Positions 1 through 34,433 of a stretch of DNA of 34,433 nt are shown piece after piece. Source of the stretch: Anaerolineae bacterium (GTDB lineage: Bacteria; Chloroflexota; Anaerolineae; B4-G1; SLSP01); NCBI GenBank assembly GCA_016926915.1, contig JAFGNR010000232.1:1-34433 (forward strand). Direction: 5' to 3'. The notes beneath the pieces were generated by a model. It had not been told where the DNA came from and ran no database searches. It saw nothing but the letters and a program-made list of their open reading frames with translations. The position numbers were made by a program, and so were the translations under genes. Each line of letters starts with the position of its first letter. Position 1 is the stretch's first letter.

Positions 1-1
1 G

Positions 2-17
2 ACCCTTAGTTAAGGGT
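2..17. promoter_or_regulatory. Perfect palindrome next to the kinase promoter (possible operator)
   Basis: ACCCTTA-gt-TAAGGGT is a 7-bp perfect inverted repeat with a 2-nt centre, ending two bases before a -35-like hexamer. The position suits a dimeric regulator site, but it could also be the tail of a terminator of a gene outside the window. No family can be assigned. Confidence 0.35.
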
Positions 18-19
18 AA

Positions 20-48
20 TTGACGGTTAGGTGAAAGCAGTGTATAGT
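20..48 (+). promoter_or_regulatory. Sigma-70-type promoter for the sensor kinase
   Basis: TTGACG (20-25) and TATAGT (43-48) are separated by exactly 17 nt, a near-consensus vegetative promoter. It would give a leader of about 90 nt before the kinase ATG at 146. Confidence 0.55.
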
Positions 49-145
49 GGCGCCAACAATCTCAAGCGCCCTCGTTTCTTAGCCAACGCCACCGCAGCGC
101 CTGCGCAGCCGGCCCGGAAAGTTGGGTGTGAAATGACTTTGTCTG

Positions 146-2782
146 ATGGATGCCAATAAACACCCCACCGCGCAGACTGAGCGTAAAGCTCATCTCGAAG
201 CGCTGCTCCGGCAGCTGAGCGAGGCGGAACGCGCTTTGCAGGCGCTCCGCTCCGTTGCGGGGGCGCCCGTCAGCCCCTCGGCGCACGAGACGCCCCCTGG
301 CGCGCGTCAAGCCGAGACCGGGCGCCAATGGGGGCAAGAGGTCAGGGAAACCGCAACGTCTGCCATCGCAGCGCTACAGGCAGCACAGGAAACATTACGC
401 CAACAGAGCAAAGACCTGATCACGGATCACAACGACCTGGAAACCGTCCAGCAACAGTGTCAGGAGCTCTTCGAATCGGCCTTTCACGGATATTTGGTGA
501 CCGACCTCAATGGCGTCATTCAACAGGCGAATCAGGCAGCAAATACCTTGCTGGGAGCAAGCGTTGCAACACTGGGCGGGCATCCCCTGACGCACTACGT
601 GATCGCAGATGATCAGGACGATTTCCACCGCCGGCTAGAGCAAGCAAGGATGAAATCGCCCCATGACAGCGTGCAATGGGAAACGCACATGACCCGGCGC
701 ATCTCGGATATTGAAGACGTCACCTTTCGAGCAGCCATCACGCTCTCCCCCATCCATGATAGAACAGGCGCACAGATCGGCCTACGTTGGTTGCTGCGCG
801 ACATCTCCTCCAGTACACGCGTAGAAGAACGCGAACAGTTTCTTTTCGAGGCGCGAGCAGCCGCCAGCGAGGCGCAAGTGGCCAACCGGTTGTTGCGCAC
901 GCTGCTGGATACGATGCCGGTAGGCATCATCGTGTGCGATGCCGGGGGCGCGGTGTTGATGACCAACGCCCCAGGTCAGGAGATCCTGGGAAGCAATGTC
1001 GCCGGAGATATGCGGGATCCGCGCCGTTCCTACACGCCGTACCGCCCCGATGGTGCATTTTTCCCCCAGGAGGAAATGCCGTTGGTGCGCGCCATGACCC
1101 GAGGGGAGACGACCGAGAGCAGCGAAATCCTCATCCGCCGTGAGGACGGCAGTACCCGCGCCCTCCTGGCAAAGGCGGCGCCGGTGCGAGACAGTGCGGG
1201 CCAGATCGTCAGCGGGGTAGCGGTCTTCCAGGATATCACTTCGCGCAGGCAAGCCGAGGAAGAGATTCGGCGTCTGGTCGAAAGCGTCGAACGTGAACGG
1301 ACGCTGTTGGAAACGATCATGGAAAACACTCACGCACACCTGGCCTATCTGGATACCGATTTCAATTTCGTCATGGTCAATTCAGCCTACGCCGAGGGAG
1401 CAGGATACAGCAAAGACGCCCTGGTGGGTCAGAATCACTTTGCACTTTTCCCCAATGCCGAGAACCAGGCCATCTTCGAGCGCGTGCGGGAGACGGGAGC
1501 ACTGGCGAAGTTCCAGGCCAGACCCTTCAGGTTCGAAAATCGACCGCAACGAGGCGACACCTATTGGGATTGGACCCTGGCGCCGGTCAAGGAAAACAGC
1601 GTCCTCCAAGGGCTGGTTCTCTCATTGGTCGACGTCACCGAGATGGTTCACGCCCAGCAGGTCTTGCGGGATTATGCCGAGAAATTGGAACAACAAGTCG
1701 AGCGGCGCACGAATGCACTGCGCACCAGCCACGCGCGCTTCCAGGCGATTTTCCAAGACAGCGCAATCGGTATCGCGCTCATCGACGATCAAGGATGTAT
1801 CGTCACCAGCAATCCGGCGCTCCAGGAGATATTAGGCTATCCAGAAGACGAACTCGCGGGCATACCTCTGGCCCGGCTAACCCAATCCGAGCGCGACACG
1901 AACGATATGGACCTCTACTGCGAACTGATAGCGGGGAAACGGGATCACTATCAATGGGAAGGCCAGTACACGCGCAAAGATGGGGCCGAAATTTACGCCA
2001 ACACCACGGTTTCCCTGGCAAGCCGGCAAGATCAGGAAGCGCGCTTCGCAGTTGTGATGGTCGAAGATATCACGGAGCGCAAACAGGCCCAGATCGCCCT
2101 GATGCAGTCGGAAAAACTGGCCCTCACCGGCAGGCTTGCAGCGACCCTGGCCCACGAGATCAACAATCCGCTCCAATCGGTCATCGGATTCATGAGCTTG
2201 GCCTGGGAACTATTAGAAGAAGACGCCGACCCGGAGATGACGAACCAATACCTCCAGATTGCTATCGAGGAAGTCAAACGGGCGGCGAGCATCGTGACCC
2301 AGATGCGAGATCTCAACCGGAAAACCGCTCCTAGCGAACGCCAACCCGAAGACGTCAATGCCCTGGTGGAGCGCACACTCACATTATGCCAGCGCAAGCT
2401 GGAGAAACAAGAAGTCGCCCTTACCTGGCAGCCTTCCGGGGAACTGCCCACCGTGCCCATGTCGCGGGATCGCATCCAACAGGTGTTCCTGAACCTGATG
2501 TTCAATGCGCTGGACGCTATGCCGGATGGCGGGACGCTCCATATCTCCACGGCGCCCACATCAGCGCCGCAAGGCGTATGGATCCGGTTCACGGATACGG
2601 GCACAGGCATCCCCGCCGGCGAGATCCCACATCTGTTCGAGCCTTTTCACACCACCAAGGAGACGGGGGTAGGGTTGGGACTCTATGTAAGCCAGACCAT
2701 CATTGGAGAACATAAAGGGGAGATCACCGTCGAGAGTGTAGAAGGCAAAGGTGCGACGTTCACCGTGTGGCTGCCGGTATAA
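146..2782 (+). CDS. Soluble multi-PAS sensor histidine kinase
   Basis: An 878-residue cytosolic signalling kinase. After an N-terminal coiled-coil-like stretch (about 1-105) I count four PAS-like units, starting near residues 106, 250, 385 and 530. A short coiled linker (about 500-530) separates the third and fourth. The dimerisation/phosphoacceptor helix has the H-box LAHEINNPLQ with phosphoacceptor His670. The ATPase domain shows the N-box NLMFNALDAMPDGG (about 783-796), DTGTGIP (about 817-823), the F-box FEPFHTTK and GVGLGLY. There are no membrane segments, so the signal is probably intracellular (redox, gas, a ligand or a cofactor in a PAS pocket). A response-regulator fragment follows, suggesting an ancestral two-component pair. 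The ATG at 146 is the first plausible start downstream of a good promoter. The signal cannot be predicted from sequence. Confidence 0.93.
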   Translation: MDANKHPTAQTERKAHLEALLRQLSEAERALQALRSVAGAPVSPSAHETPPGARQAETGRQWGQEVRETATSAIAALQAAQETLRQQSKDLITDHNDLETVQQQCQELFESAFHGYLVTDLNGVIQQANQAANTLLGASVATLGGHPLTHYVIADDQDDFHRRLEQARMKSPHDSVQWETHMTRRISDIEDVTFRAAITLSPIHDRTGAQIGLRWLLRDISSSTRVEEREQFLFEARAAASEAQVANRLLRTLLDTMPVGIIVCDAGGAVLMTNAPGQEILGSNVAGDMRDPRRSYTPYRPDGAFFPQEEMPLVRAMTRGETTESSEILIRREDGSTRALLAKAAPVRDSAGQIVSGVAVFQDITSRRQAEEEIRRLVESVERERTLLETIMENTHAHLAYLDTDFNFVMVNSAYAEGAGYSKDALVGQNHFALFPNAENQAIFERVRETGALAKFQARPFRFENRPQRGDTYWDWTLAPVKENSVLQGLVLSLVDVTEMVHAQQVLRDYAEKLEQQVERRTNALRTSHARFQAIFQDSAIGIALIDDQGCIVTSNPALQEILGYPEDELAGIPLARLTQSERDTNDMDLYCELIAGKRDHYQWEGQYTRKDGAEIYANTTVSLASRQDQEARFAVVMVEDITERKQAQIALMQSEKLALTGRLAATLAHEINNPLQSVIGFMSLAWELLEEDADPEMTNQYLQIAIEEVKRAASIVTQMRDLNRKTAPSERQPEDVNALVERTLTLCQRKLEKQEVALTWQPSGELPTVPMSRDRIQQVFLNLMFNALDAMPDGGTLHISTAPTSAPQGVWIRFTDTGTGIPAGEIPHLFEPFHTTKETGVGLGLYVSQTIIGEHKGEITVESVEGKGATFTVWLPV

Positions 2783-2821
2783 GTCAAACCAGGGCCAATT
2801 GCTGTCGTGAGAAGAGAAACT

Positions 2822-3079
2822 ATGAAAGAGATCTTACGCGCATTGATTGTGGATGATGAAAAGCGAATTCGGCTCTTCCTTGCTGAGACCTTGCAACGGG
2901 AAAGTCACATCGTGACCACAGCAACCAGCGGTCACGAAGCGCTGGAATACTTGCAAGATACCCCCTTCGATCTAGCAATCCTGGATCTGATGCTGGGAGG
3001 ACGTATCGATGGGCAGCGGGTATTGGAAGCCATACGCTGGCGGTGGCCGGCTAAGGTATGTTACCTACCTGCCGGATAA
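2822..3079 (+). pseudogene. Truncated response-regulator receiver domain
   Basis: Begins as a normal CheY-like receiver: the LIVDDE acidic pocket comes within the first 15 residues, and the phosphoacceptor Asp lies in AILDLMLGG at about residue 55. It then stops after about 85 residues. Beta-4 with its Thr/Ser, alpha-4, beta-5 with the conserved Lys, and any output domain are missing. The last residues (KVCYLPAG) match nothing in the family and no other frame restores it, so this looks like a deletion rather than a single frameshift. It starts 39 nt after the kinase stop. I prefer ATG 2822 over GTG 2807 because of the purine-rich AGAAGAGA upstream. It ends 7 nt before the stop of the opposite-strand BON gene. 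Confidence 0.75.
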
Positions 3080-3086
3080 GACGTCT

Positions 3087-3476
3087 TCAAGCACCCGTAA
3101 TCTCGTTTTCGACTTCTATCACACCCGGTGCGTTCATGGCTGCACTGCGCGCCCGCATACGGGCATAATAGGTGGGCGCCGAACCGGTCAGCGTCACATG
3201 CCCCTCCTCGACCTTGACCGTGATATCTTCCGCATCCACATACTGGTTTCGTTTGAGAGCGCTCTCGATGTCTGCGGCGATGGCCTTATCGGTGAAACCA
3301 TCCCCAGGTACAACAACGAGATGATTCGTGATGCTGATGACCCCCCTGAGATCTGAAAGCAAATTCTCTGCCTTCCATTTCTTCCAGTAGGCATCTACCG
3401 TGCCTTCCAGGGTCAACACGCCATTGCTAACGGAGACATCGATATCCAGGCTATAGATATCGGGATTCCAGAGCAA
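3087..3476 (-). CDS. BON-domain protein with damaged 5' end
   Basis: Contains two BON-like units, each with the pattern of a hydrophobic strand and then a Gly before the next strand (VSVSNGVLTLEGTVD and VKVEEGHVTLTGSAP). BON domains are associated with membranes or periplasmic stress proteins such as OsmY. Family-like coding sequence continues upstream in frame (SDEEIEKNANSTLLWNPD), so the TTG at 3476 is inside the domain. No ATG, GTG or TTG lies between that segment and the in-frame TGA at 3558-3560. An ATG at 3506-3508 is one base out of frame. A copy of the interspersed repeat lies just upstream. The N-terminus therefore seems disrupted, or contains a single-base error. Any signal peptide is not visible. 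Confidence 0.7.
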   Translation of the reverse strand: MLWNPDIYSLDIDVSVSNGVLTLEGTVDAYWKKWKAENLLSDLRGVISITNHLVVVPGDGFTDKAIAADIESALKRNQYVDAEDITVKVEEGHVTLTGSAPTYYARMRARSAAMNAPGVIEVENEITGA

Positions 3477-3524
3477 CGTGCTGTTTGCGTTCTTCTCGAT
3501 CTCTTCATCTGAAGGCCCCGCAAA

Positions 3525-3539
3525 GGAGGGGCGCCCTCC
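3525..3539 (-). promoter_or_regulatory. Small hairpin covering a GGAGG-like site before the BON gene
   Basis: GGAGGG-cgc-CCCTCC on the minus strand is a perfect 6-bp stem with a 3-nt loop. It would sequester the only Shine-Dalgarno-like purine tract upstream of the BON reading frame. Confidence 0.3.
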
Positions 3540-3574
3540 GCTTTCGGCCCTCAGCCGTCAGCAGGTTTAGCGTT
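3535..3574 (-). repeat. Interspersed 40-bp repeat, copy A
   Basis: CCTCCGCTTTCGGCCCTCAG... matches copy B (23081-23120) at about 36 of 40 positions, and copy C (34334-34373) more loosely. On the minus strand it ends in a GCTGA(A/C)AGCGGAGG-like sequence facing the next gene. Here it also encodes the last residues and TGA stop of cbpM. Confidence 0.7.
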
Positions 3575-3739
3575 ACAGGCTTTAGCGTTGTTACGGCGCA
3601 GATCGAGCAACGCAGCCTCGGTCAATTCCCGGTTCACCAATCCCCGTTTTATGTAACGGCGCACGGTGCGTGGTGAAAGACCTGAGCGCCGGGAAGCCAC
3701 GGTGATCGTGATGTGCGTCTCTGTTTCATACCTGGTCAT
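3551..3739 (-). CDS. cbpM: CbpM-like MerR-type modulator of CbpA
   Basis: A 62-residue protein with a helix-turn-helix of MerR type (VASRRSGLSPRTVRRYIKRGLV). CbpM proteins bind the J-domain of the DnaJ-like chaperone CbpA and inhibit it. The gene follows cbpA on the same strand, which is the usual pairing. An alternative ATG at 3763 overlaps the cbpA stop (ATGA), but the AAGGAGG-like site favours ATG 3739. It is shorter than E. coli CbpM (about 100 aa). The tail NNAKACNAKPADG is encoded by an imperfect duplication plus the interspersed repeat, so the original C-terminus may have been replaced. It could instead be a short MerR-like regulator. Confidence 0.65.
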   Translation of the reverse strand: MTRYETETHITITVASRRSGLSPRTVRRYIKRGLVNRELTEAALLDLRRNNAKACNAKPADG

Positions 3740-3759
3740 TGCCCGTGAACCTCCTTCCT

Positions 3760-4706
3760 TCATTCCGCCATGCGCTCAAGCTCTTCAAATAATGATCGTT
3801 GCTGAGGTGTCAGGCCAGTTGGCAACCGCACCGCTACCTCTACATAGAGAGCGCCTCGAACGTCCGGGTTGTTGAGTTGAGGCATCCCCCTATCCCGCAG
3901 TCGAAACCGTTGCCCGTTCTGCGTTTCCGGCGGAATCTTGAGTCTCACGGCGCCGTCCAGAGTGGGCACCATGACAGCCCCCCCCGAGAACCGCAGTATA
4001 CAAATCCACCGGGATCGTCGTATAAAGGTCATCTCCCCGGCGGTCAAAACGGGAATCGGGTCTAACCTTGACACGAAGACAAAGGTCTCCCGCCTGACCA
4101 CCGGCGCTCCCCGGCTCGCCTTCCCCGCCCATGCGAATCCGGGTACCTTGCCACGCACCGGCAGGGATTTTCACCTGCAGGCGACGTCCATCTCTCTCGA
4201 ACATGCGCGTCGTACCGTGATAGGCCTCCCGGAGTGTGATCTCGACATCCTGCTCATAATCACGCCCGCGTCTGGGGGGCGCCTGGGGCGCCAGGGGGTT
4301 GCGCGCCTGTCCCCCGCATGCCTCCGAAAATCTGACTAAAAAAGTCAGAGAAAGCACCGCCGTCGCCAAAAAGATCCTGGAGATCCTCCGGCGTGCTATA
4401 CTGGACGTAGACGCGTTCCCCGCCAGGCCCGGCCTGCCAACGCCCCCAGTCGAAATCGCCAGGTTGCCCGGCTTGCTGGTAATGTTGCCATTCTGCCCCT
4501 AACTGATCATATTTCTGGCGCTTTTCAGGATCAGAAAGAACCTCGTAGGCCTCATTGAGCTCTTTGAACCGCTCCTCAGCTTCGGGGTCATCTGGGTTGA
4601 CGTCGGGGTGAACCTGGCGCGCCAATCTCCGAAACGCCTTACGAATCTTTTTCGGATCGGCATCATGGCTCACACCCAACGTCTCGAAATAATCTTTGTA
4701 TTCCAT
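3760..4706 (-). pseudogene. cbpA: CbpA, DnaJ-family co-chaperone, interrupted by two frameshifts
   Basis: The J-domain is intact: [12 protein letters not shown] start, HPD motif in QVHPDVNP, then a Gly/Phe-rich linker. The frame is then lost in a five-base G run (C5 on the plus strand at about 4309-4313). It continues in the next frame through client-binding domain I (DVEITLREAYHGTTR) and is lost again in an eight-base G run (C8 at about 3978-3985). It ends in a third frame with domain II and the dimerisation tail (LTPQQRSLFEELERM). Removing one base in each run gives 314 residues, close to E. coli CbpA (306). The sequence shows no other decay, so sequencing error is a serious alternative to a real pseudogene or a phase-variable gene. 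CbpA works with DnaK, and cbpM follows. Confidence 0.85.
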
Positions 4707-4763
4707 GATGACATCGTTTCGCCTGGGGCAAGCTGAGCGGTAGAAAGAGGTAAGCCCAGGCCC

Positions 4764-4779
4764 CAACGCAACCCCAACT
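4764..4779 (-). repeat. 16-bp word shared with the 13.5-kb inverted-repeat element
   Basis: The minus strand reads AGTTGGGGTTGCGTTG, identical to 13543-13558 on the plus strand. It lies between the divergent cbpA and DJ-1 genes. Within the rest of this 190-bp intergenic region I saw no convincing promoter. Confidence 0.4.
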
Positions 4780-4897
4780 CTTCGAACCGGTCACAACAAC
4801 AATGCTAACCTTAACCGTCAGGTATTGGCGCACTTTTGAGGCAAGCTAGGAGGGATGATTTTGTACAAGTTGGAAGAAGAAAGGGGGGAAATGTAAC

Positions 4898-5431
4898 ATG
4901 AGAGAATTGGAGAACAAGCGCATTGCAGTGTTAGCCGAAGCGCTGTTTGAGGATCTGGAATTGTGGTACCCGTTGATCCGTATGCAAGAGGCCGGCGCTG
5001 ACGTCACCGTCGTTGGCACCGGCAGCGCGGAACGCTACCACGGAAAGCATGGCCTCACGGTCAAGGTGGACGTCGCAGCCTACGACGTAACGGCCACAGA
5101 TTTCGATGCGGTCATCGTACCTGGTGGATACGCCCCGGACAAGCTGCGTCGTTACCCAGCCGTGCTAGCGCTGGTCCGCGACGTTTTCGAGAATGATGGC
5201 GTCGTCGCCATGATCTGCCATGCGGGCTGGGTGGCCATATCCGCGGGCATCGTCGAGAACAAGGACGTAACGTCGGTTTCCGCCATCAAAGATGACCTGA
5301 TCAACGCCGGAGCCCAGTGGGCAGACCAGAGCGTGATCAAAGACGGCGGCCTGGTCAGTTCGCGAGGGCCAGATGATCTGCCGGTCTTCTGCGCCACGAT
5401 CATCGCCACGCTGGCGGGGCATGCGGACTGA
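4898..5431 (+). CDS. DJ-1/PfpI family protein
   Basis: A 177-residue single-domain protein of the PfpI/YhbO type. The nucleophile elbow is AMICHAGW (Cys107-His108), and a conserved Glu (about Glu18, in LFEDLELWYP) would lower the Cys pKa. Family members act as stress-induced glyoxalases/deglycases or small proteases, and specificity cannot be read from sequence. The start has a purine-rich AGGGGGGAAA upstream. It is the first gene of a plus-strand block leading into the superoxide reductase remnant and the encapsulin genes, which fits an oxidative or carbonyl stress role. Confidence 0.88.
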   Translation: MRELENKRIAVLAEALFEDLELWYPLIRMQEAGADVTVVGTGSAERYHGKHGLTVKVDVAAYDVTATDFDAVIVPGGYAPDKLRRYPAVLALVRDVFENDGVVAMICHAGWVAISAGIVENKDVTSVSAIKDDLINAGAQWADQSVIKDGGLVSSRGPDDLPVFCATIIATLAGHAD

Positions 5432-5477
5432 GTTCCCTACCGGGCAGACACCCGGCCCCACAAACGTGGGAGGCGCC

Positions 5478-5546
5478 ATGCAACCCAAGTTAGTCGGACA
5501 TATCATCACTATGGCAGAGATACGCCGGCACGTATGGGTCAGTTGA
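5478..5546 (+). other. Possible 22-residue ORF in the DJ-1 to encapsulin gap
   Basis: An ATG preceded by GTGGGAGG starts a 22-codon frame (MQPKLVGHIITMAEIRRHV...). It ends 14 nt before the next start. It matches no family I know. It could be the 5' stub of a deleted gene, like the superoxide reductase stub that follows. Confidence 0.2.
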
Positions 5547-5560
5547 CAAGGAGTCACACT

Positions 5561-5707
5561 ATGACCGGAGATAAGATTCAACACGCTGATTGGAAAAGTG
5601 AAAAGCACGTGCCGGTTATCGAATGTGCCGACGCCGTCGCAAGCGGGGCGCTCTTTGAAGTGACCGTATCTTGCATACTGCAACATCCATGGGCTGTGGG
5701 AAAATAG
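5561..5707 (+). pseudogene. Truncated superoxide reductase (neelaredoxin/desulfoferrodoxin-type) remnant
   Basis: Too short for the ORF track (48 residues). After AAGGAG and ATG, it reads ADWKSEKHVPVIECADAVASGALFEVTVS. This closely resembles the N-terminus of class II superoxide reductases, including the EKHVPVIE segment with the first iron-ligand His. It then diverges (CILQHPWAVGK) and stops. The rest of the iron site, including the usual HPN.TEHHI motif and the later Cys/His ligands, is absent in all frames. It ends 33 nt before the encapsulated ferritin start. The intact 5' end and RBS suggest a recent internal or 3' deletion. Superoxide reductase would supply H2O2 handling beside an iron-storage shell, so the loss matters functionally. 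Confidence 0.7.
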
Positions 5708-5740
5708 CAAGGCCATCGCGGTTATATAAAGGAGGACACC

Positions 5741-6121
5741 ATGCCAGAATTCATCAACCCCTTTTCAGGCACCATACCAGAACGTAAGTTATCGCTGCAA
5801 GAGTTGTTACGGGCAATACGCCTGAATATCGCGGCCGAACACGAAGCGATTCATCTCTATATGGCCCATGCCGAGGCTACAGACCACCCGTTGGCGAAAA
5901 AAGTCCTTATCGACATTGCCAACGAAGAACGAGAACATATAGGCGAGTTCATGCAGCTCCTCCAAATCCTGACGGGTGATGAAGCCGAATGGCTCGAGAA
6001 CGGTCAACGGGAAGTCAGCGAGATGGCCGTGCAGATAGGGTCCCCTACGGATGAACAAGTGACCCCATCGGAAGAGACCCCGTCCCCCAATCCGCCGGTC
6101 ATCGGCTCGCTCAAGACGTAG
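5741..6121 (+). CDS. Encapsulated ferritin-like cargo protein (EncFtn)
   Basis: A 126-residue, two-helix half-ferritin. Helix 1 has Glu33/Glu35 (NIAAEHEAIHLY) and helix 2 has the E-x-x-H metal motif (NEEREHIGEF, Glu63 and His66). The spacing matches the Glu32/Glu62/His65 di-iron site known from Rhodospirillum rubrum EncFtn. Such proteins form a ring-shaped decamer whose ferroxidase sites lie at subunit interfaces. They need the encapsulin shell to store mineralised iron. A Pro/Thr/Glu-rich tether (about 101-118) leads to a C-terminal cargo-loading peptide. The RBS AAAGGAGG is strong. The shell gene begins 56 nt downstream. A plain rubrerythrin-like protein is the alternative, but the tail argues against it. 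Confidence 0.92.
   Translation: MPEFINPFSGTIPERKLSLQELLRAIRLNIAAEHEAIHLYMAHAEATDHPLAKKVLIDIANEEREHIGEFMQLLQILTGDEAEWLENGQREVSEMAVQIGSPTDEQVTPSEETPSPNPPVIGSLKT
6095..6118 (+). other. Cargo-loading peptide of the encapsulated ferritin
   Basis: The C-terminal residues PVIGSLKT resemble the (L/I)xVGSL(K/R) targeting peptides that dock cargo on the inner face of family 1 encapsulins. They are separated from the ferritin fold by a flexible Pro-rich linker, as expected. Confidence 0.75.
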
Positions 6122-6177
6122 CGTCAATACCACAACAACCTGATCACCGGACGATTTTACAACGTAGGAGGATAGCG

Positions 6178-6966
6178 ATGGCAAACCCATATCTGGCGCG
6201 TGAGGATGCGCCATTTCGAGACGAAATTTGGACGATTTTAGACAATGCAATGGTCACTGCAGCCAAACAACAATTGGCAGGACGACGCTTGCTCCCCCTT
6301 GAAGGCCCGTATGGCCTGGGGCTCAAGAGTATTCCTCTGCAGGATAGAGAGGCGGACGGGCTGATCACCAGCTCGACTCTGCCCGTGGCCCTTATCCGCG
6401 AGCCGTTCAAGATGGGGATGCGGGACCTTGCCAGCTACGAAGCGGGCGGGCCATTGCTCGATACCCGGCCCGTCGAGACTGCGGCGCGCGCCTGCGCCCG
6501 GCGAGAAGATCAAGTAATTTTCTATGGTGGGGCAGGCGTCCCAGGGCTCATGACCGTTGAAGGAACACAGGAGCTCCAGCTGCTAGATTGGGATGAAGTG
6601 GGTACGGCAGCTGGCGCCGTGATGCAAGCCGTCACGCTCCTGGATAAAGCGGGCTTCCATGGACCCTATTCGCTGGCCCTGGCCCCCGAACGCTACAACC
6701 TTCTCTTCCGCCGCTATCCCCAGGGGCAGCAAAGCGAGCTGGGTCACATCCAAACGATGGTGACGGATGGCATCTGCAAGGCCCCGATCCTGCAAACCGG
6801 GGGAATTCTGCTGGCATCCGGCAAGGACTACACCTCATTGGTGTTGGGACAAGACATGGCTCTGGGATTCATCGGGCCTGCAGGGGACAAGATCGAGTTC
6901 GCGATCTTCGAAAGCCTGGCGGTTCGCATCCGCTATCCCCAGGCCATGTGCAAGCTAAGACAATAA
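6178..6966 (+). CDS. Family 1 encapsulin shell protein
   Basis: A 262-residue HK97-fold protein of the linocin M18/encapsulin family, the usual length for small (T=1) shells. Recognisable segments are the N-terminal helix with the conserved DEIW, the GPYGLG segment, DLASYEAGGPLLDT before the spine helix, the A-domain GPYSLALAPERYNLL, and a C-terminal FAIFESLAVRIRYPQA. It assembles into a closed protein compartment and binds cargo through their C-terminal peptides. The ferritin cargo gene lies immediately upstream, so this is an iron-storage nanocompartment. The start has TAGGAGG seven bases upstream. No phage genes are nearby, which argues against a prophage capsid. Confidence 0.95.
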   Translation: MANPYLAREDAPFRDEIWTILDNAMVTAAKQQLAGRRLLPLEGPYGLGLKSIPLQDREADGLITSSTLPVALIREPFKMGMRDLASYEAGGPLLDTRPVETAARACARREDQVIFYGGAGVPGLMTVEGTQELQLLDWDEVGTAAGAVMQAVTLLDKAGFHGPYSLALAPERYNLLFRRYPQGQQSELGHIQTMVTDGICKAPILQTGGILLASGKDYTSLVLGQDMALGFIGPAGDKIEFAIFESLAVRIRYPQAMCKLRQ

Positions 6967-6999
6967 ACAGACCGCGACTATGTATAAGGAGGTATGCCC

Positions 7000-7242
7000 A
7001 TGCGTTACGGTGTAAAGACGAAAATGGACTCGGCTGCTGCAATCGAGAAAGCGATCGCGTATTTCGGAGAGGAAGGATTGGGTCTCGAGGTTGTCGAGAA
7101 GAGTGATTGCTGTGCGAAGTTCGAAGGAGGCGGCGGCTTTGTCAACGTCTTCTTGGACAATAAGGAAGGCAAGACAGAGGTCACGTTGGAAACTAGGGAG
7201 TGGGATTACCACGTGAAAAAGTTCATGCAGGAAATCGGGTAG
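7000..7242 (+). CDS. Conserved hypothetical protein in the encapsulin operon
   Basis: An 80-residue acidic protein, MRYGVKTKMDSAAAIEKAIAYFGEEGLG..., with a CC pair (residues 37-38), a Gly-rich FEGGGGFVNVFL strand and ending ETREWDYHVKKFMQEIG. A mixed alpha/beta fold is likely. There is no signal peptide, membrane segment or cargo peptide. I choose ATG 7000 rather than 6994 because AAGGAGG lies seven bases before it. It follows the encapsulin gene by 33 nt, so co-transcription is likely. The general look recalls small one-domain proteins found near heme or redox genes, but I cannot name the family. Confidence 0.75.
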   Translation: MRYGVKTKMDSAAAIEKAIAYFGEEGLGLEVVEKSDCCAKFEGGGGFVNVFLDNKEGKTEVTLETREWDYHVKKFMQEIG

Positions 7243-7278
7243 CCCTTGGGTCCCCAAGCCCTGCGAGAAAGGAGTCAC

Positions 7279-7689
7279 ATGATCGGCGTTTTGAGTGCAC
7301 AGTTGACGGAAATCGTCCTGGAGACGTTACCCGTCGAATTTTCCATTCTCGATGCCCAGGATAAGGTCTTGGCCTGGAACAAACACGAGACCCGTATCTT
7401 CAAACGCCCCAAGGGCGTTATCGGGCGCGACGTGCGCCAATGCCATCCCCAGAAAAGCCTCGACAAAGTCGAGCGCATTATCGAGGAGATGAAATCCGGG
7501 GAACGCGACAAAGCCCGGTTCTGGATCGAGATGATGTTGGAATCCGAAGAAACACCGCAGAAGATTCTCATCGAATACTATGCGCTGCGAGACGATGAAG
7601 GCGGCTACCTCGGTTGCCTCGAAGTCACGCAGAACATCACCGATCATCAAAATCTAGCCGGCGAGAAACGTCTATTAGGTGAAAAATAA
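7279..7689 (+). CDS. Single PAS-domain protein (DUF438-associated PAS type)
   Basis: A 136-residue protein that is essentially one PAS domain: VEFSILDAQDKVLAWNKHE, IGRDVRQCHPQKS, then YYALRDDEGGYLGCLEVTQNIT. The RxVxxCHPxKS and ILIEYYALRDE..YLG patterns match the PAS domain that accompanies DUF438/hemerythrin-like domains in other bacteria, but those partner domains are absent here. The Cys-His pair could bind a cofactor such as heme or metal, which is inference. The track start (TTG 7246) is upstream of the real RBS. GAAAGGAG precedes ATG 7279. It ends the encapsulin block, so it may sense redox, iron or oxygen for it, or pass a signal to an unknown partner. Confidence 0.85.
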   Translation: MIGVLSAQLTEIVLETLPVEFSILDAQDKVLAWNKHETRIFKRPKGVIGRDVRQCHPQKSLDKVERIIEEMKSGERDKARFWIEMMLESEETPQKILIEYYALRDDEGGYLGCLEVTQNITDHQNLAGEKRLLGEK

Positions 7690-7783
7690 GATAGGCGACC
7701 GGCGTCTACTCCCTGGGGCTTCTCCCGGCGAGGGTGGCCAAAACATCGACGATACGGCGCGCAGGCGGCACATCCCCAGGTCC

Positions 7784-7799
7784 GGAGGGCTAGCCCTCC
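7784..7799. terminator. Palindrome between convergent genes (possible bidirectional terminator)
   Basis: GGAGGGCTAGCCCTCC is a perfect 16-bp palindrome (6-bp stem, CTAG loop). It lies in the 194-bp gap between the PAS gene and the convergent small gene. No T-tract follows on either strand, so intrinsic termination is uncertain. Confidence 0.3.
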
Positions 7800-7883
7800 C
7801 GTTGGCGGCGACGATCTCCATCGGTTGCTTCGGTCTGGTCGTGGAGATGTCCATTGTTCCCTTGTCTTGATCGCTGCCCGTCC

Positions 7884-8105
7884 TTATGGCTCGTTATCTT
7901 GATCCATCCACCGCTTGAATTTGGCCACCCGTGCTTCAGGCCACGGGCCATCGCAGGGCATCAACCCAGCGGACAGCCGGGCGTAAATACTTTGCGCCCG
8001 GTCCCGGACATCATCATACTTCGACAAATCGAACCCGCTGATCTCCTTCATCTCGTCAATGTCTGGGTCACGGAACAGGGGCGCGATATCTTTGGCAAAA
8101 CGCAA
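7884..8105 (-). CDS. Small conserved protein with MPCDGPWP motif
   Basis: A 73-residue protein, MRFAKDIAPLFRDPDIDEM...MPCDGPWPEARVAKFKRWMDQD. The (M)PCDG.WP...V..F..W pattern recalls the C-terminal end of class I cytochrome-like domains, but there is no CxxCH, so heme c attachment is not expected. Similar stand-alone proteins occur in actinobacteria and other groups without known function. The start must be the TTG at 8105: it is two codons after the TAG of the upstream reductase, and in the same frame. Translation probably depends on reinitiation or limited readthrough from the reductase. Confidence 0.7.
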   Translation of the reverse strand: MRFAKDIAPLFRDPDIDEMKEISGFDLSKYDDVRDRAQSIYARLSAGLMPCDGPWPEARVAKFKRWMDQDNEP

Positions 8106-8108
8106 CGT

Positions 8109-9386
8109 CTACTGTTGGCCTGACTCGCCGGTGTCGGGATCCGGTACTTCGCCGGTCAGCGCCCTCAGATCCACTGCCGCATCTTGTAGTGTGCTTGCCA
8201 CCTCAACATACAGGGGACGATTTTGAACCAGCGTTTGCATAGGCGAGCGCTCCGAATCGGGACGCCCGGCAGCTAAGACCCCTGTAAGCCGCTCCTCCTC
8301 AAAGTAGTAGTAAGCAAACTCACCCGCAGCCAGCGTCCCCCGCAGCACCGTGCGATCCCAATTCGCAAGATTGCCCCACACCTCAAAGCTCAAATCAAAC
8401 AAATCCGAGAAGAAGTAAGGCAATGCACGGTAAGACGCCTCATCTCCCGCCATGTTGCGTCCGGCTCGCATCCCCTGGCGTCTTGCTACATCCCAATGCT
8501 CCACGCGTAATCGCTTCCTAAAGGTGGCATCGGACCAGGCAGCGATATCACCTGCGGCATAGATGTGGGGGGCGCTGGTCCGCAACCTCTCATCCACCAA
8601 GATAGCCTCATCTTCCTCGCGCACATCAAGACCGGCCTCACGGGCCAGGGCGGTATTGAGCGCAATTCCGACACCCATGACCACCAGATCTACGTTCAGG
8701 GTCTCGCCAGTGTCGAGCAAGGCGCGCGCGACACGTTCGTTGCCTTGCAGCTCCTTGCAAACGACGCCCGGCAAGACACACACGCCATGTTCTGAAAACT
8801 GCATTGCAAGGCCTTCACTCAGTTCCGGGGGCACGACCCGCTCCAACAATCGCGACTCCGGAAAGATTTCGGTAACCGCCACCCCCATTTGAGCTAACGA
8901 AGCCGCCACCTCCGCCCCGATAAAACTCCCCCCGAGAACCAAGGCGCGTTTTGCGCCTGTGGCTGCGCGCCGGATGGCACGGGCATCCTCAATCGTTCTG
9001 AGCGTGAAAACGCCCTCGAGATCGCCGCCGGGAAGCGGCAAGCGCAAAGCCCGCCCCCCCGTTGCCAGCAACAGCGTTTCATATCGCAAGCTGCGACCGT
9101 CATCCAAGGTCAACGTGCGAGCGGTCGTGTCCAGCGCAACGACTGCCACCCCCTGGATGAGAGCGATCTGGCGCTCCGCGTAATATTCCGCAGCTTGCAG
9201 ATAGACACGTTCCAATCCAGCTGCATCCTGTAAATACGCCTTGGACAAGGGCGGGCGTTGGTAAGGTCGATGCAGTTCCTGCGTCACCAGGGCGAGCGCA
9301 CCATTGTCATCGACTGCGCGGATGCCCTCACACGCCCTTCCGCCGGCAATCCCGCCACCGATAACAATATATCTATACGTTTTCAT
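8109..9386 (-). CDS. FAD/NAD(P)H-dependent reductase of the ferredoxin/rubredoxin reductase type
   Basis: A 425-residue two-dinucleotide-binding-domain flavoprotein. The N-terminal FAD motif is YIVIGGGIAGGRA, the second NAD(P)-binding motif is ALVLGGSFIGAEVAASL (about 145-160), and the C-terminal FAD contact is IYAAGDIAAW. A reductase C-domain follows. There is no Cys-xx-Cys disulfide, so it is not a thioredoxin reductase. It most likely passes electrons from NAD(P)H to a ferredoxin, rubredoxin or similar partner not in this window. I start at ATG 9386, which has AAAGGAG upstream, not at the track start. The in-frame small gene 7884-8105 follows after one stop codon. Confidence 0.9.
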   Translation of the reverse strand: MKTYRYIVIGGGIAGGRACEGIRAVDDNGALALVTQELHRPYQRPPLSKAYLQDAAGLERVYLQAAEYYAERQIALIQGVAVVALDTTARTLTLDDGRSLRYETLLLATGGRALRLPLPGGDLEGVFTLRTIEDARAIRRAATGAKRALVLGGSFIGAEVAASLAQMGVAVTEIFPESRLLERVVPPELSEGLAMQFSEHGVCVLPGVVCKELQGNERVARALLDTGETLNVDLVVMGVGIALNTALAREAGLDVREEDEAILVDERLRTSAPHIYAAGDIAAWSDATFRKRLRVEHWDVARRQGMRAGRNMAGDEASYRALPYFFSDLFDLSFEVWGNLANWDRTVLRGTLAAGEFAYYYFEEERLTGVLAAGRPDSERSPMQTLVQNRPLYVEVASTLQDAAVDLRALTGEVPDPDTGESGQQ

Positions 9387-9476
9387 TGGATACTCCTTTT
9401 GATACCAGGGATGAGCACTCCCCAACTACAGAACAACACTCCCCACTTTTTTGGGGACGACGGTGAATCTTTGAGA

Positions 9477-10160
9477 CTAAGCCCGGGAGGTGCGTTCCAG
9501 TGGTTTGCGTCGCCCCCGGAAAAGAAAACCGATGAGCAAACCGAGGACGAACCCACCCACGTGAGCCCAATATGCCACGCCAGAGGTCTGGGCTGTAGGC
9601 ACCCCCAGGGAAGCAACGCCATTGAAGAGCTGCGTAATGAACCAGACCCCGATAAACACCAGGGCGACCATCTGGGTAATCATGAGTCGAAAGAAGAAAA
9701 AATAGAGAACCCGGACGCGCGATTGAGGATACAGCACCGCGTAGGCGCCCAGCACTGCGGCCACGGCGCCGCTTGCTCCCAGACTGGGGGTTTCGGCGCC
9801 TGTGTTGAACACCACGTGGACCAATGAGGCGGCAATTCCTCCAGCCAAATAGAACACCAGATAGCCGAATTTCCCAAGCGTCGTCTCGATATTGTCGCCA
9901 AAAACCCACAAAAAGAGCATATTGCTGAAGATGTGGGCCCACCCGCCATGCATAAACATGGAGGTCAAAAACGCGATCAGGTTCTGCCCTTGGGCAATCT
10001 GAGCAGGAACCACACCGTAGGTTGTGAAAAACGCTTCTAACTGTCCGGAAGAGAACAGCGCCAGCTCATAGAAAAACACCGCTACATTGACAGCGATCAA
10101 CACCCCCGTCATCCACGGGACCCCACCCTCACGTACATCATCATCCCCAATGGGAAACAT
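9477..10160 (-). CDS. Rhomboid family intramembrane serine protease
   Basis: A 227-residue polytopic protein with six or seven hydrophobic segments. Catalytic residues are visible: Ser130 in SLGASGA and His200 in VAYWAHVGG. The oxyanion-side HGGWAHIFSN motif has His71 and Asn80. Family members cleave substrates within the membrane. The C-terminus is basic (RGRRKPLERTSRA), as expected for a cytosolic tail. It stands between the reductase and the sugar transporter genes on the same strand, with 90 and 59 nt gaps. No substrate can be inferred. Confidence 0.93.
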   Translation of the reverse strand: MFPIGDDDVREGGVPWMTGVLIAVNVAVFFYELALFSSGQLEAFFTTYGVVPAQIAQGQNLIAFLTSMFMHGGWAHIFSNMLFLWVFGDNIETTLGKFGYLVFYLAGGIAASLVHVVFNTGAETPSLGASGAVAAVLGAYAVLYPQSRVRVLYFFFFRLMITQMVALVFIGVWFITQLFNGVASLGVPTAQTSGVAYWAHVGGFVLGLLIGFLFRGRRKPLERTSRA

Positions 10161-10219
10161 CGTCGTTTACACTCCTCTACGCGCGCTGGTAGATGCGCTT
10201 ATGCCTCGCGATTTCATGC

Positions 10220-11077
10220 TTATCCCTTGACCGAACCTGCCAAAATTCCACGCACGAAGTACTGCTGCATGGAGAAGAAGACGATCAGGGGCAAAATCAT
10301 CGAAATGAACGCTGCAGCGGGCAACAAGTGCCAGTCGGCCCCCAGAGAGTTCACCAGGTTGGCCACCCGAACGGTCAACGGCGCCACACTGGGCGTTCCG
10401 CCCAGATAAATCAACGCGACCAGCAGATCATTCCAGACCCACAGGAATTGAAAAATCGCCAGCGAAGCCAGCGACGGCACCGAAAGGGGCAACGCCAGAC
10501 GCCAGAACGCGGTCCAGAACGAAGCGCCATCCAGCCAGGCTGATTCAAAGAGATCCTTGGGTAAAGCTCCCAAAAAGTTGCGTAGCAGATAGACCGCAAA
10601 AGGCAGCCCATATCCGGTGTGCGCAGCCCAGATGGCCAAAAATGTCCCTGTGATGCCGATCTTGTTGAAGGCCGCATAGATAGGAACAAAAGTCATCTGC
10701 AGAGGAACAACCAAGAGACCCACCACAATCGAAAACAGGACCTGGCGACCGGGGAACTCCATCCAAGAAAAGGCATAGGCGGCAAAAGCTGCGATCAGAA
10801 TTGGCAAGATGGTCGCCGGAATCGAGATCAACAAGCTATTGCGAAACGAGCGGGCCAAATCCTGCGTGGCAAGAACGGTAGCGTAATTCTCGAGCGTCCA
10901 TTGGGTGAAGTTGAAGGGGGTAGCGAACATAGTCCACCAGCCCGAAGTTTTCATCGCTTGGGATGTGCGGAAGGAATTAATCAAGACGCCCAAGGAGGGC
11001 GTCATCCAAATCAACGCAATAGTAATCACCACGATATGCAGTGGAAATTTGGAAAGAGTTTTTCGAAGCTTCTTCAT
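10220..11077 (-). CDS. CUT1-type sugar ABC transporter permease (MalG/AglG-like)
   Basis: A 285-residue inner-membrane permease with six predicted helices. The cytoplasmic EAA loop that docks the ATPase is ESAWLDGASFWTAFWRLALPL. The first Ala of the usual EAA is Ser here, which is tolerated in the family. The start overlaps the stop of the partner permease by ATGA, with AGGAGG upstream, so the two are translationally coupled. With the substrate-binding lipoprotein it forms a carbohydrate importer. No ATPase gene is present, so a shared MsmX/UgpC-like ATPase elsewhere is needed. Confidence 0.93.
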   Translation of the reverse strand: MKKLRKTLSKFPLHIVVITIALIWMTPSLGVLINSFRTSQAMKTSGWWTMFATPFNFTQWTLENYATVLATQDLARSFRNSLLISIPATILPILIAAFAAYAFSWMEFPGRQVLFSIVVGLLVVPLQMTFVPIYAAFNKIGITGTFLAIWAAHTGYGLPFAVYLLRNFLGALPKDLFESAWLDGASFWTAFWRLALPLSVPSLASLAIFQFLWVWNDLLVALIYLGGTPSVAPLTVRVANLVNSLGADWHLLPAAAFISMILPLIVFFSMQQYFVRGILAGSVKG

Positions 11078-11934
11078 CGCATCGCCTCCTGTTCCTGAAA
11101 ACGACGAATATTGAACAACATCACCGGAACAATCGCCAACAACAAGATCACCGCAATCGCACTCGCCCGGCCATTTTGGCGGTTGATATAGAGCTCCTTG
11201 TACATTTGATTGGCAATCACGTTGGTCTCATAGCGCCCGGCTGTCATCACGTATACCAGGTCAAAGACTTTGAGCACGTTGATGATCATCGTGGTGGTGA
11301 CCACGGCAATCGTCGAGGCGATATAGGGCACCGTGATGCGCCAGAACAGTTGCCATTCATTAGCCCCATCAATGCGCGCCGCTTCGCTGATCTCCTCGGG
11401 GACATCCTTGACAGCAGCCGACAGGATCGTCATGGCGAAACCGGTCCACATCCAGATGCCGGTTCCCACCAATGCAAACGTTGCCACATCCGAGTTCACA
11501 AGCCAGCCAACCGGTTCCGCATTGGGAAAAAGCCCAGTCAGAATCGCGTTCAACAGCCCAATATCGGGATCGAAGTCATACACGAACTTCCAAATGACTC
11601 CGGCGCCCACGAAGGAAATGGCCTGGGGGAGGAAAATCAGCGCTTTGGCCGCCGGTTCGTATTTGACGCGATCTGCCAGGACAGCAATCACTAGCCCTCC
11701 GGCAACCGTGAAAAATGTGAACAAGACGAGCCAGATTGCGTTGTTCCTAAACGCAATCCACATCTCTCCGGTCGTAAATGCATAAACGTAGTTTTGCAGG
11801 CCAACGAACTGCTCTGAATCCGGCCCGTACAGACTGAGCCGAAATGTATCCAGGCTGGGATACACGAGGAAAAATGCCAGCAGCAGCAAGGTAGGTCCTG
11901 CATACAACCATGGTAGAAAACGAACCCTTCTCAT
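11074..11934 (-). CDS. CUT1-type sugar ABC transporter permease (MalF/AglF-like)
   Basis: A 286-residue permease. A signal-anchor-like first helix (LPWLYAGPTLLLLAFFLVYP) is followed by five more helices and a canonical EAA loop, EISEAARIDGANEWQLFWRITVP. It is the first permease after the binding protein, the usual CUT1 order. It ends with the ATGA overlap to the second permease. A stem-loop lies in the 103-nt gap between it and the binding-protein gene. Substrates of such systems are oligosaccharides or glycosides, and the residues here do not decide which. Confidence 0.93.
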   Translation of the reverse strand: MRRVRFLPWLYAGPTLLLLAFFLVYPSLDTFRLSLYGPDSEQFVGLQNYVYAFTTGEMWIAFRNNAIWLVLFTFFTVAGGLVIAVLADRVKYEPAAKALIFLPQAISFVGAGVIWKFVYDFDPDIGLLNAILTGLFPNAEPVGWLVNSDVATFALVGTGIWMWTGFAMTILSAAVKDVPEEISEAARIDGANEWQLFWRITVPYIASTIAVVTTTMIINVLKVFDLVYVMTAGRYETNVIANQMYKELYINRQNGRASAIAVILLLAIVPVMLFNIRRFQEQEAMR

Positions 11935-11977
11935 CGTAGTTCCTTCCTTTTCAGCAACGATAGCGTGTCAAGAGTAA

Positions 11978-12022
11978 GGAAGACGAGGCGCCCGGTGTCG
12001 CCAGCAGGCAACCTCGTCTTCC
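11978..12022 (-). promoter_or_regulatory. Intercistronic stem-loop between binding protein and permease genes
   Basis: GGAAGACGAGG and CCTCGTCTTCC form an 11-bp perfect stem with a 23-nt loop. Comparable hairpins after solute-binding genes stabilise the upstream mRNA and reduce permease expression, giving excess binding protein. No T-tract is evident, so it is probably a processing or stability element or a leaky terminator. Confidence 0.6.
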
Positions 12023-12037
12023 ACTAATCACCAAAGG

Positions 12038-13372
12038 CTACTCACCATACGCCTCGGCGGCTGCAGTCTCGATATTCTGAAGAATCTGGTCTAGATTTTC
12101 GGGGTTCTCGACGTAGTTCAGTATGCCGCCGGAGAAGGCGTCGTTCACAGCCGCCGGCATAAGATCCGATGCGTCGAAGCGCACCACATCCGCCGACGTC
12201 AAGAGTCCGGCCGCCTGGCCGATGAGCGGGTTCGGATAGACATCAGAACTCACGTTCTTGTTCGGTGAGATAAAACCACCCCGTTCCGCCCAGATCTGCT
12301 GTGCTTCTGCTGAAGCCAACCACTCGACAAGCGAGCGGGCTGATGGGGTATCGTTAAACATACCGAAAAGATCGCCAGCACTCAACACCGGAGTTCCATA
12401 TTCAGGATCGATCTCCGGGAAGCCAAAATAGTCATAGTCTTCCTGAGCCACAAGATCGGGGAATTGATCGGTGATGAACCCTTCGATGAAGGTAGCCTGC
12501 CGGTGCATATAGCAGCCGGGCGGATCCTGGAACATTGGATAGGGCGACTCGCCAAAGTTCGTCGCCAGCACACCTGTCGTGCCGCCATCGAGGTAATCCT
12601 CATTGGTGACAATCGTCCCCCAGGTCTCCCAGGCGTTGCGCACGGCATCATCGGTCCAAGGAATCTCATGTCTGCGCCACTGGTCGTAGGTTTCGGCGCC
12701 AGCGGTTCGCAACACAATGTCCTCGATCCAATCCGTGCCCGGCCAACCACTGGCCGCGCCGCTTTCCAGCCCGATACACCAAGGGGTGCCTCCATCGGCC
12801 ACAATCTGATCGGAAAGCGCCAGAAGTTCATCCCAGCTTTCCGGAATCGCATACCCAGCGGCGTCGAACGCCTTAGGGTTGTACCAGATTAGGCTCTTGA
12901 CGGCGACCTTGGTGAAAAGGCCATAAAGACCGCCTTCAAAGGAAGCCAACTCCAACCAAGAGTCATCGTACTGTTCTTCCAACGTCGCTTGATCCAGAAA
13001 GGTGTTCAAGTCCACCAGATGGCCATCAGCCGCGAACTGCTGTAGCACAGCAGGTCCGGGCAGACCGGCTACGTCGGGCGGATTTCCACCTTCCACACGG
13101 GTGTTCAATACCGCGTTCAGGTCGCGGGTACCTTCGTACTCGACCGTGGCGCCGGTACGTTCCTCCCAAGGGGCAATCATAGCCATGAAACTCTCTTGCT
13201 CATCGCCGCCCCACGTCGCAATCACACTGACGGTCTCGCCCTCGAATTCGCGCGCCTCAGGTTCTTCGGTGGCCGGCGCTTCTTCCGTTGGCGTTGCCGT
13301 ACCACACGCCGTCGCAAATAGGGTGATGAGCATCAAAACCGACACCAGCACTCCAATTACTTTCCTGCGCAT
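12038..13372 (-). CDS. Sugar ABC transporter substrate-binding lipoprotein (alpha-glucoside type)
   Basis: A 444-residue extracellular binding protein. The signal peptide MRRKVIGVLVSVLMLITLFATAC ends at lipobox Cys23. A Thr/Pro/Glu-rich linker (TPTEEAPATEEPE) follows, a style common in Chloroflexota lipoproteins. The mature domain has the cluster-D/CUT1 pattern (VIATWGGDEQESFMAMIAPWEERTG...). The WGGDEQ...P.WE start resembles AglE-like alpha-glucoside binders. I start at ATG 13372 because AGAGGAG lies directly upstream, not at the longer track start. It is the first gene of the transporter operon, and the ATPase is absent. Confidence 0.92.
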   Translation of the reverse strand: MRRKVIGVLVSVLMLITLFATACGTATPTEEAPATEEPEAREFEGETVSVIATWGGDEQESFMAMIAPWEERTGATVEYEGTRDLNAVLNTRVEGGNPPDVAGLPGPAVLQQFAADGHLVDLNTFLDQATLEEQYDDSWLELASFEGGLYGLFTKVAVKSLIWYNPKAFDAAGYAIPESWDELLALSDQIVADGGTPWCIGLESGAASGWPGTDWIEDIVLRTAGAETYDQWRRHEIPWTDDAVRNAWETWGTIVTNEDYLDGGTTGVLATNFGESPYPMFQDPPGCYMHRQATFIEGFITDQFPDLVAQEDYDYFGFPEIDPEYGTPVLSAGDLFGMFNDTPSARSLVEWLASAEAQQIWAERGGFISPNKNVSSDVYPNPLIGQAAGLLTSADVVRFDASDLMPAAVNDAFSGGILNYVENPENLDQILQNIETAAAEAYGE

Positions 13373-13729
13373 CTCCTCTGCTCCTTTCAATGTCACTTCC
13401 AGACGCTTGGAGGATTTGACTCCCTCTTCAAGTGTCCTGAAACTTCAGAAAATTACCGCATACTACACTTATCAAGCTAAAGCAAAACCTCTCTCCTCGA
13501 CCGACGGGGAGGGTTAGATCAGGATCGGTTTGGGTTAGAAACAGTTGGGGTTGCGTTGCTATCGCACAGTCAGGGGGGAGCGCCCCTGAAGTCCCTCCCG
13601 GGGAAGCCAGCAACGTAACTCCAACTCTCATAACCCAACACATCCTCAATAACCACCCATCGCAGCGGCTACACACTTCAAAACGCGATAGGGTAGAGTT
13701 GATATTGAAGCGCCGAAGGAGTGTTGATC
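13373..13729. other. 357-bp divergent intergenic region
   Basis: Lies between the binding-protein gene (-) and polX (+) and contains no credible gene. It holds an extended inverted-repeat element at 13544-13625. I found no promoter with good hexamers for either operon. A TTGCTT-N17-TATGCG pair on the minus strand is only 3 of 6 at each box. Confidence 0.5.
13544..13625 (+). repeat. 82-nt inverted-repeat element with 17-bp stem
   Basis: GTTGGGGTTGCGTTGCT (13544-13560) pairs with AGCAACGTAACTCCAAC (13609-13625) over all 17 positions if the RNA is read from the plus strand, two of the pairs being G-U. Inside lies a second hairpin, CAGGGG...CCCCTG (13571-13588). The G-U pairs would be mismatches on the other strand, so a plus-strand RNA is favoured. 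The arm sequence recurs at 4764-4779. Confidence 0.5.
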
Positions 13730-15446
13730 TTGCCTGTACTTAACGTTGAGATTGCTGATATCTTGGAAAAGGTCGCCGATCTTCTGGAGATCGAAGACGC
13801 CAACCCGTTTCGCGTGCGCGCTTACCGCAATGCAGCACGCACCATCAAGGAGTTGCCGCGAAGTGTGCGTTCCATGCTCGATGCTGGCGAGGACCTTACC
13901 CAGCTTTCAGGTATTGGTGAGGATCTCGCCGGGAAAATCGAGGAAATTGTCGAAACCGGAGGGCTGAAACAGCTTGAAAAGCTCAAGCAGCGTACTCCGG
14001 CAGAGCTGGTGGACTTACTCGACGTCTCCGGATTGGGGCCAAAGCGAGTAGCGCGCCTGCACACAGAACTAGGAATCGACACCCTGGAAGACCTGGAAGC
14101 CGCAGCCGCCCAAGACAGAATTGTAGAGCTGCACGGTTTTGGTGAGAAAACACAAGAAAGAATCTTAAACGATGTACAAGAACAGGGAAAAGAGAAACGC
14201 ACCCGGCTCGATATCGCAGAGCAAGCTGCCAAGCCGCTGAGTGGACTATCTTAAAGGAAGCTCCGACGTGCAACAGGTAGAGGTCGCGGGAAGTTACCGG
14301 CGTCGCAAAGAGACAGTCGGCGATCTGGATATCCTCGTGATCAGCGAATCCGCATCCCGAGCTGTGGAGCACTTCGTGAATTACGAGGATGTGGAGGAAA
14401 TCAGCGCTCAAGGAGAAACACGGTCTACCATCATTCTGAGATCTGGGATCCAAGTAGATATGCGTGTGGTCGCCCGGGAAAGCTATGGAGCCGCATTGCT
14501 CTATTTCACCGGTTCGAAAGCCCATAATATCCAGCGACGGGATATGGCGTTGGAACGGGGATGGAAGGTCAACGAATATGGCGTTTTTGAGGATCAGGAG
14601 CGCATCGCGGGAGAGAACGAAGAAGGTATCTATGCGCTTTTCGACCTACCCTATATCACACCAGAACTGCGTGAAAATCGCGGTGAAATCGAAGCCGGAC
14701 AGGCCGGGAATCTCCCCACTTTGATCACGTTAGAGCAGATTCGCGGCGACTTGCAGACGCATACCACGGCCAGCGACGGCAGGAACTCCTTGGAAGAGAT
14801 GGCGCAGGCTGCGCAAGAACGAGGATATGATTACCTGGCAATCACTGACCATTCTTCGCACAGGGGGGTGACTCAAGGCCTAGACGCAGAGGGGCTTGCC
14901 CGCCGCATCGACGAAATTGCGGAGCTGGATGAAACCTTCCCCTCGATTCACCTACTTGCCGGTGCAGAAGTAGAGGTACTTGAAGACGGAACCCTTGATC
15001 TGCCAGACGAGGTGCTGGCGCGGCTAGATGTATGCCTTTGTGCAGTCCACACGTATTTCGACCTCCCCCGTGACATGCAGACAGAACGCATCATCCGCGC
15101 GTTAGACAACCCGCACATTCACATTCTGGCACATCCCACCGGTCGTCAAATCAACAAGCGCCGCCCCTACGATCTGGATATGGAATGCTTGATTCAGGCA
15201 GCCATCGATCGCGGGTGCTATCTGGAAATCAATGCCAACCCGGAGCGGCTCGACCTTCACGCCCGGCACGCACGTATGGCCAAAGAAATGGGGCTGAAAC
15301 TTGCCATTTCTACCGATGCGCACAGTGTAAACATGTTATCTGTAATGCGTTTTGGTATCGATCAGGCCCGTCGCGGCTGGCTGACCGCCGATGACGTCAT
15401 CAACACGCGTCCCTGGCGCGAAGTGCATACCTTATTGAAGCGATAG
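13730..15446 (+). pseudogene. polX: Family X DNA polymerase with PHP domain (PolX), single frameshift
   Basis: The N-terminal half carries the 8-kDa domain and helix-hairpin-helix motifs (LSGIGEDLAGKI, VSGLGPKRVARLH). The second reading frame carries the palm (VAGSYRRRKETVGDLDIL with catalytic Asp pair), the thumb, and a C-terminal PHP metallo-phosphoesterase domain (LQTHTTASDGRNS, ITDHSSH, HILAHPT, STDAHS). Bacterial PolX does gap filling in base-excision repair, and the PHP domain gives 3'-5' exonuclease or end-cleaning activity. Dropping the A at 14240 joins them as ...AKPLVDYLKGS..., a normal junction, giving 571 residues versus about 570 in Bacillus subtilis. The frames overlap by 14 nt with a GTG at 14241, so two-piece translation is conceivable. 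The start is likely TTG 13730, with AAGGAG eight bases before. Confidence 0.88.
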
Positions 15447-15457
15447 AGAGCCTCACC

Positions 15458-15616
15458 ATGTACGGCATGCGGATATTCGACAACACCACGGGGGTCGGAG
15501 GCTACCCGCTGCAAGCATCCAGATCCGTGATCCCTTTCCTCACGGACAAGATGAGGAAGATGCAAGCAACAGCGCAGCGGGCGGTGCGGCATGAGCAGAG
15601 GAGACATAAACCATGA
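15458..15616 (+). CDS. Possible 52-residue leader ORF
   Basis: ATG 15458 opens a frame of 52 codons (MYGMRIFDNTTGVGGYPLQA...). It ends in TGA overlapping the ATG of the next gene (ATGA at 15613-15616), a translational-coupling arrangement. There is no family resemblance, and the RBS (GAGAG) is weak. The basic C-terminus includes the strong RBS of the next gene, so the frame could be chance. Confidence 0.25.
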   Translation: MYGMRIFDNTTGVGGYPLQASRSVIPFLTDKMRKMQATAQRAVRHEQRRHKP

Positions 15617-16245
15617 CCGTTGATTTCGTACCCACAGGCACTGTAGACGTACCGGATATTGCCTATGAGGAACGGATTGAACTACCTGCGACGCGCACGG
15701 GCCTCATCGTGGTTGATATGCAAAACGACTTCGTCAAGCCTGAAGGCGGTCTCAGCGTACCGGCCGCGACTGAAGTCGTACAGAACATTCAACGTTTACT
15801 GGCAATGGCCCGCCTGCATCGCGTCCGCATCATCTACACACAGGATACACAGCTCCCTGATGACCCAGAGTTCGACATCTGGCCCAAGCATTGTGTCATG
15901 GGCACGTGGAGCTGGGAGATCATCGAGGCGCTCTCTCCCCATCCCGAGGACTTGATCTGTCGCAAGAACCGCTACGATGCTTTCTACGGTAGCTGGCTCA
16001 ACCATTTCCTAAGTCAGGTCTGGGACATCGAGCATCTGGTACTCGTCGGCGCCGTACCGAATATCTGTGTCTTGCACACCGCCGCTTCGGCCGGCTTGCG
16101 GTGGTATCGCGTTGTCGTACCGGCTGATGGCATTGCAGCGCTGACAACTTTCGGGCAAGCGTTGACCTTACATCAGGTCTCAAGTCTCTATAACGGAGAC
16201 GTCGTCCGGAGCGTAGACCACCTGCACTTCGAAGTCGCCGGTTGA
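15613..16245 (+). CDS. Isochorismatase-like cysteine hydrolase
   Basis: A 210-residue alpha/beta hydrolase of the nicotinamidase/isochorismatase superfamily. The Asp-Lys-Cys triad is visible: Asp in LIVVDMQNDF (about 36), Lys in CRKNRYDAF (about 117) and the nucleophile Cys in VPNICVLHTA (about 154). Members hydrolyse amides such as nicotinamide, N-carbamoyl compounds or biuret. The usual nicotinamidase metal motif is not clear, so I do not assign a substrate. A good RBS (AGAGGAG) precedes the ATG. It lies between PolX and a quinone oxidoreductase on the same strand. Confidence 0.9.
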   Translation: MTVDFVPTGTVDVPDIAYEERIELPATRTGLIVVDMQNDFVKPEGGLSVPAATEVVQNIQRLLAMARLHRVRIIYTQDTQLPDDPEFDIWPKHCVMGTWSWEIIEALSPHPEDLICRKNRYDAFYGSWLNHFLSQVWDIEHLVLVGAVPNICVLHTAASAGLRWYRVVVPADGIAALTTFGQALTLHQVSSLYNGDVVRSVDHLHFEVAG

Positions 16246-16350
16246 GCCAATCGGAGTATGCCCCCCCAAACATAATACGCGCGGTAGCCGGAAATAAGCG
16301 CAAGCCTATACCCATATCCGTTTATCGATCATAAGGAGGTCACTGATCCC

Positions 16351-17301
16351 ATGAAAGCCATGAGCATTAACCAGTTTGGTGGTCCAGAAGTTTTCGGGCA
16401 GATTGAGGTGGGGCAGCCATATATGGCAGCCGATGAGGTCCTCGTCAAAGTCAAAGCGACATCCGTGAACCCTATTGACTGCAAACTTCGACATGCCGGG
16501 GCACAATCCGGCATTGAGCTGCCCGCGATCCTCGGGCACGACGTTTCCGGCATTGTCGAGAATGTCGGAGCTGCAGTACACGATTTCACAATTGGTGAAG
16601 AAGTCTTCTATTCACCAATGCTCCGCAGCGGCAAAACCGGCAGCTACGCGACCTATCACGTCGCGCGCGCCGCCATCGTGGCGAGAAAACCGGTCAATCT
16701 CTCACACGAGCAAGCTGCGAGTATTCCACTTGCAGGATTGACCGCATGGGATGCGCTGATTACCAAGGCGCGTGTGAGAGCCGGTGAAAGCGTGTTGATT
16801 CACGGGGCCGGGGGCGTCGGATCCCTAGCCATCCAACTCGCCAAGATCTCGGGCGCCTACGTGATCGCCGTATGCAGCGACTATATGACAGAGATGGCGC
16901 GGGCGTTGGGCGCCGATGCCACAGTGAATTACAAATCGGATGACTTTACGGATACCGTGAATGCCCAGACCGATGGCTATGGCGTCGATATCGTTGTGGA
17001 TACCGTGGGCAGTGACACACTTACTCGTAGCATCGCCGTTACCAAGCCTTTTGGACGCCTTGCCGGTATCGTGAACACAGATGCTGGCTTTCGAGAAGCA
17101 TTCGCCAAGAACATTACCATCTATCCCACAGTCATGCAACGCACGCGGTATAAGTTGGATGCCCTAAGGGTGCTCCTCGAACGCGGCGTGCTCCATCCTG
17201 TGATCGATTCGGTAATGGCGTTGATCCAAGTTGCTGAAGCGCACCGCCGGTTGGAACGGGGCGGCGTTAAAGGCAAGCTCGTGTTGCGAGTTACAGAGTA
17301 G
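16351..17301 (+). CDS. Zinc-independent NADP-dependent oxidoreductase (quinone oxidoreductase/MDR family)
   Basis: A 316-residue medium-chain dehydrogenase/reductase. The GroES-like N-domain has VKVKATSVNPIDCKLR and LGHDVSGIVENVG. The Rossmann domain has the motif VLIHGAGGVGSLAIQLAK. The catalytic zinc ligands and the structural-zinc Cys lobe are missing, as in zeta-crystallin/QOR proteins, which reduce quinones or reactive enals and enones with NADPH. AAGGAGG lies about 11 nt upstream of the ATG. The detoxification role suits the stress-related surroundings. Confidence 0.92.
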   Translation: MKAMSINQFGGPEVFGQIEVGQPYMAADEVLVKVKATSVNPIDCKLRHAGAQSGIELPAILGHDVSGIVENVGAAVHDFTIGEEVFYSPMLRSGKTGSYATYHVARAAIVARKPVNLSHEQAASIPLAGLTAWDALITKARVRAGESVLIHGAGGVGSLAIQLAKISGAYVIAVCSDYMTEMARALGADATVNYKSDDFTDTVNAQTDGYGVDIVVDTVGSDTLTRSIAVTKPFGRLAGIVNTDAGFREAFAKNITIYPTVMQRTRYKLDALRVLLERGVLHPVIDSVMALIQVAEAHRRLERGGVKGKLVLRVTE

Positions 17302-17317
17302 TAGAGAAGGATGAAGT

Positions 17318-18445
17318 ATGACCTCTCAAAAACGAGTCCTCATCTTGACAACAGACGCGGGTTTAGGGCATCAGAGCGCCGCCGAGGCCATCGCGAAAGC
17401 CTTGAAACACCTCTATGACGACGACGCCGCTGTCAAAATTGCTAACGTCATGGCAAAGGAGCGCATCCCGGGCCTCATCCGTCTGGGAAACGACGAGTAC
17501 GACCAGCTGGTCACCGAACATGCCGACCTCTACGCATTGGGGTTTGAACTCAGCGACGCTACGGTACCCGCATCCCTGATGCAGGCGGGGATGGCGCTAT
17601 TTCTATCCGGAGCGATTCGAGATCTCGTGCGACAACATGATCCCGACGTCATCGTTGCAACGCACCCGTCCTGTCAGAGCCCGTTGAGCACCGTCTTCCG
17701 GCTAGAGAACCGCCACATTCCTTCCCTAACGGTCGTAACGGACTTGGTTACGATTCACCAACTATGGTTCGACAAGGCCATCGACCTCTGCATCGTACCA
17801 ACGAAGGCTGCACACGACCTTGCACTAGAAAATGGCCTATCAGAAGATCAGATTGCCGTTATCGGGATCCCCGTCGATCCGGTCATCGCAACGATCTCCA
17901 AGGAGCCGGCGGAGTTACGCGCGGAACTGGGCTGGCGCCCGGACATGCAAACGTTACTCGTAGTGGGAGGAAAGCGGGTTAAGCATCTACGGGAGATTCT
18001 ACACGCCCTGAACCATGCCAATCTCTCGCTTCAACTGGTAGTCGTCGCTGGAGGAGATGAAGCCTTCTACCGGCGCCTTCAGGACATTGAGTGGCATAGT
18101 ACCGTGCACACCTACAACTTCGTCGATAATCTGCCGGTGATGATGAAAGCCTCGGATGCGATTATGTGCAAAGCAGGTGGGTTGATCGTCACAGAATCGT
18201 TGGCCTGTGGGCTTCCCCTGCTGTTGGTTGACGTTCTTCCAGGACAAGAACAAGGCAATGCCGAGTATGTGATCGAAGGCGGGGCCGCCGCCATGGCGAA
18301 GACGCCTCTCGCGGCCTTGGAAACCGTCTACCATTGGTTCGAACTGGATCACGAACATTTGGCCGCCAAGGCACGCCGCGCGCGAGAACTAGGGCGCCCC
18401 CACGCCGCCCACAAAATTGCAGAGCGGATATGGAGATTAGGTTAA
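17318..18445 (+). CDS. MGDG-synthase-like glycosyltransferase (GT28)
   Basis: A 375-residue GT-B enzyme. The N-terminal diacylglycerol-glycosyltransferase domain begins RVLILTTDAGLGHQSAAEAI. The C-terminal nucleotide-sugar domain includes LLVVGGKRVKHL, VVVAGGDEAF and the donor-site region MCKAGGLIVTESLACGLPLLL. Relatives (plant MGD1, Bacillus UgtP) transfer galactose or glucose from the UDP-sugar to diacylglycerol at the cytosolic membrane face. MurG shares the fold, but the N-domain here is of the MGDG type. It begins 17 nt after the oxidoreductase and is probably co-transcribed. The sugar specificity is unknown. Confidence 0.88.
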   Translation: MTSQKRVLILTTDAGLGHQSAAEAIAKALKHLYDDDAAVKIANVMAKERIPGLIRLGNDEYDQLVTEHADLYALGFELSDATVPASLMQAGMALFLSGAIRDLVRQHDPDVIVATHPSCQSPLSTVFRLENRHIPSLTVVTDLVTIHQLWFDKAIDLCIVPTKAAHDLALENGLSEDQIAVIGIPVDPVIATISKEPAELRAELGWRPDMQTLLVVGGKRVKHLREILHALNHANLSLQLVVVAGGDEAFYRRLQDIEWHSTVHTYNFVDNLPVMMKASDAIMCKAGGLIVTESLACGLPLLLVDVLPGQEQGNAEYVIEGGAAAMAKTPLAALETVYHWFELDHEHLAAKARRARELGRPHAAHKIAERIWRLG

Positions 18446-18499
18446 GAGAAGCCCAACGCAAAGCCATCTTTGCCAACTTCTTCCCATCTCAGCCAGACT

Positions 18500-18529
18500 T
18501 TGACCATCGGCTAAAGCCCTCCCTATCTT
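18500..18529 (+). promoter_or_regulatory. Candidate promoter for the coiled-coil/PRC/dodecin block
   Basis: TTGACC (18500-18505) and TATCTT (18524-18529) are separated by 18 nt. They lie in the 153-nt gap before the next gene. A second box, TATACT (18531), is better as a hexamer but its 25-nt spacing is too long. Confidence 0.35.
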
Positions 18530-18598
18530 CTATACTGAATGTAGAAGAAGTCATGGTAAGCACACCGGCACAAACCGGTGGCGAAAGGAGCCCAGAGT

Positions 18599-18913
18599 AT
18601 GAAAGACAAAACGCAAGAACTATATGCAGAGAAGGCCAAGGCACAAATCCAAGAACTCGAAGCCCGAATCGAGTTATTGAAAGCAAAAGCAGAAACCGCC
18701 AAGGCCGATGCCAAGATCGAGTATCAGGAGCGAATCGCGGAGCTCCGGGACAAACGCGAAGAAATCAGTTCCAAATTACAGGAGTTGCGCGAGGCTAGTG
18801 CGAATGCCTGGCAGGAACTCAAGAGCGGCATTGAGCAGGCTCTGGACGATCTGTCGCGCGCCATCAACGACGCGTTTTCACAATTCCAGATCGAGTTCCC
18901 TGGGAACGAATAA
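18599..18913 (+). CDS. sll1863-like coiled-coil stress protein
   Basis: A 104-residue protein that is almost entirely a charged coiled coil (LEARIELLKAKAETAKADAKIEYQERIAELR). It ends with an amphipathic segment, WQELKSGIEQALDDLSRAINDAFSQF. This layout matches the small sll1863 family of Synechocystis and other bacteria, described as stress-responsive. No catalytic function is known. The track start (GTG 18578) lies before the RBS; AAAGGAG precedes ATG 18599. The PRC-barrel and dodecin genes follow closely. Confidence 0.8.
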   Translation: MKDKTQELYAEKAKAQIQELEARIELLKAKAETAKADAKIEYQERIAELRDKREEISSKLQELREASANAWQELKSGIEQALDDLSRAINDAFSQFQIEFPGNE

Positions 18914-18945
18914 CCCGGCGCATCTCGAACGAAAGGAGATATAGC

Positions 18946-19608
18946 ATGCAATTCAAGGAGAATGCCAACGTATACACAGTGGATGACAACAAAGTCGGTG
19001 AAGTGGAACGCGTCGTTTTAGACCCGCAGACCAAGGAAATCACACACCTGGTAGTCCGCAAAGGGTTTTTGCTCACAGAAGACAAAGTGGTCCCAATCGA
19101 CCTGGTAGATCAGGGCACCGAGGATCGAGTCATCCTCAAAAAGATAGGAGATCTGGAATCCCTACCGGATTTCGAGGAGTCTCAATACGTGCAAGCAACC
19201 CCGCTCTATTCGAGGTCCCCCTACAAAGGGGGCTACGCTCGGCCCTATATCTGGTATCCGTCTCCCGGCCTGACATGGTGGGCAGGCATCACTCCCTATC
19301 CCCTTTATCCGGTCCCGGGTTTTGTCAAAGAGACGTGGCAGAATATTCCAGAAGGCGCCGTGGGGCTGAAAGAAGGCGCGGATGTGATCGCCGCAGACGA
19401 CGAAAAAGTCGGGAATGTGGAGCGCGTATTCGCCAATCCCCAGCAAGAGCGGGCGACCCATCTTCTCATCTCCAAAGGTCTACTGCTGAAGAAGAAAAAA
19501 CTAATTCCCACCACGTGGATCACGCGGGTCAGCGAGGATGCAGTTCACCTGGTCGTCCATTCCGATTTCCTCGATAGATTACCGGAGTATGAAGGCGCGC
19601 CCCTGTAG
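18946..19608 (+). CDS. Tandem PRC-barrel domain protein
   Basis: A 220-residue protein with two PRC-barrel units. Residues 1-75 contain NANVYTVDDNKVGEVERVVLDP and ITHLVVRKGFLLTEDKVVPIDLV. Residues about 135-215 repeat the pattern (ADVIAADDEKVGNVERVFANP, THLLISKGLLLKKKKLIPTTWI). The linker is rich in Tyr, Pro and Trp (RPYIWYPSPGLTWWAG). PRC barrels occur in the photosynthetic reaction centre H subunit, RimM and many stress-related bacterial proteins. Function here is unknown. AAAGGAG gives a confident start. Confidence 0.9.
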   Translation: MQFKENANVYTVDDNKVGEVERVVLDPQTKEITHLVVRKGFLLTEDKVVPIDLVDQGTEDRVILKKIGDLESLPDFEESQYVQATPLYSRSPYKGGYARPYIWYPSPGLTWWAGITPYPLYPVPGFVKETWQNIPEGAVGLKEGADVIAADDEKVGNVERVFANPQQERATHLLISKGLLLKKKKLIPTTWITRVSEDAVHLVVHSDFLDRLPEYEGAPL

Positions 19609-19652
19609 CGGCGCCCGTCATCAAGGCCACAAGTACCGGCATAGGAGGCCCC

Positions 19653-19856
19653 ATGTCAATCGCGAAAGTTGTTGAGGTTTTAGCACAATCAGAAGAGAGT
19701 TGGGAAGCTGCAGCGCAAGCCGCGGTCGCACATGCTGCCAAAACGGTGCGCAATATCGAGCACATCTATATCGAGAACTTCCAGGCAGTAGTGGAAGATG
19801 AAAGGATCACCCAGTACCGGGTGAATGCCAAAATTACTTTCGTCGTCGAAGACTGA
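19653..19856 (+). CDS. Dodecin family flavin-binding protein
   Basis: A 67-residue dodecin: SIAKVVEVLAQSEESWEAA for strand 1 and the helix, then NIEHIYIENFQAVVEDERITQYRVNAKITFVVED. Dodecins form hollow dodecamers that store or quench riboflavin/FMN. The Trp that usually stacks on the flavin (in segments like xxWxxE) appears as Tyr (HIYIENF), so flavin affinity may differ. TAGGAGG precedes the ATG. It is in a run with the coiled-coil and PRC-barrel genes, suggesting a shared stress regulon. Confidence 0.9.
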   Translation: MSIAKVVEVLAQSEESWEAAAQAAVAHAAKTVRNIEHIYIENFQAVVEDERITQYRVNAKITFVVED

Positions 19857-19868
19857 CCCAGTTCTCGG

Positions 19869-19946
19869 CAGAGCAGGGTAAAGCGCAACGCTTCACGTCA
19901 AGATCATCAGTATCTCGATAAGAGGCTTGCGCCAAGCCCTGCTCTG
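19869..19946 (+). other. Structured element, possible three-way-junction RNA
   Basis: CAGAGCAGGG (19869-19878) pairs perfectly with CCCTGCTCTG (19937-19946). The loop contains AAGCG-caa-CGCTT and GGCTT-gcgcc-AAGCC hairpins. It lies in the 192-nt gap between dodecin and the P-type ATPase. It lacks a T-tract, so it is more likely a leader, processing or regulatory structure than a plain terminator. Confidence 0.45.
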
Positions 19947-20048
19947 TTCACGTGAGAATCGCCGCTTTGCCCAATGTCTACCCTTTTGACCGAAGGCCAA
20001 AAAGCGCCAGTTTCAGGAACACCCTGCGTGTGAAAGGTAAAGGCCCCG

Positions 20049-22061
20049 ATGAACAAACCTGCTACTCGAGACAATCACCCAACCAACGCGAAAGAAAACC
20101 ATGAACATCAGCATGCCCAAATGGTAGCCGATTTTCGCCGGCGCTTTTGGATTTCTATCACACTCACGGCGCCGATACTGCTGCTCTCCCCCTTGATCCG
20201 GGAATTTCTGGGGCTGGCGGACGCGTTGGCCTTCCCAGGAGACCGGTTAGCCCTCTTTATTCTCTCTACGGTCATTTTCTTTTATGGCGGTTGGCCCTTT
20301 CTCAAGGGCTTCTATGACGAGATCTCTTCCAAACAACCGGGGATGACGACGCTCATTGCCGTCGCCATCACCGTCGCCTATGGTTACAGTAGCCTCGTGG
20401 TATTGGGCCTTGGCGGCAAAGTCTTCTTCTGGGAACTGGCAACGCTTATCGATGTAATGCTGTTGGGGCACTGGATCGAGATGCGCTCCGTCATGGGGGC
20501 TTCACGCGCATTACAAAAGTTAGCCGCATTGTTGCCTTCAGAAGCCCATCTCCTGCGCTCCGATGGGACGCTAGAAGATGTACCTGTGACTACCCTGGAA
20601 GCTGGGGATAAGGTCGTCATCAAGCCGGGCGAGAAAGTTCCAGCAGATGGAGAGATTGTCAAAGGCGCCAGCGCGATCGATGAATCCATGCTCACTGGCG
20701 AGTCTACCCCGGTTCCCAAAGAGATCGGAGAGGAGGTCATCGGTGGATCGGTCAATGGGGAAGGCAGCCTCACCGTCGCCGTACAGAAAACAGGCGAGGA
20801 CTCCTATCTCTCCCAGGCGGTCGCCCTGGTACGTGAAGCACAGCAGAGCAAATCCCGCACGCAGAATCTGGCAGATCGCGCCGCCCTGTGGTTGACCATC
20901 ATCGCCCTCTCGGGAGGAGCCATCACGTTAGTCTTATGGCTGCTGGTGGGACAGCGTGATTTTGTCTTCGCTCTGGAGCGCAGCGTCACCGTGATGGTGA
21001 TCACGTGTCCACACGCGCTTGGATTGGCCATCCCGCTCGTAGTAGCCGTTTCGACCGCTATATCTGCCCGGCGGGGTCTACTTATTCGCAACCGTACCGC
21101 TTTCGAGCGCGCACGTAACATCGATGCTCTGCTATTCGACAAAACCGGCACGCTGACCAAAGGAGAATTCGGCGTCACCGACACCCTGGTGTTCGATAAC
21201 GCTCTGGATCCAGGAGTAGTGTTGGAAATGGCTGCGGCTGTCGAATCGCACTCGGAGCACCCCCTCGCGCAAGGCATCATGTCAGCCACAGAAGAGATCC
21301 CTGACGTCGCAGACTTTCAATCTATTCCCGGTAAGGGCGCACAGGGCAATGTCCGTGGTCAGGAGGTCAAAGTTGTGAGTCCCGGTTATCTGCGGGAGCA
21401 CAACCTTGGGGAGGAGGCAATGAATGATAAGCGCGTAAACTCACTGAGTGCAGAAGGTAAAACCGTGGTCTTTGTGCTGGTTGAGGATCAGCTCAAAGGC
21501 GCTATCGCCCTTGCCGACATCATCCGGCCAGAATCTGCGAAAGCCGTTGAACGTCTCAAAGCCCTGGGAGTACGTTGCATGATGCTAACCGGCGACAGCC
21601 AACAAGTGGCCGATTGGGTAGCGAATGCATTGGGACTCGATGAGGTCTTCGCCGAAATTCTGCCACACGAAAAAGCGGACAAGGTCAAGGAAATTCAATC
21701 CCGGGGGCTGGTCGTTGCGATGACAGGGGACGGCGTTAACGATGCCCCGGCCCTGGCGCAAGCTGACGTGGGCTTGGCGATCGGCGCGGGCACCGACGTC
21801 GCTGTCGAGACTGCCGATATCGTCCTGGTGCGCAGCAATCCACTGGATGCAGTGGAAATCTTCGCTCTTTCACGCGCTACGTACCGGAAGATGATCCAGA
21901 ACCTCGCCTGGGCCACGGGATACAACCTCGTCGCCATCCCCTTGGCAGCTGGCGCGCTCTACGGCGCCGGCATCGTGCTCAGCCCGGCGATGGGTGCGCT
22001 TTTGATGTCGCTCAGTACCGTGATTGTCGCCATCAATGCGCGGTTCCTCGATGTGGAGTGA
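20049..22061 (+). CDS. copB: CopB-type copper-transporting P-type ATPase
   Basis: A 670-residue P1B ATPase. The N-terminus is short and His-rich (HPTNAKENHEHQHA) with no CxxC metal-binding domain. The phosphorylation site is DKTGTLT (Asp364), the actuator loop has LTGES, the nucleotide domain has SEHPLAQG, and the hinge is GDGVNDAPAL. The intramembrane metal motif is CPH (Cys320-Pro-His) rather than CPC, the mark of the CopB group, which exports Cu(II) or Cu(I). Silver transport is the alternative. No copper regulator (CsoR, CueR) is nearby; the structured leader upstream is the only regulatory candidate. Confidence 0.93.
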   Translation: MNKPATRDNHPTNAKENHEHQHAQMVADFRRRFWISITLTAPILLLSPLIREFLGLADALAFPGDRLALFILSTVIFFYGGWPFLKGFYDEISSKQPGMTTLIAVAITVAYGYSSLVVLGLGGKVFFWELATLIDVMLLGHWIEMRSVMGASRALQKLAALLPSEAHLLRSDGTLEDVPVTTLEAGDKVVIKPGEKVPADGEIVKGASAIDESMLTGESTPVPKEIGEEVIGGSVNGEGSLTVAVQKTGEDSYLSQAVALVREAQQSKSRTQNLADRAALWLTIIALSGGAITLVLWLLVGQRDFVFALERSVTVMVITCPHALGLAIPLVVAVSTAISARRGLLIRNRTAFERARNIDALLFDKTGTLTKGEFGVTDTLVFDNALDPGVVLEMAAAVESHSEHPLAQGIMSATEEIPDVADFQSIPGKGAQGNVRGQEVKVVSPGYLREHNLGEEAMNDKRVNSLSAEGKTVVFVLVEDQLKGAIALADIIRPESAKAVERLKALGVRCMMLTGDSQQVADWVANALGLDEVFAEILPHEKADKVKEIQSRGLVVAMTGDGVNDAPALAQADVGLAIGAGTDVAVETADIVLVRSNPLDAVEIFALSRATYRKMIQNLAWATGYNLVAIPLAAGALYGAGIVLSPAMGALLMSLSTVIVAINARFLDVE

Positions 22062-22082
22062 GACACTGCACTTCACGCCCCC

Positions 22083-23057
22083 CTAGAGCATCTCGACTGC
22101 GACCGAGGTAGCGTTTTCGACCTCAGGTAGAATACGGCGCCATGCCAGGATATTCGAGAGCGCCGACAACAAATGCCCATTGGATAACACAGCGATGAGC
22201 TCCGGGCCAATCTGCACCAACCGTTCCACCATGTGCTTGGGCCAGGGAACCTGGATGCCAATAGCCGTAGCCGACCACGTTTTGCCGCCATCCAGCGTTC
22301 GTTCGATACGCCCCTTTTCATCAACTGAGTCTGCCGGGCCAAAAATGATGTGGTTGATGTCTTGGGGATCCATCCAGGCCGCGCGACAATAACAATCGTA
22401 AAGCTGCTCCCACACCGCGCCGCCATCCATAGAGAAATAAAGTCCCCCTCCCGTTGAGGCTAACACCCTATCGGGGGACGACGAACGGACAAGTACGGAA
22501 TGGACATCGGGATGAATGAATCCCTCCGGTCGCGCGGCCCTTGGATCAGGAAGGCTGCCGATGACAGGCTGCCAGGTGGCGCCCTGGTCATCAGAGCGCA
22601 ACAAGCCGCCCTGCTCAACGGCGGCATAGACGCGATCCCCATGTGCAGCAAACCCCCGCACACATCCCGCTTCCGGCGAGTAGGGCAGATACCAGCTGTG
22701 CTCATCCCGTAGCTCGGCGACTTCCGGGCAGATGCGCCAGGTTTGAGCCTCGTCAGTGGTTACAAAAATAGCTGCCGGCTCGGTGCCAAGAAACGCCCGT
22801 CCCCCTATGTCAGGATGATACGCGAGCCACCGCGCATGTTGAATCGTCACTCCTTCACCCGCTGGACGCCAGCTCCGGCCGAGATCACCGGAGTGGAACA
22901 GGCCCTTGGTTGTACCCACGAGAATTTTACCATCTCGCACGCTGAGCGCCGTAACATGATGCGCCGCCAGAGCTTGTCCAGCAATGTACCAATGTTCAGC
23001 CTCTCTCCTGGCAGTCAACACGCCTTCTGTCGTTGCAATAAAAAACACCTCATTCAT
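22083..23057 (-). CDS. BNR/Asp-box beta-propeller protein
   Basis: A 324-residue protein with repeated Asp-box-like motifs (SGDLGRSWRP, TTDEAQTWR, SDDQGATWQP, SMDGGAVWEQ, TLDGGKTWSA). These form a beta-propeller as in sialidases, Ycf48-like assembly factors and exo-sialidase-like hydrolases. There is no signal peptide. Catalytic sialidase residues are not evident, so binding or assembly is more likely than hydrolysis. It has its own RBS (GAGGAGG), and the repeat copy B lies 23 nt upstream of the start. It is convergent with copB, with only 21 nt between stops. Confidence 0.85.
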   Translation of the reverse strand: MNEVFFIATTEGVLTARREAEHWYIAGQALAAHHVTALSVRDGKILVGTTKGLFHSGDLGRSWRPAGEGVTIQHARWLAYHPDIGGRAFLGTEPAAIFVTTDEAQTWRICPEVAELRDEHSWYLPYSPEAGCVRGFAAHGDRVYAAVEQGGLLRSDDQGATWQPVIGSLPDPRAARPEGFIHPDVHSVLVRSSSPDRVLASTGGGLYFSMDGGAVWEQLYDCYCRAAWMDPQDINHIIFGPADSVDEKGRIERTLDGGKTWSATAIGIQVPWPKHMVERLVQIGPELIAVLSNGHLLSALSNILAWRRILPEVENATSVAVEML

Positions 23058-23080
23058 CTAGAACCTCCTCTAAAGCTGAC

Positions 23081-23120
23081 CCTCCGCTTTCAGCCCGCAG
23101 CCGTCAGCAAGTTTGGCGTT
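23081..23120 (-). repeat. Interspersed 40-bp repeat, copy B
   Basis: Best-preserved pair with copy A (about 36/40). Next to it on the plus strand lies the palindrome CTCGGCGCCGAG (23127-23138). Similarity to copy C continues loosely past the core (GCGCC(G/A)AGCC). Confidence 0.7.
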
Positions 23121-23279
23121 GCCGGTCTCGGCGCCGAGCCGTTCTGGCACGGAGCACGGGTCGCGCCTTGCACCAAGTGAAATGCGCGCATTCCTCAGTC
23201 CCAAGATCGCGTTACCTCAAGTCGCACATTCCAGTTTCGTGATCGTGGGTGTGGCAGCCCACATGAAACACCTTCAAAC

Positions 23280-23486
23280 TTACTCCCTTGATTCTGGGCT
23301 TTCCTCGCTGCCCTGCTCGTACCAAGGACATTCGGCGTCAGCATCGAGAGCGCGAACGCAAATACACGCCTCATTTTCGGGATGACGGCAGATAATTGTG
23401 CGAGTCACGAAACCGCGACTGATCGACGTATACTCCTCACACTCTGCATGCGGACAAATCTCATAAACGACGATTCTTCTACTCAC
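23280..23486 (-). CDS. Small Cys-rich protein
   Basis: A 68-residue protein starting at GTG 23486, which lies seven bases after a strong AGGAGG; the longer track start ignores this. It has Cys residues in YEICPHAECEEY, TIICRHPENEACICV and ECPWYEQG, six in all, arranged as if to hold one or two metal ions or disulfides. No known family. It follows lpd by 71 nt and may be the last gene of the PDH operon or an independent small gene. Confidence 0.6.
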   Translation of the reverse strand: MSRRIVVYEICPHAECEEYTSISRGFVTRTIICRHPENEACICVRALDADAECPWYEQGSEESPESRE

Positions 23487-23557
23487 AATCACACCTCCTG
23501 ACTCGGAACACTTCTGACCCGCATCACGCCATACACACCCTTTGACCTCGGCATTCT

Positions 23558-24988
23558 TCATTTCTCAGGCAAAATATCGATGGGGACGCCCAAAAACGCT
23601 TCGGCAGCCTCCGAGATTGTTTCCGAAAGGGTCGGATGGGGGTGAACCGTCCACGCCAGATCCTGCGCAACGGCGCCCATCTCAATAGCCAGCGCCCCTT
23701 CAGCGATCAGGTTTTCCGCTCCTGGTCCCACGATACCGACGCCGAGAACCCGGGCGGTCTCGGCATCGAACACAATTTTGGTCAATCCACGATGCGTTCC
23801 GAATGTGCGGGCTCGCGAAGATGCGGACCAGGGGAAACGCCCGACCCGGATATCAAGACCCTGGGATCGAGCGTCTTCTTCAGTCAGACCACACCACGCG
23901 ATTTCCGGATCGGTATAGATGACGGCTGGAATACACCGGGCGTCGAACGCCGCTGGTTTTCCGGCAATAACCTCGGCCGCAATCTTACCCTCGTACATGG
24001 CCTTATGCGCCAAGAGAGCACCGCCAACCACATCGCCGGCGGCAAAAATATGGGGATCATCCGTGCGTTGTTGTTCGTCCACCTGCACGAAGCCCTTGTC
24101 ATCTACCCTGATGTTGGTGTTCTCCAACCCTATTTCGTTGGAATTAGGTTCAGTGCCCACAGCAACCAGCATCCGGTCGAACGTCTGCGCTTGCTTCTCT
24201 ATCTGGCCCTCAAATGTCACCCGGATACCATCCTCTTGTTCCTCCCAGGCAGCCAATGCTGTCTCCAGATGGATGGCTTTCAGAAGTTTCTTCAACTGCG
24301 TCGCCAGCGGTTTCACCAGCTCCGGATCCGCGGCATTGGGAAGCAGACGATCCAGCATCTCAACAAGCGTCACTTGACTACCGAGCAAGGCATAGCGCGA
24401 GGCAATCTCCACCCCATTGTACCCACCGCCAACCACCAGCAGCGTTTCAGGCACAGCGGACACCGGCAGCTGCACGGCCATACCCGGACTCATCACACGA
24501 CGTCCTTCTTCAAAAACCAACCCTGGCAGTGCAGAAGGATGTCCCCCCGTAGCCAGAATAGCGTGTTCGAACGCGACGTGAGCGACCTCGGCGCCCTGCA
24601 ACCGCAGCTGCGTCGAAGATTCAAAAACAGCGCGCGCCTGGACCACCTGTACATCGCGCTGTTTCGCCAGATAAGCAAGCCCGCGCGCCAGAGAGGATAT
24701 AATCCCCTCAATCCAACTTCGCATACCCTCCAGATCAACCTGCGGCTCTTGATAGTGGATGCCGCTCTCTTCAGCATCACGGGCAATCGCGATTAATGAC
24801 GTAGCGCGATGCAAGGCCTTGGAGGGAATACATCCCCGCAGTAGACAGACCCCGCCCAGCTGCGCTTCCGCATTGATCAAAGTGACCTCCAGGCCGAGAT
24901 CTGCCGCTCGGAAGGCAGCGGCATAACCGGCTGGTCCCCCACCGATGACAGCAACCTGAGTTTTCAACGTTTGTTCACCCATGACCAT
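23558..24988 (-). CDS. lpdA: Dihydrolipoyl dehydrogenase (E3)
   Basis: A 476-residue flavoprotein disulfide reductase. The FAD motif is VAVIGGGPAGYAAAFRA, the redox disulfide is GGVCLLRGCIPSKA (C-x4-C), the NAD motif is LLVVGGGYNGVEIASRY, the second FAD site is IFAAGDVVGG, and the C-terminal His-Glu dyad is HPHPTLSE. It reoxidises the dihydrolipoyl arm of E2 with NAD+. AGGGAGG seven bases before the first ATG supports the full start. It lies 31 nt downstream of E2 and completes the PDH operon. Confidence 0.96.
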   Translation of the reverse strand: MVMGEQTLKTQVAVIGGGPAGYAAAFRAADLGLEVTLINAEAQLGGVCLLRGCIPSKALHRATSLIAIARDAEESGIHYQEPQVDLEGMRSWIEGIISSLARGLAYLAKQRDVQVVQARAVFESSTQLRLQGAEVAHVAFEHAILATGGHPSALPGLVFEEGRRVMSPGMAVQLPVSAVPETLLVVGGGYNGVEIASRYALLGSQVTLVEMLDRLLPNAADPELVKPLATQLKKLLKAIHLETALAAWEEQEDGIRVTFEGQIEKQAQTFDRMLVAVGTEPNSNEIGLENTNIRVDDKGFVQVDEQQRTDDPHIFAAGDVVGGALLAHKAMYEGKIAAEVIAGKPAAFDARCIPAVIYTDPEIAWCGLTEEDARSQGLDIRVGRFPWSASSRARTFGTHRGLTKIVFDAETARVLGVGIVGPGAENLIAEGALAIEMGAVAQDLAWTVHPHPTLSETISEAAEAFLGVPIDILPEK

Positions 24989-25019
24989 ATCTTAGCCTCC
25001 CTATCAGGCTCTTTCCACA

Positions 25020-26330
25020 TCAGGCAATATTCAGCAGTAATCTTTCCGGATCCTCTAACATCTCCACCAACGTTCTCATGAAACGCCCGGCATCCGCACC
25101 ATCCAACACGCGATGGTCAAAGGTAAGAATCAAGGGAAGCATGAACCGAGGTGCAATATCTAGATTCGGCCCGGTCTGATCGGGCACCTTTGGTGACGGG
25201 CGTACAACCGGTTGCCACCGGGCGCGCGCCATTCCGAGAATCGCCACCTCGGGAAAGTTGATGATGGGAGCAAAACTGGCGCCCCCCAGAACACCGACGT
25301 TGGTGATGGTGAACGTCCCGCCTTGCATCTCCTCCAATGTGGCCTCACCGGCCCGCGTGCGGGTTACGAGATCTTGAAGTTCGATAGCCAGCTCGCGAAT
25401 ACTTTTCCGCTCCACATCGCGGATCACAGGTACAATCAAGCCCCTATCCGTATCCACCGCCACACCGACGTGATAGTAGCGCTTAAGCACAATTTCCCCG
25501 GAGCCCGGATCGAAACTGGCATTGAAGCGAGGATATGCCTTGAGAGCTGTAACCAGCGCCTTCATCACAAAGATGGTCAAGGTCAAGCTTCCCCCTGCCT
25601 CCGCAATCTCAGCCTTGTGCTGGTTGCGCAGACGTTCCAGGTCGGTGATGTCTACCCGGTCCTGATGTGTGACGTGGGGAATCTGCGACCAGGAAAGTGT
25701 CATTTGCCTGGCAATTTCGCGGCGTACGGAGCGTACCGGCACACGCTCAACTTCCCCCCAAAGGGTGAAGTCAGGCAGCTCCGGCGCAGAGATCTCAAGA
25801 GGTCGCGCCGCCCGTTCTTTCCAGCCCTTTTGCGGTTTGCCTTTCTTGGGCTCAGTCTCCTGTTCCGCAAAGGCGCGTACATCCTCTGAGGTTACACGAC
25901 CGGATGGGCCACTGGCGGGCGCCTCTCGCAAGTCCACCCCCAGCTCTCGAGCCAGACGGCGAGTTGCCGGCGATGCAGGAACCGGGCGTCCTTTCGGTGG
26001 TTCCGGGGCCTTTTCTTGCGCTTGTGGTTCTTGTTGAGGCTCCGGCGGTTCCGCTTCTGGGGCCTCTTGCACCTTGGTCGCCGCGCCCTCTTCCTCGTCA
26101 TCGAACGTAATCAGCGTATCTCCAACGCTGACCCAATCACCGGACTCAACATTGATCGCCGTGACAGTCCCGCCATAGGGGGATGGAATGTCCACCACCG
26201 CTTTGTCGGTCTCGACTACGAGAATGTCGGCGTCCTCTGCGACCTCATCGCCCACGGAGACCAAGATCTCGCGAATCTCAGCTTCATGGATCCCTTCTCC
26301 CAGATCCGGGAGTTTGAATTCTCTAGACAT
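25020..26330 (-). CDS. pdhC: Dihydrolipoamide acyltransferase (E2) of the 2-oxoacid dehydrogenase complex
   Basis: A 436-residue E2. One lipoyl domain has lipoylated Lys43 in VVETDKAVVDIPS. A Glu/Pro/Gln-rich linker (about 85-120) is followed by the peripheral subunit-binding domain (ASPATRRLARELGVDL...GRVTSEDVRAF). The catalytic domain has FDHRVLDGADAGRF with active-site His and Asp. It is the core of the complex, linking E1 and E3. The start overlaps the pfkB stop by 8 nt, with AAGGAGAGG upstream. E2 sequences for pyruvate and branched-chain acids are hard to separate, so the substrate is inferred from context. Confidence 0.94.
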   Translation of the reverse strand: MSREFKLPDLGEGIHEAEIREILVSVGDEVAEDADILVVETDKAVVDIPSPYGGTVTAINVESGDWVSVGDTLITFDDEEEGAATKVQEAPEAEPPEPQQEPQAQEKAPEPPKGRPVPASPATRRLARELGVDLREAPASGPSGRVTSEDVRAFAEQETEPKKGKPQKGWKERAARPLEISAPELPDFTLWGEVERVPVRSVRREIARQMTLSWSQIPHVTHQDRVDITDLERLRNQHKAEIAEAGGSLTLTIFVMKALVTALKAYPRFNASFDPGSGEIVLKRYYHVGVAVDTDRGLIVPVIRDVERKSIRELAIELQDLVTRTRAGEATLEEMQGGTFTITNVGVLGGASFAPIINFPEVAILGMARARWQPVVRPSPKVPDQTGPNLDIAPRFMLPLILTFDHRVLDGADAGRFMRTLVEMLEDPERLLLNIA

Positions 26331-27267
26331 CTTCCTCTCCTTGCATTTTCGCGTATAAACGCTCCGTATCCTCGCGACGACAAAGCTCAGTGCCCGGCGT
26401 CATTACTGCAGCAGAACCGGCAGCCACGCCAAAGTAAGCCGCCTCCTGGAGGGACATCCCCCGGGCCAATGCCAACGTAATTCCGCCCACCATACTGTCA
26501 CCGGCGCCAATCTTGCTTTGGATGTTCACGGTAGGCGCACGAATGCGGCGCATCTCATCCGAGGTAGCGAACAGCGCCCCGGCAGCGCCCAGGGAAACCA
26601 CGACGACTTCGACCTTGCCGTGCTTCACCAGATCATGTACGACCGCCTCTTGCTGCCGCTCAGACTCGATTTCCTCACCGGCAAGATGTTTCAGTTCGCG
26701 CATGTTGGGCTTGAGCAGAAAGACGCCCGCCTCGACAGCCTGCCGCAGTGGTTCGCCATAGCTATCCAAGATGAAACGGCTCCCCAGCTCACGACAGAGA
26801 CGGGCCAGGCGTGCATAGCTGTCTTGGGGCGCGCCTGGGGTGAGGCTGCCACTGGCGACGAGATAAGCGGGCACCGGATCCAGATTGCGAAGCGTATCGA
26901 AAACACGTTCCAACTCGCTTTCTGCCAGTTCCGGACCGGGAACACTGAAACGATATTGCTGGCCGGAGGTCTTATCCAGCACCACGAAACTCTGCCGGGT
27001 GTTATCCGCTATCGGAATCGGGCATTGCGCTACCGACTCTTGCGCCAATAGATCATCGAGAAGCGCGCCAAACGGCCCGCCCCGAGTATAGACGGCTCGC
27101 GCCTGGCCTCCCAGCCGGTAGATGGCGCGGGCAACGTTGATCCCCCCACCTCCCGGCTCGTGCCGGGGCGTCTCGCAGCGCAGTTTTTTCTCAGGGACAA
27201 CGTGATCGATTTGGGTGCTGGTATCCAGCGCCGGGTTGAACGTGACGGTCGCAATCGCTGCATGCAT
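26323..27267 (-). CDS. pfkB: 6-phosphofructokinase II (PfkB family)
   Basis: A 314-residue PfkB-family sugar kinase. It resembles E. coli Pfk-2 strongly: TVTFNPALDTSTQI, KLRCETPRHEPGGGGINVARAI, LKPNMRELKHL, VVVSLGAAGAL, and the catalytic-base motif GAGDSMVGG. It phosphorylates fructose-6-phosphate with ATP. 1-phosphofructokinase or tagatose-6-phosphate kinase are possible alternatives. The track start is too long: ATG 27267 gives the family N-terminus. It sits between E1-beta (13 nt) and E2 (overlap), so it is translated within the PDH operon, an unusual place that joins early glycolysis to pyruvate oxidation. Confidence 0.9.
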   Translation of the reverse strand: MHAAIATVTFNPALDTSTQIDHVVPEKKLRCETPRHEPGGGGINVARAIYRLGGQARAVYTRGGPFGALLDDLLAQESVAQCPIPIADNTRQSFVVLDKTSGQQYRFSVPGPELAESELERVFDTLRNLDPVPAYLVASGSLTPGAPQDSYARLARLCRELGSRFILDSYGEPLRQAVEAGVFLLKPNMRELKHLAGEEIESERQQEAVVHDLVKHGKVEVVVVSLGAAGALFATSDEMRRIRAPTVNIQSKIGAGDSMVGGITLALARGMSLQEAAYFGVAAGSAAVMTPGTELCRREDTERLYAKMQGEEDV

Positions 27268-27280
27268 CTTTCTTTTTACC

Positions 27281-28267
27281 TTAGGACACAACATCCAGTG
27301 TCTCTCGCGCGACGCGCAGAATGCGTTGGGCATCCGGAAGATAGGCTTGCTCGTAAGCAAAAAGTGGGATGATAACATCATACCCAGTCACACGCCGAAT
27401 CGGCGCCTCCAGATACCAGAATGACTTCTCAATCAGTCGCGCCATCACCTCGGCTGCCGGGCCGAAACTACGCGGCGCTTCATTGACAATCACGACCCGC
27501 CCGGTTTTGCGCACAGAATTTACACAGGTTTCTTCATCCAGGGGTGAAATGCTTAGCAGATCGATCACGTCCGCCTGAATACCATCTTCTTCGGCTAGCC
27601 GGTCGGCCGCGGTCAGAGTAGGCTGCATCATTGCACCGTAAGAGATCAACGTCAAATCGTTCCCCTCGCGGACCACCTGCGCGCTGCCTATGGGCAACGC
27701 CTCCTCCTCATCTGGCACTTCCTCACGAAAAGCACGGTAGATGGATTTCGGTTCGAAGAACACGACGGGATCCGGATCGCGCATCGCGCTAACCAACAAA
27801 GCGCGGGCATTGCGTGGACTTGAAGGGATGACCATCTTGAGACCTGGGGTATGGGCGTAGTAGCTCTCGCGGCTTTCCGAGTGATGCTCCAGGGCGCGGA
27901 CGCCCCCACCATAAGGTGTACGCAACACCAAGGGAACATGGTAAGCCCCTCGAGAACGCCAGCGCATGCGCGCGGCATGAGACTCTAGTTGGTGGAAGGC
28001 CAGATATGAAAAGCCGGAGAACTGAATCTCACACACAGGTTTGAGGCCATGAATAGCCATCCCAACGGCGGTCCCAATTATCGCGGACTCTGCCAATGGG
28101 GTATCGATCACACGCAATTCGCCGTACTTCTCCAACAGACCCTCGGTAACCCGGAAGACGCCGCCATCAACGGCTACGTCCTCTCCCAGCACCAGAATGG
28201 CGTCGTCCTTTTCCATCTCCTGGTGCAGAGCCAGATTGAGGGCTTGCACCATTGTCATCTTTGCCAT
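27281..28267 (-). CDS. pdhB: Pyruvate dehydrogenase E1 component, beta subunit
   Basis: A 328-residue transketolase-like beta subunit. It has VLGEDVAVDGGVFRVTEGLLEKYG, RVIDTPLAESAIIGTAVGMA and EIQFSGFSYLAFHQL. The C-terminal transketolase domain is YGAMMQPTLTAADRL...IDLLSISPLDEETCVNSVRKTGRVVIVNEA. It pairs with E1-alpha to decarboxylate the 2-oxoacid and acetylate lipoyl-E2. A clear AAGGAG precedes the ATG. It lies 11 nt after E1-alpha and 13 nt before pfkB. Confidence 0.95.
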   Translation of the reverse strand: MAKMTMVQALNLALHQEMEKDDAILVLGEDVAVDGGVFRVTEGLLEKYGELRVIDTPLAESAIIGTAVGMAIHGLKPVCEIQFSGFSYLAFHQLESHAARMRWRSRGAYHVPLVLRTPYGGGVRALEHHSESRESYYAHTPGLKMVIPSSPRNARALLVSAMRDPDPVVFFEPKSIYRAFREEVPDEEEALPIGSAQVVREGNDLTLISYGAMMQPTLTAADRLAEEDGIQADVIDLLSISPLDEETCVNSVRKTGRVVIVNEAPRSFGPAAEVMARLIEKSFWYLEAPIRRVTGYDVIIPLFAYEQAYLPDAQRILRVARETLDVVS

Positions 28268-28278
28268 GGCTTATCTCC

Positions 28279-29367
28279 TTACGCTTTCTCCCAATGGGCT
28301 GCGAATGCCTGTCGTTGTTCCTCAAGATAGGCAGGACGCTCGGCATACAGGTGATCGAACATCGTAATAGCCTCATCCTTGAGGGTTTCCATCCGCTCTT
28401 CTGCTTTATCCACCGCTTCGGCGATCTCATCCTTGATTTCGTCCTCCAAAGCGGTGATCGCATTATCGGTGAGCATCCCCTTGTCCTTTAGATAGCGTTG
28501 GAAACGTGAGATAGGCTCGCGTTTCTCCCAGACGGCAACCTCCTCTTCATCACGATAACGGGTCGGATCATCGGCTGTGGTGTGCACCGAGAGCCGGTAA
28601 GTCACGTTTTCGATGAGCGTGGGCCCCTCACCGGCGCGCGCGCGTTCCACAGCCTCGATCGCCGCCACGTAGACAGCCAGAATATCGTTACCGTCGGTCT
28701 GGATGCCGGGAACCCCGTAAGCCAACGCTTTCTGTGCTAACGTCTTTGCCTGAGTCTGGTGAGAACGCGGAATGGAAATAGCGTACTGGTTGTTCTGGCA
28801 GACGAAGATCGTAGGCGTCTTAAAAACACCGGCATTGTTCACGGCTTCGTGAAAGTCCCCTTCCGAGGTGGCGCCGTCACCAAAGAACACCATTGCCACA
28901 TCATCTTGTCCATGAACCTTGATGGCGTAACCGAGTCCCACGGCATGTAAGATTTGGGTCCCGACAGGAATAGCAACCGGAAGATTGCGAATGCCTTCGG
29001 GTATTTCGCCGCCACGGAAATACCCCCCATAATAGAGCAAAAAACTCTCCATGCTCTGGCCCCGCCACAACTGGGCCGCCGATTCGCGGAATGCAGGCGC
29101 CATCCAATCGGAATCGCGCAGGGCTGCCACGGATCCTAACTGGGATGCCTCTTGCCCCTGAATGGGCGCGAACGTGCCGATACGACCTTGGCGTTGAAGT
29201 TTGAGCATGCGCTCATCAAACCGCCGCCCTAGGAGCATATACCGGTGAAGACGAAGCAGAAACTCCTCGGAGAGATCCGGCTCTAGATCATGATCTAGAT
29301 TCCCGTCCTCATCCAGGATTGAAATATGCTCCACCTGATATGGTAAGTCTATGGTTGTTCTTGGCAT
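28279..29367 (-). CDS. pdhA: Pyruvate dehydrogenase E1 component, alpha subunit
   Basis: A 362-residue TPP enzyme. The thiamine-diphosphate motif GDGATSEGDFHEAV... (residues about 163-165) ends in NN at about 192-193. The phospho-loop region is YRLSVHTTADDPTRYRDEEEV, as in E1-alpha of PDH and branched-chain complexes. I place the start at ATG 29367 with AAGGGGG six bases upstream; the track start at 29412 adds an unlikely extension. First gene of the E1a-E1b-pfkB-E2-E3 operon. Branched-chain 2-oxoacid dehydrogenase is the main alternative substrate class; the presence of pfkB favours pyruvate. Confidence 0.93.
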   Translation of the reverse strand: MPRTTIDLPYQVEHISILDEDGNLDHDLEPDLSEEFLLRLHRYMLLGRRFDERMLKLQRQGRIGTFAPIQGQEASQLGSVAALRDSDWMAPAFRESAAQLWRGQSMESFLLYYGGYFRGGEIPEGIRNLPVAIPVGTQILHAVGLGYAIKVHGQDDVAMVFFGDGATSEGDFHEAVNNAGVFKTPTIFVCQNNQYAISIPRSHQTQAKTLAQKALAYGVPGIQTDGNDILAVYVAAIEAVERARAGEGPTLIENVTYRLSVHTTADDPTRYRDEEEVAVWEKREPISRFQRYLKDKGMLTDNAITALEDEIKDEIAEAVDKAEERMETLKDEAITMFDHLYAERPAYLEEQRQAFAAHWEKA

Positions 29368-29452
29368 GGTCATCCCCCTTATAGCTGATAATGTGAACCT
29401 AACAGTCGCCATCCATCACGCATCATCCCCTCTGATAGCGGCATCCGAGGTG

Positions 29453-30616
29453 TCAAATCGCATCCAGACCGTTCAAAGACCCGGTGAATAATTCGTTGAC
29501 CGAGCGACCATAATGAATGCGGTTGATCACGCGAGATAAAACACCGGAAATATCGCGCACCGAGAAAAAATCCAGGGATCGGAAACGCTCCGTTTGAGGA
29601 ATGGAATTGGTCACGACAACGGCCTTCAAGTTATAGTGAGCATGCAGCTCGGTGAGACGCTCGTAAGCCTGTTCCGTACACAAGTTGTGTGAGACTCCCA
29701 GGTAGACCTCTGCGATATTCAACATCTCGACCAACCGTTTGATGACAATGTGCGCTGTGCCCCCGCTACTGATCATGTCATCCAAGACGATAGCGATACG
29801 CTTTTCTCGAAAATCTCCGATGACCTCGGAAAGCACCGCCTCCTCTGGATGCAGACGATACTTGGATGCCACAGCGCTCTCCAGACCCAGAGCACGACCG
29901 AAATAGGTCACAAACTTGGAAGCGCCAACGTCGGGCGCAACGACAATAACATCGTCCCTCTTTGCAAAATCCCAGTAGGTCTCTGCAAAGAGGATCAGAG
30001 CTTCCAACTTTTCGACCGGGGTGCCGCTGTAGAAACCTGATATTTGGCGTTGGTGAGGGTGCCACGTAATCAGATGATCCATGCCCGATCGAATGCTCAA
30101 ATCCGCCATCAGCTTCGCCGTTGTGGGTTCACGCATAAAGCGGGTAGGCTTGTCCTGGCGCGCGTAGGCCAGATAGGGAAGCACTCCGGTCACGTGGTGA
30201 GCCCCGTGTTCGCGAAGCGCCCGTGCAGCGATCAGAAATGCCAGGTAGTTCTCGTCGACACTGCGACCTGACACAGGATCATATAGCCCCTGGAACAGAA
30301 AGACGTCGCAGTCATTCACGGGAAGAGCGAGCCGGACACAGGTTTCAGAATCGGAGAACTGGAAATCCACATCTTCCAGGTACGGCAGTGCCGGACCGCC
30401 TCCGGACTCTTCCACTAGTGCCTGATAACGCGCTACAACCCGCGAGGCTAGCGCGGCGCCGGACCGGCAAGCGGCAATAAGCAGCCGCCCCCGAGGCACC
30501 GTAATATCTTCCTCGTGGTGTTGAGCAAACCACGCGCTTGTGTAAAATCGTTTATCCGCCCTCTCGAACTGCGGCAACGTCTCATCTTCTCTTCTGACCC
30601 AAACACGAAGCCACAT
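29453..30616 (-). CDS. prs: Ribose-phosphate pyrophosphokinase (PRPP synthetase) homologue
   Basis: A 387-residue protein with PRPP-synthetase features. The catalytic-loop region is YARQDKPTRFMREPTTAKLMADL, compared with the usual YARQDRK..PREPI.AKL. The PRPP-binding loop is IVLDDMISSGGTAHI. The N-terminal part is longer than usual: about 65 residues precede the region aligning with the family start. The FQFSDSETCVRL segment matches the F..GE..V strand. Some Prs residues differ, so a phosphoribosyl-bisphosphate-like kinase with altered specificity is possible. The ATG at 30616 has a poor RBS, and a TTG about 14 codons in is an alternative. Confidence 0.82.
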   Translation of the reverse strand: MWLRVWVRREDETLPQFERADKRFYTSAWFAQHHEEDITVPRGRLLIAACRSGAALASRVVARYQALVEESGGGPALPYLEDVDFQFSDSETCVRLALPVNDCDVFLFQGLYDPVSGRSVDENYLAFLIAARALREHGAHHVTGVLPYLAYARQDKPTRFMREPTTAKLMADLSIRSGMDHLITWHPHQRQISGFYSGTPVEKLEALILFAETYWDFAKRDDVIVVAPDVGASKFVTYFGRALGLESAVASKYRLHPEEAVLSEVIGDFREKRIAIVLDDMISSGGTAHIVIKRLVEMLNIAEVYLGVSHNLCTEQAYERLTELHAHYNLKAVVVTNSIPQTERFRSLDFFSVRDISGVLSRVINRIHYGRSVNELFTGSLNGLDAI

Positions 30617-30690
30617 GGGGGATCAACCCAGGGCTTTCAGCAACGCATGGGTCTCTCGTTGCCGAACAGAGGCGCGATCTCGGAAAGTTT

Positions 30691-32049
30691 TCATGCCATT
30701 TCGTATTTTTCCGAGTGGATCTGACCGGACGGAATCCCCAGTGTGTGCAAGGCAGCTTCCACATTGTCAATCATGGGCAGTGGTCCGCAGATGAAATAGT
30801 CGTAATCCTGCCGCGTATCAGGAAGGCGCCGTGCCAAGACCCGGTCTGTGATAAAGCCCGTCTCGCCTTGCCAGCCATCCGGTGGGCTTTCCAAGACGTG
30901 GATGACGTCCAGGTTCAACCGCTCCGCCAGATCTTCCAACCGGTCACGATAAACCACGGTGTCCCAGCTCCAATTCCCATAGAAAAACCACAGAGGTCGT
31001 CGTTCTTGACAGTCGGCCAACGTTTCTAAGATGCTCATGACCGGCGCCGCGCCGCTGCCCCCGGCGATGAACACATATCCCGGCGCCGGATGGTGATCGG
31101 GTGTAAAAGTACCATAAGGGCCATCGACGTAGACACGTTTACCTGCCGGAATCTCTTTGACTTTGCCGGTCCAATCCCCCAATTCTTTGATCATGAAGCG
31201 TAGGCGCCCGGGATCCTCGGCGCTAGAAGCAAAGGAGAAGGGGTGATAGCTGATTGCAAAGGGAGATTTCCAGATCACCAACCAGGCAAACTGGCCCGCC
31301 TTGAAGGTCAATCCGGCGTGCCCGACTGGCTCGACAACCAAGGTCCAGGTATCACCTCTATCCCTGAGAACTTCGGTAACCTCATAGGGATGCTTGAGCA
31401 TCCACCAAGGCCGGATCAGGCGGGTATAGAGCAACATCACACTCCAGACGCCCGCGAGCACCCACCACAGCACCCGTTGCGCGGGTACCGAGGTATAGTA
31501 ATCGACCTCGAAGATGTGGTAGAGAGCCAGTCCAACAATTGCGACCGAGAAGAAGGTATGCATCCAATGCCAGAACTCGTATCGAATTTCGAGAGACTTA
31601 CGCCATACAGACATGATTGTCAAAGCGATCAACAGTAGAATGGACACAACACCGGCGCGAGCACGCCAGGGGGCCGTAGCCAGATTGAGCAATTGCAGAG
31701 TGTAGGGATTATTGATGAACAGAAAAAGCGGATGAGCCAAGGTCAACCCAAATGCAGCAATGGAAAAGCCATGATGAAGTGCATAAAGACGATCCATATC
31801 GAACACTTCGGACAAAAACGGTAGCCGCGCGGTAGGCACAAACTGCACGCCCATCAACGCCAGGCCCACAAATCCCAGCATGACCGACAGCTCGCGGAGA
31901 AATTCACGCTCTATGCGACGGGCGCCGGTACCCGCGCCTATCAGGATGATCGCCAGAGGCGCAAGGAGCATGAGGGCATAGATGGCTACCCAGAAGTAGC
32001 GCCATAGCTTCAGAGAACGCGTGCGATTCTGTGCTTTATCGTATGTCAT
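30691..32049 (-). CDS. Ferric-reductase-like transmembrane flavocytochrome
   Basis: A 452-residue membrane oxidoreductase. The first half has about six helices with two His pairs spaced for two stacked b-hemes (His93/His106 and His164/His178). The second half is a ferredoxin-NADP reductase module, with FAD motif HPFSFAS (269-275) and NAD-binding GGSGAAPVMSIL, ending FICGPLPMIDNV. It resembles bacterial relatives of ferric reductases and NADPH oxidases. It would move electrons from cytosolic NAD(P)H across the membrane. The pentaheme cytochrome gene lies 11 nt upstream, suggesting that the two form one electron-transfer unit. Confidence 0.88.
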   Translation of the reverse strand: MTYDKAQNRTRSLKLWRYFWVAIYALMLLAPLAIILIGAGTGARRIEREFLRELSVMLGFVGLALMGVQFVPTARLPFLSEVFDMDRLYALHHGFSIAAFGLTLAHPLFLFINNPYTLQLLNLATAPWRARAGVVSILLLIALTIMSVWRKSLEIRYEFWHWMHTFFSVAIVGLALYHIFEVDYYTSVPAQRVLWWVLAGVWSVMLLYTRLIRPWWMLKHPYEVTEVLRDRGDTWTLVVEPVGHAGLTFKAGQFAWLVIWKSPFAISYHPFSFASSAEDPGRLRFMIKELGDWTGKVKEIPAGKRVYVDGPYGTFTPDHHPAPGYVFIAGGSGAAPVMSILETLADCQERRPLWFFYGNWSWDTVVYRDRLEDLAERLNLDVIHVLESPPDGWQGETGFITDRVLARRLPDTRQDYDYFICGPLPMIDNVEAALHTLGIPSGQIHSEKYEMA

Positions 32050-32060
32050 GGCAAGACCTC

Positions 32061-33185
32061 CTACTGACTAGCGTTGGACGGTGTGGGCCGGATAAGTCCA
32101 TCCATATCAATGGAAACGACCTGGCTCAAATCCCACAAGCTATCGTACAAAATCTGCAGGATGTACCCGGGATTGTGCGCGAATGCTCCCGGATCCTTCT
32201 GGATGTAATGATAGTTGTAGACTGTGCGAACCAGACGTGGCGTCCAACTCGCATAGCGATTTCCAAAGCTGATCTCGTCGGCGTCAACCTCTCCGTCGCC
32301 ATCTATATCGACCATGAAGTAAGGGAAGGCATCCGGGGCGTAGACAAGGGGCGTTTCTATAACCGTTGCGGCATACGTCTGGATGGCGGCATAGAGCTGC
32401 CGGTGCAAGGTTTCGATTTCATAGTAGATGCCCTCGTTTGCGTCTCCATCGCCGTCGAAGTCCAGTTCACCGGTACGGATATCCCACAGATCCCCGTAAT
32501 CAACCACGTTCACATGGCACGGGCTGCACTCATCTGGCGTGAGTGCCAGGCTATGCGCGTCGTGACATTCATAGCACGCGCGCAGCGTATCCGTGTGCTC
32601 GAAGAAACCGGCATAGCTCCGATCCTCATATTGGTACGCACCCTGGACATCGGCGCCCATTTTCGTTGCGGCGCCGACGGCATAATGGACGTTGATGAAG
32701 CCCAAGGCCTCGGATACCTCATCCTCCGGCAAACCGGCAATGGCTTCCCGCACGCTTAAGGTAGACTGACGTCCCTGGTGACACTGCATGCAGACAGCTT
32801 CGGGTCCTAGTTCCGCGACTTCTGCGCCTGAGGGAAACGTGACGCGTGTCATCTCATGAGCTGCAGTGTTATGGCAGGCATAACAGTAGATTGCCGAACC
32901 GGTTCTAGCTTCACGATCCACGACACGGGCTGCCGTTCCATCCTCGCCTAAGAAATCCAAATAGCCATAGGTGCTATGACACTTAGCACAGGAGGTGGGA
33001 ATCACAGGAGGTTCATCCTCATCCCAATGCACAAAGGATTCAGACATCCGGTCGGCATGCCCAGAAGTTGCCCATTTGCGACTGAGTACCTCCACCGGTT
33101 CCGAACGCACGTTGAGGTAGACAAAGATCGATAGACTCGCAATAATCAACACGCCTAACAACAACAAGAGGTTTTTTCGGTTCAT
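32061..33185 (-). CDS. Pentaheme c-type cytochrome with EF-hand-like motifs
   Basis: A 374-residue exported cytochrome. An uncleaved anchor or signal sequence (residues about 5-25) precedes five CxxCH sites at 66-70, 101-105, 132-136, 204-208 and 220-224. Two DxDGDG loops typical of calcium binding (about 242-252 FDGDGDANEG and 293-304 IDGDGEVDADE) lie in the C-terminal, heme-free half. No other heme motifs are present. Such proteins work on the outer face of the membrane. With the neighbouring flavocytochrome, it could relay electrons to extracellular acceptors or a terminal oxidant. AAGGAG precedes the ATG. The family is not one I can name with certainty. Confidence 0.88.
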   Translation of the reverse strand: MNRKNLLLLLGVLIIASLSIFVYLNVRSEPVEVLSRKWATSGHADRMSESFVHWDEDEPPVIPTSCAKCHSTYGYLDFLGEDGTAARVVDREARTGSAIYCYACHNTAAHEMTRVTFPSGAEVAELGPEAVCMQCHQGRQSTLSVREAIAGLPEDEVSEALGFINVHYAVGAATKMGADVQGAYQYEDRSYAGFFEHTDTLRACYECHDAHSLALTPDECSPCHVNVVDYGDLWDIRTGELDFDGDGDANEGIYYEIETLHRQLYAAIQTYAATVIETPLVYAPDAFPYFMVDIDGDGEVDADEISFGNRYASWTPRLVRTVYNYHYIQKDPGAFAHNPGYILQILYDSLWDLSQVVSIDMDGLIRPTPSNASQ

Positions 33186-33215
33186 AGCTTCGCTTCTCCT
33201 TGAGTGAAGTTTTGA

Positions 33216-33604
33216 TCAACCGGCAGCTTGTACATCCGAAACACACCCTGGGGTTGCAGCGCAGGCAGGCAGGGCTTCTCCGCGCTCCCACTGAATCGTG
33301 ACATGATCGATACCGAACTGTTTTCCAAAGTGCGGGTCACATCCTTTACCAATGCATCATCACCCGCCGGGTCAGGCTTGAGCATGTGGACCGTCAACGC
33401 GGTTTCCGTCGTGCTCAAGGCCCACACATGTAGATCATGGATCGCTTGAACACCCGGCGTCTCCTCGAGCCGGAGACGCACAGCATTCAGATCGATGTCC
33501 GCTGGCACACCGCCTAGTGCCAGATGCAACGCATCACGAAACAACCGCCGTACTGGATGCGTATGTCCTTCCCCGGCGCGTTGGACGTCAGCGTCTTCAG
33601 CCAT
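33216..33604 (-). pseudogene. Stand-alone C-terminal domain of a CDF cation-efflux protein, one frameshift
   Basis: Only the cytosolic C-terminal domain of CzcD/ZitB-type exporters is present: LFRDALHLALGGVPADIDLNAV...IHDLHVWALSTTETALTVHML, plus a His in GEGHTHP. The six-helix transport domain is absent; the gene upstream is an unrelated membrane protein. The frame breaks at an A4 run (T4 on the plus strand, about 33321-33324). Adding one A gives TRTLEKQFGIDHVTIQWERGEALPAC and a TGA at 33216-33218, about 130 residues. The ATG at 33604 overlaps the stop of the upstream gene, so coupling is possible. It may be a real metal-binding domain, or a remnant of a deleted exporter. Confidence 0.75.
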
Positions 33605-34145
33605 TTGATGGCCGGCTCGCCAGCTCTTGCCGATGCATGAGGCGCGCCTGTATGAGAAGCCCGACGGCCAAAAGCCCGACAAAGACCACCAAGTTCCAGG
33701 GCTGAGATAAAGGAAGACTTCGCACAAGCAACGAGGCGCCGCTAAGCGACGAGAGCACAATCAATGACCAGTCAAACAGGGAGACAGTAACCAGCAGGCC
33801 GATGATCCCTCCCACAAGAGCCAGAACCCAGGTGAGTAAAGGAACATTGATTCCGACGATATCCAGAAAACTCAGCACAATGTAGCCGCCGCCTAGAAAT
33901 CCGGCAATACCTACCGCTACTTCCTGCAGGAAGATGGCGAGAACTGCCCCTACAACACCGGCAGCCAGCGCCACCACCAGGGTGAGCCACCCTGGCCATC
34001 CGACAACCCAGCGGGTGATGACTTCTATTGCCGACACGAACCCCACGCTACCCACAAAGAGCCAGAAGAGCTGGCGTCCAGAAACAAGTAACAGGATACT
34101 AATGACGATTTTCAATGCGGTCACAGCACCCTCCGCAATCCTCAT
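33597..34145 (-). CDS. DUF4203/TMEM198-like multi-pass membrane protein
   Basis: A 182-residue protein with about six or seven hydrophobic helices ([60 protein letters not shown], ...). The Gly-rich pattern matches DUF4203-type proteins of unknown function. The start at ATG 34145 overlaps the TGA of the preceding DUF1328 gene (ATGA); the track start is too long. It ends PSNG*, with the next ATG inside the final codons. No transport motif is visible. Confidence 0.75.
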
Positions 34146-34309
34146 CGCGGCCAGATGCGGCGACCGAGAATCAGAGAAAGCACCAGCAAAACCAGGAAAA
34201 CGAAGAAAATGATCCTGGCAATCTCCGCAGCCACGCCGGCAATTCCGCCAAAGCCGAGAACGGCGGCGACGAGCGCAACAACCAAAAAGATGATAATCCA
34301 CCGAAGCAT
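34142..34309 (-). CDS. DUF1328-like small membrane protein
   Basis: A 55-residue protein with two hydrophobic helices ([22 protein letters not shown] and [19 protein letters not shown]) and a basic C-terminus (GRRIWPR). This is the usual layout of the YtjA/DUF1328 family, which is often found in stress-related gene sets. AAAGGAGG sits upstream of ATG 34309. The track start at 34336 reads through this RBS. It is translationally coupled to the next gene. Confidence 0.85.
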
Positions 34310-34333
34310 CAAACAACCTCCTTTGAACATAGC

Positions 34334-34373
34334 CATCTGCTTTCAGCCCTCAGCGGTCAGCAAGTCTGGCATT
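34334..34373 (-). repeat. Interspersed 40-bp repeat, copy C
   Basis: CATCTGCTTTCAGCCCTCAGC... differs from copy B at about six of 40 positions. It begins 24 nt upstream of the DUF1328 start, nearly the same distance as copy B from the BNR gene. The similarity appears to continue beyond the core towards the window end. Confidence 0.65.
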
Positions 34374-34433
34374 GAATAGCTGAGCGCCAAGCCATTCTTG
34401 CGTGTGGCGTAGGTAATGCCTGGCGCTAGGTGA

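Follow-up and report, generated by a model that had tools for sequence, protein, structure and literature searches.

Ferritin-loaded encapsulins of two kinds come close to the operon described here. The first kind is represented by EncA-EncB/EncC of M. xanthus, the T. maritima encapsulin and EncFtn of R. rubrum, whose HK97-type family 1 shell is described in PMC8346489 and PMC11202242. In these Flp/EncFtn systems the cargo is a half-ferritin of about 100 aa with a Glu/Glu/His centre and a disordered tail that terminates in a GSL targeting peptide, and its gene lies directly upstream of the shell gene. Tail loading, ferroxidase chemistry and storage within the shell are characterised in these homologues (PMC11202242 and PMC8346489). 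The second kind carries a bacterioferritin-type cargo made of two four-helix bundles and has been reported in a few phyla, the Chloroflexi included (Andreas and Giessen, 2021; PMC8346489). Physiologically, encapsulated ferritins may serve either to store iron or to defend against oxidants.

The shell type, the half-ferritin with its Glu/Glu/His centre, the GSL tail and the gene order of the first kind recur in the window, by which we mean the whole stretch of 34,433 nt that was analysed. It corresponds to contig C139 of a metagenome-assembled genome in 460 contigs, with 88.7% completeness and 4.0% contamination. The operon and its immediate neighbours are as follows.

4898-5431, + strand: DJ-1/PfpI family protein (PF01965, E 2.1e-49)
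5561-5740, + strand: remnant of a superoxide reductase (SOR), a neelaredoxin-type desulfoferrodoxin (PF01880, E 5.2e-8; TIGR00332, E 2e-8; N-terminal part)
5741-6121, + strand: EncFtn-like half-ferritin cargo, 126 aa (NF058679, M. xanthus EncC match, alignment, model and Foldseek)
6095-6118, + strand: C-terminal targeting peptide PVIGSLKT (GSL invariant in homologues)
6178-6966, + strand: family 1 encapsulin shell, 262 aa (NF041155, PF04454, solved EncA and T. maritima 3dkt)
6994-7242, + strand: 82-aa protein of no known family, 27 nt downstream of the shell gene, with a ribosome-binding site of its own
7246-7689, + strand: PAS_10-domain protein, close behind the 82-aa gene

The cargo and shell genes are separated by 56 nt (6122-6177) and preceded by strong ribosome-binding sites, AAAGGAGG and GTAGGAGG. 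The original prediction had placed both frames and the spacing between them exactly to the base.

The cargo passes the EncB-family model NF058679 (120.5 bits, E 3.6e-35, cut-off 90) and fails TIGR04535 (86.3 bits, cut-off 125). The label "EncFtn-type" first given to it needs one correction, in that the model that fits is that of the EncB family. Among solved proteins, those closest to it in sequence are M. xanthus EncC (E 4.2e-15) and the EncFtn domain of P. furiosus, not R. rubrum EncFtn. The three ferroxidase residues Glu33, Glu63 and His66 are at the positions claimed for them and, together with E35 and Y40, are invariant in an alignment of nine homologues. The predicted structure (pLDDT 75) places helices at residues 19-46, 50-78 and 81-100, followed by a disordered tail; two of the modelled helices are long and antiparallel, as in half-ferritins, with the third in addition. 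A Foldseek search with this model returns P. furiosus EncFtn (5n5e) at the top, then EncC/EncB. The tail ends in PVIGSLKT, as predicted. Across the nine homologues the linker before the GSL varies in length and letters while the GSL itself is invariant, and close homologues end in TIGSLK, TIGSLR or TVGSLK. It had been raised beforehand, as a danger to the assignment, that the tail might differ from the cargo peptides carried by close homologues; this objection fails because the GSL is conserved within an otherwise variable linker. In a wider set, nearly all cargos adjoining a shell end in a [VI]GSL-type tail, and the close ones in [VI]GSL[KR]. Two exceptions, GAL in locus L024 and GDL in locus L047, are possibly natural variants of the targeting peptide.

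The shell scores 222.6 bits against the family 1 encapsulin model NF041155 (E 5.6e-66, cut-off 100) and 229.1 bits against PF04454 (E 6.9e-68, cut-off 24.3). Its best solved match is M. xanthus EncA (E 1.2e-36), T. maritima 3dkt also being matched (E 5.4e-22), and residues 5-260 align with both, which bears out its original assignment to family 1. The predicted structure of the shell is poor (pLDDT 47). Given the profile scores with NF058679, NF041155 and PF04454, a chance origin of the cargo and shell matches is excluded. Could the shell be a phage capsid or a prophage remnant, with the ferritin beside it incidental? One phage major head protein profile does match it weakly (E 3e-8), as is expected from shared HK97 ancestry, but this score is dwarfed by those of the encapsulin models and of EncA. 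Moreover, a tail-bearing cargo adjoins the shell in every close relative, and the surrounding genes, among the families scanned, belong to bacterial metabolism and stress. The score comparison and the conserved cargo linkage rule out a phage origin, whose probability we consider negligible, and the clustering with phage capsids that the original prediction had named as its second danger did not materialise. In trees containing the M. xanthus and T. maritima shells and no phage capsid, the window shell groups with the encapsulins. A tRNA scan of the whole window found none.

The window thus very probably encodes a canonical family 1 encapsulin loaded with a half-ferritin (probability about 0.85 for the identity and the mechanism of the compartment together). 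By analogy with the characterised homologues, the cargo would dock through its GSLK tail on the interior surface of the shell and would form ring-like oligomers; Fe(II) would be oxidised at the Glu33/Glu63/His66 sites of these, and the ferric mineral would be held by the shell.

The flanking genes differ in how far they follow the compartment into other genomes. Two relatives likewise have DJ-1 upstream of EncFtn (L008, 69% identity; L014, 67%), and the DJ-1/PfpI protein is possibly a stress partner of the compartment. In L014, the interval between DJ-1 and EncFtn (698-1593) holds a Dps-like protein, which scores under the cut-offs of the archaeal Dps models that it matches, and also, judged by eye, a 69-aa ferredoxin-like protein, possibly an iron-release partner. 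Downstream of the window shell, the 82-aa and PAS_10 genes are on the shell strand and perhaps share its transcript. The 82-aa protein has no Pfam or NCBIfam match and no tblastn match in the relatives. Both genes were rejected as conserved parts of the operon, since among relatives no homologue directly adjoins an encapsulin; a single PAS match (41%) lies in L012, about 3.6 kb upstream of SOR. A role in oxidative-stress defence had been proposed from the neighbouring redox genes. The direction of that proposal was right, but the genes were wrong: the reductase at 8112-9389 is ruled out as an operon partner by its position on the opposite strand, and the relevant gene is the overlooked SOR, whose remnant belongs to the cargo-shell operon and stands at its head.

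A further contig of this genome, C24, carries an intact SOR, an EncFtn-like cargo and a shell in that order. The cargo is 68% and the shell 64% identical to those of the window. The genome thereby holds two EncFtn-type copies, the window operon being the second. The C24 SOR (111.8 bits) aligns over its full length with 1do6 and 2amu and keeps H17, H45, H51, C115 and H118, the iron-ligand positions of P. furiosus SOR, so that all four His and the Cys are found in a single frame. If either contig were a binning contaminant, the two operons would not reside in one organism. The contamination estimate of 4% and the shell identity of only 64% would suit such an error, but tetranucleotide profiles unite both contigs with the bin: C139 and C24 match each other and the remaining bin contigs to the degree that those contigs match one another, whereas related outside genomes correlate clearly less well. 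This is consistent with C139 and C24 deriving from a single genome, and we regard contamination as quite improbable.

The window SOR retains approximately its first 36 and last 17 codons, joined by an out-of-frame deletion that appears, in an alignment with three intact homologues, as one clean block of precisely 221 bp. What stays open is a frame of 48 aa (5561-5706); the His ligands of IPHP and VEHH are lost, CNIH is out of frame, and just one of the five ligands (four His, one Cys), the first His, can still be read in frame. As seen in one metagenome assembly, this sequence would be either a pseudogene or the product of an assembly gap. In the latter case the real operon would be an intact SOR-EncFtn-shell, as the fragmentation of the assembly into 460 contigs, its incompleteness and contamination, and the single clean gap might suggest. 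However, the two SOR genes of the genome are only about 56% identical in this stretch, which makes a collapse of the two copies unlikely. The remnant is also nearer to the SORs of other EncFtn-type operons than to the C24 SOR (71% versus 56%), a comparison that is weak because it covers 34 residues. An artefact is on balance unlikely. With its SOR broken by the deletion, the window copy supplies only cargo and shell, and it is best read as relying now on the SOR of C24.

How general is the association between SOR and encapsulin? In a sample of 199 genomes of the class of the window (Anaerolineae/Chloroflexi), encapsulin is present in 36, SOR in 57 and both in 32, with 10.3 expected. The presence of SOR in 32 of 36 encapsulin genomes gives a Fisher probability of 3e-17 that ignores phylogeny, and a count per genus (21/25, p 4e-9) likewise ignores shared ancestry; the co-occurrence is partly due to shared anaerobic ancestry. 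Nine genomes of the sample encode SOR and shell on the same strand and no more than about 2.3 kb apart (G000, G008, G030, G053, G055, G104 and G120, with SOR downstream in G054 and G089), about 0.1 being expected by chance among the 32 genomes under a uniform model. A search among relatives added G010, G011, G014, G015, G018, G020, G021, G023 and G035. The linkage extends over at least seven families (f1, f2, f3, f9, f10, f11 and f26) and over two cargo-shell types, one with EncFtn and the other with a two-domain bacterioferritin-like cargo of about 315 aa, whose shells are only 30-38% identical to that of the window. The two-domain cargo has no match in the genome of the window. Outside the class, in a sample of the phylum, none of 12 encapsulin loci checked has SOR nearby. 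A separate locus outside the class (L119, G285:C288) contains an encapsulin shell match with two in-frame TGA codons, which reflect either a pseudogene, a sequencing error or recoding.

The SOR gene upstream, intact beside many related compartments, suggests that superoxide removal is coupled to iron storage. No targeting peptide was found on SOR in any locus examined, which rules it out as an encapsulated cargo, and it should therefore act outside the shell. From the gene linkage, the best reading is that cytosolic SOR and encapsulated ferritin constitute one module for the detoxification of superoxide, peroxide and iron. SOR, encoded at the head of the operon, would convert superoxide to hydrogen peroxide without making O2, while the encapsulated ferritin would remove Fe(II), possibly with the peroxide made by SOR as oxidant. 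Removal of Fe(II) by the caged ferritin would avert Fenton chemistry and the damage that it causes. Alternatively, SOR and encapsulin may adjoin merely as oxygen-stress genes, sharing a regulator or a stress region and no common chemistry. The crowding of these loci with other stress genes (DJ-1, rubrerythrin-like, peroxiredoxin) and the position of SOR away from encapsulin in 23 of the 32 co-occurring genomes are both consistent with this explanation, which is a serious one if somewhat short of an even chance. It accounts less readily for SOR being the partner retained with two different cargo-shell types, always on the shell strand and upstream in most families (downstream in G054 and G089).

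The C24 locus adds a historical dimension to the module of SOR and encapsulated ferritin. In two genomes of the family of C24 (G010 and G015) the gene order is a small gene, LysM, SOR, two-domain cargo, shell, rubrerythrin-like and formamidopyrimidine-DNA glycosylase. The flanks of C24 match this order, with a few extra genes, at 56-57% identity for LysM, 82% for SOR and 62-63% each for the rubrerythrin-like protein and the glycosylase; between the SOR and rubrerythrin-like neighbours, however, C24 carries an EncFtn-type cargo and shell (site of exchange: L007, G000:C24, 2887-9367). In the trees, the C24 SOR groups with the SORs of its own family and the C24 shell with EncFtn-type shells, each with support of 100/100. 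AU tests reject placing the shell among those of the family (p 3e-33) and the SOR among those of EncFtn-type operons (p 9e-12), which rules out a shared history of the C24 SOR and its cargo-shell cassette. The shared flanks, the conflicting trees and the AU tests together indicate, if the contig is correctly assembled, that the cassette was replaced between fixed neighbours, and the bacterioferritin-type cassette appears to be what was exchanged. Such a swap, in which cargo and shell are exchanged together while their chromosomal site stays the same, offers a clean example from nature of how modular encapsulins are. It is possible that, throughout the class, SOR and encapsulated ferritin act as one module in which the caged ferritin consumes the peroxide from SOR, and that unrelated encapsulins are swapped in behind a fixed SOR for the same task. 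We propose this only tentatively, with doubt outweighing belief. That SOR is linked to two cargo-shell types unrelated to each other favours oxidant defence as the role of these encapsulated ferritins.

The link between SOR and encapsulin was not found in the open-access literature searched, where the two were co-mentioned only in an unrelated review, and the same search returned no paper on encapsulin with desulfoferrodoxin, neelaredoxin or Anaerolineae. Superoxide is not mentioned in the text of the large encapsulin survey, whose supplementary operon figures may draw the link (PMC8346489).

The compartment itself is ordinary, of an encapsulin-ferritin kind already known; what adds moderate interest is its link to SOR and the exchange of the cassette. 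Compared with the Flp/EncFtn systems, the window shell, at 262 aa, falls short of M. xanthus EncA (287 aa), mainly through a gap at about residues 57-68. The cargo has Ala in place of Glu31 of R. rubrum EncFtn, a residue of the metal entry site, and the operon differs from the known ones in being headed by an SOR gene or its remnant. With the bacterioferritin-type encapsulins it shares the bacterial class, the family 1 shell, the C-terminal targeting tail and, in many of them, the upstream SOR; they differ in their two-domain cargo of about 315 aa and in shells of 30-38% identity to that of the window. Finally, the C24 SOR resembles the neelaredoxin-type SORs of P. furiosus (1do6) and T. maritima (2amu) over its full length and in its conserved iron ligands but, unlike these, is encoded together with an encapsulated ferritin, while its counterpart in the window is broken.
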